Assembly: GCA_021799275.1 (NCBI GenBank)
Contig: JAJZAT010000016.1
Coordinates: 1 to 64,000, forward strand
Direction of reading: 5' to 3'
DNA: 64,000 nucleotides
Source of the DNA: Bacillota bacterium
Lineage (GTDB): Bacteria > Bacillota > Sulfobacillia > JAJZYS01 > JAJYTV01
Below are positions 1 through 64,000 of this stretch, piece by piece; position 1 is the first letter of the stretch, and each line of letters begins with the position of its first letter. The notes under the pieces were generated by a model. It was not told the origin of the DNA. It did not search any database and saw only the letters and a program-made list of their open reading frames with translations. A program made the translations under genes and the position numbers.

Positions 1-206
1 TCCTCCCATGTCCCTGCCTTGCAATCTCGCTATTCCGCCACTTGCGTGGGGTAAACACATGCTCGCCCTGCCCGCGAACCCGCTCCCCAGGCGGCTTCCA
101 ACACAGCGAAATTAGCTCAGAGACAGGGGCCTCCCGTGGAGAGCGGCGGGCGTTTTCATGCAGGAGGGCTGATGGAGGGGGAGTAATCCAGCGACGAGGG
201 GTTTAC

Positions 207-1157
207 ATGCACGAGCTTCGCAAGATCGTCGGCTACGCGGCGGCGTGCGCCTTCAGGGTGCTGCCCATCTTCGAGCGGGTATCCCCTGGGGACACGCGGC
301 CTCGGGATGCCATTGAGGCCGCGGTCGCTTTTTCCAATGGCGGCAGGCGCACCGTAGGTCTGCGTTCGGTCGCTTCGGCGGCGCATGCGGCAGCCCGTGA
401 AGCAAACACCCCCGCAGCTCGCGAGGCAGCGCGGGCCGCGGGTCATGCGGCGGCCGCCGCCTACCTGCATCCCCTGGCCTCTGCGCATCAGGTGAAGCAC
501 ATTCTGGGTGCGGCCGCCTGTTCGGTGCGCGCCGCCGAACTCGACTCCGGCGACGACCCGAACGTCCGCGCAGCGGCGCATGCATGGGTGGTCCAGCAGG
601 CGCCCGCGTCGGTGGTCGAGGTGCTGGGCCGCTACCCTGCCGCACCAGCGGGAGGCGGTGTGGCGGGTGCACGTTTGCGCGACATCGACACTGCTCTTCG
701 CGAACGTGGACGCCCCGTGGCCCACCTGGTTCTCACGGATCTGGGCCCCACACCGCAGGAGCCCGTCGTGCGCCTTCTCGCACATGCGGTCTGGCCCCCG
801 ACCGAGGACCGGGCCATAGCCGTCCTGGCAGACGGGCGCGACGACAGCCGGATCGATCTGTACCTGGCCATGGACAGCGGGTCGCCGGTCGGCCTCATCC
901 GCACGCGCCGCCTGGGACCGCGCTCGGCGGAAATCACCCATATCGCCGTGACGCCGGAGCGCCGGCGCACCGGCCTCGGACAGGCCATGGTGCAAGAACT
1001 CGTGGCCATGGGACGCCTCGAGAAGGTGGTGGCGGAGACGGACCGGGATGCCGTCGGGTTCTACATCCGCTGCGGCTTCATGGTGGAGTCCCTCGGCGAA
1101 AAATATCCTGGCGTCGAGCGCTTCCGCTGCGTGCTGGAGCTGTTGCCCGAGTCCTAA
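207..1157 (+). CDS. Imm-5-like domain fused to GNAT acetyltransferase
   Basis: The 316-residue protein has two parts. Residues about 5-145 are Ala/His-rich helices with the pattern of the putative immunity protein (Imm-5-like) family, including EAAVAF, ASAAHAAAREA and AARAAGHAAAAAY. Residues about 170-310 form a GNAT N-acetyltransferase with the acetyl-CoA loop RRRTGLGQAM and a GFY..CGF ending. The ATG at 207 is preferred because GACGAGGGG lies just upstream and the earlier in-frame residues are low-complexity and unconserved. The gene stands alone before a c-di-GMP gene. The acetyl acceptor is unknown. The GNAT call is firm from motifs; the Imm-5 call rests on recalled family pattern. Confidence 0.85.
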   Translation: MHELRKIVGYAAACAFRVLPIFERVSPGDTRPRDAIEAAVAFSNGGRRTVGLRSVASAAHAAAREANTPAAREAARAAGHAAAAAYLHPLASAHQVKHILGAAACSVRAAELDSGDDPNVRAAAHAWVVQQAPASVVEVLGRYPAAPAGGGVAGARLRDIDTALRERGRPVAHLVLTDLGPTPQEPVVRLLAHAVWPPTEDRAIAVLADGRDDSRIDLYLAMDSGSPVGLIRTRRLGPRSAEITHIAVTPERRRTGLGQAMVQELVAMGRLEKVVAETDRDAVGFYIRCGFMVESLGEKYPGVERFRCVLELLPES

Positions 1158-1336
1158 GAGTTGCAAGAGGCAGCCGTCCCCGGGGGATGGTCTCCTCTCC
1201 CCAACAAAAGCACAGGCGCCTTCCCTCGACATCAATCGACAGGTCTTCCGTCACATATGGGCGAATTAGCCTCTAACGGGTTGCGGTTCCCTTGCCGCAC
1301 GTTGCCCCCAACCCGGCACGGAGGCGCAAAACGGCC

Positions 1337-4300
1337 ATGCGCATGATGCGTCACCTGCGGACCAGTCTCCTGACGCAGATGACCCTGGTGGTCACGCTGC
1401 TGGTCTCTCTCGCGGTGGTCCTGGGCCTTTACAACCTCGTGATGCTGGACCGCATCCAGGCAGCCCTGACGGAAACCGTCCAGAGCGCGTCCGTCCTGGT
1501 CCAGCAGGTGAATCGCGTTCATAGCGACTTCCTGACCTTCGACGACCAGGCCAACATGTGGGTTGGCCTGCGTTCTTACGGGCTGCAGTCGGCCTACGCC
1601 AAGTCGACCCTGGCGCAGGCACTCGCGGCCAAGGAGCAACTGGACTCCGGCCTGGCGCAGCTGCGCCGGCAGAGCCTGCCCGCTTCCGAGCAGGCTCTCG
1701 TGGCGCGCCTCTCCGGCACCATATCCGCCTACGAGGGCTACTGGAAGCGCATCCAGCAAGACGCCTACACGGATCCCGCGCGTTCGGCCCAGCTCATGTA
1801 CATCGGCAACCATCAGGTGACGAGCAGGGCGCGCAGCGAGTTCAGGGCGCTCAGTTCCGCCTTGGTCGCGCACGCGCAGAAGGAGGTCGCCGGGGCGCAC
1901 GCGACCTCGCGCACGCTCCTGGCCGCGCTTGCCGTCCGTGCCCTCATCATCCTGATTCTCGGCATTCTGGCGGTATTGATCGTGCGGCGCTCGGTGCGGC
2001 CGCTCGCGCACGTCGCGGACACGCTCGACCAGATGGCAGAAGGGCGCTTCGACGTGCCCGTCGAGAGGTCGCATCGCCAGGACGAGATCGGGCGCCTCAC
2101 GAAAGCCACGGCCGTCCTCGCGGAGCAACTCAGGCAAGCCCGGTCCGGGCAGCTTCAGCGCCAGACCGACCTCGAGCGCCTGGTCGCGTTCAACGCGGTG
2201 CTCGCCGAGGCGGGCCGCATCACCCTGAGCGCGGAGGGCGAGCAGGGACTCCTGCAGGGTGTCTGCGAGCTCGCCGTGCAGCGCGCCGACCTGCCTCTCG
2301 TGTGGGTCGGCATCCCGGACGAGGCGGGACGCCTCAAGACGTGCGCGGCGGCTGGCGCCACGGGCTACCTCCAGGACCTCCTGGTCTCGGTCCAGCCCGA
2401 TATCCCGGAGGGCAAGGGCCCGTCCGGCCAGGCCTGGCGGATGGGAGAGACGCAGTATGTCGCGTCCATCGCTGAAAGCCCGGTGATGGAGCCCTGGCGC
2501 GAGCGCGCGGCCAGCTTCGGCATCACGGGCATCGTCGTGGTGCCCGTGCGGCGCGGCGGCGGCCTCTGGGGCCTCCTCACCTTCCACCTCGCAGGGGGCC
2601 AGGAGTTCAGCCCCGACGTTCGCCTTCTGCTGGACGAGCTGGCCCGTACCGTCAGCCAGGGCCTCGACCGCCTCGACGCCAGCGCCCGGGCGCAGGAGCT
2701 CGCCACCGTCCAGGCGCTCCTGCTCGATCAGACCGACGCCGGCATCTCGATGGCTCGCGGTCGCCGGCTGATCCTCGCGAACCGACATCTCGTGGAGATG
2801 CTCGGCTACGCGCGGGGCGACGAGCTGATCGGCCAGTCCGCCCGCGTCCTCTACGCGTCGGAGGAAGACTACCAGCGGGTCGGCGAGATCTACACCACGC
2901 TGCGCGAGAGGGGCGTCGGCGTCGTGCCCAACGTGCGGCTCGCCCGCCGCGACGGCCACGAGCTGGTCGGCGACATCACCCTGAGCCTGACGATCAGCGA
3001 AGGCGTCGAGACCGTCATCTGGACCGTGCACGACGTGACCGAGCGGTTCGAGCTCGAACGGGACCTCGAGGAGAAGGCCTACCACGACACCCTGACCGGC
3101 CTGCCGAACAAGCGGGCCCTGGATCGCGAGGTGGCAAAGGCGCTCGAGCGGGCGCGCAGGCACGGCAAGGCGCTCGTCGTGGGCCTCGCCGATCTCGACG
3201 GCTTCAAGACGGTCAACGGCGCGCTCGGGCACGCCGCCGGCGACCGCACCCTGGGTGAGTTCGCCCGCCGCCTGCGCCAGCTCGTGCGCAGGTCGGAATT
3301 CGTCGCACGCTTCGGCGGCGACGAGTTCGTCATCCTGCTCGAGGATTTCGATCCGCCGCTCGACCTGGAGGCGGTGCAGACCGTCCTTGCGCGCCTGCAT
3401 GGCGCCGTGGAGCAGCCCATCGAACCCTCGGAGGGGCACTCCTTCAACCTCGAGATGAGCCTCGGGCTCGCCGTGTTCCCGGATGACGGCGCCGACGGCG
3501 AGACGCTGCTGCGCCGGGCCGACCAGGCGCTCGCCCATTTGAAGGCGCACAAGCACGATCGCGCCCAGTGGTGGCACGTCGTCTCGGATCGCGCGGATAT
3601 CGACTCGGACCGCGCTGCGGACCTCGACGCCTACGGCCCTGACGCTGTGGCCCTTCTCTCTGCCAACCAGGCCCTGCTCGACGGCGCAGCCGAAGACTTC
3701 GCGCAGGCCTTTCGCAACCGGGCTCAGGCCGACCAGTCGAGCGAGGGCATCTTGCGCCGTCTTCCCGCCTCCGTCCTGGATGGGCACCGCAGCGCGCAAC
3801 GCGAGCTGATGAGCTTCCTCTTCGAGCCTTCCTTGAGCCGCCTCTCCCTGCAGAGCCGCGCCTTGCAGCTGGGCGAGGTCCATGCGCTCGTTGGCGTCGA
3901 CACGACCATGCTGTCGCGCGCGATCACCTTGTACCGCGAGACCTTGACGAGCCGCCTCAACCGGACCCTGCTCTCCGCCCGGCAGAAGTATCGCCTGCTG
4001 CTGCTCGCGGAGCGCCGCCTGCAGGACTACCTGGAGGGAGAACTGCGGGCGATGCAGCACGTCTCGTCCGCCTACCTCGACCTGCTCTCGGTGCCCCTGC
4101 CCGATCCGCGCACGCGCTGGGTGGACGGCCTGCGGATCGAGCTCGACGCCATGGGACACCTCCCCGGCATCGCCGCGGTCCTGCTTCTGCGGCTCAATCC
4201 CGCCGACGGCCTCCTCACCGTGGAGCACAGCGCCGGCCTCGAGGCGGAGGCGGCGGAGCGGATGCTCCAGCAGCCGGACGTGCAACGGAGGCTCATCCTC

Positions 4301-5617
4301 GACGTCGGGGATCGGCCCGGCGCCACCGTCCAGGCCTGGCGCGACGGCCAGATCGTCTCGATCGCCAGTTTCGGGGATGCCCCGCAGCATGCCGCCTGGC
4401 AGGACTACGCCGCGCAGCTCGGCGTGCGCAGCATGCTGGCCGTGCCCGTCCTCGACTCGAGCGGGCACATGGCGGGCGGCGTCTGCCTCTTCGGCCAGCA
4501 TCCCTGCCAGTTCGAGTCTCCGGCCATGCGCCAGTTCGCGCAGTCCGTCGCGCAGCGCTGGGAGGAGCTCTGGCGCCGCTCCGCGCTGCCCGCGGGCACC
4601 GTGGCCGTGCCGCACGCCCTGGCGCGCACCTACCGCGAGCGGCTGTTCGCCGGCGGTCTCAGCATGTACATGCAGCCGATCGTCGACCTCAAAACCGGCG
4701 AGGTCGTCAAGGTGGAGGCGCTCGCGCGCCTGATCCAGCCCGACGGTCGCGCCCTCCCGCCTGCGGACTTCCTGCCGCTGCTCGGCGACGTGGAGCTTGC
4801 GCGGCTGTTCCGCCAGGGTCTCGACCACGCCCTCCACCACCTCGCATCCTGGGCCAGGCGGGACCTCCGACTGGACGTGTCGGTCAACCTCCCGCCGTCG
4901 ACGCTGCTCATCCCCGATTGCGACCGCTGGGTCGCCGAGGCGCTCGAGCGGCATGGCATCCCGCCCGAACGGCTCACGCTGGAGCTCCTGGAAACCACTC
5001 TGATCGACGAGGACACGAGGGACAGCGCCATCGCGCGGCTCGCCGGGCTTGGCGTCCGCCTGGCCCTCGACGACCTCGGCGCGGGTTACAGCAGCCTGCG
5101 GCGGCTCTCAAGCCTGCCCTTCGGGATCATCAAGATCGACCAGGGGCTCCTGCGCCGCCTGCGCAACGAGCCGGAGCTGACGCTTTCGGTGATGGACACC
5201 CTGATCGAGATGGGCCGGCGCCTCGGACGGGACGTGGTGGTGGAGGGTCTCGAGGACCGGGGGACGATCGAGGTGGCGTCCTTGCTTGGCGCCACTCTGG
5301 GACAAGGCTACGGCCTCGCCTACCCGATGCCGGCCCAGGAACTGCCCGTCTGGCGTGATCGGTTCCGGCTGCCGATCGAGCCGGGGTCCGCCCACACCTA
5401 TCTCGGCGCCTTGGCGCAGCACTGGAAACACGGGCACGGCGCGCCCGTCGAGCAGTGTCCGGTCACGGCGTTCTTGCGGGAGAAACGTCTGACGGGCACG
5501 AAGATCGCCCGCCTGCACGCCGAGGTGCACCAGGCGAAGGCCGACGAGACCCTGCAGCGGGCCCTCACCGCCTGGTTCCTCGAGCGCATGCAGATGCAGG
5601 AGGCAGGCGACGACTGA
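1337..5617 (+). CDS. Membrane GAF-PAS-GGDEF-globin-like-GAF-EAL c-di-GMP protein
   Basis: A 1426-residue cyclic-di-GMP turnover protein. In order: membrane helix (about 8-32), extracytoplasmic helical region, second helix (about 195-220), HAMP, GAF (about 295-450), PAS (about 465-580), GGDEF (about 600-755), a helical segment resembling a globin-coupled sensor (about 780-910, motif GEVHALVGV), a second GAF, EAL (about 1100-1345) and a Cys/His-containing tail. The cyclase motif GGDEF is intact, but the inhibitory RxxD site reads RRSE. EAL residues look complete: EALARL, SVNLPP, LELLET, LDDLGAGYS, IKIDQ, EGLED, GQGYGLA. Start ATG 1337 follows GGAGG. It may both make and degrade c-di-GMP; the net activity cannot be read from sequence. 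Confidence 0.93.
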   Translation: MRMMRHLRTSLLTQMTLVVTLLVSLAVVLGLYNLVMLDRIQAALTETVQSASVLVQQVNRVHSDFLTFDDQANMWVGLRSYGLQSAYAKSTLAQALAAKEQLDSGLAQLRRQSLPASEQALVARLSGTISAYEGYWKRIQQDAYTDPARSAQLMYIGNHQVTSRARSEFRALSSALVAHAQKEVAGAHATSRTLLAALAVRALIILILGILAVLIVRRSVRPLAHVADTLDQMAEGRFDVPVERSHRQDEIGRLTKATAVLAEQLRQARSGQLQRQTDLERLVAFNAVLAEAGRITLSAEGEQGLLQGVCELAVQRADLPLVWVGIPDEAGRLKTCAAAGATGYLQDLLVSVQPDIPEGKGPSGQAWRMGETQYVASIAESPVMEPWRERAASFGITGIVVVPVRRGGGLWGLLTFHLAGGQEFSPDVRLLLDELARTVSQGLDRLDASARAQELATVQALLLDQTDAGISMARGRRLILANRHLVEMLGYARGDELIGQSARVLYASEEDYQRVGEIYTTLRERGVGVVPNVRLARRDGHELVGDITLSLTISEGVETVIWTVHDVTERFELERDLEEKAYHDTLTGLPNKRALDREVAKALERARRHGKALVVGLADLDGFKTVNGALGHAAGDRTLGEFARRLRQLVRRSEFVARFGGDEFVILLEDFDPPLDLEAVQTVLARLHGAVEQPIEPSEGHSFNLEMSLGLAVFPDDGADGETLLRRADQALAHLKAHKHDRAQWWHVVSDRADIDSDRAADLDAYGPDAVALLSANQALLDGAAEDFAQAFRNRAQADQSSEGILRRLPASVLDGHRSAQRELMSFLFEPSLSRLSLQSRALQLGEVHALVGVDTTMLSRAITLYRETLTSRLNRTLLSARQKYRLLLLAERRLQDYLEGELRAMQHVSSAYLDLLSVPLPDPRTRWVDGLRIELDAMGHLPGIAAVLLLRLNPADGLLTVEHSAGLEAEAAERMLQQPDVQRRLILDVGDRPGATVQAWRDGQIVSIASFGDAPQHAAWQDYAAQLGVRSMLAVPVLDSSGHMAGGVCLFGQHPCQFESPAMRQFAQSVAQRWEELWRRSALPAGTVAVPHALARTYRERLFAGGLSMYMQPIVDLKTGEVVKVEALARLIQPDGRALPPADFLPLLGDVELARLFRQGLDHALHHLASWARRDLRLDVSVNLPPSTLLIPDCDRWVAEALERHGIPPERLTLELLETTLIDEDTRDSAIARLAGLGVRLALDDLGAGYSSLRRLSSLPFGIIKIDQGLLRRLRNEPELTLSVMDTLIEMGRRLGRDVVVEGLEDRGTIEVASLLGATLGQGYGLAYPMPAQELPVWRDRFRLPIEPGSAHTYLGALAQHWKHGHGAPVEQCPVTAFLREKRLTGTKIARLHAEVHQAKADETLQRALTAWFLERMQMQEAGDD

Positions 5618-5805
5618 CCGCCCTTCTCCCTCCGCGCCACAACCTGTCCGCCCGGCCCGGCCACAGGTCGGGAAGCTGTCCAACTGTCGACGCGCGGGTG
5701 GCAGATGAGCGTGGCGACATCGTGGGACCGTTGGCTTGTCCCTCCCCCAGGCCGGTTGCAGCTCCGCTACCCGTGGGTCTCGGATCGGGCTAGGGGCAAA
5801 CTCTC

Positions 5806-5834
5806 TTGACGGCGGCGTTTCTTTGCTGCACATT
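5806..5834 (+). promoter_or_regulatory. Candidate promoter of the zur-metal ABC operon
   Basis: TTGACG at 5806-5811 is followed after 17 bp by CACATT (5829-5834), a weak -10 match. The palindromic operator lies just downstream, which suits repression. The -35 is good and the -10 poor, so the assignment is tentative. Confidence 0.35.
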
Positions 5835-5842
5835 GTGATTGT

Positions 5843-5857
5843 TGATACTTAGTATCA
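5843..5857. promoter_or_regulatory. Palindromic Fur/Zur-type operator
   Basis: TGATACT-T-AGTATCA is a perfect 7-1-7 inverted repeat ending 16 bp before the regulator's ATG. Fur-family boxes are AT-rich inverted repeats of this form, and the Bacillus Zur/PerR/Fur boxes share a 7-1-7 plan. The position just after the likely promoter suggests zinc- or manganese-dependent autorepression of the whole operon. This is inferred from position and symmetry. Confidence 0.65.
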
Positions 5858-5873
5858 GTTAGAGGTGGTTGCG

Positions 5874-6350
5874 ATGGGCCCTCGGAGTGGCGATCCAGTG
5901 GCGCTGCGTCTCATGGAGCGCGCCCTCGACGCCCAGGGCCTGCGCCACACCTTGCCGCGGCGGACGATCCTCGAGGTCGTCGCGGCGATGGGCCATCCGT
6001 TCACACCGAGCGAGCTCACGGAGCAGGTCGCGCAGCGGGATCCGCACATCGGTCGGGCCTCCGTCTTCCGCCTGCTGCAGCTGCTGCGCGGCTGCGGTCT
6101 CGTCGAGCGCCTGCACGGACCCGACGGAGAGCTCTACACGCTCTGCCTCGCCACCGAGCACCACCACCACGTCACCTGCACCGTCTGCGGCCGCACCGCG
6201 ACCTTCAGCCTCGAGGACGACGCCGCCGTCGGACGCGCCGTCGAGCGGATCGGCTACCGCATGGACCATCACGTCCTGCAGGTGTTCGGCGTCTGCCCGG
6301 CCTGCCGAGATCAGGAGCAGCCCAGCCTTCCGCCTGAGGGACCGAGATGA
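5874..6350 (+). CDS. zur: Fur-family metal regulator, probably Zur
   Basis: A 158-residue Fur-family repressor with an N-terminal winged helix (about 15-85; segment RASVFRLLQLL) and a C-terminal dimer/metal domain. Metal-binding features are HHHH before CTVC and a second CPAC pair, the usual structural zinc site. ATG 5874 is chosen over GTG 5865 because AGAGGTGG sits 8 bp ahead. Its stop overlaps the start of the binding-protein gene (ATGA). Linkage to a ZnuABC-type importer suggests zinc sensing (Zur); manganese or iron sensing cannot be excluded. Confidence 0.85.
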   Translation: MGPRSGDPVALRLMERALDAQGLRHTLPRRTILEVVAAMGHPFTPSELTEQVAQRDPHIGRASVFRLLQLLRGCGLVERLHGPDGELYTLCLATEHHHHVTCTVCGRTATFSLEDDAAVGRAVERIGYRMDHHVLQVFGVCPACRDQEQPSLPPEGPR

Positions 6351-7288
6351 GAAGCCGGCCCCTGCTCGTCGTGGGCAGCCTCGTCGCGCTGCTCGCGATC
6401 CTCGCAGCCGTCTTCATCGTGTCGTTCCGCCACCCGATGGGCCCGCAGGCCGCCTCCGGCCGCACGCTGCTCGTGGTCGGCGCGGAGAACGAGTACGCGA
6501 GCGTGCTCTCGCAGATCGGCGGGCGCTACGTCCACGCTGTCGGCATCATGTCGAATCCGAACACGGATCCCCACACCTTCGAGGCCAGCACGGTCGACGC
6601 GAGCCAGGTGGCCGGGGCCGCGATCATCGTCCAGAACGGACTCGGCTACGACGGCTTCATGCAGAGCCTCGAGGCCGCCTCACCGAGCCCAAGGCGCATC
6701 GTCCTGACGGTGGCCGACATCGTCGGGGCCAAGAGCACGACACCGAACCCCCACCTCTGGTACCGGCCGGGCACGATGCGAGCCGTAGCGGGCCGCATCG
6801 CAGAGGCGCTCATCCAGCGCGATCCCGCGCACAAATCCTACTTCCTGCAGCGCCTGACGGCGTTCGACCGTTCCCTCAAGCCCTGGCAGCAGGCCCTGCA
6901 GCAGCTGAAGGCCGTGGCGAGCGGTACCAGGGTGGCGGTGGTGGAGCCCGTCGCAGACTATCTCCTGCAGGCCGCCGGTCTCGATATCGCAACGCCCTGG
7001 ACGTTCCAGGCCGCGATCATGAACGGCGAGGACCCGTCGCCACAGGACGTGGCCACGGTGGAGGGACTCCTGAAGCAGCGGCAGGTGGCCGTGCTCGTCT
7101 ACAACTTCCAGGCGGTGGAGCCGACGACCGAAGCGCTTCTGACCCTCGCGAAACAGCATGGCATCCCGGTCGTGGGCGTCTACGAGACGATGCCGAGAGG
7201 ATTCGACTATCAGCGCTGGATGCTCGCCGAAACGAGGGCGCTCCGCCAGGCGATCGTGCAGCACAAATCGGAGGTGCTGGTGCCATGA
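6347..7288 (+). CDS. znuA: Metal ABC transporter substrate-binding protein (ZnuA/PsaA family)
   Basis: A 313-residue cluster A-I metal-binding protein that delivers Zn or Mn to the permease. Likely ligands are His in NTDPHTFE and His in NPHLWY. The third position, usually His in ZnuA, is Glu in VVEPVADYL, the PsaA-type (His-His-Glu-Asp) set. The N-terminus has one hydrophobic helix (about 5-26) but no lipobox Cys, so the protein is probably anchored or cleaved by signal peptidase I. It overlaps the genes on both sides by ATGA. The metal could be zinc or manganese. Confidence 0.88.
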   Translation: MRSRPLLVVGSLVALLAILAAVFIVSFRHPMGPQAASGRTLLVVGAENEYASVLSQIGGRYVHAVGIMSNPNTDPHTFEASTVDASQVAGAAIIVQNGLGYDGFMQSLEAASPSPRRIVLTVADIVGAKSTTPNPHLWYRPGTMRAVAGRIAEALIQRDPAHKSYFLQRLTAFDRSLKPWQQALQQLKAVASGTRVAVVEPVADYLLQAAGLDIATPWTFQAAIMNGEDPSPQDVATVEGLLKQRQVAVLVYNFQAVEPTTEALLTLAKQHGIPVVGVYETMPRGFDYQRWMLAETRALRQAIVQHKSEVLVP

Positions 7289-8112
7289 GAAACCTCGATC
7301 CGGTCCGCACCCACGAGGATTCCGTGCTGGACCTCCAAGGGGTGGCGGTGCATCTCGGCGGCCGAGCGGTGCTGCACGGTATCGATCTCAGCCTGAGACC
7401 AGGCGAGTTCGTCGGCGTGATCGGCCCGAACGGGGCCGGCAAGACAACCCTCCTCAAGATCATCCTCGGACTCCTGCGCCCCGACGAGGGGACGGTACAG
7501 GTCGCGGGGCGCGACGTGCGCGCCGCGCGCAGCCTGGTCGGCTACGTGCCGCAGAGTTTCGCGCCCGACCCGGACCTGCCGCTCCGCGCCCGCGACCTCG
7601 TCGCGCTCGGCCTCGACGGCGCCCGCTGGGGCTTCTCCCTGGGCGGTGCCAGGCGGCGCGCCAAGGTGGAGGAGGCGCTCAGTTGGGTCGATGCCCTGCA
7701 CTACGCCGACCAGCCGGTGGGTCGCCTCTCGGGCGGCGAACTGCAGCGTCTTCTGGTGGCCCAGGCTCTCATCTCGGATCCCCGCATCGTGCTGCTCGAC
7801 GAACCGCTCGCGAACCTGGACCTTCGCAGCCAGGGCGATGTCGTGGCGCTGGTCGGCCGCGTCGCGCACGTGCGCGGCGTCACGGTCGTGCTGGTGACGC
7901 ACGACATGAACCCGCTCCTCTCGGTGATGGACCGCATCCTCTACCTCGCCCGCGGCCAGGCCGCCCTCGGCACGGTGGACGAGGTGGTGCGCGGCGACGT
8001 CCTGACGCAGCTCTACGGCCACCACGTCGACGTCGTGCGGGTGCACGGCCGCATCCTCGTCGTCGGCGGCGCGGATGCGGAGTCCCTCACCTGCGGCACC
8101 TGCGACGGCTAG
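7285..8112 (+). CDS. znuC: Metal ABC transporter ATP-binding protein
   Basis: A 275-residue ABC ATPase with Walker A GPNGAGKTT, Q-loop VPQSF, signature LSGGELQR, Walker B IVLLDEPL and a switch His in VTHD. The C-terminal tail contains CGTCDG, which might touch metal. ATG 7285 overlaps the stop of the binding-protein gene, so translation is probably coupled. It energises import with the two downstream permeases. Confidence 0.93.
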   Translation: MRNLDPVRTHEDSVLDLQGVAVHLGGRAVLHGIDLSLRPGEFVGVIGPNGAGKTTLLKIILGLLRPDEGTVQVAGRDVRAARSLVGYVPQSFAPDPDLPLRARDLVALGLDGARWGFSLGGARRRAKVEEALSWVDALHYADQPVGRLSGGELQRLLVAQALISDPRIVLLDEPLANLDLRSQGDVVALVGRVAHVRGVTVVLVTHDMNPLLSVMDRILYLARGQAALGTVDEVVRGDVLTQLYGHHVDVVRVHGRILVVGGADAESLTCGTCDG

Positions 8113-8122
8113 GAGGCGGACC

Positions 8123-9001
8123 ATGCTCGGTTTCATCGAGAGCCTCCTCGCGGCGCCGACGGTGGCGCCGGCGCTCCTGATCGGCAGCCTCGTCGCCGTC
8201 ACCTCCGGTGTCGTTGGCGTCTTCGTCGTGCTGCGCGGGCAGAGCTTCGCCGGGCACGCGCTCGGCGACATCGGCACGACCGGCGCGGCCGCCGCCTACC
8301 TCGGCGGCCTGCCCGCTCTCTACGGCTTCGTCGGCGTCGGGGTCCTGGGCGGCCTCGCCATCGAAGGCCTCGGCGAGCGGGCTCGCGAGCGCGACGTCGC
8401 CACGGGCATCGTCCTCTCGCTGATGCTCGGGGTCGGCGCTCTGCTCCTCTACTTCATGACCCAGCGCACGAACGCGACGGGCGGTCCGGTGGCGATCCTG
8501 TTCGGCTCGATCTTCACCGTCGACCCGTCGATCATGCTGCCTGTCGCCCTCTTCTCGCTGCTCGCCCTGCTGCTGCTCGCGTTCCTCTACCGCCCGCTCG
8601 TCTTCGCCTCCGTGAGCCCACAGGCCGCCCAGGCGAAGGGCGTGCCGCTGCAAGGCGTCGGGCTGCTCTTCATGCTCGCGCTCGCCATCGCCGTCGAGGA
8701 ATCCGCGCTGGTCGCCGGCGCCCTCCTGAGCACGGCGCTCCTGATCGGTCCTGCCGCCTCGGCCGTGCGCTGGACGCGGCAGATCGGAGCCGCCGCGGCT
8801 CTTTCGGCCCTGCTCGGGCTGCTGGCGGTCTCGGTCGGCATCGCTCTCGCCTACCAGAGCTACTTCTGGCCGCCCGGCCACCGCGGCTGGCCCGTGAGCT
8901 TCTTCATCGTGCTGCTGGTGCTCACGGAATATCTCCTCGCCCGCCTGTTGCCGGCACGGGCCGCGAGGCGAGTTCTCCCGCGGCGCGAGGAGGCGGCGTG
9001 A
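8123..9001 (+). CDS. znuB: Metal ABC transporter permease 1
   Basis: A 292-residue, roughly 8-helix permease of the ABC-3 (ZnuB/MntB) family, with the conserved AKGVPLQGVGLLFM and LLIGPAAS segments. Start ATG 8123 has AGGAGG with 6 bp spacing. The next permease gene begins at the stop codon, so the two probably form a heterodimeric channel rather than the homodimer typical of ZnuB. Confidence 0.9.
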   Translation: MLGFIESLLAAPTVAPALLIGSLVAVTSGVVGVFVVLRGQSFAGHALGDIGTTGAAAAYLGGLPALYGFVGVGVLGGLAIEGLGERARERDVATGIVLSLMLGVGALLLYFMTQRTNATGGPVAILFGSIFTVDPSIMLPVALFSLLALLLLAFLYRPLVFASVSPQAAQAKGVPLQGVGLLFMLALAIAVEESALVAGALLSTALLIGPAASAVRWTRQIGAAAALSALLGLLAVSVGIALAYQSYFWPPGHRGWPVSFFIVLLVLTEYLLARLLPARAARRVLPRREEAA

Positions 9002-9852
9002 TGGGCCTCTGGCAGACGCTCTTCCCGTCCGGTCTCTTCACGGCCTCCTTCATGCAGAACGCCTGGCTGGCCGGAACGGCCGTCGCGGCGCTCTCAGCCC
9101 TCGTCGGCTTCTTCGTCGTGCTGCGCGGCGCGACGTTCGTGGCGCACGCCGTGCCGCGCGCAAGCTTCGCGGGGGCGGCCGGGGCGGTGCTGGCGGGTGG
9201 CGACACGGTGCTCGGGCTCGCGATCTTCTCGGCCCTCAGCGCCCTCGGCATGGCGGCGCTCGGCACGCGTCGCGATCAGGGCCAGACGACGGCCCTGGTG
9301 CTGATGGCGGCGCTCGGTCTCGGCTCGCTCTTCCTCGCGCTCGGCGGCGCCTACGCGCCCGAGGTGTACGCGCTGCTCTTCGGCCAGATCGTCGGCATCG
9401 GGCGAATGGACGTCTACGCGATCCTCGGCCTGCTGCTGCTGGCGCTCGCCGCGACCGCCCTCCTCTACCGCCCCCTGCTCTGGAGCTCCGTCGCGCCCGA
9501 CGTCGCCGAGGCCAAAGGCGTGCCGCGCCGGCGCATGGAGATCCTCTTCCTGCTGCTCGTCGCCCTGGCGGCCACCGCGGCTGTCCCGATCGTCGGGGCG
9601 CTCCTCTCCTTCAGCCTGATGGTGGGTCCCGCCGCGGCCGCCGCCTACTTCGGCAGGAGCCCGGGGCAGGCTCTCGGAATCGCTGTGCTGATCGGCATCC
9701 TCAGCATCTGGCTCTCGCTCGTCTTCGCCTACGACACGGGGCTGCCGGTCGGGTTCTTCGTCGCTGCGGTGACTGCCGTGTTCTACGGTCTCGGCCGCCT
9801 CTGGGCCCATCTCTGGCAGATCGAGCGCGGCCGCGGACAGGTCCCCGTCTGA
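9001..9852 (+). CDS. Metal ABC transporter permease 2
   Basis: A 283-residue ABC-3 family permease homologous to the preceding gene: it has FFVVLRGATFVAHAV, EAKGVPRRRMEILF and SLMVGPAAA. ATG 9001 overlaps the previous stop by one base and has GGAGG 7 bp upstream; GTG 8998 is the alternative. It is the last importer gene, and a lipoprotein gene follows after 92 bp. Confidence 0.9.
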   Translation: MGLWQTLFPSGLFTASFMQNAWLAGTAVAALSALVGFFVVLRGATFVAHAVPRASFAGAAGAVLAGGDTVLGLAIFSALSALGMAALGTRRDQGQTTALVLMAALGLGSLFLALGGAYAPEVYALLFGQIVGIGRMDVYAILGLLLLALAATALLYRPLLWSSVAPDVAEAKGVPRRRMEILFLLLVALAATAAVPIVGALLSFSLMVGPAAAAAYFGRSPGQALGIAVLIGILSIWLSLVFAYDTGLPVGFFVAAVTAVFYGLGRLWAHLWQIERGRGQVPV

Positions 9853-9944
9853 GACCCGGCACGTTGTCTTCCGGCGCTCGAATAGAATGTCCGTAGGTTC
9901 TGCCCCCAACGGCGTGCCAGCGGGGGCAGTGCGGAGGTTGAGAG

Positions 9945-10538
9945 ATGCTTCGCGCCATGCTTGTCGCCCTGGCAGCCGCCGTCCTCCTGCTCGCGGGCTG
10001 CGGCGGTACCACGAGTCCCCAGGCGGCCCTGACCGAGCGTTTCCAGCCCATCTCCGAGCTCTACCCGTTCCACGCGAACCTGTCGCGCCGGAGCAGGCTC
10101 TACTTCCTCGTCCCGAAAGCCTTGGACGGGTCGTCGCAGGACTTGTCGCCGATCGCCGCCGTCCTCTACCGCTACAAGGGCAACTGGTCGGTCTGGACCT
10201 ACGGCAGCATCGCGCAGGCCACCGGCGGGACGGAGTGCGACGACGTCTTGGCGGCGAGCGTGCCGCTCATCATGTCGCCCCAAGACGTAAAGCCGCCGAA
10301 GCCGCCAAAGCCCGGTCTCGAGCAGGTGTCGAGCCCGAAGCGTCTCCTGCTGGTGGGCCTTCTTCCGCCGAACCAGGAGCCGGTGGGGAGCCTTTTGCTG
10401 TCGTTCGGGGGACGGAGCTATCCGGCCACCCTGCTGGAGGACGGATACTGGTTCGCCAAGGTGCGCAACACAGGCGGTCTCATGGGCGTGACCCTCAAGG
10501 ACTTCGAGGGCCGGGTGATCTGCCAGTCTGGCCATTGA
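9945..10538 (+). CDS. Lipoprotein of unknown function
   Basis: A 197-residue predicted lipoprotein: signal helix MLRAMLVALAAAVLLLAG followed by lipobox LLAGC (Cys at about 19). No catalytic motif is recognised. The mature part contains a proline/lysine-rich stretch (KPPKPPKPG). GGAGG lies 7 bp before the ATG. It may be cotranscribed with the metal importer and a hairpin follows it, but a role in metal uptake is only suggested by position. Confidence 0.75.
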   Translation: MLRAMLVALAAAVLLLAGCGGTTSPQAALTERFQPISELYPFHANLSRRSRLYFLVPKALDGSSQDLSPIAAVLYRYKGNWSVWTYGSIAQATGGTECDDVLAASVPLIMSPQDVKPPKPPKPGLEQVSSPKRLLLVGLLPPNQEPVGSLLLSFGGRSYPATLLEDGYWFAKVRNTGGLMGVTLKDFEGRVICQSGH

Positions 10539-10590
10539 GAGACGGCCGAAGCGCTATCGCCACAGCCGGCTGAGGGCATCGCGGCAAATG

Positions 10591-10628
10591 GCGAGGGCGG
10601 CCCTGGCATCCGCCGGGGCCGCCCTCGC
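10591..10628. terminator. Hairpin between convergent genes
   Basis: GCGAGGGCGGCCC (10591-10603) pairs perfectly with GGGCCGCCCTCGC (10616-10628) around a 12-nt loop. It lies between the stops of two convergent genes, so it could act as a bidirectional terminator, although neither side has a T-tract. Confidence 0.55.
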
Positions 10629-10639
10629 ATGGTTGAGTC

Positions 10640-11494
10640 TTAGCGGACCACTTCCCGGCCCACCGTGTCGCCGGGGCGCAGGACGCGCAGTTCGGGCTTC
10701 GCCTTGCGTTCGGAGCGCGACCACTGAAAGAACGCGACGAGGAACGCGATGATGTACGCCGTGTGCATCAGGGTGAACATCACGGCGGCGCCGAGCTGCT
10801 GGTCGGCGAGTTGCGAAAGGCCGAAGAGGCGCGGCGTGTGGTCGTAGTAGGGGTAGATCGGCTGCGTCTGCAGCATGACCATCGCCAAGGGCGCGATCAT
10901 CGGCAGGGTGTCGAGGAAGATGTAGAGACAGCGCATCAGGGGCTTCAGGCGAGGGATGCGCTCGGTCGGGCTCCAGACCGGCCACCACATCGCAATCGCC
11001 GATACGAGGAGCAGGCCGTGCATCAGGAAGTGGAGCGTCGCCTGCTCTTCGTAGAGGTCGTAGACGGGCGGCCAGAGGCTCACCGCGAACATGACGGCGA
11101 AAAACATGGCGCCGACGACGGGCCTCGTGAAGAAACGCAGGATCGCCCCGAAGAAGCGGTTGTCGATCACGGGGTCGAGGAGCCAGGCCGGCAGCGACAC
11201 GATGAGCAGCGGCGCCGCCAGCATCGTCTCGATCGTGTGCTGGAGCATGTGCGCCGTGTAGAGGTAGCCGTCCGCGAGGACATCCAAGGGACCGCCGAAG
11301 CCGAGATAGATCGTGAAGATGGCGACGAGGAAGGTCCAGACCTGCCAGCGCGGCACGGGGCGGGAGCCCTTGAAGTGCCGCCTGCCGGCAGGAGACACCG
11401 CCCAGAGGTAGGCGGCCGCGAAGGGCAGCAACGATAGAAGGACGTACGGTTCAATCCACTGCACGAGACTCAGCCGGATCAGGCTTTCAGGCAT
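10640..11494 (-). CDS. ctaG: Cytochrome c oxidase assembly factor CtaG (caa3 type)
   Basis: A 284-residue integral membrane protein with about seven helices, of the CtaG_Bd family that helps assemble the caa3-type oxidase. Conserved points are the HMLQHTIETM segment, HFLMHGLLL and the C-terminal DQQLGAAVMFTLMH. Start ATG 11494 has GGGAGG 8 bp upstream. It follows the SCO-like gene by 27 bp on the same strand, giving a two-gene copper/haem oxidase maturation unit. No oxidase subunit gene is in this window. Confidence 0.92.
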   Translation of the reverse strand: MPESLIRLSLVQWIEPYVLLSLLPFAAAYLWAVSPAGRRHFKGSRPVPRWQVWTFLVAIFTIYLGFGGPLDVLADGYLYTAHMLQHTIETMLAAPLLIVSLPAWLLDPVIDNRFFGAILRFFTRPVVGAMFFAVMFAVSLWPPVYDLYEEQATLHFLMHGLLLVSAIAMWWPVWSPTERIPRLKPLMRCLYIFLDTLPMIAPLAMVMLQTQPIYPYYDHTPRLFGLSQLADQQLGAAVMFTLMHTAYIIAFLVAFFQWSRSERKAKPELRVLRPGDTVGREVVR

Positions 11495-11521
11495 CGCCGC
11501 CGCACCTCCCGCACGTATGCA

Positions 11522-12622
11522 TCAGGATCCGGCCTTCCCCACCGCCTGCGCGAGCGCCGCGGGCGAGAGCCAGCCGTCGTGGGACCAGACCACCTTGCCG
11601 GAATCGCTCGTCAGCACGTACCACGGGATATCCTGAACGCCATAGCCGTCGGCGACGCGCCCCTGCCGGTCGATGGCGAGCGGCAGGCCGCTCCCGCCGG
11701 GCAGGGAGGCGAGGAGCTTCGGCAGGGCCGTGGGCGACGATTCCGCGTCGCGCACGTCGACCAGCATGAGAGGCGGCAGGCCGCTCCCCTTGGCCTCGGC
11801 TGCGTACTGCGCCTGCAGCGGCAGCTGCTGCCTCGCCCCGGGCGCCCAGGCGTCGAGGAAGAGGTAGAGGCGCGGGTGTCCGGGCCCGAGCTGGACCTGC
11901 CCGCCCGAGGCGAGCGACAGGGTGGCGGGTTTGCGCGGCGAGACCGCCTGGACATCTCCCGACGGCGGCGCCACCCGCACCTGACCGGGCAAGAGCGACG
12001 CCACCTCGCGCGCCAGGACGTACGCTTCCTGACCGATGCCGGCGTACTGCGTCGCGGTCATGAAGAGGCGACGCTCGCGACCCTCGCGGTCGATGACGTA
12101 GAGGGCGGGGGTGTGGTCGATCGCGCCCTTGGCGATCTGCACGGCGATGCCGTACTTGGCCCAGACCTGCCGGAGCTGGGCCCCGGAGCCGGTGAGGAAC
12201 TGCCAGCTGTGCAGGAGGCCATGCTGCCGCGAGTAGCTCGCGACGTCCTGCACCTCGGTGTGCAAGGGGTTCGCGTTGACGCCGAGCAGCACGACGCGCC
12301 CGGCCGCGGGCCCCAAAAGACGCTTGGCCATGACCATCGACTGCGTCGTCAGGGGACAGATCGTCGTGCACTGGTCGTCGACGAACGCGAGCACGACCAC
12401 CTTGCCGCGAAATTGCGCGAGGCTGACCGTGCGGCCGAACTGGTCTTGAAGGGTGAAATCGGGAGCGGGTTTCTTGCCGAGATTGGCGCCGCGATCGACA
12501 AACGCCGCGAGGTGCGGCGAGGGCGCCGGGGGCCTTGTCTGCCCGCGCCAAGCGACGAACACCAGCGCCAGAGCCACGATCACGACGGCCGTGGCGACGC
12601 GGACGACCACGTTCCTGCGCAT
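11522..12622 (-). CDS. SCO1/SenC-like copper chaperone fused to thioredoxin-like domain
   Basis: A 366-residue membrane-anchored protein (helix about 8-25). Residues about 45-195 are SCO1/SenC with copper ligands CTTIC (Cys85, Cys89) and His in IDHTPALYVID. Residues about 205-366 look like a TlpA/thioredoxin fold, but the redox CxxC is replaced by WAPGAR, so this half is probably structural or binding only. ATG 12622 has GGAGGG 7 bp upstream; an earlier in-frame ATG lacks this. It should deliver Cu to the CuA site of cytochrome oxidase, consistent with adjacent ctaG. Confidence 0.9.
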   Translation of the reverse strand: MRRNVVVRVATAVVIVALALVFVAWRGQTRPPAPSPHLAAFVDRGANLGKKPAPDFTLQDQFGRTVSLAQFRGKVVVLAFVDDQCTTICPLTTQSMVMAKRLLGPAAGRVVLLGVNANPLHTEVQDVASYSRQHGLLHSWQFLTGSGAQLRQVWAKYGIAVQIAKGAIDHTPALYVIDREGRERRLFMTATQYAGIGQEAYVLAREVASLLPGQVRVAPPSGDVQAVSPRKPATLSLASGGQVQLGPGHPRLYLFLDAWAPGARQQLPLQAQYAAEAKGSGLPPLMLVDVRDAESSPTALPKLLASLPGGSGLPLAIDRQGRVADGYGVQDIPWYVLTSDSGKVVWSHDGWLSPAALAQAVGKAGS

Positions 12623-12655
12623 CGAGATCCCTCCGGCGCAGACTTGGTATCGCCG

Positions 12656-12661
12656 ATTATA
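12656..12661 (-). promoter_or_regulatory. Perfect -10 box for the SCO-ctaG unit
   Basis: TATAAT on the minus strand lies 33 bp upstream of the SCO gene's ATG. No good -35 is present at 17 bp, which would fit an activated promoter given the repeated motifs further upstream. Confidence 0.5.
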
Positions 12662-12670
12662 GCAAACAGC

Positions 12671-12738
12671 GTCCACACGGCTAGGTCAGATGGGCTGATC
12701 TGTGCCGTTTGGACACGCTTTATTTGCGCCATTCGGAC
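12671..12738. repeat. Three copies of an 11-bp motif upstream of SCO-ctaG
   Basis: The motif GCC(G/A)TnnGGAC occurs at 12704-12714 and 12728-12738 on the plus strand and at 12681-12671 inverted. The first and last named form an imperfect inverted repeat around a 22-bp spacer. The stretch 12660-12880 is AT-richer than its surroundings and has no gene. The copies could be regulator half-sites, or the remains of an insertion sequence end of the IS21 kind. Confidence 0.5.
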
Positions 12739-12883
12739 CAGTTTGTGCTTACGGCGCAATCCCGACCGCGACATCGCCCGAAGCGCGCGACGACGCGACT
12801 GGTCAGCGCACTCGCGACCAAGTTATGCCCTCAACCGGGAGCAACAGCCAGCGAAACAGACATGTAGGACGTCTATGGCAGGG

Positions 12884-13591
12884 TCAACGCACAATGATGG
12901 CCGAACGGCTGCGGTCGAAAGCGACGCACACGAGGCCCCGGCCGAGCAGGGACTGAAGTTCCCGCCGCACCCGGAGCCGCTCCGCGAGGGCGGCCTCAGG
13001 ATCCTCCTGGCGCAAGCGCTGATAGAGCGCCGGCACCTGCACCTGCTCCCCTGCGACGGCGGGCCGCTCGCCCCTCAGGGCGGCGAGCACGCGCTCGCTG
13101 CCCAGTTGCCAGTCCGCCATCAGGCGATCGGAGGGCAGGCCCTGGTTCAACTTGTCTTCCATCGGCCCGTAGCAGTCCACGATGTACTCCCCGGCCACGG
13201 CCCCGAGGAGGTTCAGGTTCAAATGGGCATTGCGCCCTTCGAGCGGATCGAACGTCCAAGTGATGCGGCGATAGCCTCTCGCGAGGGCCCAGTCGCGCTG
13301 GCGCCACTTGAGCATGCGGCCGATGCCCTGCCCGGCGTATTCCGGCCGGGTGGCAAGCATGTGCGAGGCGATCCAGGGCTCCTGACCCTGCAAGAGCGCG
13401 GGAAAGCCGTAGGCGAACGAGACGAGCCGCCCGCCGTCGAACGCGCCCAGCACGTGCCCGCCCGTCTTGACCGAGATCACGAGCTGGTTGGCCGGCGTCG
13501 CGTCATTCGAACCCCAGATTTCGAACTGCAGCTGCACCACCTCGGCCAGTTCCCTGGGTGTGTGCAGCTCGCGCACCTCGATCGTCGCCAA
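12884..13591 (-). CDS. GNAT-family acetyltransferase (COG3375-like)
   Basis: A 235-residue protein matching the predicted GNAT family typified by COG3375: VVQLQFEIWG near the start, HMLATRPEYAGQGIGRMLKW as the acetyl-CoA site, and WTFDPLEGRNAHLNLNLLGA, a hallmark of that family. The start is TTG 13591, with GGAGGG 8 bp ahead. Substrate unknown. It follows the DUF2231 gene after 51 bp on the same strand. Confidence 0.88.
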   Translation of the reverse strand: MATIEVRELHTPRELAEVVQLQFEIWGSNDATPANQLVISVKTGGHVLGAFDGGRLVSFAYGFPALLQGQEPWIASHMLATRPEYAGQGIGRMLKWRQRDWALARGYRRITWTFDPLEGRNAHLNLNLLGAVAGEYIVDCYGPMEDKLNQGLPSDRLMADWQLGSERVLAALRGERPAVAGEQVQVPALYQRLRQEDPEAALAERLRVRRELQSLLGRGLVCVAFDRSRSAIIVR

Positions 13592-13642
13592 CGAGAAGTC
13601 CCTCCAGTCTCAGGAGACTTCGTCGCCGGTCGCCGATTCTCC

Positions 13643-14080
13643 TTACGGCACGCCGACGCCGTGATCGTAGACGAGACTGCCGCCGAGGAAGCCGGTGTAG
13701 CTGATGAGGGCGACGCCGAGCAGCACGATCAGATAGTACAGAACCGCCATTGGCGACCTCGGCACCTGCTTGCGCAGCAGGAGCAGGGTGCGCCAGAGCC
13801 ACGCAACGCCGAACGTAAAGACCGAGAGTTCCGCGAAGTTCTTGTGCGTCGACAGGATTTGCAGGCTCGCAGGCGAGATGTGGCTAAGGACATAGCTCTC
13901 GGAGATGGCTCCCGCGATGCCGGCCGCCACGCCGGCGACCATCGAGAGCGTCAGGAGAAGGTAGCCAGCGCGCGCCAGCCAGTCCTTGTGGAACGCGAAG
14001 TAGAGGCCCTCGAACAGTGCCGTCAGGTAGAAGAGGGTGATCGGGAAGTGCACAATCATCGGATGGAGCGTCCTGAGCAC
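13643..14080 (-). CDS. DUF2231-type membrane protein
   Basis: A 145-residue, four-helix membrane protein beginning MLRTLHPMIVHFPI, the hallmark of the DUF2231/COG4244 family, in which conserved His residues near the first helix (HP..VHFP) may bind haem. The GTG start has AAGGAGG 7 bp upstream. Members are often near oxidase or cytochrome genes, which fits the neighbouring SCO/CtaG pair. Function unproven. Confidence 0.82.
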   Translation of the reverse strand: MLRTLHPMIVHFPITLFYLTALFEGLYFAFHKDWLARAGYLLLTLSMVAGVAAGIAGAISESYVLSHISPASLQILSTHKNFAELSVFTFGVAWLWRTLLLLRKQVPRSPMAVLYYLIVLLGVALISYTGFLGGSLVYDHGVGVP

Positions 14081-14299
14081 GGTTGGCCTCCTTGCAGATG
14101 CGGTCTCAGAGCAAGACTAGCAGGGGATTATGAGGAGCTTCCTAAGGCATCACCCAAGGGCGCAGCAAAGCGCGACGGCTGTCCAAAGTTCTCGCCCGCG
14201 CGGACCCGACCGACGTCTACACCGTTCGGCTCTTGTCATGCACCGGTCGCGCCGCCAATATGTAGCCCACGCGTATATTTTCCAACGGAGGAATGGCCG

Positions 14300-14419
14300 A
14301 TGCCTGTTCTCGCGTGCCATTCCAGTCTCGGCGTGGACGTTACGAACTGCATACCGGCGCGAGAGGAGCCTTTGCCTAGTTTCCCTCGCGCCGCCTCTCA
14401 GAGCCGCCCTCTCTCGTAG
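14300..14419 (+). CDS. Possible 39-residue peptide
   Basis: A short ORF with CGGAGG about 9 bp before its ATG encodes MPVLACHSSLGVDVTNC and a Pro/Ser-rich tail. Its 3' end overlaps the end of the convergent RIO kinase gene by 22 bp. No homology is recognised. The strong ribosome site and the AT-rich upstream TATATTTT are the only support. Confidence 0.25.
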   Translation: MPVLACHSSLGVDVTNCIPAREEPLPSFPRAASQSRPLS

Positions 14420-15138
14420 CGTCGCCAGACGTCCTCTGCCCAGAGGGCGCCGTCGTCCGCAATGCCATAGCGCGCGAAGTACCGGGTGAGGTTCATCACG
14501 TCGCGGGTGAAGAGCCGCTGCGCCTCGGGGTGCACCGCAGCGTCCACCGCCTGCGGCAGGTCGATGATGTAGGGGCGCCCCTCGTGGATCAGGACGTTGT
14601 AGGCCGACAGATCGCCATGGATCAGGCCGTCGGAGAGACAAAGGGCAATGGCGCCCAGCAGCGTCTCGCGCACGGTCGCCGCCTCTTCCTGACCTAGCCG
14701 CGTGGCGACCAGTCTCGGGGCCGGGCCGCCGAGGTCGCCCAGGTATTGCATCAGCACGGCGTCGCCGCTGCAGGCGACGGGCCGCGGAACCGGCACGCCA
14801 CACGCGTCGAGGCGCCCGAGCACCTCGTATTCCCGCCGCACCCAGAGTTCGGAAAGCAGGACCTTGCCGACCGCGGAGCGCCGTGCCACCGCCCGGGCGA
14901 CGCTCGAGTGTGTCGCGCGGCCTCGGCGCAGGCTGGCGCGCCCCTCAAGATAAGTCTCCTCCGCGCGGAAACTCCGCTCGGCCCGCGGCCGGTAGATTTT
15001 GGCCGCCAGGAGCTCAAAGCCGGTCTGGGGATGGGCCTCGCAGACGTAGACCTGCGCTTCCTTGCCCGGCCGGAGCGGTCCTAGCACGCCTTGAATGAGG
15101 TCACGAGCCAGAAACTCTTCGAAAGCCTCGGTATCGAT
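14398..15138 (-). CDS. RIO-type serine/threonine kinase
   Basis: A RIO1-like kinase with nucleotide loop GKEAQVY, Lys in AAKIY (about 47), catalytic HGDLSAYNVL (about 174-183) and metal Asp in IIDLPQAVD (about 193). The first ordinary start is GTG 15087, but the residues encoded upstream (FEEFLARDLIQGVLGPL) match the conserved segment before GKEA, so the real start is earlier. The best-placed codon is ATC at 15138, with GGAGGG 7 bp upstream (15146-15151); the frame has no ATG, GTG or TTG above 15087. It gives 246 residues. The role, perhaps in ribosome or stress control, is unproven. Confidence 0.85.
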   Translation of the reverse strand: MDTEAFEEFLARDLIQGVLGPLRPGKEAQVYVCEAHPQTGFELLAAKIYRPRAERSFRAEETYLEGRASLRRGRATHSSVARAVARRSAVGKVLLSELWVRREYEVLGRLDACGVPVPRPVACSGDAVLMQYLGDLGGPAPRLVATRLGQEEAATVRETLLGAIALCLSDGLIHGDLSAYNVLIHEGRPYIIDLPQAVDAAVHPEAQRLFTRDVMNLTRYFARYGIADDGALWAEDVWRRYERGRL

Positions 15139-15174
15139 GGGCAGTCCCTCCAGCAGGATGAAAGTCGGGGCAGC

Positions 15175-15202
15175 AAAAAACCGCAGGCACGCCGGCCTGC
15201 GG
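15175..15202 (-). terminator. Intrinsic terminator/attenuator ahead of RIO kinase
   Basis: On the minus strand an 8-bp stem CCGCAGGC/GCCTGCGG with a 6-nt loop is followed by six T residues. It lies upstream, not downstream, of the RIO kinase frame and just after a 21-codon ORF, so it looks like an attenuator in the leader. Confidence 0.75.
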
Positions 15203-15221
15203 TGCAGCGCCCCAACCCTGC

Positions 15222-15287
15222 TCAGGCGGACGGCATCACCACGGCCGGCGTCAGACGCGTCCTGCGCGCCACTTCCCTCTCAGCCAT
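15222..15287 (-). CDS. Possible 21-residue leader peptide
   Basis: The minus strand carries GGAAGGGGG about 7 bp before an ATG that opens a 21-codon frame beginning MAEREVARRTRL. Its stop lies 20 bp before the terminator stem. Position and size suit a leader peptide controlling read-through into the RIO kinase gene. No homology is known. Confidence 0.35.
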   Translation of the reverse strand: MAEREVARRTRLTPAVVMPSA

Positions 15288-15421
15288 GGTGTCGCCCCCT
15301 TCCGAAGCCTTCGATGCCCCTGCAGCATAAGCTCAGGGGCCCTGCGCGGTCAACCGCATCGGGCCAGGGACCCCTCGGACCGCCCCGCCTGAGGCGCCAC
15401 CAAAGATTCATCTCCGCCCTA

Positions 15422-15450
15422 TCGACCACCGTGCGGCCAGCGGCTACAAT
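15422..15450 (+). promoter_or_regulatory. Promoter of the manC-like gene
   Basis: TCGACC (15422-15427) and TACAAT (15445-15450) are spaced 17 bp. Transcription would begin at or near the GTG at 15457, implying a leaderless message. Confidence 0.5.
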
Positions 15451-15456
15451 GCAGGC

Positions 15457-16878
15457 GTGTCCCAGCAGGTATTGGGAATCCCAGAAGTAAGAAGCGAGGC
15501 GATCTGCTACTTGCGTGCAGAGAGGCCCGTCATCGCTGTGATCATGGCAGGGGGTCCCGGGGAGCGGCTCTGGCCGCTGTCGCGTCCGGGCCACCCGAAG
15601 CCGCTTGTGACCATCGAAGGTGAAACCCTGCTCGGCCGCGCCTACCAGCGCGCCTTGCGCATCGCGAACACCCCGGACCACGTCTATCTCATCGCGCTTG
15701 AGGCCGATCGCCAGGCCATGCTCGGGGCCCTCCCCGACCTCACCGAGACCCGCTTCATCGGCGAGCCGATGCGGCGCGACACCGCCATGGCCGCCCTCAC
15801 CGCCGCCCACAGCGTGGCGCTCGAGTATCCCGAGGCCGTGCTCGCGATCCTGCCGGCGGATCACGTCATGCGCGACGAGGATGTGTTCGCCGAGGCGGCC
15901 AAGGAAGCGGTGGCCCTGGCCGCGGAAGGCGACGGCATCTGCCTCCTCGGCGCCGTTCCGTCGGGTCCCAGGCAGGAGTTCGGCTACATCGTGCCCGAGA
16001 CCGATGAGGGCGGGCCTCGACCTGTGGACCGCTTCGTCGAGAAGCCCGACGCCGCCCTGGCGGAGGAACTCGTCAGCGAAGGCGCGCTCTGGAACATGGG
16101 CGTCTTCATCGGCGATGTGCGATCGCTGCTCGCGACCGCGGAAATCGTCGCCCCGGCGCTCTACCAGTCGGCGCGGGAGGCCGCGAAGGCCGTTGCCGCG
16201 TCGGACGGCCAGGGCCTCGTCGTGACCTACGAACACGCCATCCGACTGCCCTTCGACCGGGCGGTGCTCGAGCGCACGACCGACCTGCGCGTCGTGCCCT
16301 GCGACGCCGGTTGGAGCGACCTCGGCAACTGGCCCGAATTCGTCCGCTACCACCAGAGCACGCGCGGCGACGACGCGCCGCTCGGCCCCGCCTTCGAGTG
16401 GCGGGAACCGGGTGCGCCGCCGCTCCAGGTGCTGGGCACCGACGACATGATCGTCTGCTCGACGCCCGCTGGCAGCCTCGTCGCGACGCTCGAGGCCTCC
16501 GCGCTCGTGCGTCCGCCCAAGGTGGACGGGACGCCCTTCGTGCCGCAGGACGCGAGAGTTGTGGAGAAGCCCTGGGGTGCGGAGTACATCTGGGCCGAGA
16601 CGGAGCGCTACGCGGGCAAGCTTCTCTTCGTGCGGGCGGGGCACAGCCTCAGCCTGCAGTACCACGAGCGCAAGATGGAGTCGATGTGGGTGCTCGCCGG
16701 CGCCGGCACGCTGGAGGTCGACGGTCGGCCGCGGGCGATCAGCCCGGGCAGCACGATCACCATCCTGCCGGGCACCCTGCACCGCCTCACGGCGCAGGTG
16801 GACCTCTCGGTACTCGAGGTGTCGAGCCCGGAACTCGACGACGTGGTGCGCGTGCAGGACATCTACGGCCGGGCCTGA
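15457..16878 (+). CDS. manC: Mannose-1-phosphate guanylyltransferase / phosphomannose isomerase
   Basis: A 473-residue bifunctional enzyme. Residues about 24-345 are the nucleotidyltransferase, with signature AGGPGERLWPLSRP, ADHVM, FVEKPD and WSDLGNW. The C-terminal cupin (about 355-470; KPWGAEYIW, LQYHERKMESMWVL, PGTLHRL) is the type-II isomerase domain. It makes GDP-mannose from mannose-1-phosphate, for surface polysaccharides. GTG 15457 coincides with the predicted transcription start; TTG 15511 is an alternative start. A strong terminator follows. Confidence 0.9.
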   Translation: MSQQVLGIPEVRSEAICYLRAERPVIAVIMAGGPGERLWPLSRPGHPKPLVTIEGETLLGRAYQRALRIANTPDHVYLIALEADRQAMLGALPDLTETRFIGEPMRRDTAMAALTAAHSVALEYPEAVLAILPADHVMRDEDVFAEAAKEAVALAAEGDGICLLGAVPSGPRQEFGYIVPETDEGGPRPVDRFVEKPDAALAEELVSEGALWNMGVFIGDVRSLLATAEIVAPALYQSAREAAKAVAASDGQGLVVTYEHAIRLPFDRAVLERTTDLRVVPCDAGWSDLGNWPEFVRYHQSTRGDDAPLGPAFEWREPGAPPLQVLGTDDMIVCSTPAGSLVATLEASALVRPPKVDGTPFVPQDARVVEKPWGAEYIWAETERYAGKLLFVRAGHSLSLQYHERKMESMWVLAGAGTLEVDGRPRAISPGSTITILPGTLHRLTAQVDLSVLEVSSPELDDVVRVQDIYGRA

Positions 16879-16903
16879 GTCCCGGGCGTCCACCTTGATT
16901 TCG

Positions 16904-16934
16904 GTCTCCGCCCCGCCCAGGGGCGGAGACTTTT
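16904..16934 (+). terminator. Intrinsic terminator after manC
   Basis: An 11-bp perfect stem GTCTCCGCCCC/GGGGCGGAGAC with loop GCCCA is followed by TTTT. Confidence 0.85.
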
Positions 16935-17044
16935 CGTCTGACCGCCTGGCTTGTCCGTTCGGACCTGCGGGTCGGCCGTAGCGGCCAGCATCCGGGTTGT
17001 GCCTAGGATGATTCAGCACATGAAAGCGCTGGGGAGGTAGCAGC

Positions 17045-18379
17045 GTGGCAAGCGCAACCGGGACGGAACTGACAACCCGGCTCGTGGCGATGGCCGGCGG
17101 CGATTTCAGCGGCCAGCCTGCCGAGGCGATCGTGGGTTCGGACGATCTCGCGCAGGCGGGTCGCGTCGCGGCGAAATCTCGGGACCTCCTGCTGGACGCG
17201 GAACACACGGCGAGCGGCATGGCGCAGAGCCTTGCCATCATCTACCGCGACCACGAGCGCATCACCCGCGAGATGCGCAACGTCGAGCGGGCCGCCTCCG
17301 AAACGGCGGCGACCACCGAGGAACTGAGCGCGAGCGCCGAGGAAATGGCCTCCGCCAGCACGCAGGTGGCGGAATTCGCAGGCGAGGTCGCGCGCCAGAG
17401 CCTCGATGGCACGGCGCTCATGCGGGAGGTCGGGCAGGAGATGGAGACGCTCGTCTCTGGCAGCCGGGAGACGGCCGAGGCCGGAGAAGCCCTGAAGCAG
17501 GGTTTCAAGCGCATCGCCGAGATCGTCTCCCTGATCAACGAGGTGGCCGGGCAGACGAATCTTCTGGCCCTCAATGCGGCGATCGAAGCTGCGCGGGCCG
17601 GCGAACAGGGCCGGGGCTTCGCCGTGGTCGCGGACGAAGTGCGCCGCCTCGCCGACCGCACGAAGAACGCCGCGAAGGAGATCACCGACACGATCGCAAG
17701 ACAAGCGGCGAGCATCGAGCGGACCGCCTTGCGGGCCGAGGCTTCGGCCACGTCCGCGCACAACGCCGCGTCGCTGGTCGGGCAGGCGGATCGCGTCTTC
17801 GCGGGCATCGCGGAAGCCTCCTCGAGGAACCGGGACGAGGTCTCGGAGATCGCGGCGCTCGCCACCCAGCAGGCACAAGCCATCGCGGAGATCGCGCAGC
17901 GCGTCCAGATGGCCCAAGGAGCGGTGGAAACCGTGGCGGGAGCCTTGGGTACCGCGTCGGACTCCGTGTTCGACGTGAGCGGGCAACTGTCCGACCTGCT
18001 GACACGCCTCGCGGCCTACCCCACCCAGCGGGACGATCGGGACTCCATCCGCCTGCGCGTCACGGACCATCTGCTCTGGCAGCACCGGCTGCAGGCCATG
18101 ATGCAGGGCAAGGTGCGCCTCGCCCCGGCCGATGCCGGCAGCCCGGACACCTGCCGGCTCGGCGCGTGGATGCATGGCGACGCCGGCCGGAGATACGGTC
18201 AGAGTCCCCTGTTCCAGGCCATCGACCGCCCGCACAGGGAGGCGCACCGTCTGGCCCGCCAGGCGATCGAGGAGTTCGGGTGCGGTGGCGCGCCGGCCGC
18301 CAGCGCCAGCATGGATGCGCTGGCAAGGGCGGTGGGCGAAGTGATCGCGGCGCTCGAGGCCTTCGCCCGCGGGGTCTGA
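17045..18379 (+). CDS. Soluble methyl-accepting chemotaxis-type protein with CZB domain
   Basis: A 444-residue cytoplasmic chemoreceptor-like protein with no membrane helix. The signalling hairpin tip [36 protein letters not shown] (quoted in parts: [16 protein letters not shown]) lies near 165-200. The C-terminal CZB domain (about 335-420) has its zinc ligands in LLWQHRL, CRLGAWM and REAHRLA. CZB domains sense zinc or hypochlorite, sometimes to control c-di-GMP enzymes, two of which are in this window. GTG 17045 has GGGGAGG 8 bp ahead. Confidence 0.92.
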
Positions 18380-18461
18380 CCGCCCCGCTCCGCCGCAGCG
18401 GGCCCGCGGGCCGCTGCGGCTTTGCATACCTGAAACGTTTGCCGCGCGCCTCGTCCGCCAA

Positions 18462-18490
18462 TTGACAACGCGAGACTAATCTCCGTTAAA
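18462..18490 (+). promoter_or_regulatory. Promoter of the padR-MFS unit
   Basis: A consensus TTGACA (18462-18467) precedes GTTAAA (18485-18490) with 17 bp spacing. The ATG at 18499 is only 8 bp beyond and has no ribosome site, so the message is probably leaderless. Confidence 0.55.
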
Positions 18491-18498
18491 CTACTGCC

Positions 18499-19092
18499 AT
18501 GAACCTCAACCGTCTCGTGGCCCTCGGCATCCTTTCCTCGGAGGGACCACTGCACGGGCACGCCATCCGCAGGCGGGCCGAGAAGGTGTCGGTCGAACGC
18601 TGGGGTGGCGTCAGCGTGGGCGCCCTGCATCGCGAGCTGCACCTCATGGAGCGCGACGGTCTGATCGCCGTCGTGCGCTGCGAGCAGGCGGGAAAGCGCC
18701 CGCTGCGCACCGTCTACGGGATCACGGCGGAAGGCGAGCGCGAGCTTGCCATCCTCAGGGAGTCCGCCCTCAGGGATCTCAGGAGCCAGCCGGATCCCGT
18801 CGGGGTGGGACTGCTCTTTGGCGGGCGCGTCGACCCCCGCGAGACGAGCGAACTCCTGCGCCTGCGCGAGCGGCGGATCCGCGCCGAACTCGAGCAGGTC
18901 ACCTCGGAGCGGACCCGTCTCGCAGGCACACTTAGCGCTACCGCCCTGGCGGTGTTCCGCCGCCAGGAACTGCTGCTCGCGGCCGAGCTCGGCTGGCACG
19001 AGGAAGCCGTCGTCCTGCTCGGCCGCGCCACGCCTGTCGCTCTCACCGGTTCCCAGACGCCGGCACCAGAGGTGCCGAATCAGGAGGTCTAG
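18499..19092 (+). CDS. PadR-family transcriptional regulator
   Basis: A 197-residue PadR-type repressor: winged helix at residues 1-80 (LGILSSEGPLHGHAIRRRAE, GALHRELHLMERDGLI, TVYGITAEGERELA) and a C-terminal helical dimer arm. PadR proteins usually repress a neighbouring exporter or detoxifying enzyme and release DNA on binding a small, often phenolic, ligand. The MFS gene follows at once, its ribosome site lying inside the end of padR. Confidence 0.9.
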   Translation: MNLNRLVALGILSSEGPLHGHAIRRRAEKVSVERWGGVSVGALHRELHLMERDGLIAVVRCEQAGKRPLRTVYGITAEGERELAILRESALRDLRSQPDPVGVGLLFGGRVDPRETSELLRLRERRIRAELEQVTSERTRLAGTLSATALAVFRRQELLLAAELGWHEEAVVLLGRATPVALTGSQTPAPEVPNQEV

Positions 19093-19095
19093 CCG

Positions 19096-20532
19096 TTGCC
19101 CCAGGCCGCAGAGAACCGTGCGGGTGCCGCCCTGATCGTCATCATGATCGGCGTGCTGATCGCCGCCGTGGATACCACCATCGTGATCCTTGCCCTGCCC
19201 GTGATGCGGCAGGAACTGCACGTGGGCTTCGCCTCCGTCGTCTGGGTGGTACTCGGCTACCTCCTCGTCATCACCCTTCTCGCCACGCAAGTGGGCAGGC
19301 TGGGGGACATGTTCGGCCGCGTGCGCATGTACGAGGCGGGCTTCCTCATCTTCGTCGTCGGATCCGCGCTCTGCGCGCTCTCCTGGAACGAGGCCTCGAT
19401 CGTCGTCTTCCGCCTGATCCAGGGCGTCGGCGGCGCGTTCATCTCCGCCAACAGCGGCGCCATCATCGCCGATATCTTCCCGCCGAACCAGCGCGGCCGC
19501 GCCTACGGCTACACCTCGATCGGCTGGAACGTCGGGGCCGTGCTCGGCATCCTCGCCGGGGGCTTCCTCGTCACCTACCTCTCGTGGCGCTGGATCTTTT
19601 GGATCAACGTGCCGATCGGCATCGTCGCGCTCGCGCTCGCCCTGCGCTCCCTGCCCTCGGATCACGGCTACAAGCACCGGGACCTCGACATTCCCGGCAT
19701 GGCCTCGCTCGGGGCCGCCCTCTTCGCCCTGCTCTGGGCCATGGTCCAGCTGACGACGGCCAATTTCGACACGACGATCGCACTCTGGCTCGCCGCCGGC
19801 ATCGTGTTGCTGCTCCTCTTCGGCTGGCTCGAGAGCCGCGCGAAGGATCCGATGGTGCCGCTCTCGCTGTTCCGCGTGCCCACGCTGACGCCATCCTTCC
19901 TCGCGAGCTTCTTCCAGGGCCTCGCGAATTTCGCGGTGCTCTTCCTCATCACCATGTACCTGCAGGGCGTCCGCGGCCTGTCGCCCCTCGACGGCGCCCT
20001 GCTGCTGGTGCCCGGCTACCTCGTCGGCAGTGTCACGGGCCCCGTGGCCGGCCGCCTCGCCGACCGCCTCGGTCCCGTCATCCCGGCCACGCTCGGCCTC
20101 GCCATCCAGGTGGTGGCCATGCTCCTCTACTTCAGCCTCGGCCTCACGACGCCGCTCTGGGTGGTGAGCGCCATCAGCATCGTCAACGGGCTCGGCAGCG
20201 GCGGCTTCTTCCCGGCGAACAACGCCGCCGTGATGAAGGCGGCGCCGAAGAAGGTCTTCGGCGTGGCGTCGGGCATGCTCCGCACCTTCTCCAATGTCGG
20301 CATGGTCTTCTCGTTCTCGACGGCCCTGCTGGTGGCTGCGCACGCCCTCTCGCGCGGGCTCGCGTTCGCCATCTTCGTCGGCAACGCGGTGGTCTCCGGC
20401 CCGGCCGGCGCCGCCTTCCTGCGCGGCATCCACGCCTCGCTCCTGGCCTCGGTGGCGGCCCTGATCGTGGCGGCCATCCTCTCGGGGCTGCGCGGCGTGC
20501 ACCAGAGCGAGGAGGCGGAGAGCCGGGCCTAG
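19096..20532 (+). CDS. MFS exporter, DHA2 (EmrB/QacA) family
   Basis: A 478-residue transporter with about 14 helices: AAVDTTIVILALPVM near the N-terminus, motif A GRLGDMFGRVRMY and a motif-C-like GPVAGRLADRLGP region. TTG 19096 has GGAGG 8 bp ahead. Members export drugs or organic acids using the proton gradient. It is probably the target of the upstream PadR regulator; the substrate is unknown. Thirty-one bp separate it from the hydroxylase genes, so all four may form one transcript. Confidence 0.92.
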   Translation: MPQAAENRAGAALIVIMIGVLIAAVDTTIVILALPVMRQELHVGFASVVWVVLGYLLVITLLATQVGRLGDMFGRVRMYEAGFLIFVVGSALCALSWNEASIVVFRLIQGVGGAFISANSGAIIADIFPPNQRGRAYGYTSIGWNVGAVLGILAGGFLVTYLSWRWIFWINVPIGIVALALALRSLPSDHGYKHRDLDIPGMASLGAALFALLWAMVQLTTANFDTTIALWLAAGIVLLLLFGWLESRAKDPMVPLSLFRVPTLTPSFLASFFQGLANFAVLFLITMYLQGVRGLSPLDGALLLVPGYLVGSVTGPVAGRLADRLGPVIPATLGLAIQVVAMLLYFSLGLTTPLWVVSAISIVNGLGSGGFFPANNAAVMKAAPKKVFGVASGMLRTFSNVGMVFSFSTALLVAAHALSRGLAFAIFVGNAVVSGPAGAAFLRGIHASLLASVAALIVAAILSGLRGVHQSEEAESRA

Positions 20533-20563
20533 TCTCCCAGCCTCTGATTCGAAGGAGGGACGA

Positions 20564-21019
20564 ATGGTGCGCTACGAACTCAAGGTCAACGGCATAGAGC
20601 AGATCGTCGACGTACCCCCCGGCACCTCGCTCACCTCGGTGATCCGCGACGACCTCGGCCTCACCGCGACGCGACTCGGCTGCGGCCACGGCAGCTGTGG
20701 CGCCTGCTACGTGCTGCTCGACGGCTCGGCCTTCGCGTCCTGCACGATGCCGGTCGACGAGGCGGTCGGGCACGAGATCGTCACCGTCGAGGGCCTCAGC
20801 CAGGACGGCCACCTGCATCCGGTGCAGGAGGCGTTCCTCAAGGAGGACGCCATGCAGTGCGGCGCCTGCACGAGCGGCATGCTGATCTCCACGGTGGCGC
20901 TCCTTGAGGAGAACCCGCACCCGCAGGAGGAGGAGATCCGGGATGCCCTCTCCGGGCACCTCTGCCGCTGCGGCGTCTACGGCCGCATCGTCAAGGCCGC
21001 CCTGGAGGCGTCGCGATGA
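20564..21019 (+). CDS. Molybdenum hydroxylase 2Fe-2S subunit
   Basis: A 151-residue xanthine dehydrogenase-family small subunit (CoxS/IorA type). It carries the plant-ferredoxin cluster motif CGHGSCGACY and the second cluster motifs QCGACTSGM and HLCRCGVYGRI. The two clusters pass electrons from the Mo centre. Its end overlaps the large-subunit gene by ATGA. Confidence 0.93.
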   Translation: MVRYELKVNGIEQIVDVPPGTSLTSVIRDDLGLTATRLGCGHGSCGACYVLLDGSAFASCTMPVDEAVGHEIVTVEGLSQDGHLHPVQEAFLKEDAMQCGACTSGMLISTVALLEENPHPQEEEIRDALSGHLCRCGVYGRIVKAALEASR

Positions 21020-23028
21020 GCCGCGAGGCACCGCGGCGCTGGGGCGAGCGCCCGCCGGAGCAGCTCGAGAAGCGGATCGTGATCGGCCCCGAGGGAGAGG
21101 TCATCGCGCGGTCGGGCAAGGTGGAGTATGGCCAGGGTATCCGCACGGGCTTCCGGCGCATCGTCGCGCACGAGCTGCGCCTGCCTGAGGAGGCGGTGCG
21201 GGTCGAGCTCGGCGAGACCGACGTCGTGCCTTGGGACGGCGGCACCTTCGGCAGCATGTCCACCCAGACCGACGGCCAGGCCCTGCGCCTCGCGGCCGCC
21301 TACGCCTACAAGCTTCTTCTGGGGCGCGCGGCGGCACGTCTGGGCGTGGCCGCTGCGGACCTCGTCGCGCGCGCTGGCGTCTTCCACGCGGCGGACGGCC
21401 GAGAGGCCTCCTACGCCGAATTGGCCAGGGAGGGGCCGCTCGCGGGGCCGCTTCCGGCGGCCACGGACGTCACCTTCGCCCCTGGCCTGGACTTTGAGCC
21501 CGAGCCGGACCGCGTCGAAGCGCGCGCTCTCGTGCTCGGCCAGGCCGTCTATCCCCACGATGTCCGCCTGCCCGGCATGCTGCGCGGCCATGTACTGCCG
21601 CCTCCGCGGCCCGGCCTACACCTCGTCTCGCTCGACGACACGGCGGCCAAGGCCTTGCCTGGTGTCGTGGCGGTGGTGCACGAGGGAGACTTCGTCGGCG
21701 TCCTCGCAGAGCGCCGCGAGCAGGCCCTGCAGGCCGTCCAATCCCTCGAAGCGACCTGGAGCGATCCCGAGGGCGACCCGGAGCCCCCGCTCGAGGCGCA
21801 GCTCCGCCAGGACAAGGATGTCGACGCGGCGCTCGCCTCCGCCAAGATCCGCCACGAGGCCACCTACCACACGCCGCACATCGCCCATGCCTCGATCCTG
21901 CCCAGCGCCGCCGCGGCCGACGTGCGCAAGGACGGAGCAGACCTCTACGTCGCGACGCAGCGACCCTTCGGCCTGCGCGACGAGGCGGCCGCGATCCTCT
22001 CCCTCGATCCGAAGGACGTCCACGTCCACCCGCAGCAGATGAGCGGCATGTACGGCGGCGGCGGCTGGGGCAGCGCGGCGCTCGACGCCATCCGCCTCTC
22101 GCAGGCGGCCGGGCGGCCGGTGCTGGTCGAGTGGACGAGGGCCGAGGAGTTCCAGCGCTCGGCGCAGCGCCCCTGGCTCGACGCGAAGATCGAAGGGGCC
22201 GTGGGCCCGGACGGGCGCATCGTCGGCTACCGGTCCCACGTGCGCACGAACCCGCACATCTACGCGAGCGGCCGCGTGCCGCCCGAGGTGGCCGGCATGA
22301 CCTCCGGCCGCAACGCGGTGCCGCCCTACGACCTTGGCCAGATGGACGTCTCGCTGACGGTGGAGCAGGCCCAGATCCAGACATCGGCCTTCCGCTCCCT
22401 GGCGGCGGCGCCGAACGTCTTCGCGAGCGAGTCTTTTATGGATGAGCTCGCGGCCCTCGCCGGCCTGGACCCGCTGGAGCTTCGCCTGCGGCACGCGACG
22501 GACCCGCGCCTGCGCCGGGTGCTCGAGACGGTCGGCGAGATGTCGGACTGGCAGCATCGCCCGCAGGGCGCCGGCCACGGCTTCGGTCTCGCGGCCACGA
22601 TCTACCACGGCACCTACTGCGCCGAGGTGGCGGAGGTCTTCGTCTCCCCGAGCGGCAAGGTGCGGCTCGGCAGGGTCTTCGCCGCCGTGGACCCCGGGCG
22701 CCTCGTGCATCCGGACGGCGCGAGGAGCCAGATCGAGGGCGGCATTCTCCAGGCCATGAGCTGGACGCTCTTCGAGGAGACGAAGGTCTCGGATGGCCGC
22801 ATCACCACCCGCGGCTGGCGGGACTACCCCATCGCCACCTTCCGCGACGCGCCTCAGGACATCGAGGTGCGGTTCGTCTTCGATCGAGACACCCCGTCGA
22901 CAGGCATCGGCGAGCCGGGGTCCGTGCCGATCGCGGCCGCGATCGCGAACGCCGTCTGCGCCGTGACGGGTGCCAGAGTGCGCGAGCTGCCGCTTAGGCC
23001 TGGCCGCGTCCAGAAGGCGATGCCGTAG
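21016..23028 (+). CDS. Molybdenum hydroxylase large (Mo-binding) subunit
   Basis: A 670-residue subunit of the xanthine dehydrogenase/aldehyde oxidase family. Recognisable parts are the EYGQGIRTG and GETDVVPWDGGTFGS pterin regions, QMSGMYGGGGWGS, and the C-terminal GIGEPGSVPIAAAIANAV, which carries the catalytic Glu. At 670 residues it is shorter than typical CoxL (about 800), and its order resembles a circularly arranged or IorB-like member. No FAD subunit or Mo-cofactor insertion gene is nearby. The substrate, probably an N-heterocycle or aldehyde, cannot be set from sequence. Confidence 0.87.
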   Translation: MSREAPRRWGERPPEQLEKRIVIGPEGEVIARSGKVEYGQGIRTGFRRIVAHELRLPEEAVRVELGETDVVPWDGGTFGSMSTQTDGQALRLAAAYAYKLLLGRAAARLGVAAADLVARAGVFHAADGREASYAELAREGPLAGPLPAATDVTFAPGLDFEPEPDRVEARALVLGQAVYPHDVRLPGMLRGHVLPPPRPGLHLVSLDDTAAKALPGVVAVVHEGDFVGVLAERREQALQAVQSLEATWSDPEGDPEPPLEAQLRQDKDVDAALASAKIRHEATYHTPHIAHASILPSAAAADVRKDGADLYVATQRPFGLRDEAAAILSLDPKDVHVHPQQMSGMYGGGGWGSAALDAIRLSQAAGRPVLVEWTRAEEFQRSAQRPWLDAKIEGAVGPDGRIVGYRSHVRTNPHIYASGRVPPEVAGMTSGRNAVPPYDLGQMDVSLTVEQAQIQTSAFRSLAAAPNVFASESFMDELAALAGLDPLELRLRHATDPRLRRVLETVGEMSDWQHRPQGAGHGFGLAATIYHGTYCAEVAEVFVSPSGKVRLGRVFAAVDPGRLVHPDGARSQIEGGILQAMSWTLFEETKVSDGRITTRGWRDYPIATFRDAPQDIEVRFVFDRDTPSTGIGEPGSVPIAAAIANAVCAVTGARVRELPLRPGRVQKAMP

Positions 23029-23043
23029 CACCTGGTTTCCTGA

Positions 23044-23076
23044 GAGAGCCGGCATGCGTGGCGCATGCCGGCTCTC
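23044..23076. terminator. Strong hairpin after the Mo-hydroxylase genes
   Basis: A 15-bp perfect stem (23044-23058 with 23062-23076) closes a TGG loop. There is no T-tract, but the position after the operon suggests termination or 3'-end protection. Confidence 0.65.
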
Positions 23077-23128
23077 CCCTGCGTCTCCCCTAACCAGTGT
23101 CGTAGATCCGCGATCAAGTTCGTGATAC

Positions 23129-23157
23129 TTGTGTTAGAGGTTCGTTTAAGTGATAAA
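23129..23157 (+). promoter_or_regulatory. Candidate promoter of the AlbA-type gene
   Basis: TTGTGT (23129-23134) and GATAAA (23152-23157) are spaced 17 bp in an AT-richer stretch that also carries two TTAGAG copies. Tentative. Confidence 0.35.
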
Positions 23158-23182
23158 GTAGCGTTAGAGTAATCCGGACGGG

Positions 23183-24886
23183 GTGAGTCTCTTGACCGAC
23201 AGCGATGTGGTTACGCTCGTAAGCACTCTGAGAGAACGCGGGAGCGAACTCGACGACATCGAAGCGAAGTCGGCCAGAGGAGGCACTCCTTCAACCCTGT
23301 GGACAACGATCTCAGCCTTTGCCAACCGGCCCGGTGGTGGAGTCATCCTGTTCGGGCTTGATCCGGTCGGTTACCGCTGCACGGGCATCCATGACCTGGA
23401 CCAATTGCAGAGCGACCTCTCCAACATTGCATTGCACCAGATGTCCCCGCCCGTCTCCCTCGGAATGCACGCCGCCGTGATCGACGGCCAGACCGTCCTT
23501 GGAGTGGAAGTGGGCGAAGTCCACCCAGCGTACGGTCCTTGCTACTACGTCCACCAAGGACTCTACCGTGGGGCTTATATCCGTACCGGCGACGGCGAGC
23601 GGCCAATGACCGAATATGAGGTGTCCCTCAAACTCTCATCGCGTGAGCAGCCAATGGCCGACCGGGAGATTATGACCGAAGCGACAGAGGCGGACCTTGA
23701 CGAGCAGCAGGTCGAGACGCTCCTCGCCCGTGTGCGCTCACGGCGACCGGCCCTGGCCACGGCCTACCGCACCCGCCGCAGCCTACTCGAGGCGCTGGGC
23801 GTTCTGAGTGAAGACGGTCACCCCTCGCTGTCGGGCCTCCTCGTCTTGGGCCAATTCCCGCAGCGTTTTCTGCCAAACTGCGTAATCACCTTGAGTGCTT
23901 ATAGTGGCAACCGACCGGACCCCGAACACCGGCTGCCGTTCGATCTCAAATGCGAAGGCCCTCTGCAAACGATGCTGGACACAGCGCTGACCGGTCTGCA
24001 GCGCGTGCTCGGCCGTAACGTCGAAATTTCTGGTCTCGCCCATCGCGAGACGCCCGAGTACCCGATCGCCGCGTTGCGAGAGCTTCTTGCCAACGCCGTG
24101 GTGCACCGGGACTACAGTGTCTACGGCGTGCGCAGCCAAATCCAGGTACGCCTGTACTCAGATCACCTTGTGATCGAGAACCCTGGTGGTCTCTATGGGA
24201 CAGTGTCCCTTGATCGCTTGGGCGATCCTGGGGTGCAGGCGGCTCGCAACGCCCTGCTGGCGAACCTTGCGGAGGACCTCGGCCTCATGGAGCAGAGAGG
24301 CACCGGCGTTCGCGTAGTGCTTGGCGAGATGCGCCGCAACAACCTGTTCCCCCCACGTTGGTATGACGGCGTCTCCTTTTTCCGCGTCTCCCTGTCAGGT
24401 GAGCAGGTCTATGGGCCCCGCACCACCCGATGGCTGCAGACGGCAGTTCCCACCCCGCTCAGCGAATCGCAACGTTACGGGCTTTCCTTCCTCGTACGTG
24501 AGGGCTCAATGCCGGGCACGCTTTACCGGCGGATCTGCGGTCTCGAATCAGGGACGTCGCGCGATGAGCTTCAGGAACTCCTTGAGGCGGGCCTCATCAC
24601 CAAGGAGAGCACGCGCCTCGGTACCGTCTATCGGTTAACCGCCGACGCGCGCGCGTCCTATGAGGGCATCGATAGCCAAAGCAGGCCGTCGGGGCTGGCG
24701 GAGGAGCTTTTGCTGCTCCTAAGGGGAGCACCTCGAGCAGTCTCCGCCCATGACCTTGCCGAAATGACGCGACGTAGTCGTCCTGCTGTCTTGCGTGCAC
24801 TGCAGACCCTGCTCGACGCAGGTTATGTCGTGGCCACCACAGAGTCCACGCGGAATCCCCGTCGAAAGTACCGCGCAAACGCATAG
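23183..24886 (+). CDS. AlbA_2/Schlafen-type ATP-binding regulator
   Basis: A 567-residue protein with an N-terminal AlbA_2 domain (about 10-140; ELDDIEAKSARG, GGGVILFGLD, GAYIRTGDG), a GHKL-like HATPase_c_4 domain (about 290-395; ALRELLANAVVHRDYS, EQRGTGVRVV) and a C-terminal winged-helix region. These proteins are often accessory regulators or parts of phage-response loci. GTG 23183 is taken; TTG 23192 is possible and both lack a good ribosome site. The gene is visibly less GC-rich than its neighbours, suggesting acquisition by transfer. Confidence 0.85.
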   Translation: MSLLTDSDVVTLVSTLRERGSELDDIEAKSARGGTPSTLWTTISAFANRPGGGVILFGLDPVGYRCTGIHDLDQLQSDLSNIALHQMSPPVSLGMHAAVIDGQTVLGVEVGEVHPAYGPCYYVHQGLYRGAYIRTGDGERPMTEYEVSLKLSSREQPMADREIMTEATEADLDEQQVETLLARVRSRRPALATAYRTRRSLLEALGVLSEDGHPSLSGLLVLGQFPQRFLPNCVITLSAYSGNRPDPEHRLPFDLKCEGPLQTMLDTALTGLQRVLGRNVEISGLAHRETPEYPIAALRELLANAVVHRDYSVYGVRSQIQVRLYSDHLVIENPGGLYGTVSLDRLGDPGVQAARNALLANLAEDLGLMEQRGTGVRVVLGEMRRNNLFPPRWYDGVSFFRVSLSGEQVYGPRTTRWLQTAVPTPLSESQRYGLSFLVREGSMPGTLYRRICGLESGTSRDELQELLEAGLITKESTRLGTVYRLTADARASYEGIDSQSRPSGLAEELLLLLRGAPRAVSAHDLAEMTRRSRPAVLRALQTLLDAGYVVATTESTRNPRRKYRANA

Positions 24887-24981
24887 ATGGAAAAGCGCGC
24901 TTAGGTCGCTTAGACCCCGCGCGAGTCGACTTTCCCGTTCAGTCCACGAAAACATCCAAGTCATCGGGCGCCGCGCTTGGT

Positions 24982-26196
24982 TCAGTCGCGGTTCAACTTT
25001 AGCGCGGACCGCCATGTGAGACGCGGGCCACTGTGCACCAGCGCCAAGGCGTAGACGCGCGCCGCGAGCCGCACCTCGCCCCAGATGGCGAGGATGGTCA
25101 GCAGGACGGCCAAGGCCACCTCCCACGGCGCCACGTGGCCAAGCGCCAGGCGTGCCGGCATCAGGATCGGCGCGAGGGGCGGCAGGAACGAAAGGATGCG
25201 GACGGCGGTGTTGGTCGGCTCGGCGATCGCGAGGTACGTGAGCATGAAGCCGGCGATCAGCGGCACCATGAACGGCGCCGCGATGGTCTGCACGTCCTCC
25301 TGCCGCCCCACGAGCGTCCCCGCGACCGCATAAGCGAACGCGTAGAGGACGTAGCCGAGCAGGAACCAGAGCAGCACGCTCGGCAGGAGCGTCCAGACGG
25401 TGCCTGGGATGGCGGTGTTCTGGAAGACGGCGTTCGCGATGAACGCCGCCGCCACCGTGAGCACCATCTGGCCGAAGGCGAAGAGGCCGATGCCGAGCAC
25501 CTTGCCGATCAGGAGATCGGTCGCGCGGACGGCGGCCAGGAGCACCTCGGCCATGCGCGAGGTCTTCTCCTGCGCGACGCCGGCCACCACGGCGTTGCCG
25601 TAGAGCGCGAGCGTCATGTAGAGGAGGAAGGCGGCCGCGAGGGCCGCGACATCGCGCGCCACCATGTCCTTGGGTGGCGGCTTCAAGGTCTTCACGCTGA
25701 GCGGCACGAGCGTCAGGGCCGTGCGCAGGACCGGGACCGGTACCCCTGCCCCGAGCAGCACCCGCTGCTCGTGCCAGAGGTTGAGCGTCGCCTGCAGGAT
25801 CGCCTGCACCCTGGGCGACAGGGTCTGGGTCTCGAAGTAGCCGACGGATCCAGGCACCGTCACGGCGGCGGCGCCGCCCCGCAAGGCGAGGGCGACGTCG
25901 ATGCGCCCTTGCCCCAGCTGCCTTCGGGCCTCGGCTGGCGATGCTTCGTCCCGCAGCCGCACCGTGACGCCGGTCGCCCGCGCGGCCGCCTGGATGTCGG
26001 CGCTAAGTGTCTGCGCGGGTCTGCCCACGAGGCCGAGCGTCGTCGCGCTCGCGGGCCTGTGGACGAGCGCTGGGATCGCGATGAGAAGGAAGACGAGGAC
26101 CGGCATCAGGATCGTGACGACGCGGGCGGCGCGGCTCCGCATGCGCTCTTTGAGCTCGCGGCCCGCCACAAGCCAGATGGTGCCCAGGCGGCTCAC
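24982..26196 (-). CDS. ABC-2 exporter permease (NatB-like)
   Basis: A 404-residue membrane protein with a first helix at about 25-45, a large extracytoplasmic loop and about five helices in the C-terminal half, the layout of NatB/YhaP-type (COG1668) permeases. It pairs with the upstream ATPase, whose stop overlaps its ATG (ATGA). Possible substrates are Na+, a peptide or a lipid; sequence does not decide. Confidence 0.88.
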   Translation of the reverse strand: MSRLGTIWLVAGRELKERMRSRAARVVTILMPVLVFLLIAIPALVHRPASATTLGLVGRPAQTLSADIQAAARATGVTVRLRDEASPAEARRQLGQGRIDVALALRGGAAAVTVPGSVGYFETQTLSPRVQAILQATLNLWHEQRVLLGAGVPVPVLRTALTLVPLSVKTLKPPPKDMVARDVAALAAAFLLYMTLALYGNAVVAGVAQEKTSRMAEVLLAAVRATDLLIGKVLGIGLFAFGQMVLTVAAAFIANAVFQNTAIPGTVWTLLPSVLLWFLLGYVLYAFAYAVAGTLVGRQEDVQTIAAPFMVPLIAGFMLTYLAIAEPTNTAVRILSFLPPLAPILMPARLALGHVAPWEVALAVLLTILAIWGEVRLAARVYALALVHSGPRLTWRSALKLNRD

Positions 26197-27092
26197 CGCG
26201 CCACCTCCTCGCTCACGGTGCTGCGGAAGAGCTCCGTGAGGGTCGGCACGTCGCGATGGAACTCCCGCACGGGGCCCTGGCGAAGGGCGGCCCGCAACAC
26301 CGCCTGGTCGTCGGCGGCGGGGACGAGATCAAGGAGCGTGCGGGTGCCTTCCTGGCGCAGGACGTGCACGCCGGGGATGCCGATGGCCCAGAGGCCATCG
26401 GCCCTGCCGACATCCACCCAGAGGCGCTCGCCTCCGCCTTTGGCCAGTTCCGCCACCGTCCCTGCGGCCACCATCCGCCCGCCGCGGATGATGCCGACCC
26501 TGTCGCAGAGGCGCTCGACGAGCTCGAGCTGGTGGCTCGAGAAGAGGACGGGCACCCCCTGCAGGGCCTGCTCGCGCAGGACGCCGCTCATCACGTCCAC
26601 CGCCACCGGGTCGAGGCCGGCGAAGGGCTCGTCCAGGATCAGGGCGGCCGGGCGGAAGACGAGGGCCGCCGCCAGCTGGGCGCGCTGCTGGTTGCCGTGG
26701 CTGAGGACCTGCACCTCGTCGCCTGCGCGCGCCCCGAGGCCGAGCTGCTCGAGCCAGAGCGCGGCGCTCCGGCTGGCGTCCTCCTGCCTGAGACCGTGCA
26801 GCCGCGCGAGGTACTCGAGCTCCTCCCCGAGCCGCATGGTGGGATAGAGGCCGCGCTCCTCCGGCATGTAGCCGAAGCGCTGCCGCGCCGCAAAACCAAG
26901 GGGTGCTCCCGCCCAGCGCACCTCGCCCCGGTCCTGGCCGAGCACCCCCATCACGATCCGCATCGTCGTCGTCTTGCCGGCGCCATTGCTGCCGACGAAG
27001 CCGAAGACCTCGCCTTCCCGCACCTCGAAGCTCAGGTCCCTGAGAGCCCAGGTGTCGCCAAAGCGCTTTTCGAGGCCAAGGATCTCGAGCAC
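26193..27092 (-). CDS. ABC exporter ATP-binding protein (NatA-like)
   Basis: A 299-residue ATPase with Walker A GSNGAGKTTT, signature LSHGNQQR (Gly-Gly replaced by His-Gly, as in many NatA-type proteins), Walker B LILDEPF and His in SSHQLELVE. The C-terminal domain of about 80 residues is typical of the DRR/NatA group. GTG 27092 or 27101 fits the AAGGAG upstream; residues further upstream in frame are Arg/Ser-rich and not conserved. Confidence 0.88.
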   Translation of the reverse strand: MLEILGLEKRFGDTWALRDLSFEVREGEVFGFVGSNGAGKTTTMRIVMGVLGQDRGEVRWAGAPLGFAARQRFGYMPEERGLYPTMRLGEELEYLARLHGLRQEDASRSAALWLEQLGLGARAGDEVQVLSHGNQQRAQLAAALVFRPAALILDEPFAGLDPVAVDVMSGVLREQALQGVPVLFSSHQLELVERLCDRVGIIRGGRMVAAGTVAELAKGGGERLWVDVGRADGLWAIGIPGVHVLRQEGTRTLLDLVPAADDQAVLRAALRQGPVREFHRDVPTLTELFRSTVSEEVAR

Positions 27093-27198
27093 GCTCGCCA
27101 CCGCTCCTTCCGACCGTGACAGGCGGGCGCCGTCCGCCCCATCCGCACGGCTGGAACTCTTCACCTCTCTTCGCGCGGCCACCTGCCGCAGAGCCCCG

Positions 27199-28746
27199 TC
27201 AGTAGTCCGCCTCGTGCGGCTCGAGGTAGCTCTCGTTCGCCTCTTCCGGCAGGCCAAGCTTCTGGCGCAGGAGCTGGCGAGCGATGGCGGGGCCGCGGTC
27301 CATGCCGAACGTGCCGAGGAGCAGCAGGACGCCACCTGGCCTCAGCCTCCCGACCGCCTCCTCGATGGCGGACGGCAGTTCCTCGTGGCGTGAGAGCCTG
27401 AGACCGCCCATGTTCGCCGCCTCGCTGAACGCGGCGATCTCCTCGGACCGCACCTCGTAGTCCACCGCGTATTCGCGAAGGTCGCTGCGGCTCTCGCTGA
27501 TGATCAGCGGCGCGTAGCGAAGCTCCTGCTGCCAGTGCGCCAGGATGCGCGCGATGCGGGCGTTCACCTGCGGCCCCCGGTTGCCCCTGAGGGCGCAAAC
27601 GACCACCACCTGCTCGGGACGGAGGTCTCGCACGGTGCGGAGCACCGCGTGGTAGCTGGCCTCGTTCATGGCCACGTCGTTGTAGATGCGGTAGGGACCC
27701 ACTTCCTGGACCTCGAGTCGCCGCGGGGGCGCCTTGAAGGACCTGAGGGCATCCGCCGCCTGGTCTCCCGGCACGCCGAGGCTGAGTGCCGCGGCGAAAG
27801 CGGCGGCCGCGTTGAGGCCGTTGTGCCGGCCGGGCATGGGCATCTGGAAGGCGTAGTCGCCCCCGGCGCCCAGTCGGCCGGCTTTGACCCTGAGGCGCCC
27901 CTCGATCCCGCCCTGGCGCTGCTGCAGCTCAAGGAGGTGGACGTCGGCGCGGGCGTCCAGGCCGAAGCTGACGACGTCCGCCTGGACGCCGTCGCCCATC
28001 GCGAGCACGCGCGGATCGTCCTCCGAGAGGACCGCCGCCGCGCCAGGCGGCAGTTCCCGGATGAAGGCGCGCTTCGCGTCGTAGTAGTCCTCGACGCTCT
28101 CATGGAAGTCGAGATGGTCCGGCGAGAAGTTCGTCGCGATGCCCGCCGCGAAGCGGGCGCCACGAATCCGCTCCTGCCGCACCGAGTGCGACGAGACCTC
28201 GAGCACGGCGTGGTCGTGGCCGCGATCGAGCGCCGCCCGCAAAAAGCGCTGGAGCTCGTGGGCCGGCGGTGTCGTCCACTGCGGGCGGAAGGCGATGTCG
28301 GGGAGGTCTACGAGGGTGGTGGTCCAGTAGGCGCACTTCCTGCCCGCCGCCCGCAGGAGATGCGCGACGAGCAGGGCGGTCGTTGTCTTTCCGTTCGTGC
28401 CGGTGACGCCCACGAGCGTCATGCGGTCGGCGGGGTGGCCGTAGAAGCGCCGGGCGGCGTCCGCGAGGGCCGCGAACGGTCGGTCGTGCCAGAGGCCCGC
28501 CGCTCCCGCCGGCGCTTCGCTGCCGGTCGGAAGGAGCAGCGCCGCGGCGCCGCGCCTGAGGGCCTCGGCCGCGTAGAGCCCGCCGTGGGTCAGGCTGCCC
28601 GGCAGCCCGACGAAGAGGTCGCCGGGATGCGTGCGGCGGGAGTCGATGCTGAATCCATGGATCATGACGTCCTGCCAGCGGCCGAACGCTGTGCCCTCGC
28701 CGCTCGGGAAGAGGTCCCCGAGCTTAGCCTCGCGCATTCTGATCAC
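27199..28746 (-). CDS. Divergent MurE-like Mur ligase
   Basis: A 515-residue ATP-dependent amide ligase of the Mur family. Domains: substrate-binding (1-110; FSIDSRRTHPGDLFVGLPG), central ATPase with GVTGTNGKTTT, EVSSHSV, NFSPDHLDFH and the carbamyl-Lys region YYDAKRAF, and a C-terminal domain. MurE's usual DYAHTPD is replaced by NDVAMNEASYHAVL and the DNPR amino-acid motif by ESRSD, so neither a diaminopimelate nor a lysine specificity is evident. GTG 28746 overlaps the GNAT stop and has GGAGGGG 8 bp ahead. It may add an amino acid to an unusual muropeptide or other acid. Confidence 0.88.
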   Translation of the reverse strand: MIRMREAKLGDLFPSGEGTAFGRWQDVMIHGFSIDSRRTHPGDLFVGLPGSLTHGGLYAAEALRRGAAALLLPTGSEAPAGAAGLWHDRPFAALADAARRFYGHPADRMTLVGVTGTNGKTTTALLVAHLLRAAGRKCAYWTTTLVDLPDIAFRPQWTTPPAHELQRFLRAALDRGHDHAVLEVSSHSVRQERIRGARFAAGIATNFSPDHLDFHESVEDYYDAKRAFIRELPPGAAAVLSEDDPRVLAMGDGVQADVVSFGLDARADVHLLELQQRQGGIEGRLRVKAGRLGAGGDYAFQMPMPGRHNGLNAAAAFAAALSLGVPGDQAADALRSFKAPPRRLEVQEVGPYRIYNDVAMNEASYHAVLRTVRDLRPEQVVVVCALRGNRGPQVNARIARILAHWQQELRYAPLIISESRSDLREYAVDYEVRSEEIAAFSEAANMGGLRLSRHEELPSAIEEAVGRLRPGGVLLLLGTFGMDRGPAIARQLLRQKLGLPEEANESYLEPHEADY

Positions 28747-29207
28747 GGCCAGGTCCCCTCCCTGAAGCAGCGGAACACGATGTAGGCGTCCTCGCCGTTG
28801 CCGAAAAAGCTTTGGCACCGGCCGATCTCGCGCCAGCCGATGCGGCGGAGCACCTGGCGCTGCGGCTCGTTCGAGACGCGCACCTCGCCGAGGAACCAGC
28901 GGGCGCCCATGGCCTCGGCGACGGCCTCGGCCTCCTGCAGGATGCGCCCGCCATAGCCGCGCCGGCGGTAGGCGGGATCGGTGGCGTTGCTGATGACGAG
29001 CGCTGTGGGTCCCGAGACCTGGAACCCGAAGTAGGCGGCAAGCCGTCCCTCCTCGCGGATCGCGAGGTAATGGACGGAAGGATCGCGATAGAGGCGCTCC
29101 AGCGATGCAAGATCCAGAGGCTCCGGGAAGACGGTCGCCTCGATCTCGGCGACGCGCCCGAGTTCCTCGAATCTGAGGTCCTCCACGAGGCGACGCTCGT
29201 CCGGCAT
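28743..29207 (-). CDS. RimI-like GNAT acetyltransferase
   Basis: A 154-residue GNAT: YLAIREEGRLAAYFGF, acetyl-CoA loop YRRRGYGGRILQEAE, EVRVSNEPQRQVLRRIGW. This resembles RimI-type N-terminal or amino-group acetyltransferases. ATG 29207 fits AAGGAGG better than ATG 29213, which is almost touching it. It overlaps the Mur ligase start (GTGA), so the two are translationally coupled. Confidence 0.88.
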   Translation of the reverse strand: MPDERRLVEDLRFEELGRVAEIEATVFPEPLDLASLERLYRDPSVHYLAIREEGRLAAYFGFQVSGPTALVISNATDPAYRRRGYGGRILQEAEAVAEAMGARWFLGEVRVSNEPQRQVLRRIGWREIGRCQSFFGNGEDAYIVFRCFREGTWP

Positions 29208-29228
29208 GGGCATCCCTCCTTCGCCCTA

Positions 29229-29300
29229 CCTTATGTCGCAAGGGCGAATGCGCACGCCTCCCGCCGGGAAATGCACCGCTGCTCCGAGCGCGACATAAGG
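29229..29300. promoter_or_regulatory. Symmetric 11-bp inverted repeat between divergent genes
   Basis: CCTTATGTCGC (29229-29239) and its exact reverse complement GCGACATAAGG (29290-29300) flank 50 bp in the region between the GNAT/Mur unit and the acyl-CoA synthetase. They could be paired operator half-sites allowing DNA looping. Confidence 0.5.
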
Positions 29301-29331
29301 CTCTCATATGTAGTGCTTGGAAGGTGACAGC

Positions 29332-30909
29332 ATGGAGGTGCCTCTCTCGCCACTGGCGCTCGTCGCGCGCGGGTTGCGCCTCTACCCGGAGCGCCCCGCG
29401 GTGGTCGACGACGGTCTGGAGCTGAGCTACCGCGATTTCGGACGACGTCTCGAGCTCCTTGCGGGAGCTCTCCTGCGGCGAGGCGTACTGCAGGGCGATC
29501 GGGTGGCCCTGCTCGCGCCGAATACCCTCGAGGCCCTCGAATGCTACAGCGGCGTGCCGCGCGTCGGGGCGATCCTCGTGCCGCTCAACACCCGTCTCGG
29601 CCCGGCGGAGTACCGCTACATCCTGGGACACTCCGGCAGTAGACTTCTGCTGCTCGACACCTCGCTCTACGGACGCATCGCCGAGGCCCTGCCGGAATTC
29701 CCGGACCTCGAGGTGATCGTGCAGCGCGGCGAGATCCCGGGCTACCTCGGCTACGACGACCTCCTGCAGAGAAGCCCCGGCCTTCCCTTCGACCCCGAGG
29801 CGATCCGGGAGGACCAGGTGCTGTCGCTCAACTACACGAGCGGCACGACGGCGCGCCCGAAGGGCGTCCGGCTCACCCACCGCAACGCCTACATCAACAC
29901 GGTGAACATGCTGCTCGCGATGCGCCCGACGGCGGACGACGTGCACCTCCATGTCGCGCCGATGTTCCACGCGAACGGCTGGGGCTACGTCTGGGCAAGC
30001 CTCGCCGTCGGCGCCACGAACGTGCCGCTGCCCGTGGTCGAGCCGCACGACGCCCTGCGCCGCGTCCGCGAGTACGGCGTCACCAGCCTCTGCGCCGCCC
30101 CCACGGTCCTCACCATGCTGCTCGGCGCGGCCGCCGAGGAGCTGGCGCCGCCGGGCGTCCACGTGGCGGTGGCGGGCGCGGCGCCGCCGGCGGCCGTGAT
30201 CCGCCGCGTGGAGGAGGAACTCGGCTGGACGGTGCAGCACTTCTACGGCCTCACGGAGACAACGGCGTTCCTCACCTACAACGAGCCGCCCAAGGGCATC
30301 GAGGAGTGGCCGCTCCTGGCGCGCAGCGGCTTCAAGGCCCGCCAGGGCGTCGAGCTGCCACTCGCGGGGCAGGTGCGGGTGGTGCGCGAAGACATGACCG
30401 ACGTCACGCCGGACGGCCAGGAGATGGGCGAGGTGGTGGCGCGCGGCAACGTGATCATGGCTGGCTACTACCGCGACGAGGAAGCCACGAGGCACGCCAT
30501 GCAGGGGGGCTGGTTCCACACGGGCGACCTCGCCGTGCGCCATCCCGACGGCTACATCGAAATCCGGGACCGCCAGAAGGACATGATCATCTCAGGCGGC
30601 GAGAATATCCCTTCGCTCGAGGTGGAAGGAGCGCTCTACCGCCACCCGGCCGTCGCCCAGGCGGCCGTCGTCGCGGCGCCGCATCCGCATTGGGGCGAGA
30701 CGCCGGTGGCGTTCGTCGCGCTGCGGGCCGGCGAGACCGCGACCGAGGCGGAACTGATCACGCACTGCAGAAGCCTATTGAGCCACTACAAGGTGCCGTC
30801 GCGCATCATTTTCGTCGACGAGCTGCCGCGCACCGCGAGCGGCAAGATCCAGAAATTCCTCCTGCGCGAGATGGCGAAGGGCTCCGAGGCCGAAGGCCCC
30901 GGCCTCTGA
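29332..30909 (+). CDS. Acyl-CoA synthetase (AMP-forming)
   Basis: A 525-residue ANL-superfamily enzyme that activates a fatty or aryl acid to its CoA thioester via an acyl-AMP. Core motifs are YTSGTTARPKGVRLTHRN, YGLTETT, TGDLAVRHPDGYIEIRDR, KDMIISGGENI and the catalytic Lys in PRTASGKIQKF. ATG 29332 has GGAAGG 7 bp ahead. Length is normal for medium/long-chain acyl-CoA ligases. Acid specificity is unknown. Confidence 0.93.
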   Translation: MEVPLSPLALVARGLRLYPERPAVVDDGLELSYRDFGRRLELLAGALLRRGVLQGDRVALLAPNTLEALECYSGVPRVGAILVPLNTRLGPAEYRYILGHSGSRLLLLDTSLYGRIAEALPEFPDLEVIVQRGEIPGYLGYDDLLQRSPGLPFDPEAIREDQVLSLNYTSGTTARPKGVRLTHRNAYINTVNMLLAMRPTADDVHLHVAPMFHANGWGYVWASLAVGATNVPLPVVEPHDALRRVREYGVTSLCAAPTVLTMLLGAAAEELAPPGVHVAVAGAAPPAAVIRRVEEELGWTVQHFYGLTETTAFLTYNEPPKGIEEWPLLARSGFKARQGVELPLAGQVRVVREDMTDVTPDGQEMGEVVARGNVIMAGYYRDEEATRHAMQGGWFHTGDLAVRHPDGYIEIRDRQKDMIISGGENIPSLEVEGALYRHPAVAQAAVVAAPHPHWGETPVAFVALRAGETATEAELITHCRSLLSHYKVPSRIIFVDELPRTASGKIQKFLLREMAKGSEAEGPGL

Positions 30910-30940
30910 CGCCTTGGGCCGCATACCTCCTTCGCTCTGA

Positions 30941-30968
30941 GGAACGCTCCTCCTGAAAGGAGTGTTCC
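30941..30968 (+). promoter_or_regulatory. Hairpin covering the deacetylase ribosome site
   Basis: GGAACGCTCCT (30941-30951) pairs with AGGAGTGTTCC (30958-30968), with one G-U pair and a 6-nt loop. The right arm contains the ribosome site AAGGAG and ends one base before the ATG, so folding would block initiation. Confidence 0.6.
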
Positions 30969-30969
30969 G

Positions 30970-31848
30970 ATGCCAGATTTGCGCGGGGCGGCGCTCGCCG
31001 TCCTCACGTCCGTCCTCTTCGCGACTCCATCCCTCGCGGCTCCCGTCAAGACTCCTGCCCAGGTCCCGGCTCCCGCACCGGCCGTGCAGCGGCAGGCGAT
31101 GGTGCTCAAGGAGATCCCGACACAGGAGAAGCTCATTGCCTTCACCTTCGACGACGGGCCAAACCGCCGCTACACGCCGCAGGTCTTGGAGCTCCTGCAA
31201 AAGTACCACGCGCACGCCACCTTCTTCCTGATCGGGCAGGAGGTCGTGCGGTTCCCGGAGATGGTCCAGAAGATCGAGGCCGCCGGCATGGAGGTCGGCA
31301 ACCACGGCATGAACCACAAGTGGCTGCACAAGATCACGGCGGACGACATCCAGAAGGAGATCACCGGCGGCTCCGACGCCATCACGTCGGCCGGCGGCAA
31401 GAAGCCCTACCTCTACCGCCTGCCCGGCGGCTACGCGAGCGAGGACGCCTCGAAGCTGCTCGGCAACCTCGGCTACACGGTGATCGGCTGGAGCGTCGAC
31501 ACCCGCGACTGGCGCATGAGCGCGACGGCGGAGGGCGTCGAACGGATCGTCATGCGCGACGCGGCGCCGGGCCGCATCGTGATCATGCACGACGGCTCCG
31601 TCCACCGCGAGGGGACGATCCAGGCCCTCTCGCACGTCCTGCCGGCCTTGGAGTCCCAGGGCTACAAGATCGTCAGCGTCGGCGAGCTCCTGCAAAAGAG
31701 TACCTACCAGGCTCTGCGCAAGCTGCCGCCGCAAAGGCCCTGCCAGGCCAAGAACGCCAAGACCCAGCCCAAGAAGGACCGCCCGCGGAGCCTCCTCGAG
31801 CGGCTGAGGCCCACGGGCCAGAAGCCATCCGGACGCAAGGCAGGCTAG
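30970..31848 (+). CDS. Secreted polysaccharide deacetylase (NodB/CE4)
   Basis: A 292-residue exported CE4 deacetylase. Signal peptide at residues 1-23 (ending PSLAA). NodB motifs: TFDDGP, NHGMNH (metal His residues), YRLPGG, WSVDTRDW and VIMHDG. A Lys/Arg/Pro-rich tail of about 45 residues could bind wall polymers. It probably removes N-acetyl groups from peptidoglycan or a surface glycan, matching the ManC and SLH genes in the window. Confidence 0.93.
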   Translation: MPDLRGAALAVLTSVLFATPSLAAPVKTPAQVPAPAPAVQRQAMVLKEIPTQEKLIAFTFDDGPNRRYTPQVLELLQKYHAHATFFLIGQEVVRFPEMVQKIEAAGMEVGNHGMNHKWLHKITADDIQKEITGGSDAITSAGGKKPYLYRLPGGYASEDASKLLGNLGYTVIGWSVDTRDWRMSATAEGVERIVMRDAAPGRIVIMHDGSVHREGTIQALSHVLPALESQGYKIVSVGELLQKSTYQALRKLPPQRPCQAKNAKTQPKKDRPRSLLERLRPTGQKPSGRKAG

Positions 31849-31868
31849 GTCCCAGAAGAACGTGGGGC

Positions 31869-31895
31869 GGGGCCGGGAGTGCGCCTCCCGGCCCC
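31869..31895. terminator. Hairpin between convergent deacetylase and SLH genes
   Basis: An 11-bp perfect stem GGGGCCGGGAG/CTCCCGGCCCC with loop TGCGC lies between two convergent stops. There is no T-tract. Confidence 0.65.
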
Positions 31896-31931
31896 GTCTG
31901 ACGCTGTCCCTTGGGCTGATGGACGCTACGT

Positions 31932-34900
31932 CTACTCGATGCCCGCCTTGAGCATCAGGTTCCAGATGATCTGAGCCGCCTGCGCGCGGGTCGTCGTGGC
32001 GTTCGGTGCGAACGCGCCGTCCGCTCCCGTCGTCATGATGCCCTGCGAGAGGACGAGTGCGACGTCCTGCGAGGCCCAGGACGGGATGCTGGCCTGGTCC
32101 GCAGGCGCGGTGCCGGCCGTTCCCGCCTTGATGTCGAGGAAGCCCATCACCCGTGCGACGATGGCGGCCATCTGCACGTTCGTGATCTGCTGCCCAGGTC
32201 GGAATGTCCCGTCAGGGTATCCTTGGATGAAGGCCTCCGCAGCCGCGGACTGGATGACAGGCGCGGCCCATGAGGTCTTCGCGACGTCGGAGAAGTGGGT
32301 GTCCGCCCCGAGGTTCCAGAGGCCGAGCGCCCGTACGACGAGGGCGGCGAACTGCGCCCGGGTGACGCCACCTTGCGGGTCGAAGGTGGTAGGCGTCATG
32401 CCGGCGATGACCAGCTTGTTGGCCAGAGCCTGGATGGCCGCCTCCTGCGGCAGGCCGGCGATGTCTGAGAAGGACACGTGGTTCGTCACGATGGCGTACG
32501 TGGAGTCGGTGTGGGACTCGATCGTAGCGGTCGTGCCGGAGAACACGGTCCAGGCGTGCTCCGGGACGCCGTTGATGAGCACAACGCCCGTCGTGTCGTC
32601 GGGATCTGGCGTCGTGTCCAGCGTGAAGGTCCTGGGCACGGCGCCTGTGAACGTCTCGATCGTCTGGGTCTGACCATTGACGGTGGCCGTGATGGTGAAT
32701 GTCATCGGGTCCCCGACGATCGGTCCGTTGATGCCTTGCGAGATGTCCGTGGTGTCCCCTGCTGTTGCGGGTGCGACGGTCAGGCTGAGGTTGATGAGGG
32801 AGGGGTCCGTAACCCCAAGCAGGTTCTCGAGGTCCGTCATGTCGATGCTGCCCGCTGGCAAGGTGTACGTGGCCCCAGGAGTCTGGAGGCTGATCCCGTC
32901 GGAATCGGTCGTCAAGTCCTGCAGGGCATCGCCAGTTAGGTTGATGGCGCCGGACGTGGTGTTGGACGTGAAGGTCACATTCGTACCGGTTGTGTTGCCG
33001 AGATTCGCCATGAGGCGTTCGGTGTCCACGTTGATGGTCGTGGTGTCGCCGTTCACGGTCAGTGTGCCGCTCTGGTTGCCGTCGGTCGGCGAACCTGAGC
33101 CACCCGAACCGCCACCGGAGAGGGGCGCAGGCGCCAGGAGGATGGCTCCCGCGGTGCCGACGAGGTCAAGTGGCGTGCCATCGAGGGAGACGGTGCCCGT
33201 GACGGTGAGGTCTCCCGCCGTCGCCGGCGTGCAGCTGAAGTCCACGCTGGAGGAGCTGAGGGCCTCAGGGGTCAATGGCGTCGCATTCTGGCACGCCGCC
33301 GATCCGCTGGTGGCGAAGGTCACCGCGAAGGCGGGGTCGGTGATCGCGTTGCCCGCGCTGTCCAGCATGGACGCCGTCCACTGGAGGGCATTGCCGCTGA
33401 CGGCACGCTCGAGCGCCGGAGAGATGGATAGGGCCTGGATCCACGTAGGCGCGTAGACAGCACCCTGTACGCTGCTTGCCGGGCCGTCCTTCGTGCCCCA
33501 CCAGTTGTCCTCAGCGTCGACCTTTCCGCCGGTGTAGCTGTCCTTGGCGACGGCGAGTCCGCCAAGCTGGTTCGTAGCGTCGAGGCTGTTGAAGGTCAGG
33601 GTCACGTCGCTGCTGGGCTGTGAGACGAACTGCGTGGTCAGGTCCACGGCCCAGCCGGTGCTGTTTTGGACGACGTTGTGGCTGATCGTGATGCCCTGGT
33701 CGCCGCCGCCGAGGTAGATGGCATCGGTCTTCGGCGCTGTGCCGGTGCCCTGGACGAGGTTATCCTTGACCGTCACTTGGCTCAGGCCCATCAAGGCCAT
33801 CGCCGAACTGCCCGACAGCGTGTTGCCCGAGATCGTGATGTCATGCTCAGGGTCCGCATTGGACCCAACGAACACGAGCCCGCTGGAGTCGTTGTCCTTG
33901 AAGACGTTGGCGTCGATCAGCACGTTCGAGGCGGTGCGATCGGTGTAGATGCCGTCACCGCTCGCCGATCCCGGCTGGTTGTTGTTCTGGAAGACGTCGT
34001 GCCGGATGACCGTCTGGTCGGTGCCCTGGCTGCCCAGGTAGAGGCCAAAGACGTTCTGCTGCACGATGTCGTTGACGACGTTCGCGCCGGAGGTGTCGGC
34101 GTAGATGTTGACACCGACGCCGTATGTCGGAGCGGACGTTGCGGCGTCCTGGACGGTGAAGCCGTCGATCGTCACGTCGCTCGCGTGGATGGCGAAGCCG
34201 CCGTCGACGACCGTCTCATCACCTGAGCGCGAACGCGCGTCCACGCCTGCCTGCGCGCCGTTCAACGTCACCTTTGTGCCGACGCTGACGGCTTCCGTGA
34301 ATGTTCCCTTGGCCGCCACGATGGTGTCTCCCGCGCTCGCCGCGTTGACGGCCGCCTGGATCGAGTTGAACGCCGCCCCGCTCGTCGTGTCGACGACCGG
34401 CGCGAAGTCCGTGCCGGTCGTGGCCCCGAGCGCAGGCGCGCTCGTCAGCCAAGGCGCCACCTGAGCGTCACCGCTCACCGCGATGCCCTGCGAGCTGACG
34501 TTGTAGGTGTTTTCCGGGCTCGTCGGCCCATTCGCGCTGCCCCACCAGTTGTCGGTGGCATCCAGTCCCTGGACTGCTGTGGTCCCTGACGTACTGCCTG
34601 TGAGGTTGACGAGGCCTGCGCCCGTGTTGCCGCTGAGGTCGTTGAAGTTGGCGACCGAGGTGAACGTGGCGCTGCTGCCCGTCGTGCCCACATCGGCGAT
34701 GCCGTCGGTAAAGCCGGTGATCGCGTTGCCGTCGATGGCCGCACTGACGCTGCCGGCCGCGCCGCCTGTGTTGCCTATATGGCTGTCGCCAACCTGGACG
34801 CCAATGCTGGGTACGCCGCCCTCATCGGCGTTGGTACCGACGAGGGTGTTCCCGTAGACCGACGCCGACACCGAAGCGCCGTCCTTGTAGTTCGCGACCC

Positions 34901-37256
34901 AGATGCCCCATGTGCCTGCCGTTTCGCCGGCGATGACACCCGGCGACTGGTAGGTGGCGTCATACCCGATCTGGTTGCCGGTGACCGTGTCGCCCTGCAT
35001 CGTCCAGTTGGTGTCGTCGGTGGAGTATCCACCGGACTCAAGGGCGATGCCGGTCTGGCTGTCCAGGACCGTGTTGCCCTCCACCTGCACGCCGCTGCTC
35101 TCGAAGACCAGAATGCCCGTCGCCTCCGTAGGCTGCGACTTGATGCCGGTGTAGATCATGCCGGACACGTGGTTGTCCTCGATGCTGCCTGTGGCGCCGT
35201 TCGCGATCTCGACGCCGTTCACGGCCCAGGTCACGACGTTGCCGGGTCCGGGGCCCGTCACCGTGTTGCCGGAGATGCGGGCGTGGATGCCGTCGCCGCC
35301 CACGGAGAAGCTGCCGGCGTCGATGCCCGCCCGGCCGAAGCCAGAGACCTCGTTGCCCTCGATGGTGGCGGTGGCACCTAGGCTGTTCGGCGCCACGACC
35401 ACGCCGGAGAAGCCACCGCTTACCGTGTTGTCAAGGATGGTGGAGTCCATGGCTCCTAATGCGCTATCGGCCGAGTTGCCGATCCAGATGCCGGCCGAGC
35501 TAACCGCGGGGTCACTGTAGTTATCGTACGACTGTGGAATGCCCGCGATGGAGTTGTGCTCGATCTGAACCTGGCTTGTGCCGCCCGTCGACACGCCGAC
35601 GGCGCTGCAGTAGGTGTCGCAGGGCACCGCATAGATGCCGATGCTGTCCGGGATCCCGGAACCCGTTTCCGCGATCGCGTTGTTCTGCGCCGTCATGTCG
35701 GTGCCCACCGACTCGATGCCAATCTGGTTGTCGGTGATCGTGTTGCCGGAGACGCTCACGTTGGAGGTGCCGTCCCCGTACAGGAGCACCCCTGCGGCAT
35801 AGTCCGCCTGGGGATCCGACGCATTCGGCTTGCCCGTGTAGTCGTTGCCGGTGACGGTCGAGCCCTGCACGGTGCCCATGGCGCCGTAGTCGATCTCGAT
35901 GCCGTTCGTCGCAAGAGCCGCCGTTGGCGTGCCCGTAACCGTGTCGTCCAGGGCAGTGAGATCCGTGCCAGAGCCCTCAGCGCCGATTCCGGACTTGCCG
36001 TATCCGGTAACCGTGGAGTTCTCCACGGTTACATTGGCTACGCCGCTGGAGCTCTCGACGCGCACGCCCTGGCCACTGCCGCAGCCCACGTCGCTTTGCG
36101 GAGACCAGTCCTTGAGCGCGACGCCGTCCACAGTACCCGAGGCGTTCTCATAAGCGATCCCGGCCATGACGTCGTTGCAGCCGTCGACCCCGTTAGACGC
36201 GGGGTTGCCGTCAAGCGTCAGGTCCTTGATCGTCACGGTGATGGCAGGCTCCGTGACATCGATGCCCGCAACCATGGAGGAGCCGGAAATGGCCGTCTTG
36301 GCTTCCGCCGGCCTTGCCGGAAGTACCAAGGTCGTCTTGTCCTTGCCCGCGCCCTCCAGGGTCAGGTTCTTGTCGATGGTGAGCTGTTCCGTGTAGGTTC
36401 CCGGCGCGACGTCGACCGTACCGCCGGGGGCCACGGCGCTGACACCTTCACTGATCGTGGCGAAGGCGTTGTAGCCACAGTAGTACGTCTCGCCGTTGAC
36501 TGCGACGGCTGTGCCATCCGCCGTACAAGCCTGCGTCACCGCCACATTGGATGGCGGTCCCATCTGCACGGAGGTGATGGTGGCCGTGGCGGTGTCACTG
36601 CCACTCGTCGTGCCGACGACGCCGATCCAGACCGCGACCTTGGTGGTGGGGGTGACGCCCGATAGGTCGCCGTTCTGGAGCTGGGCCAACGTGTAAGTAC
36701 CCCCGCCACCTTCTTGGAGGTAAAACGGCGTCGATCCGGTCACGACCAGGGTGCCGGTCGACGGGTCCGAAGACGATTCGTCGGAGAGGTAGAGGTCGCC
36801 GCCGGTGTCCGTCATGTAGGTCGCGCCGGCAACCGTCTGCGACCAGTCGAAGAAGTCGCCGTTCGTGTCGTTGTCGTTGGCGGTGTTCGCATCGAGCCAG
36901 ATGTTGAGTCCGTAGTTTCCAGTGCCCTTGACCACGATGCCGTTCAAGTCGCCGAGGGTGCCTGTGTAGTCCATCGAGAATCCGGAGTCCGTGTAATCGG
37001 GGTACGGTCCCGCAGTCACCTCTATGGCACCGTTGCTCTCCACTTGGGATACGCCATAGACCGCATCAGTCGTGCTCGTCGGTTGCGGGGAACGATAGAA
37101 CTGTCCCCCGTAGTTTGCGTTGTAGTACGTGATCTGGCTCGCAACGTTCGATGTAGTGGCTGCCTGAGCGGCCGGTACGCCGGCGACACCCAAGGCCAGA
37201 ACCGTCAGGAGTGCTGTCATGATGATCGCGAGATAACTCCGCAGGCGTCGGGCCAC
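31932..37256 (-). CDS. Giant beta-helix surface protein with three SLH domains
   Basis: A 1774-residue exported protein. The signal peptide ends near AQAATT. Most of the length consists of right-handed beta-helix (pectate-lyase/NosD-like) strands with recurring patterns such as VTGN.ITG, ISGNT and DNWWG. At least two DNWWG units and two FNSIQAAVNAA-type helix starts suggest an internal duplication. The last 170 residues are three SLH repeats (FSDIAG, FSDVAKTSWAAPVI, GYPDGTFRPGQQIT), which bind secondary wall polymer. GTG 37256 follows GGAGGGG. It is probably a wall-anchored adhesin or carbohydrate-active protein; no catalytic residue is assigned. Confidence 0.92.
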   Translation of the reverse strand: MARRLRSYLAIIMTALLTVLALGVAGVPAAQAATTSNVASQITYYNANYGGQFYRSPQPTSTTDAVYGVSQVESNGAIEVTAGPYPDYTDSGFSMDYTGTLGDLNGIVVKGTGNYGLNIWLDANTANDNDTNGDFFDWSQTVAGATYMTDTGGDLYLSDESSSDPSTGTLVVTGSTPFYLQEGGGGTYTLAQLQNGDLSGVTPTTKVAVWIGVVGTTSGSDTATATITSVQMGPPSNVAVTQACTADGTAVAVNGETYYCGYNAFATISEGVSAVAPGGTVDVAPGTYTEQLTIDKNLTLEGAGKDKTTLVLPARPAEAKTAISGSSMVAGIDVTEPAITVTIKDLTLDGNPASNGVDGCNDVMAGIAYENASGTVDGVALKDWSPQSDVGCGSGQGVRVESSSGVANVTVENSTVTGYGKSGIGAEGSGTDLTALDDTVTGTPTAALATNGIEIDYGAMGTVQGSTVTGNDYTGKPNASDPQADYAAGVLLYGDGTSNVSVSGNTITDNQIGIESVGTDMTAQNNAIAETGSGIPDSIGIYAVPCDTYCSAVGVSTGGTSQVQIEHNSIAGIPQSYDNYSDPAVSSAGIWIGNSADSALGAMDSTILDNTVSGGFSGVVVAPNSLGATATIEGNEVSGFGRAGIDAGSFSVGGDGIHARISGNTVTGPGPGNVVTWAVNGVEIANGATGSIEDNHVSGMIYTGIKSQPTEATGILVFESSGVQVEGNTVLDSQTGIALESGGYSTDDTNWTMQGDTVTGNQIGYDATYQSPGVIAGETAGTWGIWVANYKDGASVSASVYGNTLVGTNADEGGVPSIGVQVGDSHIGNTGGAAGSVSAAIDGNAITGFTDGIADVGTTGSSATFTSVANFNDLSGNTGAGLVNLTGSTSGTTAVQGLDATDNWWGSANGPTSPENTYNVSSQGIAVSGDAQVAPWLTSAPALGATTGTDFAPVVDTTSGAAFNSIQAAVNAASAGDTIVAAKGTFTEAVSVGTKVTLNGAQAGVDARSRSGDETVVDGGFAIHASDVTIDGFTVQDAATSAPTYGVGVNIYADTSGANVVNDIVQQNVFGLYLGSQGTDQTVIRHDVFQNNNQPGSASGDGIYTDRTASNVLIDANVFKDNDSSGLVFVGSNADPEHDITISGNTLSGSSAMALMGLSQVTVKDNLVQGTGTAPKTDAIYLGGGDQGITISHNVVQNSTGWAVDLTTQFVSQPSSDVTLTFNSLDATNQLGGLAVAKDSYTGGKVDAEDNWWGTKDGPASSVQGAVYAPTWIQALSISPALERAVSGNALQWTASMLDSAGNAITDPAFAVTFATSGSAACQNATPLTPEALSSSSVDFSCTPATAGDLTVTGTVSLDGTPLDLVGTAGAILLAPAPLSGGGSGGSGSPTDGNQSGTLTVNGDTTTINVDTERLMANLGNTTGTNVTFTSNTTSGAINLTGDALQDLTTDSDGISLQTPGATYTLPAGSIDMTDLENLLGVTDPSLINLSLTVAPATAGDTTDISQGINGPIVGDPMTFTITATVNGQTQTIETFTGAVPRTFTLDTTPDPDDTTGVVLINGVPEHAWTVFSGTTATIESHTDSTYAIVTNHVSFSDIAGLPQEAAIQALANKLVIAGMTPTTFDPQGGVTRAQFAALVVRALGLWNLGADTHFSDVAKTSWAAPVIQSAAAEAFIQGYPDGTFRPGQQITNVQMAAIVARVMGFLDIKAGTAGTAPADQASIPSWASQDVALVLSQGIMTTGADGAFAPNATTTRAQAAQIIWNLMLKAGIE

Positions 37257-37418
37257 GTCTTCCCCTCCCATGTCCGCAAAAGACAACAAACCGGCCGCCG
37301 AACGGCCGGTTACGCCTTGGCTCATCCCCGCTTAGGAGGCGTCCATCGCTCCACGGGGAGTCATCGCTTCCGTTTGGATGATGTGGGTCCTGAGCGAGAC
37401 GGAGCGCGTCGCATTATG
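37257..37418 (-). promoter_or_regulatory. Structured leader of the SLH gene
   Basis: A -10 CATAAT (37418-37413) with -35-like ATGAAG 17 bp earlier predicts a leader of about 150 nt. It contains a nested hairpin region (CTCCCCG pairing CGGGGAT around GGAG/CTCC), then a terminator-like hairpin, then GGAGGGG and the GTG. The plan resembles a riboswitch or protein-controlled attenuator. I do not see the conserved cores of c-di-GMP-I or c-di-AMP riboswitches. Confidence 0.5.
37278..37311 (-). terminator. Terminator within the SLH leader
   Basis: The minus strand has AACCGGCCG/CGGCCGGTT (9 bp, loop TTCGG) followed by TGTTGTCTTTT, 22 bp before the GTG start. Confidence 0.65.
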
Positions 37419-37889
37419 AAACGGCCCTATCCTCCCTTCATCTGCAGACGCGTGCCATCAAGCGCACCAGTGCTTCATTTCTGATCTCACAGATCCTTCC
37501 GTCTTTGATGTTTTTTGCACGACTTATATCGACTCTTCCTGCCATTTGTCCCCGGGAGGTGCCCCGATTAGAGCGGTGGTCTCGACACTTCTTGCCGTGC
37601 TTAGCCGTACACCAGCGTGCACATCGCCATGCTGATGCCGCTTTCCCGCGCCGCGAACCATGTCGGCAAGTCATCCGCGGCGCAGGGCCAACCGGCATGA
37701 TTCGTCATGCGCACCCGCTGCAGGCGGATCGGGGGTCGTGCGGCGCACTGGTTGCAGGCGCGGTGCGCCCTGATGTGTTGCTTATGCGCCGAACGGCGCG
37801 GTCATGCCAGGCATCTCTCTTCGGCTTTCCTCACCCGCCGGGCTTCTTGCATACTGAAGGCGCCACGATCGGTTTACAGGAGGCGAAGC
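37419..37889. other. Gene-free stretch
   Basis: About 470 bp between the SLH promoter and the methyltransferase gene. It is AT-richer around 37490-37530. Open frames here are low-complexity and lack ribosome sites. AGGAGG at 37879 belongs to the methyltransferase. Confidence 0.5.
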
Positions 37890-38756
37890 ATGCCCGGCGA
37901 GATCCAATTTGCAGACAACCTCACGGTGCTGAGGGGCCTGCCTTCGGGCAGCGTCGACCTCATCTACATCGACCCGCCGTTCAACACAGGAAGGCTGCAG
38001 TCCCTGGACCGGATCCGCACCGTCCGCTCGGACGAGGGCGACCGCACCGGCTTCGCCGGCCGGCGCTACGCCACGGAGAAGCTTGGTTCCCAAGCATACG
38101 CAGACATCTTCGACGACTACCTGGCCTTTCTCGAGCCACGTCTGCGCGAGGCCCACAGGGTTCTCGCGCCGCACGGCTCGCTCTACTTCCACATCGACTA
38201 CCGCGAGGTACACTACTGCAAGGTGCTGCTCGACGGCATCTTCGGCCGGGACGCCTTCCTCAACGAGATCATCTGGGCCTACGACTACGGCGCCAGGACG
38301 CGCCGCAAGTGGCCGCCGAAGCACGACAACATCCTCCTGTATGTCAAGGACCCTGGAAACTACGTCTTCAACGTGGACGCGATCGACCGCATCCCCTACA
38401 TGGCGCCGGGGCTGGTGGGGGCGGAGAAGGCGAAGCGCGGGAAGCTCCCGACCGACACCTGGTGGCACACCATCGTTCCGACAAGAGGCCAGGAGCGCAC
38501 CGGCTACCCGACGCAGAAGCCTCTCGCGATCCTCGAGCGCATCGTTCTGGCCTCCTCGAATCCAGGCGACCTGGTTTTGGACTTCTTCGCCGGCAGCGGC
38601 ACGACGGGAGCCGCCTGCCTAAAGCTCGGCCGCCGCTTCCTGCTCGTCGACCATAACCCCGCCGCCATGCAGGTGATGGCGGAGCGGTTCAAGGACGCGC
38701 AGGACGTCCGCTGGGTGGGCTGGCCGCCCGCAGGCGACCGCAGCAGCGGGAACTGA
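37890..38756 (+). CDS. Orphan DNA methyltransferase, beta-class N4/N6
   Basis: A 288-residue site-specific methyltransferase. Motif IV DPPFNTG (about 29-34) comes before motif I DFFAGSGTTGAA (about 232-243), the beta-class order used for N6-adenine or N4-cytosine. ATG 37890 has AGGAGG 7 bp ahead. No restriction endonuclease is beside it. It is far shorter than PglX (about 1200 residues), so it is not a BREX methylase by size. The target sequence is unknown. Confidence 0.92.
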   Translation: MPGEIQFADNLTVLRGLPSGSVDLIYIDPPFNTGRLQSLDRIRTVRSDEGDRTGFAGRRYATEKLGSQAYADIFDDYLAFLEPRLREAHRVLAPHGSLYFHIDYREVHYCKVLLDGIFGRDAFLNEIIWAYDYGARTRRKWPPKHDNILLYVKDPGNYVFNVDAIDRIPYMAPGLVGAEKAKRGKLPTDTWWHTIVPTRGQERTGYPTQKPLAILERIVLASSNPGDLVLDFFAGSGTTGAACLKLGRRFLLVDHNPAAMQVMAERFKDAQDVRWVGWPPAGDRSSGN

Positions 38757-38771
38757 CACGCCATGCGGCGA

Positions 38772-38802
38772 CATCGGGCGGCGCGAGGTGCGCCGCCCGA
38801 TG
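38772..38802. terminator. Terminator between convergent genes
   Basis: A 13-bp perfect stem CATCGGGCGGCGC/GCGCCGCCCGATG with loop GAGGT lies 15 bp after the methyltransferase stop; CGATCGTTT follows. Confidence 0.7.
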
Positions 38803-38834
38803 CGATCGTTTCCGCGTGGAATTCTAAACTCCGG

Positions 38835-39098
38835 TCAACCCCTGAGAAATCCCACCGACTTGCCCGCGCCTGGGCGCTCCACCTCGACCCGCAGGATCGC
38901 GTGCCACGGCACGGCGGTCGTGGTGCCCGCGTCCGTCTCGATCAGGAGGCCCTCCTCCATCTCCTTGGCGATGGACACGGCGGCAACGACGCCGCCGTCC
39001 AATAGGATGAAACGCAGCTTCGCGCCCTGGGGGCCTGCCTCCTTGAGGGCAAGGAACAGGTCTCGCGGGAACGATGGGAATCCGCTCGCCTTATCCAT
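38835..39098 (-). CDS. Small hypothetical protein
   Basis: An 87-residue protein with a coherent alternating pattern (LRFILLDGGVVAAVSIAKEMEEGLLIETD, in parts: RFILLDGGVVAAVSIAK) suggesting a small beta-rich domain. GAGGAG lies about 9 bp before its ATG. It is bracketed by a terminator and the EAL-GGDEF gene. No family is recognised. Confidence 0.5.
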   Translation of the reverse strand: MDKASGFPSFPRDLFLALKEAGPQGAKLRFILLDGGVVAAVSIAKEMEEGLLIETDAGTTTAVPWHAILRVEVERPGAGKSVGFLRG

Positions 39099-39146
39099 CT
39101 TCCACCACTCCTCGCTGGCCGACGGTCGGGAACCACCCGGCCGGCC

Positions 39147-41807
39147 CTAGCCACGGTTTCGCGGGCCCGCGCGCCGGTCCTGCCCCGCGTCGGTGTCCAC
39201 GATGACTCCCTTGCCATGGTGCTTGCCCTGGTAGAGACGCCTGTCCGCCAGGCGGTAGGCATCCGCGTAGGTCCCCGCCTCGCGCGGCAGTTCGACCACT
39301 CCCAGGGTAGCCCCACTGCTGAACTCCCCAAGCGGACTGCGCTCGATGATCTGCTGCAGCCGTCGGCGCGTATCCTCACCCAACCCCGCGTCGTACATCA
39401 GCCAGACGAACTCGTCCCCACCGATACGCGCCACATCGTCCGTCGGGCGCAGCGCCGTCTGCACGTAGGCGGTGAAATTCTTGAGAAGACCGTCAGCCGC
39501 CTGATGGCCGAAGCGGTCGTTCACCTGCTTCAGGTTGTCGAGGTCGAGGAGCACGAAGAGCGCCGGACTTGATCCTCCGGCCCTGAAATGCGCCTCGAGG
39601 CGCTCCTCCAGAGCGCGACGGTTCAGCGCTCCCGTCAGCGGGTCGTGGCGGGCGAGGCGCAGGAGCTGGCGCTGACGCCAGCGGTTCACGGTGGCGAGGC
39701 CGAGAAACTCGAGCACGGCAGGCAACGTCTCGGCCTTGCCGGACTCCTCCTGCGCAATGTCCACCAGCAATGAAGCGATCGGGGTACGGCCGTCGCGAAT
39801 ACCGAAGTGGTAAAGGCTGCGCCCTGGAACGGCCAGGGGATGGTCCTGCGGCAGCGGTCCTTCGGGTGGGAGTTCCACCCTGATGTCCCCGAGGAACGCG
39901 CGGGCTCCGGGCCACCAGCGCTCGCGCAGGCCAAGCTCGCGTGCGTCACAGGTGCCCCAGACGTCGTGCAGCGTCCAGTCGCCAGCGCCCGTCTCGCTGC
40001 GCATCACCAGGATGCCGCCGCAAACGCCCGTGATCTCGGGCCAGCGCCGGCGGAAGGCGCGGAATGCGGCAACCGACGGCGCCTGCGGATCCGCGCTGCC
40101 CAAGAACGGCTGATAGTCGAGCGCGATCGGTGCGGTCTCGAGCATCCACGAGAAGACCTGCCTGCTCTGCTGCAGCGAGGCGAGAAGATCCTGGTTCGCC
40201 ATCAGGGCACCGAGGAGTGGCGCAATCTCCTCGATCGCCTCGATCGCGGGCACCGGCAGGCGGTCGCCATGGCTGTCGCCGAGGCTCAGGACTCCCTGGA
40301 CGACGCCCTTGTGCATCAGCGGGATGGCGGCCGCCAGCCGGATGCCGTGCCCGGTTGAGCCCTCGCCCTGGCTCCCTGGCTGGTAGACGATCCGGCGCTC
40401 GTGGTAGGCTCTTTGCACGATACCGTCCTCGCGCAGCAGCGAGACCTCCGCCTGCCCCTGGCCCGTGGTAGAGATACCCTTGGCGGCGATGGCAACGCAG
40501 CGGCCTCCTTCCGCACGCGGCTGCCAGACCGCCGCGGAGCGGAACGGCAAGGCGTGGACGAAACGTTCGGCCATATGGGCGAAGTCCTCGTCCCCCTGCC
40601 AAGTGGCGAGCCAGCGTGCGACTTCCTTGCGCCAGAAGAGGTGGTGGCTCGCGTCGCGCCTTGGCGTGCCTCGGCCGCTTTCGTGGGGACCAAGCTGCTC
40701 CGGTCGTTGTGCCAGGGTAAAGCTGTCCACCGCCCCGATCACCTCGCCGTCGGCCGACAGCACGGGTTCGGTGTGCATCGTGACCCAGCGCCGCTCGCCG
40801 TCCGCGTCCCGGAGCGAAAGAAGGTTGTCCTGCGGTGTGTTCTGCTGGATCGACCGCACGAGCGGGCACGCCTCGAAACAGAGCCGGTTGCCGGCAAGGT
40901 CCCGGTGGTCCATACCGCTCAGCCAGCACGGCAGGCCGATCACCTCGGCAGCCTTGCGGCCTGTGATCGCCTCCGCAGCCTCGTCCCAGGCCACGATGCG
41001 CCTGCCCCGGTCCGCAGAGTAGTGGGCGACGCCCTCTCCGGTATCCGAGGCCGCGATCTGATGGGCCGCTTCGGACAAGGCCGCGGCCGCAGGGGGCAAG
41101 GTGACGAAGGACAGCGGCCGCGTCACGGGCTTAGGCTCCGGACGCCCGAGGAAAAAGCCCTGGCCCATCACCACGCCGAGCCGCACCAGCTCCTCGAGCT
41201 CTGCTTCGGCCTCGATGCCTTCGGCGATCGTGGCGATGCCAAGGTCCGAGCACATGTGCAGCATCGCCGCGACGATGGTCTGGCGCCAGCGGTCATGGTC
41301 GATGCCGTGCACGAGACGCTGGTCCACCTTGACGACATCGGGCTTGAGCGCGAGTACGGCCGCCTGCCCGGCAAAGCCGGAACCGAAGTCGTCCAGGGCT
41401 ATGCGATACCCCTCCGCGCGCCAGGCTGCCACCTGCGTCTGCAAAGCCTCCGGATCGTCGAAGAGCGGCGACGCCTCCGTAATCTCGATGACGGAGTGGC
41501 GTGCCGGCCAAGGAGACTTGGCAGGAGCGATCGGCAGGCCGACAAAGCGCGGGTTTGCGTTGACGAACAGCATGCCAGGAGGCGTGAGGACGTTTGCCGC
41601 CGCCTCGAAGGCCATGCGGCGGCACGTTTCTTCGAACGACTCCTCAACGCGCTCGTTGCGAGCGAGCTCAAAGAGCTCCGCCGGGGTCGCGAAGAAAGAT
41701 TGCTCGGGTCCCCGTATCAGGGCCTCATGTCCCCAAATGGTGCCGGAGCGCAGATTGTAGATCGGCTGCCATGCGATCCAAAGCTCTGGAATGAGTTCTT
41801 CGAGCAC
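39147..41807 (-). CDS. EAL-PAS-GAF-GGDEF c-di-GMP protein
   Basis: An 886-residue soluble protein with the EAL domain first (about 10-240), then PAS with Cys residues in CFEACPLVR (about 260-370), GAF (about 400-550), a second GAF-like region and C-terminal GGDEF (about 720-870). EAL residues are intact: HEALIRG, NANPRF, EITEAS, LDDFGSGF, KVDQ, AEGIE, GQGFFLG. GGDEF is intact, and an inhibitory site RPTD precedes it at the proper distance. GTG 41807 has GGAGG 6 bp ahead. It could be a dual-function enzyme with product inhibition. Confidence 0.92.
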   Translation of the reverse strand: MLEELIPELWIAWQPIYNLRSGTIWGHEALIRGPEQSFFATPAELFELARNERVEESFEETCRRMAFEAAANVLTPPGMLFVNANPRFVGLPIAPAKSPWPARHSVIEITEASPLFDDPEALQTQVAAWRAEGYRIALDDFGSGFAGQAAVLALKPDVVKVDQRLVHGIDHDRWRQTIVAAMLHMCSDLGIATIAEGIEAEAELEELVRLGVVMGQGFFLGRPEPKPVTRPLSFVTLPPAAAALSEAAHQIAASDTGEGVAHYSADRGRRIVAWDEAAEAITGRKAAEVIGLPCWLSGMDHRDLAGNRLCFEACPLVRSIQQNTPQDNLLSLRDADGERRWVTMHTEPVLSADGEVIGAVDSFTLAQRPEQLGPHESGRGTPRRDASHHLFWRKEVARWLATWQGDEDFAHMAERFVHALPFRSAAVWQPRAEGGRCVAIAAKGISTTGQGQAEVSLLREDGIVQRAYHERRIVYQPGSQGEGSTGHGIRLAAAIPLMHKGVVQGVLSLGDSHGDRLPVPAIEAIEEIAPLLGALMANQDLLASLQQSRQVFSWMLETAPIALDYQPFLGSADPQAPSVAAFRAFRRRWPEITGVCGGILVMRSETGAGDWTLHDVWGTCDARELGLRERWWPGARAFLGDIRVELPPEGPLPQDHPLAVPGRSLYHFGIRDGRTPIASLLVDIAQEESGKAETLPAVLEFLGLATVNRWRQRQLLRLARHDPLTGALNRRALEERLEAHFRAGGSSPALFVLLDLDNLKQVNDRFGHQAADGLLKNFTAYVQTALRPTDDVARIGGDEFVWLMYDAGLGEDTRRRLQQIIERSPLGEFSSGATLGVVELPREAGTYADAYRLADRRLYQGKHHGKGVIVDTDAGQDRRAGPRNRG

Positions 41808-42571
41808 AGAGGACCTCCATTGGTTGAACGCCTGCTGCGGGGCCGGCACGTCTTGCAGGTCTCGTCGGTTCCGTCATTTCGCTAGGCGCTCCGATTTGCC
41901 TCCCGAGGCCGATGTGCAGCCAACACATGCACGCCCAGAGGACGGCAAGGCGGGGACGGGTACGGACAGCAGCCCCGACATCGTGATCGCAGTCCGTCAG
42001 CCTGCCACGATAGGTGGGTGTCTTCTCTGCTTCGGTGATTGCGACCTGATGCACGACTGGCACGTATGGCCGGGGACTGCACCCGCTCAAGATAGCCGGC
42101 GTGCCCGGCGGTCGAACAAAGGCGAAGCCTCGCTGATCTCGAGCATGGTATGGTCAGACAGCCAGAACGAGCCCGATGGCGCGATCGGCGGGCCCATAAG
42201 CGTGCTGCGCATCGTCGTTCTGGTCGTGGCTGGACACGCGGGCGCAGGCGACCGTGCGGCGCTCATCGGATGTGCTGCGGTACAGTTCGGATGCAGATTG
42301 GCCAGATCATAGCGAGGATGCTTCCCGGCCGTATGCTCAGGACCTAGCCTGCTCTCCGTTTCCTACCGCCTGATCGTCGTAATCGCTGCACCCGAAGCCT
42401 TAGATGTCCGGCCAGTCTCTCCACATCGCTAGGATTAAGACTCGTTCGGTAAACCTGCACAACTCTGTCCGGACCTTGTCGAATGGACCCGCCCCACGCC
42501 TGCCGAATGGTGTCCGGCGCGCCTCCGGGAGCTTGGGGCTCGCCCGCCCCGCCACACGGGGACGCTCCACG
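41808..42571. other. Gene-free stretch
   Basis: About 760 bp between the EAL-GGDEF start and the RecQ stop. Frames here are biased but lack recognisable domains and ribosome sites. I see no RNA gene or repeat. Confidence 0.5.
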
Positions 42572-44527
42572 TCACGTGGGCCCATGCCTCCGCCCTGGGC
42601 GGGCATCGGCTGGCCGGGGTTGCTCTCGCCGCACCACGGCGAGGATCTCCTTGCCGAACACCGCGAGGCGCGGCTCGCCCATGACCTTCATGCGCCTCAG
42701 CTCCCCAAGGTCGGTCGGCAGCGCCTCGGCAATGGCCTCAAGATGCCGGCGGGTCAGGATCTCCTCGTCCGCGACGCCGCTGCTTCGGGCCTGCTCGCCA
42801 CGCCAGGCGAGCAGGCTCTCGAGAACGGAATCCCCCGCGCGGTCCTGTGGAGGGGCATGCCCAATGGCTTCATGCGCCGCCGGCGCCGGCCTGCCTGGCG
42901 TCCTCGGGACCGGCCGTGTCTTGGGCACCGCCGTCGCCGGGCGGCCGCCGAACGCCGCAGGATGGCAGCGGTCGCAGCACACGTCCGCCTTCGCCCGGGC
43001 GGGCGGCGCGCCGAAGTAGTGGAGCAGGAAGGCGCGCCGACAGCCCGTGAGATCGAGGTAGCGGCGCATCGCGGCGAAGCGGTCGAACTTCGCCTGCCTG
43101 CGGCGGTCGATGTCCTGCAGGATGTCATCCGCGTCGCTCTGGCTCAAAGGACTCTTCAGCGTGATCGCCTCGAGCCGGCGCTCGCGGGGTCCCGTGGCGG
43201 CGAGGCCGCGCTCGACCAGCTGGGAGACGAGCAGCGTGGCCTGGGCCCGCTCCCCCTCGCTGATCGCGAAGCGATGCGGCGTGCCGACCGGCGTCGCCCG
43301 CAGCTCCTCGAGCCGACGCCGCAACCAGCCTTCGTCCGGCTGCTCGCGCTCGAGCAGAAAGAGACGGAGATCGAGATCATCCTCCAGCACCGTCAGGATC
43401 ATCGCCCAGGCGGGCCGGCCGTCGCGCCCGGCGCGGCCGCTCTCCTGGGCGTACGCCTCGACCGACTCCGGCACCGTGACGTGCAGGACCATGCGGATGT
43501 CCGGCTTGTCCACGCCCATGCCGAAGGCGGTGGTAGCGGCGATGACACGCACCTCCCCGGCGAGGAACCGCCGCAGCACCGCCTCGCGCTGATCCGGCGC
43601 AAGGCCGGCGTGGTACGCCGCCACCTCCTCACGCAGGGCGTGCGAGAGCCACTCGGCCCAGCCCTCGGCCTGGGCGCGCGTCGTCGTATAGACGATGGCG
43701 GGGCCTCTGCCGAGGCGCCTCAGCCAGCGCGCGGCCGTGAGGCGCCGCTCGCCGTCGTCCGCCGCCTTCAGAACGCCGTAGCGCAGGTTCGGCCTGTCCC
43801 ATGGCGCCACGAGCACATGGGCGATGCCGAAGGTGCCGACGATCTCCTCGCGCACCCTGGGGGGCGCCGTGGCGGTGAGGGCGAGCAGCCTGGGCGAACC
43901 GAGGCGTTCGCGGACCTCGCCGATCAGACGGTAATCCGGGCGGAAGTCATGGCCCCATTGCGAGATGCAATGCGCCTCGTCCACCGCCAGCAGGGCGACC
44001 CGGACGCCGGCCGTGGCCCGCTGGAATTCGGGGCTGCGCAGGCGCTCGGGCGCCACGAAGGCGATCTTGACCCTGCCCTGGGCGAGCAGCCGGTATGCCC
44101 GGGCCAGCTCCTGCTCGGACAGCGCGCTGGTGATCGCGATGGCCCGGATGCCCTTCTCGGCGAGCGAGCGCACCTGGTCCTGCATCAGGGCGATGAGCGG
44201 CGAGACGACGAGCGTCAGCCCGTCCAGCAGGAGAGCCGGCAATTGGTAGCAGAGCGACTTGCCGGCGGAGGTCGGCATCACCGCGAGAGTGTCTTGCCCG
44301 CTCAGGACCGCCTCGATCACCTGCCGCTGCATGGGGCGGAAGGCGGCGAAGCCGAAGCGCTCCCGCAGCAGGGTGGAAAGATCCGGAGGCGCAGGCTGCG
44401 CGCGGCCCAGGCTGAGCCGTCCGTCCCTGAGGTTCCATTCCACCTCGTCCCCCGGACGAAGCCCGACCGCTTCGAGTACCCGCGCCGGCAGCCTGAGCGA
44501 CCCGTCCCCCCCGACCTTGAGACCCAC
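42572..44527 (-). CDS. recQ: RecQ-family helicase with AbrB-like N-terminal domain
   Basis: A 651-residue 3'-5' DNA helicase. Residues 1-42 (SLRLPARVLEAVGLRPGDEV) form a SpoVT/AbrB-like swapped-hairpin DNA-binding motif not found in usual RecQ. RecQ core: FRPMQRQVIEAVL, MPTSAGKSLCYQ, DEAHCISQWGHDFRPDY, TATAPP, AFGMGVDKPD, QESGRAGRDG. Zinc-binding Cys: CRRAFLLHYFG and CCDRC. An HRDC-like domain ends the protein (about 555-635). GTG 44527 has GGAGG 7 bp ahead. It lies 102 bp downstream of the brxL gene on the same strand. Confidence 0.93.
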   Translation of the reverse strand: MGLKVGGDGSLRLPARVLEAVGLRPGDEVEWNLRDGRLSLGRAQPAPPDLSTLLRERFGFAAFRPMQRQVIEAVLSGQDTLAVMPTSAGKSLCYQLPALLLDGLTLVVSPLIALMQDQVRSLAEKGIRAIAITSALSEQELARAYRLLAQGRVKIAFVAPERLRSPEFQRATAGVRVALLAVDEAHCISQWGHDFRPDYRLIGEVRERLGSPRLLALTATAPPRVREEIVGTFGIAHVLVAPWDRPNLRYGVLKAADDGERRLTAARWLRRLGRGPAIVYTTTRAQAEGWAEWLSHALREEVAAYHAGLAPDQREAVLRRFLAGEVRVIAATTAFGMGVDKPDIRMVLHVTVPESVEAYAQESGRAGRDGRPAWAMILTVLEDDLDLRLFLLEREQPDEGWLRRRLEELRATPVGTPHRFAISEGERAQATLLVSQLVERGLAATGPRERRLEAITLKSPLSQSDADDILQDIDRRRQAKFDRFAAMRRYLDLTGCRRAFLLHYFGAPPARAKADVCCDRCHPAAFGGRPATAVPKTRPVPRTPGRPAPAAHEAIGHAPPQDRAGDSVLESLLAWRGEQARSSGVADEEILTRRHLEAIAEALPTDLGELRRMKVMGEPRLAVFGKEILAVVRREQPRPADARPGRRHGPT

Positions 44528-44592
44528 CTTGGCACCTCCCGCACAGAGGTTATTGAGACCGCACCGCTGAACCTTTGGGCATCGTCCATCCG

Positions 44593-44614
44593 CCGGGCTG
44601 CAGCTGCAGCCCGG
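44593..44614. repeat. 22-bp perfect palindrome after brxL
   Basis: CCGGGCTGCAG followed by its exact reverse complement lies between the brxL stop and the recQ start. It could be a terminator hairpin or a protein-binding site. Confidence 0.5.
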
Positions 44615-44629
44615 GCAAGCGGGGAAGGC

Positions 44630-46669
44630 CTAGGCCCGTAGCGCCAGGATCGCCTCGGCAAGCGTCGGCGCCGCGACAATCCGCCAGGAGCGGAGCAGAT
44701 GTTCGACCTCCTGCAGGGCGTTCTCCGCCAGCGGGCCCAGCACCAGGACGCCCGGAGCCGTGTCGCGCAGGGCGCCGACGCGGCCAAGGATGTCGGCGGG
44801 CGTCGCCAGATGTCCGTGCAGAGTGCTCTCGCCTGCCGCGACCACGCTCTGCAAGTAGGCTTCGCCCCGCAGAGCGGAAACGAGCGCGAGGAGCGCCGGC
44901 AAGGCCAGAGATGGTCCGTCCTGCACGGTGCCACCTGCCACTTGCAAAGCCACGGCGCGGCCCTCGAGGCCGGTTTGGCCAAGGCGCAGCAGGCGCTGGT
45001 TCGCGAGCAGGAAACTGTAGGCGATCCGCTCCGCCTCGGCGGCGACCGGCGGCAGACGTCCCTCGGACCTCAGCCCGCGACCCGTGGCGAGCAGCGACGC
45101 CTCGACGCGCAGCAGGCGCCCACCCGCCTCGGCGCCGGCGTCGCGGTCCAGGTGGAGGCATTCGCCGGCAGCCATCGCGAGCGTCCGCACGCGGGCGGGT
45201 CCGGCCGGCTCGAGATCTCGAGCCACAGTCTGCGGCACGCCCTGAAAGCCCACCCGCCGCGGCTGGAACTCGCCTGGCGCGATGCGGCAGAGCTGGTCGT
45301 GGATGCGCTGGCGCAGTTCCCCCGCCAGCGTCAGGATGGCCTGCAGAACCCCCTGGTCGCCCGTGGGGCCGTTCGGGTAGATGAGCTTTAGGAGGGCCTC
45401 GGCGCTGCGTGTGACGGCGACCGCATCGCGGCGCGTCATGCCGGGCGCGAGCGGGTGGCGGCGCAGGAGGTCGTCCATCTCCGCCGCGAACGGGAGATCT
45501 CTCAGGGCGATCAGCACCTCGCCGAAGTAGTCCGAGACGAAGCCGACGCCTGTGGCGAACGACGCGGGCTCGAGCTTGGGCAGCTCCCAGCCGGGCAAAA
45601 AGGCGTGCAGGCGGTCCAAAAAGGCGCTGTCGCGCAGTTCCTCGGGCAGCGGCTCGCAGAGGTGGCGGTAGCGCCGCGACGGCAGGTCCCCCTCGACGTC
45701 GATGTTGCCGAGCAGCACCACCGAGCAGTCCGAGCTGAACTCGTGGCGGCCCCGGCTGAACTGGCCGCTTTCGAGGAAGTCCTTGAGCGCCGCGGCCACC
45801 TCGGCGCCACCGAGATGAAGGCGCGCGATCTCGTCGAAGGCCAGCATGCGCCGCTGCGCCAGAAGGCCCGGCCGGCCGGTCGTCAGGTGGACGAAGAGAT
45901 TCGCGGGCGTCACGGCACCGCCGGAGATGACGAAGGCGTCCTGCGACGCGTTGCGCGCGAGATACGTCTTGCCGGTGTTCTTGGGGCCGAGCTCGAGCAG
46001 GTGCAGGCTGCCCTCGACGAGCGGCGCGAGCCGCATCAGCAGGAGGAGCTTGCGCCTGAGGGCCGCATCGGCGGCAAGCCCTTGCGCGAGGTGCACGGGG
46101 TCGTAGCCCGCCGAGGTCAGAAGCAGGTCGATCCAGCCTTCCGCCGAGAAGTAGCTCCTGCCCTCGAGGAAGGGTTCGAGGCGCGCATGCGCCTGGACCG
46201 GTTGAAAGTCCCGCACCAGGGTGGCGGGTACGCCCTCCGCCACCGGCTGCCATGCAAGGTCGATCCGGCCCCAGAGGCCGCCCGCCAAAAGTCCGGCATG
46301 GTCTTCCGCCAAGGCCGGGTCGAGCCGGACTTTAAGGTCCAGGCTCGCGATGCGGCCGACGTAGCTGCCGTCCTCGACGTCGACGGTCACCTCGAGCCGG
46401 TCGACGATGCGCAGGCTGCCCTCCTGCACCAGCCGGTGGCGCCAGAGATTGCGCTCGCGCGGCAACGGGTGATGGCTGCGCAGGTAGTCCTCAATGGCTG
46501 CGATCGCGGTCTCCCGCGGCCGCTGCGCCAGAAGGTACTCGCTGACGTAGCGCGGCACGTGCCCCTGCCCGCCAAGGCGCAGGGCCATTCCCTTCGGCAG
46601 CACCACCGATTCTCCGAGGGCGCCGAACACCTGCAGCACGCGCTCGTCCAGGGGCGACGGGCGATCCAT
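44630..46669 (-). CDS. brxL: BrxL-type AAA+ / Lon-like protein
   Basis: A 679-residue protein, the usual BrxL length. The N-terminal barrel region (VPRYVSEYLLAQ, SLRIVDRLEVTV) is followed by the AAA+ core: Walker A LGPKNTGKTYL (about 227-237), VISGGAVTPANLF, Walker B MLAFDEIA (278-279), SGQFSRGRHE, VVLLGNID and DRLHAFLPGWELPK. All these match BREX BrxL, an MCM-like DNA-binding ring ATPase required for phage restriction. The C-terminal Lon-like domain has DGPSLALP, but I do not see the partner Lys, so protease activity is doubtful. Its ATG shares one base with the stop of the ATPase gene upstream. Confidence 0.9.
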   Translation of the reverse strand: MDRPSPLDERVLQVFGALGESVVLPKGMALRLGGQGHVPRYVSEYLLAQRPRETAIAAIEDYLRSHHPLPRERNLWRHRLVQEGSLRIVDRLEVTVDVEDGSYVGRIASLDLKVRLDPALAEDHAGLLAGGLWGRIDLAWQPVAEGVPATLVRDFQPVQAHARLEPFLEGRSYFSAEGWIDLLLTSAGYDPVHLAQGLAADAALRRKLLLLMRLAPLVEGSLHLLELGPKNTGKTYLARNASQDAFVISGGAVTPANLFVHLTTGRPGLLAQRRMLAFDEIARLHLGGAEVAAALKDFLESGQFSRGRHEFSSDCSVVLLGNIDVEGDLPSRRYRHLCEPLPEELRDSAFLDRLHAFLPGWELPKLEPASFATGVGFVSDYFGEVLIALRDLPFAAEMDDLLRRHPLAPGMTRRDAVAVTRSAEALLKLIYPNGPTGDQGVLQAILTLAGELRQRIHDQLCRIAPGEFQPRRVGFQGVPQTVARDLEPAGPARVRTLAMAAGECLHLDRDAGAEAGGRLLRVEASLLATGRGLRSEGRLPPVAAEAERIAYSFLLANQRLLRLGQTGLEGRAVALQVAGGTVQDGPSLALPALLALVSALRGEAYLQSVVAAGESTLHGHLATPADILGRVGALRDTAPGVLVLGPLAENALQEVEHLLRSWRIVAAPTLAEAILALRA

Positions 46670-47937
46670 CAGCCGTCCCAGTCGCGACGCACCGCGCCGC
46701 CGTCAGGCGGCTCGGCGGCGGCCGCCGCCTCGGACTCGGCCTCGGCCTCGGCCTCAGGCACCATGACGGGCTCGGCAAGGCCGTGCACCCTGAGCTCCGG
46801 CTCCACACCGTACACACGGTAGAGGTCGAGGAAGTGCACCGCCGCCCGCACCAATTGACGCACCTTGATGTCACGCTCGCGCAGGGGCACGCGGATGCGC
46901 GTCAGCAGCGCCTTGCCGTCGAGCGGCGGGGACCAGCCGAACGCTTCGGCGTGCAGGCGCACGATGCCGTCAAAGACCTGCACCAGGTCGGACTCCGTAA
47001 GCGGCGGCAGGTTGGGCGCCCCCTGCAGTTGGCGGATCGGTCCCTCTATGCGCCCCGCGAGCTCCCCGTCGCCGCGCTCCACGAGCCAGAGCGGCAGATC
47101 GGTGATCTCCTTGAGCGGGTCCGCGAGAGTCTGCTGGAACGACGCCGCCACGGCGACGACGCTGTAGGTGCGGGGCAAGGCCTTCGCGTCCTGCAGGCGC
47201 CCAAGGAAATCGTAGGAGCGAGCGCGGGCGCGGCGGCCGACGCTGCCGATCATCTCCGCCTCGTCGATCAGGATGACCCAGCCGGAGAGACCGGCAATAG
47301 CCGCTGCCTCCGCGACCAGGCGAAGGTAGTCGAAGGACGCGTCGAGTTTGAAGCGCTCGATCTGGCCGAGCTTGCGGCCCGTGTTGTCGAGGTAGGCACG
47401 GCGCAGGTCGGGCAGCGCGAGCAGGTAGCCCGCGAGGTCGCGGTCGAGTGGGTCCGGGTCGCCGCGGGCGCCGTCGAACCTCGCCTCGAGCACGGCCGCC
47501 AGCTTGGGATGCAGGCGGGTCTGCGCAATGCGCAGCAGGCGCTCGCTCGCCTCGCCGCTGCGCTCGATCGCCTGCCAGAGCGGATCGAGGCCGGGCCGGT
47601 CGACGCCCGGAAAGAACGTGCCCGTCACCAGTTTGCGGTAGACGCGATCCACGCGGTCCAAGGGCGACTCACGGCTCACCGTCAGCACACTGGTGAGAAA
47701 GCGCTCCGCCTCCGCCAGGTTGCGCACCGCCTGCAGCATGTGGCTCTTGCCGTCGCCGTAGTTGGCGGCGACGATGCGCATGCTGCGACGCGCGTGACCT
47801 TCCTGCACCGAGCGCAGGTCCTCCGCGATGTCTGCCATGATGCGGCCGCGGCCCGCCGACAGCACGTCCGCGGCCATCCGCGACGGCACGCCCGCCCGCA
47901 ACTGCTCGATCGAGGTGCGCGCCAAGCTACGCTCCAA
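46669..47937 (-). CDS. BrxD-like ATPase (BrxC/D, DUF2791 family)
   Basis: A 422-residue P-loop ATPase matching the BREX ATP-binding family PF10923. The N-terminus IEQLRAGVPSRMAADVLS, Walker A ANYGDGKSHML (61-66), SRESPLDRVDRVYRKL and Walker B VILIDEAEMI (224-225) are diagnostic. A short acidic Ala/Glu tail ends it. TTG 47937 has GGGAGG 9 bp ahead and overlaps the upstream ATPase gene by 11 bp. It probably works in a complex with BrxL and the paralogous ATPase. Confidence 0.87.
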   Translation of the reverse strand: MERSLARTSIEQLRAGVPSRMAADVLSAGRGRIMADIAEDLRSVQEGHARRSMRIVAANYGDGKSHMLQAVRNLAEAERFLTSVLTVSRESPLDRVDRVYRKLVTGTFFPGVDRPGLDPLWQAIERSGEASERLLRIAQTRLHPKLAAVLEARFDGARGDPDPLDRDLAGYLLALPDLRRAYLDNTGRKLGQIERFKLDASFDYLRLVAEAAAIAGLSGWVILIDEAEMIGSVGRRARARSYDFLGRLQDAKALPRTYSVVAVAASFQQTLADPLKEITDLPLWLVERGDGELAGRIEGPIRQLQGAPNLPPLTESDLVQVFDGIVRLHAEAFGWSPPLDGKALLTRIRVPLRERDIKVRQLVRAAVHFLDLYRVYGVEPELRVHGLAEPVMVPEAEAEAESEAAAAAEPPDGGAVRRDWDG

Positions 47938-49045
47938 CCGTGTCCGCCTCCCTGCCCGCGATCGCCTCGACGAGGAGCTTCACCGGCGAGATAGGTCCCA
48001 TCGCCACGAGACTCCCAGACTCCAGCACCGCCTGCGGCGAGGCCCCGTAGGCCTCGGCCAGGGCCGCCCGCCATGCCGGCCAGTTCCGGCGCCAGACGGC
48101 GTCCAGATCCTTGACGTCGTCGAAGGGGTTGGGCCGCGAGCTCTCCACCTCCGGCTCGATCCGCATGGCGAGCGCGGCGTAGCTCAGGAGGCCCGCCCGC
48201 TCGTCGTCGAACACCTCCGGCCGGCCGGCGAACAGCACGAACAGGCCCGGCATCCCCGGCCCCTCGTCGATCAGCTCCCGGATGGCCTCGAAGGCGTCGT
48301 CACGGCGCAGCCGCGTGTAGCGCGCCGGTCCCTCGCCGCCCAAGAGGGCGTCCATATCGTCGATCGTCAGCAGAAGTCCCTGGCCGCCGACGAGGCGCCG
48401 CGCGTGCAAGAGGGAGCGCAGGATCTCCCGCGCGCCGAAGCGGTCAAGGGCCATGCCGATGCCGGAGCGCCGCCGCAGGGTGGCCGAGACTTTGGCGCCG
48501 GACATCCAGGCGGCGGCGGCCTCGCGATGCCCGAGCTCCTGGGCATACCCCGGCCTCAGCCAGGCGTAGGCCAGATGGCGCAGGGCGGTCGCCACCGGCG
48601 GCGAGATGCGCGGCTCGGCATAAAGGAAATCCAGGGCGCCCGCGAGATCAGCCGCGACCGCGGCCTGGGGGCGTCCGCGGGCCACGAGGTAGGCCTCGAG
48701 GTCCCCGTCCTGACCCGGCCGGAACTCGGCCGCCCCGGCGCGGCGGGCGGCCTCGATCGCAAACGGCAACGCGATCGCGTCCAGGGAGATCCCGCCGAGA
48801 ATGGCGCGGTAAAGCTCGTCGACGCGGCCGATGCGCACCTCCCGCGCCGAGACGTCGGCCGTGAGGTAGCCCTCCGCCGCGGCGACTTGCCGCATCTCCC
48901 GCAGCAGGCGGGTCTTGCCGCTGCCCTCGCGCCCTCTGAGCCACTTGACGGCCGAGCCGCCCTCGGCCACGTACGAGCGCAGGTACTCGTCACGCCAGAA
49001 GGCGGCGATGCCATCCGGGTCGACGAAAGCTCCCCGCTCAGCCAT
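47927..49045 (-). CDS. Second BREX-type ATPase, divergent paralogue
   Basis: A 372-residue P-loop protein with Walker A LRGREGSGKTRLL (38-46) and Walker B LLLTIDDMDALL (229-230). The segments RRDDAFEAIRELIDEG and LFVLFAGRPEVFDDERAGLLSY (in parts: FVLFAGRPEVFDDE) resemble the C-terminal half of BrxC/D ATPases. It overlaps both neighbours (8 and 11 bp), so the subunits are probably made in fixed ratio. Start ATG 49045. Confidence 0.78.
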   Translation of the reverse strand: MAERGAFVDPDGIAAFWRDEYLRSYVAEGGSAVKWLRGREGSGKTRLLREMRQVAAAEGYLTADVSAREVRIGRVDELYRAILGGISLDAIALPFAIEAARRAGAAEFRPGQDGDLEAYLVARGRPQAAVAADLAGALDFLYAEPRISPPVATALRHLAYAWLRPGYAQELGHREAAAAWMSGAKVSATLRRRSGIGMALDRFGAREILRSLLHARRLVGGQGLLLTIDDMDALLGGEGPARYTRLRRDDAFEAIRELIDEGPGMPGLFVLFAGRPEVFDDERAGLLSYAALAMRIEPEVESSRPNPFDDVKDLDAVWRRNWPAWRAALAEAYGASPQAVLESGSLVAMGPISPVKLLVEAIAGREADTVGA

Positions 49046-49832
49046 CGTCCTCGACCTTCACCAGCCGCAGGAGGCCGAGGGCGTCGGTGCCACCCTTGGC
49101 GTTCGGCACGGGCAGATTGCCCGAGCGGGCGTTCAAGAAACTGAGCTGGTGGTGATCGTAGACCATGTTCGACTCCCGGCGCAGGCGGTAGATGTCGAAG
49201 GCGAACTCGCTCTTCGTGTAGTCCGCTGTGCCGCTGCGCATGGTCAGCACCCCGTAGATGCCAAGCAGCGGGACGTCCATGTTCTTGGCTCTGCCCGCCT
49301 CGCGCAGCAGCGCGTGGGCGGACGTGAGGGCCTTCATGAAGCGTTCCTGGTTGAAGCTCGAGCGGTGCAGGGCCTGGTGTCGCGCCTGCACCTCCGCCAT
49401 CAGGGCGCGGGGTTCGAGCGTCGACGTCCTGCGGCGGGATACGGTCGCCTGCTCGGCAGAAAGGTCCAGGGAGAGCTTGAGGGGAAACACCTCGTAATCC
49501 GGGAAGCTGCCCTGCAGCGGCAGACGCATCTGCTGGGCAGCCTGCTCGATCGCCTCCGCGTAGGCCTGTACGCCGGCCGCAGAATCCGCCGCCCGCCAAT
49601 CGCGCAGCCTGGCGTCGGCCCTGTCGGCCGCGGCGGCCACGGTCCCCGCCAACTGAGCGGCCTCCGGCAACCGCTGACGCAAAAAGCGCAGATCCCAGCG
49701 CTCCGCCGCCTTGGCGATCTGGCGGCTCAGCCGCTGCAGCTTGGCCGCCTGGCCGGCGAACTCCCGCCAGGATTCCTGGATCGCGTCAGGCAACAGGGTT
49801 TTCAGCTCATCCTCAAGAAGGATCTCGTCCAA
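49038..49832 (-). CDS. First gene of the BrxL operon, unknown function
   Basis: A 264-residue protein with a helical N-terminal half (about 1-100, Ala/Arg/Gln-rich, probably coiled coil) and a mixed C-terminal half with FPDYEVFPLKLSLDL and ADYTKSEFAFDIYRLRRE. No family is recognised. TTG 49832 has GGGAGG 6 bp ahead. As first gene of a four-gene overlapping operon with BREX-type ATPases it is a candidate sensor or scaffold. That role is inference. Confidence 0.75.
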   Translation of the reverse strand: MDEILLEDELKTLLPDAIQESWREFAGQAAKLQRLSRQIAKAAERWDLRFLRQRLPEAAQLAGTVAAAADRADARLRDWRAADSAAGVQAYAEAIEQAAQQMRLPLQGSFPDYEVFPLKLSLDLSAEQATVSRRRTSTLEPRALMAEVQARHQALHRSSFNQERFMKALTSAHALLREAGRAKNMDVPLLGIYGVLTMRSGTADYTKSEFAFDIYRLRRESNMVYDHHQLSFLNARSGNLPVPNAKGGTDALGLLRLVKVEDDG

Positions 49833-50061
49833 CCGTCTACCTCCCTGAAGGCGCCGGTCCAGGGTGGCCTGCGCCGAAACGGTGTCGGGCGTTTATTCGA
49901 CAGATCGCCGCATCACCCCTGCAGGGATGTTCTGTCACCGGGCTCTCCGCCTGCGCCGGCAGCAAGACCTGGGGCAGGGCCCCCGTCCGGGTTCCCTCGG
50001 CCGGATGGGCACGCGAGCGCCCGGCCCCATGCAGGCAGCCTGCCGAGAAGGGAATGAGGAC

Positions 50062-51252
50062 ATGCCCGGAACCGACCGCGGGGAACTTGCCACCGCCGCA
50101 GCCCTGGCCCTTGCGACCATGCCCGTCCCCGCAGGCGTCGAGGAGATCCGCCCGCTTCTCCCGGCCCGCCTGCGCGACGCTGGCCCGGACCTGCTCGGGG
50201 CGGCGCTCCGCGCCCACCCCTTTTGCGTCAGCGTGGCCAGGGGACGGTATAGCTATCTGCCCCGGGCGATCGAAGAGTCCAAAGTCTATGTTCCCGGACC
50301 TCCCTCCGCCTCGGGCCGCGCCCTTCGGCTGCCGCCCGAGGCGGAGGCGCTGCTCTGGCCCGAGGGCCTGAGCGCCGCGATCAGAGCGCAGCAGGCAGCG
50401 CACGTCCGCCTGCCGTCAGCAGGCCGGGCGACGTGGCGCCCGGACCGGGTCTGGATCACCGACCACCTGTCCGCGCCCTACACCGCTGGCGAGGGCCACT
50501 GGCTGTCCTGCGTCGACTTCCCGACGCGCAACTTCAGGCTCGATCCCTGCCCGCCCCCCGATCCCGGGCAGGAGGCCCTGCGCGAGGAGCGCTGGCGCGC
50601 CTGGGCCATGTCCCTGATGCGCCCTCTCCAGCCGTATGACCATGGCCTGCTGGCGCGCAAGCTACTCGGCGCCGGCGTAGGCCGCGACGACCCGCCCTGC
50701 GCCACCATGTCCGAGCTGACCGCCGTGCCCCCTTTCGATCAGCACCATGACATCACGTATCGCCCCGACCTCACGGACGCGATGTGGCGGCTCTTCCGCC
50801 ATCGCGGCGCCGCGCCGGAAGGGCCTTTCACGCTGCCGCCGCCCGCCGCCCTGGATACGTCCTACCGGCTACAGGTGCGCCTGGCGGGTGGCAGATGGCG
50901 GGCGGAGATCGTCCTGGGGGCCACCCACTCCCTGGATAACCTGCACCTGCTGCTGCAGCGGGTCCTCAACTGGGACGACGCCCACCTCTACGCCTTCTAC
51001 CTGAGCGGCCGCCCCTTCGACCGCTTGACGGCGGTCGCCTGTCCGATGGCCGGCGACTCCCCGCCGGCCACGGATGAGGTGACCCTCGGCCACATCGATC
51101 CTGCCCCAGGCCAACGCCTGCTCTACCTCTTCGACTTCGGCGATGAATGGCGTTTCGAGCTTACCGTGACAGAGCGCACCGTGGGGCAGGGGGTCGCGGG
51201 TCCGCCGCTCTGCTTCGCGACATCGGGGCCGCCGCCGCTCCAGTACGGCTGA
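50062..51252 (+). CDS. Plasmid pRiA4b ORF-3-like protein
   Basis: A 396-residue protein whose C-terminal 130 residues match the pRiA4b ORF-3 family: YRLQVRL, LDNLHLLLQRVLNWDDAHLYAF and YLFDFGDEWRFELTV. The first 260 residues are unassigned. ATG 50062 has AAGGGA about 8 bp ahead. It is divergent from the BrxL operon and convergent with the zinc-ribbon protein gene. The family is common in plasmids and defence islands but its biochemical role is unknown. Confidence 0.82.
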   Translation: MPGTDRGELATAAALALATMPVPAGVEEIRPLLPARLRDAGPDLLGAALRAHPFCVSVARGRYSYLPRAIEESKVYVPGPPSASGRALRLPPEAEALLWPEGLSAAIRAQQAAHVRLPSAGRATWRPDRVWITDHLSAPYTAGEGHWLSCVDFPTRNFRLDPCPPPDPGQEALREERWRAWAMSLMRPLQPYDHGLLARKLLGAGVGRDDPPCATMSELTAVPPFDQHHDITYRPDLTDAMWRLFRHRGAAPEGPFTLPPPAALDTSYRLQVRLAGGRWRAEIVLGATHSLDNLHLLLQRVLNWDDAHLYAFYLSGRPFDRLTAVACPMAGDSPPATDEVTLGHIDPAPGQRLLYLFDFGDEWRFELTVTERTVGQGVAGPPLCFATSGPPPLQYG

Positions 51253-51436
51253 ATCGGCTCCACTCGCGCGATCCGCTTGCCCGGGGCGGTAGCGGCGCTG
51301 CTGCCACCCGCCGCGCCACCTCCGCCAGGCCCGAACACGGGGAGCCGGCTGGCGCACGACGGGACCCGTAACACGGCACAGCGGCCGTTCGCGCGACACC
51401 CGCTCCGCGAAGGCGACTGCGGGTCTCACTCAGGTC

Positions 51437-53371
51437 TCACAGCGCCAAGGGCGGCACGCGGCCCGCGAGCCCTTCCGCCGCCTGGCGCGTGCGCAGGGCA
51501 TCCGCGTCGAACGAGGCCGCCACGGCGCCGTCCTCCGTACGCAATCCGCTCTGGCCCGTCGCCAGGAGCAGGAGGGCGCCCGCTGTCGCACGCGGCGAGA
51601 CGCCGGGGTTCTTGCGACCGATCCGGCGCCACAGGCTCACCGCCCGCAGCAGAAGCGGCAACTGCCAGCGTTCGGAGCCCCTGGCCAGCAGGGTCCACTC
51701 CACCTCGTCGATCCCGGCCGGCGGGCCAAACCGGTTGCCCATCTCGTCCAAGCCGATCAGTTGGTGTCCCAGGTGCACAAGCGGCGCCAGGCGGTCCCCC
51801 TGGACGATCCGGCAGGGCAGGACCTCCCAGAGCGTGGCCTTCTCCGCCTTGCCGTCGGTCAGCAGAGAGAACTCGCGTTTGTGCCGTCCCACCTGCACCC
51901 GACCAGACAGGTGATGGCCCTCGAACAGGGCGAGCGACGACAGCCTGGCACCGGTCACCGGCGCTTCGGGGTACGGCAGGTCCAGCAGTACGTGCAGTCC
52001 CCGCCAGTCGAACCAGCGCAGGGCGATGTCGAGCGGCGAATGCCTGGCTATGGGAGCCTCGGCCGCGCCGCCCGCCAGCACGGAGCGGAAGAACTCCTCT
52101 GCCAGAGGCGGCAGCGGCTGCCACGCGTGCCACCGCTCGCTTTGGCGATCCGGCCGCGCCTTGCCCGGATCGGTCCGCCGCTGCGGGCGCCTGCCGGACC
52201 CTGCGGCAGCGTGCGCCCTGGGCCGCGCCTGGGCCTGCTGTTGCCCGATCTGCGCCATCACCTGCGCCGCAGTGGGCGCAGGCGCCGTCTTCTCCGCCGT
52301 GGGCGCAGACGAAGGAACAGGCTGCCCACTCCTTCCCTCCTGGCAGGCCCTGCAACCGAGCGCCTCCCTGCCCGCGACGAGGGGCTGCGCAGCGCCGCAG
52401 AGCGGGCATCGCAGCGGCAGGAAGCTGCCGGCGCCGAGCAGGAAGTTGCAGGCGAGCGGATAGCGCCGATCGCCGCGCCGCACCTCCAGCTCAAGGTGCA
52501 AGGCTGGCGCCAGCACAAGATGCAGCCGATAGGGTTGGACGCTGGCCTCGACGCGGTACTTGCGCTCGATCTCGACCTGGCGGCGCTCCGCCTCGTGCGC
52601 CGTCACCTTTGCCTGCTCGTCGTAGAGACGCTGGCGCTCCTCTGCCGCACGCTGGCGCCGCCTCGCGATCTGCGCCAGCTGCGCCGCGTAGAAGGCCCGC
52701 GCACGCTCGCGCTCCTCCTGCATGTCCGAAAGCGCCTGGCGGGATAGTTCCTCGGCCCGCTGCGCCGCCTGCTGTTCGATCTCCGCCTGCGCGACCTCCA
52801 GCGCAGCCGCGACGTCCGGCAGCAGGACGCTCCATGGCTCCGGGGCCGACACGGGGCCAAGGGACAGGACGCGCTGCCCGACCTCCGACGCGAGTGGCAG
52901 GCACGCAACTGCGTCCAGCAGCGATTCGCCGATCTCGAGGAAGCGGTCCTCACCAGTCAGCGTGATGAGCGCGCCCACCCGCAGCAGCGGCAGGTAGACC
53001 TGCTCGGGCGGCGCCAGCAGATCCAGGCGGCCGTGCTCCACCGGGTAGAACTCCCTGAGGCGAGCGAGGAGCGCCTGCGCATCCGGCAAGGCGCTGGCCG
53101 GCACAGACAAGGCCTGCCAGCCCGCGTCGCCCTGGTACAGCACATGCTCCGCCGCCGCCTCCAGGACGGGATGGCCGGCGATCACCAGCATCTGGCCGCC
53201 CTCCTGCGCCACCTCGGCATCCGAGGTCAGGGCAAGCTCCTGCGGCAGGGCGAGAGCGGCGGCGAGGTCCGTCGGCAGGTGCACGAGCGCCTGATCGGGC
53301 TCCACAAGCACCTCCGCGCCCCGGGCCTCGGCGTAGCGCAGGAAGAACCGCAGCGCGGGCTCGAGGCTCAA
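51437..53371 (-). CDS. Coiled-coil zinc-ribbon protein paired with SNF2 helicase
   Basis: A 644-residue protein of unknown family. Residues about 185-270 form a long charged coiled coil (EEERARAFYAAQLAQIARRR type), about 315-345 is a zinc ribbon (CPLCG and CRAC), followed by a Pro/Ala/Gln-rich linker and a C-terminal domain with WFDWRGLHVLLDLPYPEAP and DEVEWTLLARGSERW. TTG 53371 overlaps the helicase stop (TTGA). Overlap and order suggest it is the obligate partner of the helicase, perhaps for DNA recognition. Confidence 0.78.
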   Translation of the reverse strand: MSLEPALRFFLRYAEARGAEVLVEPDQALVHLPTDLAAALALPQELALTSDAEVAQEGGQMLVIAGHPVLEAAAEHVLYQGDAGWQALSVPASALPDAQALLARLREFYPVEHGRLDLLAPPEQVYLPLLRVGALITLTGEDRFLEIGESLLDAVACLPLASEVGQRVLSLGPVSAPEPWSVLLPDVAAALEVAQAEIEQQAAQRAEELSRQALSDMQEERERARAFYAAQLAQIARRRQRAAEERQRLYDEQAKVTAHEAERRQVEIERKYRVEASVQPYRLHLVLAPALHLELEVRRGDRRYPLACNFLLGAGSFLPLRCPLCGAAQPLVAGREALGCRACQEGRSGQPVPSSAPTAEKTAPAPTAAQVMAQIGQQQAQARPRAHAAAGSGRRPQRRTDPGKARPDRQSERWHAWQPLPPLAEEFFRSVLAGGAAEAPIARHSPLDIALRWFDWRGLHVLLDLPYPEAPVTGARLSSLALFEGHHLSGRVQVGRHKREFSLLTDGKAEKATLWEVLPCRIVQGDRLAPLVHLGHQLIGLDEMGNRFGPPAGIDEVEWTLLARGSERWQLPLLLRAVSLWRRIGRKNPGVSPRATAGALLLLATGQSGLRTEDGAVAASFDADALRTRQAAEGLAGRVPPLAL

Positions 53372-55356
53372 GGCTCGTCGACCTCCCCCAGCAGGCTGTC
53401 GTTCTCGCTGCGGCTCGCGAGGTATGCCTGCCTGGCTTCCGCCAGGCCGTCGCCGATTTGCTCGAGGCGCCGCGCAAACTCGTCGTCGCTGCGACTCTCC
53501 AGATAGGAGGCGAAGATCATGGACTCGAGGTCCAGATCGTCCTCGATCCGGCCAAGGATCATGTCGAGCTCGCCCACCACCAGCTCAAAGAGGTTGATCT
53601 TCGCCTCCAGCACGCCGAGGATGCGCTCCTCGAGCGTGCCGCGGGAAACGAGGTTCGTCAGGCGCACGTCCTCGGTCTGTCCGATGCGGTGGATGCGCCC
53701 CAGGCGCTGCTCGATCTGCATGGGATTCCAGGGCAGGTCGTAGTTGACCATGACGTGGCAGAACTGCAGGTTGCGGCCCTCGCCCGCCGCTTCGGTCGTC
53801 AGCAGGAGGTCACGGTCGCCCTCGAAGGACGCGATCGCCAGGTCCTTTTCGCGACGGCTGAGACCGCCGTGGTAGACGGCGGCCAGCAGCCCCTCCCGCT
53901 TCGCCTGCGCCGCGAGGTAGGCCAGCGTGTCGCGAAAGGCGGTGAACACGACTACCTTCTCGCCCGCGGAGAGGCGTTGGCGCAGGTGCAGCCAGAGCGC
54001 CCGGGCCTTCTCGCTTGCCGTGACCGCCCGAGCCTGCTCCGCCAGGCCCGACCAGCCCATGCGGGCAAGTCCGCCTGCGAGCGCCTGCGGGGTGGAGCCC
54101 GCCAGACGCTGGATCTGGCGCAGCGTGAAGATGGTGGCTGTGGAAGCCCCCTGGGCCTGACGGCGCACCTCATCGGATACCGCCCGGTAGAGCTCGGCCT
54201 CCGCCGCGCTCGGCGCGACGAGAAGGGTTTCGGCGATGCGCCGAGGCAGCATGAGCGCCACCTCGCTGCGCCGATGCCGCACCATGACGTCGCGCATCGC
54301 CCGCTGCAGGTCCGAGAGATGCGCGACACCGCCGCCCGCCTCGGGCTTGTGGCGCGCCTTGAAGGTGGCCGGCGTGCCGAGATGGCCCGGCCGCACGAGG
54401 TTGACGAGCTGGTAGAGGTCGTCCAGCCGGTTCTCCACCGGGGTGGCCGTGAGCAGGAGCATGTACCGCGTGCGCAGGGCCTTGACAAGCGAGGCCGAGG
54501 CGGAGCGGGGATTCTTGAGCCGATGGGCCTCGTCCACCACCACGAGATCCCAGCTGATCTCCGCGAGGCGTTCGCGCAGGGGGCTGCGCCGGGCGGACGC
54601 GATCGAGGCGAGCACGATCGGCGCCGCGAGAGGGTCGCCCTCCCGCTCCCAGGCCGCAGTGCCATAGACAACGAAGGGGAGCTGGAACTTCTGGCGCAGC
54701 TCCTCGCTCCACTGGCCGACCAGTCCGGCAGGGAGCAGCACGAGGGTGCGCCTCGCGAGGGCGCGCATATAGAGTTCGCTCAGGACGATGCCCGCTTCGA
54801 TCGTCTTGCCGAGCCCGACCTCATCGGCCAGTATGCCGCGGCCGCGCATCCGGCGCAGGACCGCTTCCGCCGCCTGCAGCTGGTGCTGGTAGGGCGTGAA
54901 GCCGAGGCGCGGCGGCGAGATGAGGACATCGAAGCCCGGCTTGGCCCAGACCTGCAGGGCCTGGTCGACGAGCTCCGCGTAACCGCCCTCGACCTCCTTG
55001 CCACGCCGCAGGGCGTCGGTAAGGGTCTGGAACGAACTCAGGTGCTTCGGCAGGGCCGCCGGCAGGGCGGAGGCGATGTCGACGCTGTCGGCCGGGCCGA
55101 CAGTAACCCGTGCGAACGCTCCCAGCCGTTCGAACTCCCGCCGCTCCGGCCCGCCGAGCGGCGTGAGGTCGAGGAGGGACGGCTCCACCGTGCGTCCACC
55201 GGGCGTTCGCAGCGCAGGCGCGCCGCCCAGGCTGTCTCCGAACGCGTGCAGCGCGCCGACGAGGCTCTGGGTGGGGGCGAGGAACCCTTCCTCGATGTCC
55301 AGGAGCGCGAGCCGCGGCAAGGGCAAGCGTCCCGCAGGACGAACGGCAGGCTGCAA
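53368..55356 (-). CDS. SNF2/RapA-like DNA translocase
   Basis: A 662-residue SNF2-family ATPase: PYQHQLQAAEAVLRR, Walker A ADEVGLGKTIEAG (178-190), LVLLPAGLVGQW, DEAHRLKN (275-282), LLTATPVENRLDD, and helicase C with VVFTAF, LLTTEAAGEGRNLQ and QRLGRIHRIGQ. It resembles RapA/HepA and DISARM DrmD-type proteins. TTG 55356 has AGGAG about 10 bp ahead. It is the first gene of a two-gene operon with the zinc-ribbon protein. Confidence 0.92.
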   Translation of the reverse strand: MQPAVRPAGRLPLPRLALLDIEEGFLAPTQSLVGALHAFGDSLGGAPALRTPGGRTVEPSLLDLTPLGGPERREFERLGAFARVTVGPADSVDIASALPAALPKHLSSFQTLTDALRRGKEVEGGYAELVDQALQVWAKPGFDVLISPPRLGFTPYQHQLQAAEAVLRRMRGRGILADEVGLGKTIEAGIVLSELYMRALARRTLVLLPAGLVGQWSEELRQKFQLPFVVYGTAAWEREGDPLAAPIVLASIASARRSPLRERLAEISWDLVVVDEAHRLKNPRSASASLVKALRTRYMLLLTATPVENRLDDLYQLVNLVRPGHLGTPATFKARHKPEAGGGVAHLSDLQRAMRDVMVRHRRSEVALMLPRRIAETLLVAPSAAEAELYRAVSDEVRRQAQGASTATIFTLRQIQRLAGSTPQALAGGLARMGWSGLAEQARAVTASEKARALWLHLRQRLSAGEKVVVFTAFRDTLAYLAAQAKREGLLAAVYHGGLSRREKDLAIASFEGDRDLLLTTEAAGEGRNLQFCHVMVNYDLPWNPMQIEQRLGRIHRIGQTEDVRLTNLVSRGTLEERILGVLEAKINLFELVVGELDMILGRIEDDLDLESMIFASYLESRSDDEFARRLEQIGDGLAEARQAYLASRSENDSLLGEVDEP

Positions 55357-55794
55357 TTGCGCTCAGCTCCTGTGGACATTTTGGGGGACAGGTTCGCCCC
55401 AGACCGCAGACAGTCCTTCGTGGGGTGCGCACGGAGACAGGGCGTGCAGCCGTGCGCAGCGCGCAGATCGGCCGCCAGCCTCGAGTCGGTCGATCTCGCC
55501 GACTTGAGACGGATAGGGCCGTGGCTTCGGCGCAGCCCCGATGCTCGCTGCACCGGGTGGCAGGGCAGGCCGGCAGCCTCCAGGGAGCGCTGGCGGCAGA
55601 TCGGCGCAAGCGCGGTCCGCCGCCTCAGGAGTGGCGCCTTTTTGCGCCGCAGTCACATCGGGGACCGATTGCGGGGCCGTCGCCAGCTCCTGTACGCTCA
55701 GTCTGGCCGTTCCGTGCGGAGCCTCGCGAGGCTCGCCTGCCCACGATATCCAGGACGAATCGTCGCATCAAAACGTCGCGAGGTGCATGGGGAC
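55357..55794. other. Divergent intergenic region
   Basis: About 440 bp between the divergent helicase and SEC-C genes, with no convincing gene. It should hold both promoters; the only clear signal is the 16-bp palindrome at 55719-55734. Confidence 0.5.
55719..55734. promoter_or_regulatory. 16-bp perfect palindrome
   Basis: GAGCCTCG followed by CGAGGCTC lies in the divergent region, 60 bp before the SEC-C gene's ATG. Candidate operator. Confidence 0.4.
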
Positions 55795-56874
55795 ATGGAC
55801 CACGGAAGCGAGCGCTGCCATCCTGCCTTCCTGAGAGTCCTGACCGGAGCCGACTCCGGACGGGATGCGCCTGGGACGAGTATGCTCCCAGGGCGGTTCG
55901 TCGCACAGGTGAGCGGGCACCTCGACCTCTGCCGCGACGGCTGGCGGGAGAATCCACAGGAGCTCACCTGCTCGACCTGCGGCGCACGGGACCTCTACGA
56001 CGTCGGCCCCGTGCTCGTGTCGCAGGATCGTGGCGGTACACCGCAGGTCACCTTCGTCGGCTACTTCCGCTGCCACAGCTGCGGCGCCAGCGGCCCTTGG
56101 ACCTCGCCGGATCTGGACTACCTGGCCCTGAGTGCCATCGCGGGCGGGGTACTCGGCCGCGCGTTCGGCAGCAAATCGCCAGGGGGGCTGGGCGAGATCG
56201 AACTCTTCGACGGCCACCGCCCGCGCAGCAGCGCCGACGCGGAGGAGCATCTCCTCGACCTGCTGCTCGCGGATCCCCTGAACGCCCAGCACTTCGTCCG
56301 CCTCGCGAACGTCTACCTGACGGGCGGCAGGCCGGATCTCGCGATGACCGCCGCGGAGCGCGCCCTCGACCTCGAACCGGATCACTTCGAGGCCCTTCTG
56401 CTCATCGGCCACATGCTGCGCCGCCTCGATCCGGCGGAGGCCGCACGCCACCTGCGCCACGCCGTCGCCGTGGCGCGCCGCTACCGTGCCCTGCCGCTTC
56501 AGGAAATGCGCAAGCTCCTCGCGGCCGCGCTGAGAGACCTCATGCGTATCCATCGGAACTCTGGGGACGAGATTCCTTTCTTCCCATCCGAGGAGGAAAT
56601 GTCCGCCGCCAGATCCGGCGACACGATATGGACCCGCATGGAGGAGACGACGATCCATATCCGCGCACGCGGGGACGACGCGGCTGCATACCTGCCCCTC
56701 GCCTCGCTCCTGCTCAGCCCGGATCGCACGCCGCCCGACCAGTGTGGGCCCAAGAGTGACCTCATCCCGTCGGGCCGCGAGCCGTGGCGTCGGGAGCCGG
56801 GCCCAGGTCGCAACGAACCCTGCCCGTGCGGCAGCGGCCGCAAGTACAAGCACTGCTGCGGGCGCGACGCCTGA
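55795..56874 (+). CDS. Zinc-ribbon, TPR and SEC-C motif protein
   Basis: A 359-residue protein: N-terminal zinc ribbon (CSTCG and CHSCG, about 60-100), two TPR-like units (about 165-260; NVYLTGGRPDLAMTAAERAL) and a C-terminal SEC-C zinc motif (EPCPCGSGRKYKHCCG). SEC-C binds zinc and occurs in SecA and many defence-linked accessory proteins. ATG 55795 is the first plausible start; ATG 55882 is an alternative. Divergent from the SNF2 operon. Confidence 0.85.
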   Translation: MDHGSERCHPAFLRVLTGADSGRDAPGTSMLPGRFVAQVSGHLDLCRDGWRENPQELTCSTCGARDLYDVGPVLVSQDRGGTPQVTFVGYFRCHSCGASGPWTSPDLDYLALSAIAGGVLGRAFGSKSPGGLGEIELFDGHRPRSSADAEEHLLDLLLADPLNAQHFVRLANVYLTGGRPDLAMTAAERALDLEPDHFEALLLIGHMLRRLDPAEAARHLRHAVAVARRYRALPLQEMRKLLAAALRDLMRIHRNSGDEIPFFPSEEEMSAARSGDTIWTRMEETTIHIRARGDDAAAYLPLASLLLSPDRTPPDQCGPKSDLIPSGREPWRREPGPGRNEPCPCGSGRKYKHCCGRDA

Positions 56875-57076
56875 CCGCAGATCCCCCGCTGCCCTTCGGC
56901 TGGGTGCCTTTCGTCGCCAAAACGTGCCACGCGGCGGCTTCGCCCCTTGGGCGCCCCGTGCACCTGCCCGATCGGTCGAGCCATTCTTGCCCCTGCGGCG
57001 CCGGGCGCGAGCGGAGGCGTCGCGAGCCGCGTCGGGGGAATCCAGCCGCACCTCCCAGGGCAGGTGGTACGTAGGC

Positions 57077-58603
57077 CTACAAGCGGTATAAGGCCTGGAT
57101 GTCCTCGAGGGGGATCGCCTCGATGAACTGCTCGCCCTCGAACGCCAACTGAGCGCGGCCGCGCTCGACGCGCAGCACCCTGCAGCGGCAGACCCGCGAC
57201 CAGGGCTCGGCCCAGCCTGGCGCCCCGCCGAGCACGAGTGCGATCGTCTCGCCGCTCTCCTGCGCGGCGTGGAGCGCCGGAAGCAGCGGCGCCTCGCTGA
57301 AGGCTGTCCACTCCAGGGAAAGAACGTCGTCGATGAAGCCCCAGCGCAGTCGCAGGTAGCCGTGCAGCGCGGCGTACTGCCGAATGGCGTAGAGCGCCTT
57401 GACATCGCTCTCGAGCCGCCTGCGCAGGCGACCCCAGGCGGCCTTTGCGATGTAGCCGGCCAGAACCTCGGGATCGGCCAGGGGGCGCTGGATGCCGGTC
57501 GTGGAGCGGCTCACGAGTTCGAACGTGACCCTGAGGCGTCGACCCGCGCGGTTCAGCCTGACCGTCCGCTCGGACGGTCGCAGCTCCTCGAGCTTCCAGT
57601 CGTAGGGGGCCAAGCCGAGCACCTCGAGGGCGTCGCGGACGTCAAGCCCTGCTAGGGCGTCGTGGCGGCCGAGCGCCTGTGGCAGGTCTGCCATCTCCTT
57701 TGGCAGGAACGTCCTGATCTCCCGCCGCTCGACATCAAGCAGCGCGGCGCAGCCGGCCCGCCCGTCCGGAAGTCGGACAAGGCGCAGCACGGCGTGGCTC
57801 CTATTGCGCTCCTGCGCAGTCTCTGCCTCACGCGCAAGCCTTTCCCTTTCCCGCGCCGCCCTGGCGTAGTCCTCCGACCGCTGCTGCGCCGCCAGACGCT
57901 CGTAGTGCGGGCGTGCGCGTTCGCGCACCATGGCCCGCATCTCGAGGAGTTCGGGGCAGTCGCGGTTCAGGTGCGCAAGGCCCTCCGGCCCCAGCGAGAC
58001 GAGCGGCGTCTTCCAGTAGCGGACGCGCGTCTGGTCGAAGGCAAAGCGCCAGCGGGTCAATCCCGCGAGAATCTCCTCGACCGCCTCCAAGGCCAGCGGC
58101 GAGCCATAGCCGTCGAGGACGGCGGCCACTTGCCGGGAGGCGGCGAACCCGTAGAGGCTCGCATCCCGGAACGCCGCGGTCACCTCGTCTTGGGAGAGCG
58201 GCTCCGAGGGGGCCGGCGAAGGCGGCGGCGGGGACGGCTCGGGCACGATCGCAGGTCCCTTGGGCGGGGGCAGCAGGCCGAGCCTGCGCAAGAGCCAGGG
58301 AAGTTCCCAGTACTGGAGGTCCAGGTCGAAGCGGCCGTGGGTATCGCGGTAGATGGGCGGCCGCCCCGTCCAGGCCTTCTGCACGGAGACGGCGAGGTTC
58401 CCGACGCGGGAGGGCACCCCGGCCCGCTCGAGCCGCGCCACCATCTGCTCGAGATCCAGCGGGCCGCCCTGCTCCAGGATGGCGACGATCATCAGGTGCA
58501 GGATCTTGGCACCGATCAGCCGGTACGCGTCTTCGACGCTCGCCTGGCCCACCAAGCCCAGGCGCACGACGTAGCGGTTCTCCTGGGGTGGTCGCGTCTC
58601 CAC
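57077..58603 (-). CDS. Winged-helix-like protein of unknown function
   Basis: A 508-residue protein. The N-terminal 100 residues (ILHLMIVAILEQGGPLDLEQMV, in parts: LEQMVARLERAGVP, DTHGRFDLD) have the helix-turn-helix and wing pattern of HARE/winged-helix modules. A Pro-rich linker (PEPSPPPPSPAPSEP) follows, then a coiled region near 285-320 and a C-terminal domain ending RVERGRAQLAFEGEQFIEAI, probably a small barrel. GTG 58603 has GGAGGG 7 bp ahead. It lies convergent to the SEC-C gene at the edge of the BrxL/SNF2 block and may belong to it. Confidence 0.78.
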   Translation of the reverse strand: METRPPQENRYVVRLGLVGQASVEDAYRLIGAKILHLMIVAILEQGGPLDLEQMVARLERAGVPSRVGNLAVSVQKAWTGRPPIYRDTHGRFDLDLQYWELPWLLRRLGLLPPPKGPAIVPEPSPPPPSPAPSEPLSQDEVTAAFRDASLYGFAASRQVAAVLDGYGSPLALEAVEEILAGLTRWRFAFDQTRVRYWKTPLVSLGPEGLAHLNRDCPELLEMRAMVRERARPHYERLAAQQRSEDYARAARERERLAREAETAQERNRSHAVLRLVRLPDGRAGCAALLDVERREIRTFLPKEMADLPQALGRHDALAGLDVRDALEVLGLAPYDWKLEELRPSERTVRLNRAGRRLRVTFELVSRSTTGIQRPLADPEVLAGYIAKAAWGRLRRRLESDVKALYAIRQYAALHGYLRLRWGFIDDVLSLEWTAFSEAPLLPALHAAQESGETIALVLGGAPGWAEPWSRVCRCRVLRVERGRAQLAFEGEQFIEAIPLEDIQALYRL

Positions 58604-59202
58604 GATGTCTCCCTCCACGTCCTCCGCCGTTCTTCTTGGGGCAACTGCGGGCGGCAGGCGACCCCTGCGGCGCACAGCTCGGGATCGTCCATTCTCCTGC
58701 GGCCACGTCGCTCTCCTGCATCGCGGCCGGAATCCGCGCCGCGAGGCGTCATCGGGCGGCACCGGCTCCTTCAGGACCAGTTCGACGCCTCCCGCTCGGA
58801 TATCGCCGTCCGCATGACCAGGAGCGGGGCCTCGTGGCTGCCTCACTCCCCGCGCAGCGAAGCAGCCCGCCCCTCTCCGAGGCGGGCTGGTTGTCTGGCT
58901 GGCCTTTGCTCTCAAACATGCCGCTCGGTCCAAGAGAAGTCAGTCTCGCGGAGGTCACGGTGCAGGTCCCCGCAGGGGCCAGCGGGTCTAGCCAGATGCC
59001 GCCGAAGTCATAGGTCGACTGAGATAGTGTTGTCCGTGACGTGGCGGAGGTGACTAGGCCTTCCACGATGACGAACTGCGTCGACGATCGTGTTGCCGCT
59101 CGCCGTCGCGGTGAGTCTACTGCGTTTGCAGGACACCCCCGACGCAGCGATCCGTCACTTCTCCTGGCAGTTTTGGGACCCGCGCTTGGTCGACGGGGCG
59201 TC
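58604..59202. other. Gene-free stretch
   Basis: About 600 bp between the winged-helix gene start and the lipoprotein stop. Only short biased frames are seen. It marks the edge of the defence-like block. Confidence 0.5.
58863..58889 (+). terminator. Hairpin with partial T-tract
   Basis: CAGCCCGCC (58863-58871) pairs with GGCGGGCTG (58881-58889), 9-nt loop, followed by GTTGTCT. No plus-strand gene is seen upstream, so its transcript is unknown. Confidence 0.45.
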
Positions 59203-59748
59203 TTAGCTCGCCATGTCCTTGATTAGACTTGCCGGCCACTTGAAGACGATGGTCGCGAGGGCCGGCTTGCCGCTGCCCGAGAGCGCCCCTTGGTACAGAG
59301 CCACCTGGAATGGCTCCTGGCCGCTCAGGTTGTCGGCGAAGAGCGCGAAGGTCCAGGTGTTGCCGTCATGGGATAGTTCCGAAAGATGCGCACCGACGGT
59401 CGACCCATAGGACTGGTAGCTCTGAAAGACGCTCACGTCGGTCACGCCGGTGGGGCAGAGGACAGTCACCTTGACATCGATCGTGCCATTCACGCCGTAG
59501 TTGGGGTCGAGACTGGCCTCAGCCGTCACGTCGAGCCCGTCACCTTTGAACTGCTGCCCCGACGCCGTCAACGTGCCGGGCGAGCTGGTTGGTCCCGCAG
59601 GGCACGACACACCGCTTGCGGCTGACGTCACCGCCGGGTTGCCACCGCCCTGGTTTCCGGAGCACGCGGCGACGCCCAGCAGCGCAGCTCCCACGGCCAG
59701 GCCAAGAGCCAGACGCCGGATGTTCGGCCTCGATCGAAAGGGCACCAT
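59203..59748 (-). CDS. Lipoprotein of unknown function
   Basis: A 181-residue predicted lipoprotein with an Arg-rich N-terminus, hydrophobic helix and lipobox GVAAC. The mature part is Ser/Gly/Thr-rich, then a beta-rich domain (GTIDVKVTVLCPTGVTDV). ATG 59748 has GGGGAGG 6 bp ahead. It follows a secreted-protein gene by 37 bp, so the two are probably cotranscribed. Confidence 0.8.
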   Translation of the reverse strand: MVPFRSRPNIRRLALGLAVGAALLGVAACSGNQGGGNPAVTSAASGVSCPAGPTSSPGTLTASGQQFKGDGLDVTAEASLDPNYGVNGTIDVKVTVLCPTGVTDVSVFQSYQSYGSTVGAHLSELSHDGNTWTFALFADNLSGQEPFQVALYQGALSGSGKPALATIVFKWPASLIKDMAS

Positions 59749-59785
59749 AGAGATCCTCCCCAGGCGCCGATGCCCTGCTGCCTCC

Positions 59786-60253
59786 CTAACGCACCTTGAA
59801 CGAGGTGGCGAAGTAGAACATCGGCGCGTTCGTATACTTGGCCAGGAAGTCCGAAGAGACGAAGGCCCTATAGCTGCCAGGAGCGAGTCCCTGCTCCGAC
59901 AGCCACACGTATTGCCAGTCGGGCTGGATCTTTGTCCCAATTTGCTGGCGCATCGTCGCCCAGCGGTGGCGCTTCGGCTGCCAGCGCTTCAGCGCCCAGT
60001 CGAGGGCATAGGTCTGAAACCCCTGCTGGGCCGTTACGGATATGAGGAGATAGAAGGACTTCTTCCTCGGCACGTTGGTCGCGGGGTTCGGACAGCTCAG
60101 GACGTCCTGGCCGCCCATCTGCACGCTCTTCGGCTGACTCAGGCAGATCTTGATCGGCAGTGTCTTCTGAGGTGACGCCGCTGCGCTGACAGGATAGAGC
60201 GGCAACGCAAGCGCGCAGACGACTGTCAGCACCGCCAGGGACCTACGGACCAT
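59786..60253 (-). CDS. Small secreted protein
   Basis: A 155-residue protein with a signal peptide (about 1-26, ending VSAAA) and a mature beta-rich part with Cys residues in KICLSQP and LSCPNP. No family is recognised. ATG 60253 has GGAGGGGG 8 bp ahead. It lies 55 bp after the membrane protein gene on the same strand. Confidence 0.75.
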   Translation of the reverse strand: MVRRSLAVLTVVCALALPLYPVSAAASPQKTLPIKICLSQPKSVQMGGQDVLSCPNPATNVPRKKSFYLLISVTAQQGFQTYALDWALKRWQPKRHRWATMRQQIGTKIQPDWQYVWLSEQGLAPGSYRAFVSSDFLAKYTNAPMFYFATSFKVR

Positions 60254-60308
60254 GCCCGACACCCCCTCCGTCATCCGACTGGTTTCCGGCCGCGTGGGGC
60301 TCCCGTCA

Positions 60309-61892
60309 TCATGCCTCGTCCTCCTCCAGGCGCGGCAGGTGGCCGAACGAGAAAGCGTGCAGGAACTGCTGGAGGTAGAGCGGCAGGCCGATCAGGATCA
60401 AACCGCCGGCCTGGAGGTCGTCCGTATTGATCAGGTCCGCCGTGGGCCCCTGGGTACCGTTCGCGAGGACGGTCGCTCCCACGAGGAGGAGAAGGTAGCC
60501 GAGGTAGAGCAACACGCGGGAATTGCGGGGCAGCCCCCTCGAGCCGCGGTTGAGGATGCCACCGCTCGCCAGGATCTCGTGCCCGATGCCTACGATCAGC
60601 AGCAGGGCCTCGGCGGAGAGCAGACCGCGCGTCAGGGTGTGCATCCAGTCGAAGAGGTTCCAGGTGTCGAGCGCGAGCGTGAGGCCCAGTAGCCAGAAGA
60701 TCGCGAAGAGTGCGCGCTCAACGGTCAGGCGATGACGCCACCTGAGCCAGAGGAGATAGCCGAGGGCCGACAGGGTCACGGCCTCGTTCATGCCGCGAGC
60801 GCCGATGGCCAAAGTGCCATGGATGATGCCCCAGACCGGGTTCCCGGGACCAAGAGCCATCACATTGCTGACGTTCCAGAGGCCGAACAGAAGCAGGAAC
60901 ATCGCCCCCGCGCGCCAGCCGGGTCGCCGGCGGGAGGCCGGCAGGAACACCGCCGCCAGAATCAGCGCGAGCAGGGCGCTCCAGCCGAAGACAAGATGCA
61001 GCCCCTGGGGCATGAAGACAACGAGAATGATCAATAGGGCTGCAAGGAACGGCAGCAGTTCTGGTGGCTCCTCCTCTCTCGGCGATACGGCGCGGCACGC
61101 CCAGGCCGCCACCGCGATCAGCAGGAGGGCCGTGAACACGCCAAGTCCTGGCGTCTGCCAGGTCAGGGCGAGGATCAGGATCTTCACGCCCACGATGGCG
61201 AGCGCGAACCACCAGACGACCTCCGTCTCGAGGTGGCGATGCGCGTGGGTCAGGGCGAATCGTGTGAGGTAGAGGCCCGTCTGACCGAGGTCGAAGCCGG
61301 AGTAGAAGATGATCGGAATGAAGAGGAGGTAGAAGACCATGACCTGGTTCAAGAGGGTCATGGACACGGCGGCGGCGTCGCTTAAGAACAGGAGAAGGTA
61401 CGTGAGGACGACCAACCCGCCCGTGATGGCCAAAGCCCACTTGTCGGTCGGCCGCCGGAACGCCGTGTAGATGAGGTAGCCGATCGTAAGGAGGACCGGC
61501 AGCGCAACCGCCAGATCGCCCGGCACCACGAGTCCGAAAAACAGGAGAAAGGCAAGGGCGATGGGCCAGCGCATCGCCGCGCCAGCCATCGCCGCGCCCG
61601 CCAGGAGATACCACCAGCCAGCCGCCTGGAGCAGGGCTCCTCCGGCCAGAACCGGCCAAGGCATGCGAATGTTCAGGAGCCCTGTCGCCGCGTGGACGGC
61701 AGCCAGCCTTTCAAGCGGCAGGGTGAGCACCAGAAGGCCCAGGACCACCGCTGCGGTGGCGGCGAAGGCCATGCCGCGGATGAGCGGGTCGAGGGTGCCG
61801 AAGCGCACGAAGTGCCCAGCGTAGCGTAGCCAGTAGGGTGGAGTCTCCGGGCGCATGGCTTCTCGCGGCGCGCCCACACCGATCTCAGCCAC
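60309..61892 (-). CDS. Many-pass membrane protein of unknown function
   Basis: A 527-residue integral membrane protein with about 13-15 helices. A loop has His residues in THAHRHLETEVVWW, and another conserved-looking stretch is NVMALGPGNPVWGIIHG. Helix-end Glu/Arg pairs are present, but I recognise no family. GTG 61892 has GGGGGGAG 6 bp ahead. It sits between a PrsW-like protease and two exported proteins and may help handle or anchor them; this is inference. Confidence 0.8.
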   Translation of the reverse strand: MAEIGVGAPREAMRPETPPYWLRYAGHFVRFGTLDPLIRGMAFAATAAVVLGLLVLTLPLERLAAVHAATGLLNIRMPWPVLAGGALLQAAGWWYLLAGAAMAGAAMRWPIALAFLLFFGLVVPGDLAVALPVLLTIGYLIYTAFRRPTDKWALAITGGLVVLTYLLLFLSDAAAVSMTLLNQVMVFYLLFIPIIFYSGFDLGQTGLYLTRFALTHAHRHLETEVVWWFALAIVGVKILILALTWQTPGLGVFTALLLIAVAAWACRAVSPREEEPPELLPFLAALLIILVVFMPQGLHLVFGWSALLALILAAVFLPASRRRPGWRAGAMFLLLFGLWNVSNVMALGPGNPVWGIIHGTLAIGARGMNEAVTLSALGYLLWLRWRHRLTVERALFAIFWLLGLTLALDTWNLFDWMHTLTRGLLSAEALLLIVGIGHEILASGGILNRGSRGLPRNSRVLLYLGYLLLLVGATVLANGTQGPTADLINTDDLQAGGLILIGLPLYLQQFLHAFSFGHLPRLEEDEA

Positions 61893-61912
61893 AAGTATCT
61901 CCCCCCGTCAGG

Positions 61913-63082
61913 TCAGGACGGGCTCACGACAGCTTCGGACGGTGCCTGCGCGGCTGTGACGACCGCCCCGGCGTCCACCAGGCCGCCGCACTTGCCACAG
62001 AACTGTGCGTCGTGGCTGAGGCGCCCGCCGCAGTGCGGGCAGTACCTGGCCCGCCGTGCCCTGATCGGACGATCCTCCTGGATCGGCTCGCCTCGCTCCT
62101 GCCGGTGTGCGGCAAGGATGAGACCTCGCAGGAAGTATACGTCGACGATCAGGATGACGACGAACAGCAGATCCGACACCACACCGGTCGAGAGGTCCCA
62201 CAGCGAATGCATCGCCATCACGACGATCGCGGTGCCGATCAGCTTCAGATCGATTCGGATCTTGCCGCCCGACGCCTCGCGCCAGGCCATGCCGGCGATG
62301 ATGGCCGTCCAGGAGCCATGCATCCAGGGACCAAGGAACGAGCGAAGGAAGAAGACGTTCATGAGGCCCGAAAGTCCTGCGTGGTTGAATGCGTACTGAA
62401 GCTGGGCGAAGGAGTGGACGGTTCCGGCCTGCAGAGCGTTGGCCGCAGCCGCGATGCCGTAAGTCGAGTAGGCGGAGAAGAAGTAGCTCAGGTTTTCCGA
62501 TGCGGCAAAACCCATGCCCGCTGCGGCCCCGAACAGGATCCCGTCCATGATCGAGACGTACTTGCACCGGCGGAGCAGCCAGACGACGCCGAGGAACTTC
62601 ACCGTCTCCTCCACCGGTCCGGCGCCCGCCAGGCCGAACGGGAGGAAGCTGTTCAGCAGGAAAGCGGCCAGGTTGCCTACGAGAGCGACGCCCACGAAGA
62701 TCTCCACCAGCACGATCGCCGGCGGCTCTTCGGTAAGTCCCTCGCTGGCCATGAAGAAGACGAAGAGGACAGGTACAAACAGCGATCCGAACACCAGGAG
62801 CCGGATGGTCACACCTGGGTCGTCGAGCCAGACGGCAAGTGCTCCCCAGGCGCCCATCACCAGGAGGCCGACGAGCATGGCGATCCAGAAGGCACGCCGA
62901 CGGTGCGGTGCGGCGTGCGGTAACATGGTCGAGACGAGGTCCGGAATGGCCCAATGCTGACTCGGGGCCGTCGGCAGCCGTCCCTGCGCGGCTTCCGCTG
63001 GCGCCGCCGTCAGGGCTTGGCCGCAGTGGATGCAATGCAGGCCACCTTCGGCGTTCGTGGCCCCGCAACTAGGACAGTACAC
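61913..63082 (-). CDS. PrsW-like intramembrane protease with terminal zinc ribbons
   Basis: A 389-residue membrane protein with a zinc ribbon at each end: CPSCG..CIHCG (about 3-21) and CPHCG..CGKCG (about 345-365). In between are about eight helices with PrsW/CAAX-like motifs: PVEETVKFLGV (the EExxK site), GAAAGMGFAASENLSYF, HGSWTAIIAG and HSLWD. PrsW cleaves anti-sigma factors in Bacillus. GTG 63082 follows GGGGGGGAG. The ribbons suggest binding to another protein or nucleic acid at the membrane. Confidence 0.87.
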   Translation of the reverse strand: MYCPSCGATNAEGGLHCIHCGQALTAAPAEAAQGRLPTAPSQHWAIPDLVSTMLPHAAPHRRRAFWIAMLVGLLVMGAWGALAVWLDDPGVTIRLLVFGSLFVPVLFVFFMASEGLTEEPPAIVLVEIFVGVALVGNLAAFLLNSFLPFGLAGAGPVEETVKFLGVVWLLRRCKYVSIMDGILFGAAAGMGFAASENLSYFFSAYSTYGIAAAANALQAGTVHSFAQLQYAFNHAGLSGLMNVFFLRSFLGPWMHGSWTAIIAGMAWREASGGKIRIDLKLIGTAIVVMAMHSLWDLSTGVVSDLLFVVILIVDVYFLRGLILAAHRQERGEPIQEDRPIRARRARYCPHCGGRLSHDAQFCGKCGGLVDAGAVVTAAQAPSEAVVSPS

Positions 63083-63114
63083 GCGTCTCCCCCCCGTGTG
63101 CGCGTTGCGCTGGG

Positions 63115-63327
63115 TCAGTGGCTCTCCCCTTGTGAAGACTGCTTCGCGGCCCGCTCCATGCGGCTCCGAGTCATCCGGGCGACCATGAAGTCCGTCCAGA
63201 ACCAAATGATGGCCGCCAGGAACAGGGCGTAGATGGCATCGCCCCAGCTACCCGCGAGCCCGACCACCACCGCGAGGACGGCGGCGAAGATGGCCAGGAC
63301 CCTGCCCACCCACTTGAGTACCTTGAT
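63115..63327 (-). CDS. Small two-helix membrane protein, probable ATC start
   Basis: A 70-residue protein with two hydrophobic helices and a basic tail (RMTRSRMERAAKQ). GGGGGGAG lies 4 bp before an ATC (63327), the same spacing as the adjoining PrsW-like gene. No ATG, GTG or TTG is suitably placed: the GTG 63366 would lie upstream of the ribosome site. The next gene downstream is the PrsW-like gene after 32 bp. Confidence 0.65.
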   Translation of the reverse strand: MKVLKWVGRVLAIFAAVLAVVVGLAGSWGDAIYALFLAAIIWFWTDFMVARMTRSRMERAAKQSSQGESH

Positions 63328-63414
63328 GACGCTCCCCCCTTTTACATGGCAATGCCGAAGGCCCACTGTTGAGGCGCCTGCGACATCCTACCGATGTGAT
63401 TAATTGAACGGAGC

Positions 63415-63490
63415 TCCCTCCCGCAGGAAAATCACCCAAAGCGGTGAATGGCCCTCACCCATAAGGGTGATTTGCACTTTCCTGGAGGGA
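63415..63490 (+). promoter_or_regulatory. Structured leader covering the ribosome site of the last gene
   Basis: Three consecutive stems can form: TCCCTC (63415-63420) with GAGGGA (63485-63490), CAGGAAA (63424-63430) with TTTCCTG (63478-63484), ATCACCC (63431-63437) with GGGTGAT (63465-63471). The ribosome site GGAGGG lies in the right arm. A rival hairpin TCACCC-ATAA-GGGTGA (63455-63470) uses the same GGGTGA, so two exclusive folds exist. Confidence 0.6.
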
Positions 63491-63496
63491 TCATTT

Positions 63497-64000
63497 ATGG
63501 AGGAAGCTGCGGCGTACTCCAGCGATGCGGCCACTCCCCGTCAACTATTCCCGGCCATTGCATTTCTTGGTGGTATCTTCGCCTGGCTTCTTTCGGTGCC
63601 GCTCTTTGGGCCGACCTGGTTAGGGCTCGCCGCCGCAGCACACCTGGATCCCACCACACCGATCTACCTGTTTCTTGGAGGGCATGCGGTAGGACTAGCC
63701 GGATCCGGCCTCATCTCCGACGCTTGGCCCGTCTTTCGCAGAGCCGGGCTTGCCTGGGCAGCCCCTGTGTGTTTCCTCCTGACGGCCCTAACCGCTGCCG
63801 CGCCGGCGACGTCGCCCGCAATCTTTCCTCTGCTCGGTCTTGTCGCGGCCTGGGGCATCGTCGCGTGGTCGCCGACCTTCCGGTCTCTGGTACCCCTCCG
63901 GCGCCGCGCCATAGCCTTTGCTGGCGTACCGGTCGCCGCCAACGGCCTCAAGTACGCCTGGTCTTTCGGCCTCGGTCACGTGCAACCCGCCTGGCTGGTC
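63497..64000 (+). CDS. Membrane protein, cut by window end
   Basis: An open frame from ATG 63497 (GGAGGG 7 bp ahead) runs to the window end with no stop, giving at least 168 residues. It has about five hydrophobic segments (FPAIAFLGGIFAWLLSV, TPIYLFLGGHAVGLAG and others), as in an MFS-like or membrane-sensor N-terminus. It cannot be assigned without the rest. Confidence 0.75.
   Translation, partial: MEEAAAYSSDAATPRQLFPAIAFLGGIFAWLLSVPLFGPTWLGLAAAAHLDPTTPIYLFLGGHAVGLAGSGLISDAWPVFRRAGLAWAAPVCFLLTALTAAAPATSPAIFPLLGLVAAWGIVAWSPTFRSLVPLRRRAIAFAGVPVAANGLKYAWSFGLGHVQPAWLV

Follow-up and report, generated by a model that had tools for sequence, protein, structure and literature searches.

The leader of the SLH surface-protein gene in the window (the whole 64,000-nt stretch of DNA that was analysed) is very probably a divergent member of the c-di-GMP-II riboswitch family that acts as a transcriptional ON switch. 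This reading draws on features of the sequence itself, namely a match to the class II aptamer, a pseudoknot with covariation, a terminator that overlaps the ligand core and conservation of the arrangement before several homologous genes. The original prediction of a riboswitch-like leader is thereby retained, while its suggestion of a new class gives way to a class II aptamer that scores below the Rfam gathering score.

Organization of the SLH gene and its leader

The gene is transcribed from the minus strand, and the following elements define its surroundings:

31932..37256, minus strand: SLH gene proposed to be regulated, 1774 aa, GTG start
37262..37269, minus strand: Shine-Dalgarno sequence GGGAGGGG, with GGGAGGG common to four aligned leaders
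37520..37533, minus strand: upstream box GTCGATATAAGTCG, a GTCG repeat with 10-nt spacing, present in 4 of 4 aligned leaders, that of the window included
39147..41849, minus strand: EAL + GGDEF protein, a candidate c-di-GMP enzyme nearby (Pfam domain scan)

The 1774-residue product combines a right-handed beta-helix (Pfam Beta_helix, 1.4e-22) with three C-terminal SLH stretches (Pfam SLH, 2.3e-27), and by eye its N-terminus looks like a signal peptide. The longest in-frame open reading frame opens at ATG 37325, a position that falls within the aptamer; the likely start is GTG 37256, which has the Shine-Dalgarno sequence at 37269-37262 in front of it, and a homolog (L011) starts at the matching place and has the equal length of 1774 aa. 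No sigma-70-type promoter was found by a scan near the leader. The box at 37520-37533, with the pattern GTCGAN5GTCG, lies well upstream of the aptamer and is a possible promoter or regulator site. The genome encodes nine GGDEF domains, two of them inside the window.

Predicted folding energies distinguish the leader only in part. Neither the whole 162-nt leader (z -1.21, 26 of 200 shuffles equally stable) nor the aptamer alone (z -1.21, 25 of 200 as stable) is unusually stable, so that fold stability is not relied on as evidence; aptamer and terminator together (111 nt) are unusually stable (z -2.88, 1 of 200 shuffles as stable). It is the family match, rather than stability, that carries the strong evidence for a structured leader.

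The leader matches the c-di-GMP-II family below the curated threshold

A search with Rfam at gathering thresholds returned nothing in the window. Under relaxed Rfam filters applied to the leader, a full-length match to RF01786 emerged, comprising these elements:

37295..37380, minus strand: c-di-GMP-II-type aptamer, full length (RF01786 model positions 1-84 of 84, 34.9 bits)
37370..37380, minus strand: P1 5' strand CAUCCAAACGG, 8 of 11 standard pairs with 37295-37305
37295..37305, minus strand: P1 3' strand CCGUUCGGCGG, shared with the terminator (Rfam match and pair count)
37325..37359, minus strand: P3 stem UCCCCG/CGGGGA with its loop, 37359-37354 pairing with 37330-37325 (6 of 6 pairs)
37337..37342, minus strand: 5' arm of the pseudoknot within the loop of P3, ACGCCU, paired with 37312-37317 at 6 of 6 positions
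37312..37317, minus strand: pseudoknot 3' arm AGGCGU, before the core (pairs with ACGCCU; covariation)

The E-value of the match was 7.7e-6 in 501 nt, 2.6e-6 in 171 nt and 1.1e-5 in the 3.14-Mb genome to which the window belongs. At 34.9 bits the aptamer falls 18.6 bits short of the RF01786 gathering score of 53.5, which is a curation threshold and no structural feature, and a default Rfam search therefore overlooks it. The original prediction is thus wrong in saying that known c-di-GMP riboswitch cores are absent, as a full class II c-di-GMP aptamer is present; the Rfam match named as a check of novelty exists in substance, but only under the curated cut-off. A new riboswitch class was dropped as a candidate after the relaxed search had matched RF01786. 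The leader of homolog L012 likewise reaches 34.9 bits, and for that of L011 the related model RF03170 gives 34.5 bits.

To judge scores in this range we consider the results from other genomes. At E<=0.01, RF01786 had matches in 21 of the 61 genomes searched and in none of 14 control genomes; at E<=10, chance matches appeared in 10 of the 14 controls, which means that weak scores alone mean little. RF01786 had matches at E<=1e-4 in 40 of 154 class genomes, and in 17 of the 154 a match exceeded the cut-off. The matches at E<=1e-4 amount to 55 places, of which 35 lie below the gathering score, and some of these 35 pass the cut-off of the GAG model. With its stricter filters this search missed the window copy itself. 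A DNA similarity search for further copies of the leader in the genome brought up just a terminator match of 21 nt and some short, weak ones; L003 resembles the leader across 25 nt of the core region, and at E<=1 Rfam gave no match for it.

The aptamer shares with RF01786 the P1 helix, a short P2 with GAUGA/GAG, P3, the loop pseudoknot and a ligand core of UGG + AACCG, as well as its place upstream of a surface-protein gene and a terminator as expression platform. It differs in the sequence of the pseudoknot, in a junction to the pseudoknot that is one nucleotide shorter, and in P2, where two of three pairs form and the third, on the ligand side (A14-U60 in PDB 3Q3Z), is an A.C mismatch. P1 contains three mismatches among its 11 pairs, and the predicted minimum-energy fold is without P1.

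The pseudoknot is conserved and covaries

The class II pseudoknot cannot be held by a covariance model and is therefore a test separate from the family match. Alignment A1 comprises 24 of 27 distinct aptamers, L060, L063 and L065 being excluded, and 94.7% of its cells in the pseudoknot helix are paired. The first pair of this helix is UA in nine sequences, AU in seven, GC in seven and CG in one and is broken in none, and the first four pairs are unbroken throughout. The covariation score of the complete structure amounts to 0.361, compared with 0.183 for shuffled and at most 0.298 for slid versions; this count picks no registers, and the P2 and P3 columns of A1 are partly misaligned. Pairing in the helices amounts to 60% (P1), 36% (P2) and 56% (P3) of cells, partly owing to misalignment, and the count of pair types on A1 does not stand out, as 206 of 500 shuffles reach it. 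L071 illustrates both sides of this: its inner P1 has GUCGG/CCGAC in place of AACGG/CCGUU at the same positions, yet under the gap placement of A1 only 2 of its 11 P1 pairs are counted.

A script that seeks the best register for each sequence found all five inner pseudoknot pairs in 45 of 49 aptamers, compared with 23% when arms were swapped between sequences and 4.7% when one arm was shuffled; the script favours pairing, and both nulls keep the register it chose. The set behind these counts consisted of 50 aptamers with listed loci, not of every place found, with L069 dropped as coming from the same genome as L012. L138, which has no pseudoknot anchors, was dropped from the 49-aptamer counts, L110 was kept despite forming 2 of 5 pseudoknot pairs, and L060 and L061 are near-identical.

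The ligand site retains the canonical specificity nucleotides

Residues of PDB 3Q3Z were mapped onto the window by hand, from a sequence that agrees with all 13 residues listed here. The contacts to c-di-GMP given for 3Q3Z in a review are A13, A14, U37, G39, U60 and A61 and, on the core side, C68, A69, A70, C71, C72, G73 and A74 (PMC7288161). Two elements of the window correspond to positions of this list:

37345, minus strand: U equivalent to U37 of 3Q3Z (alignment A1 and hand mapping)
37307..37311, minus strand: AACCG, equivalents of A69, A70, C71, C72 and G73 (Rfam match, A1 and hand mapping)

By this mapping the window keeps ten of the 13 contacts, U37, A69, A70 and G73 of the canonical site among them, and differs at U60 (C), C68 (U) and A74 (G). 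The change at C68 is compensated within the pseudoknot, and the change at A74 is seen in many relatives; A61 is placed with slight uncertainty, since the junction lacks one nucleotide.

The related families RF03169 (GAG) and RF03170 (GCG) resemble the window in architecture and in a CGCC/GGCG pseudoknot; their labels, judging by the Rfam consensus lines, refer to positions 69, 70 and 73. Their consensus has C37 and G69 (GCG also C70), whereas the window has U37, A69 and A70. Among the 49 class members, U37 is combined with A69 in 45 and C37 with G69 in three, and the poor L110 carries U at both positions; the pattern reads as covariation at the specificity position.

These nucleotides bear on the alternative that survives best, a class-II-like riboswitch with changed specificity, whose ligand would be a different dinucleotide, cyclic or linear, as may hold for the GAG and GCG relatives. 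In the window group the P2 pair that adjoins the ligand is mismatched (A.C or A.A), the junction is shorter by one nucleotide, and a GAG-type relative in the same genome suggests that the lineage may hold specificity variants. However, U37, A69, A70 and G73 are canonical, the substitutions of the GAG and GCG types (U37C, A69G, A70C) are absent, and the short junction also occurs in other relatives with a U/AA core (for example L063 and L139), so that it looks like ordinary drift. We consider changed specificity unlikely, and it is equally improbable that aptamers of the window lineage sense a nucleotide other than c-di-GMP, with the genome then holding two class-II-derived switches for two signals.

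Further class II aptamers in the genome and the class

The GAG-type relative just mentioned (L010:1501-1586; G000:C35:121466-121552, plus strand) scores 43.3 bits with RF03169 (cut-off 40) and has C37 and G69. It lies 15 nt ahead of a secreted-looking 107-aa open reading frame near the contig end, for which Pfam gave no match and the script found no terminator. Several aptamers of other genomes are noteworthy in their own right. A class-II-like aptamer that precedes an actin-like gene (L075 / L112; G058:C3:286161-286246, minus strand) has C37, G69 and G70, which is neither AAG, GAG nor GCG; at 48.3 bits it passes the GAG cut-off. The near-identical L060 and L061 (G050, G030) have an unusual junction GAGCUGCC and lie shortly upstream of a gene with sigma-70 regions 2 and 4 (scanned for L061). 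In G094, two class II aptamers (C31:4128-4211 and 4292-4377, minus strand) follow each other on one strand, 80 nt apart, and apparently form a tandem switch.

The ligand core doubles as a terminator arm

Downstream of the pseudoknot the leader contains an intrinsic terminator:

37289..37311, minus strand: terminator stem-loop, 10 pairs, 3-nt loop, -17.3 kcal/mol
37279..37288, minus strand: T-rich tail TGTTGTCTTT, ending 22 nt before the start codon

A structured leader whose terminator ends 22 nt before the SLH gene, as described in the original prediction, is thus real, on the minus strand and measured from the end of the tail to the GTG. The terminator scan alone is no evidence, as its two sites per 1.7 kb are near the level of shuffles (1.2 +/- 1.0). 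The 5' arm of this terminator opens exactly at the equivalent of A69 (37311) and spans AACCG and the inner P1 strand. As the arm includes AACCG and the P1 3' strand, aptamer and terminator are mutually exclusive, and ligand binding should block termination, which amounts to an ON switch. The same layout is common in the class, since a terminator 5' arm overlaps the core in 36 of 49 aptamers, whereas 20 dinucleotide-shuffled sets gave a mean of 1.75 and at most 4. A stricter overlap rule leaves 33 of 49, compared with 0.2 in shuffles.

The arrangement suggests the following mechanism. When no ligand is present, AACCGGCCG of the leader would pair with CGGCCGGTT, and transcription would stop ahead of the SLH gene. 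Once c-di-GMP has bound, the pseudoknotted aptamer would keep AACCG in the ligand site and the adjoining CCGUU in P1, the 5' arm of the terminator would be unavailable, and the SLH beta-helix surface protein would be made. High c-di-GMP would thus most likely turn the SLH gene on. Which ligand binds, in which direction the switch works and how the cell surface is affected are inferred from the sequence, and to that extent the proposed c-di-GMP control of a surface protein is upheld.

Conservation ahead of homologous SLH genes

Six homologous SLH genes had a start that could be read, and four of them (in G000, the genome of the window, and in G007, G008 and G003) are preceded by the aptamer. 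L011 and L012, whose genomes appear to be G007 and G008, have the same aptamer and terminator ahead of an SLH homolog; in G003 both elements also lie upstream, and the SLH domains are at the N-terminus of the protein. Homologs in G001, G002 and G009 seem cut off before the start and were not counted, and the leaders of the other SLH-only matches were covered by the R1 search alone. R1 is a model built from five sequences including the window, for which its scores are circular; among 15 genomes of the order it gave strong matches to aptamer and terminator in G000, G007, G008, G003 and G010, the last ahead of a LuxR-type regulator. Weak R1 matches in G009 (E 0.005) and on contig C80 of G007 (E 0.018) showed no complete core by eye and were not counted.

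The two remaining homologs give some substance to the idea that the window copy is degenerating or non-functional, a plain attenuator or a terminator with a dead aptamer. In G006 (L087:1395-1483) the terminator and Shine-Dalgarno sequence are kept while most of the class II core is lost; the leader scores 15.8 bits with R1 (E 0.0038), has no RF01786 match and is apparently a riboswitch decaying towards a plain attenuator. Neither reading the start of the G013 homolog nor searching revealed an aptamer, although loss in this more distant homolog has no bearing on the identity of the window RNA. The low score of the window aptamer would also fit decay. Against this, the core stretches are identical across the window, L011 and L012, the proteins of the latter two being 65% and 59% identical to that of the window (best segment), the window pseudoknot is complete, and inner P1 has changed on both sides in L071. 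A dead aptamer is therefore very unlikely, less probable still than changed specificity.

The genes downstream of the class aptamers were surveyed with Pfam for 40 of 47 proteins picked; the open reading frames were picked automatically, and some picks may be wrong. Above the cut-off, nine of the 40 have surface or extracellular domains (SLH, VWA and beta-helix in two each, and fasciclin, fn3/subtilase and camelysin-like in one each). A further three are polysaccharide or glycosyl-transfer enzymes, one has a beta-helix match below the cut-off, eight are other proteins, among them a sigma factor, a LuxR regulator and a MASE3/GAF sensor, and 19 have no Pfam match.

Relation to known systems and implications

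That the leader represents a new riboswitch class, or belongs to the orphan 'SLH motif', and is unrelated to class II is extremely improbable: the motif has been described ahead of SLH genes in Firmicutes and Synergistaceae, with c-di-GMP put forward as a possible ligand (PMC6429828), but the full-length class II match and the pseudoknot make a separate class unnecessary. Judged by its published description, the motif resembles the leader in the window in preceding SLH-domain genes and in its suggested ligand (PMC6429828); no Rfam family named SLH motif matched the leader.

For the c-di-GMP-II ON switch that we favour, the closest parallels come from Clostridioides difficile, where adhesins and pili are reported to be under class II switches of the transcriptional ON type (PMC11477304). 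CD2831, CD3246, the pilin operon and cmrRST show c-di-GMP-dependent expression of adhesins and surface structures, as is proposed here; the targets described there are collagen-binding and thioester-domain adhesins, pili and a signalling system, whereas the window has an SLH beta-helix protein (PMC11477304). Tandem class II copies before a putative surface-anchor protein have also been reported (PMC9481103). Class II switches ahead of surface proteins are thus already known from these accounts, and the surprise is small (PMC11477304, PMC9481103).

What the window adds is the lineage, the target and the fact that the default Rfam cut-off overlooks the window aptamer, as the class II cut-off passes over many relatives in the class. 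The finding would link a large SLH beta-helix protein of the cell surface to c-di-GMP in a Bacillota lineage about which little is known, and the ligand core that doubles as a terminator arm would represent a compact, widespread and easily testable ON-switch design.
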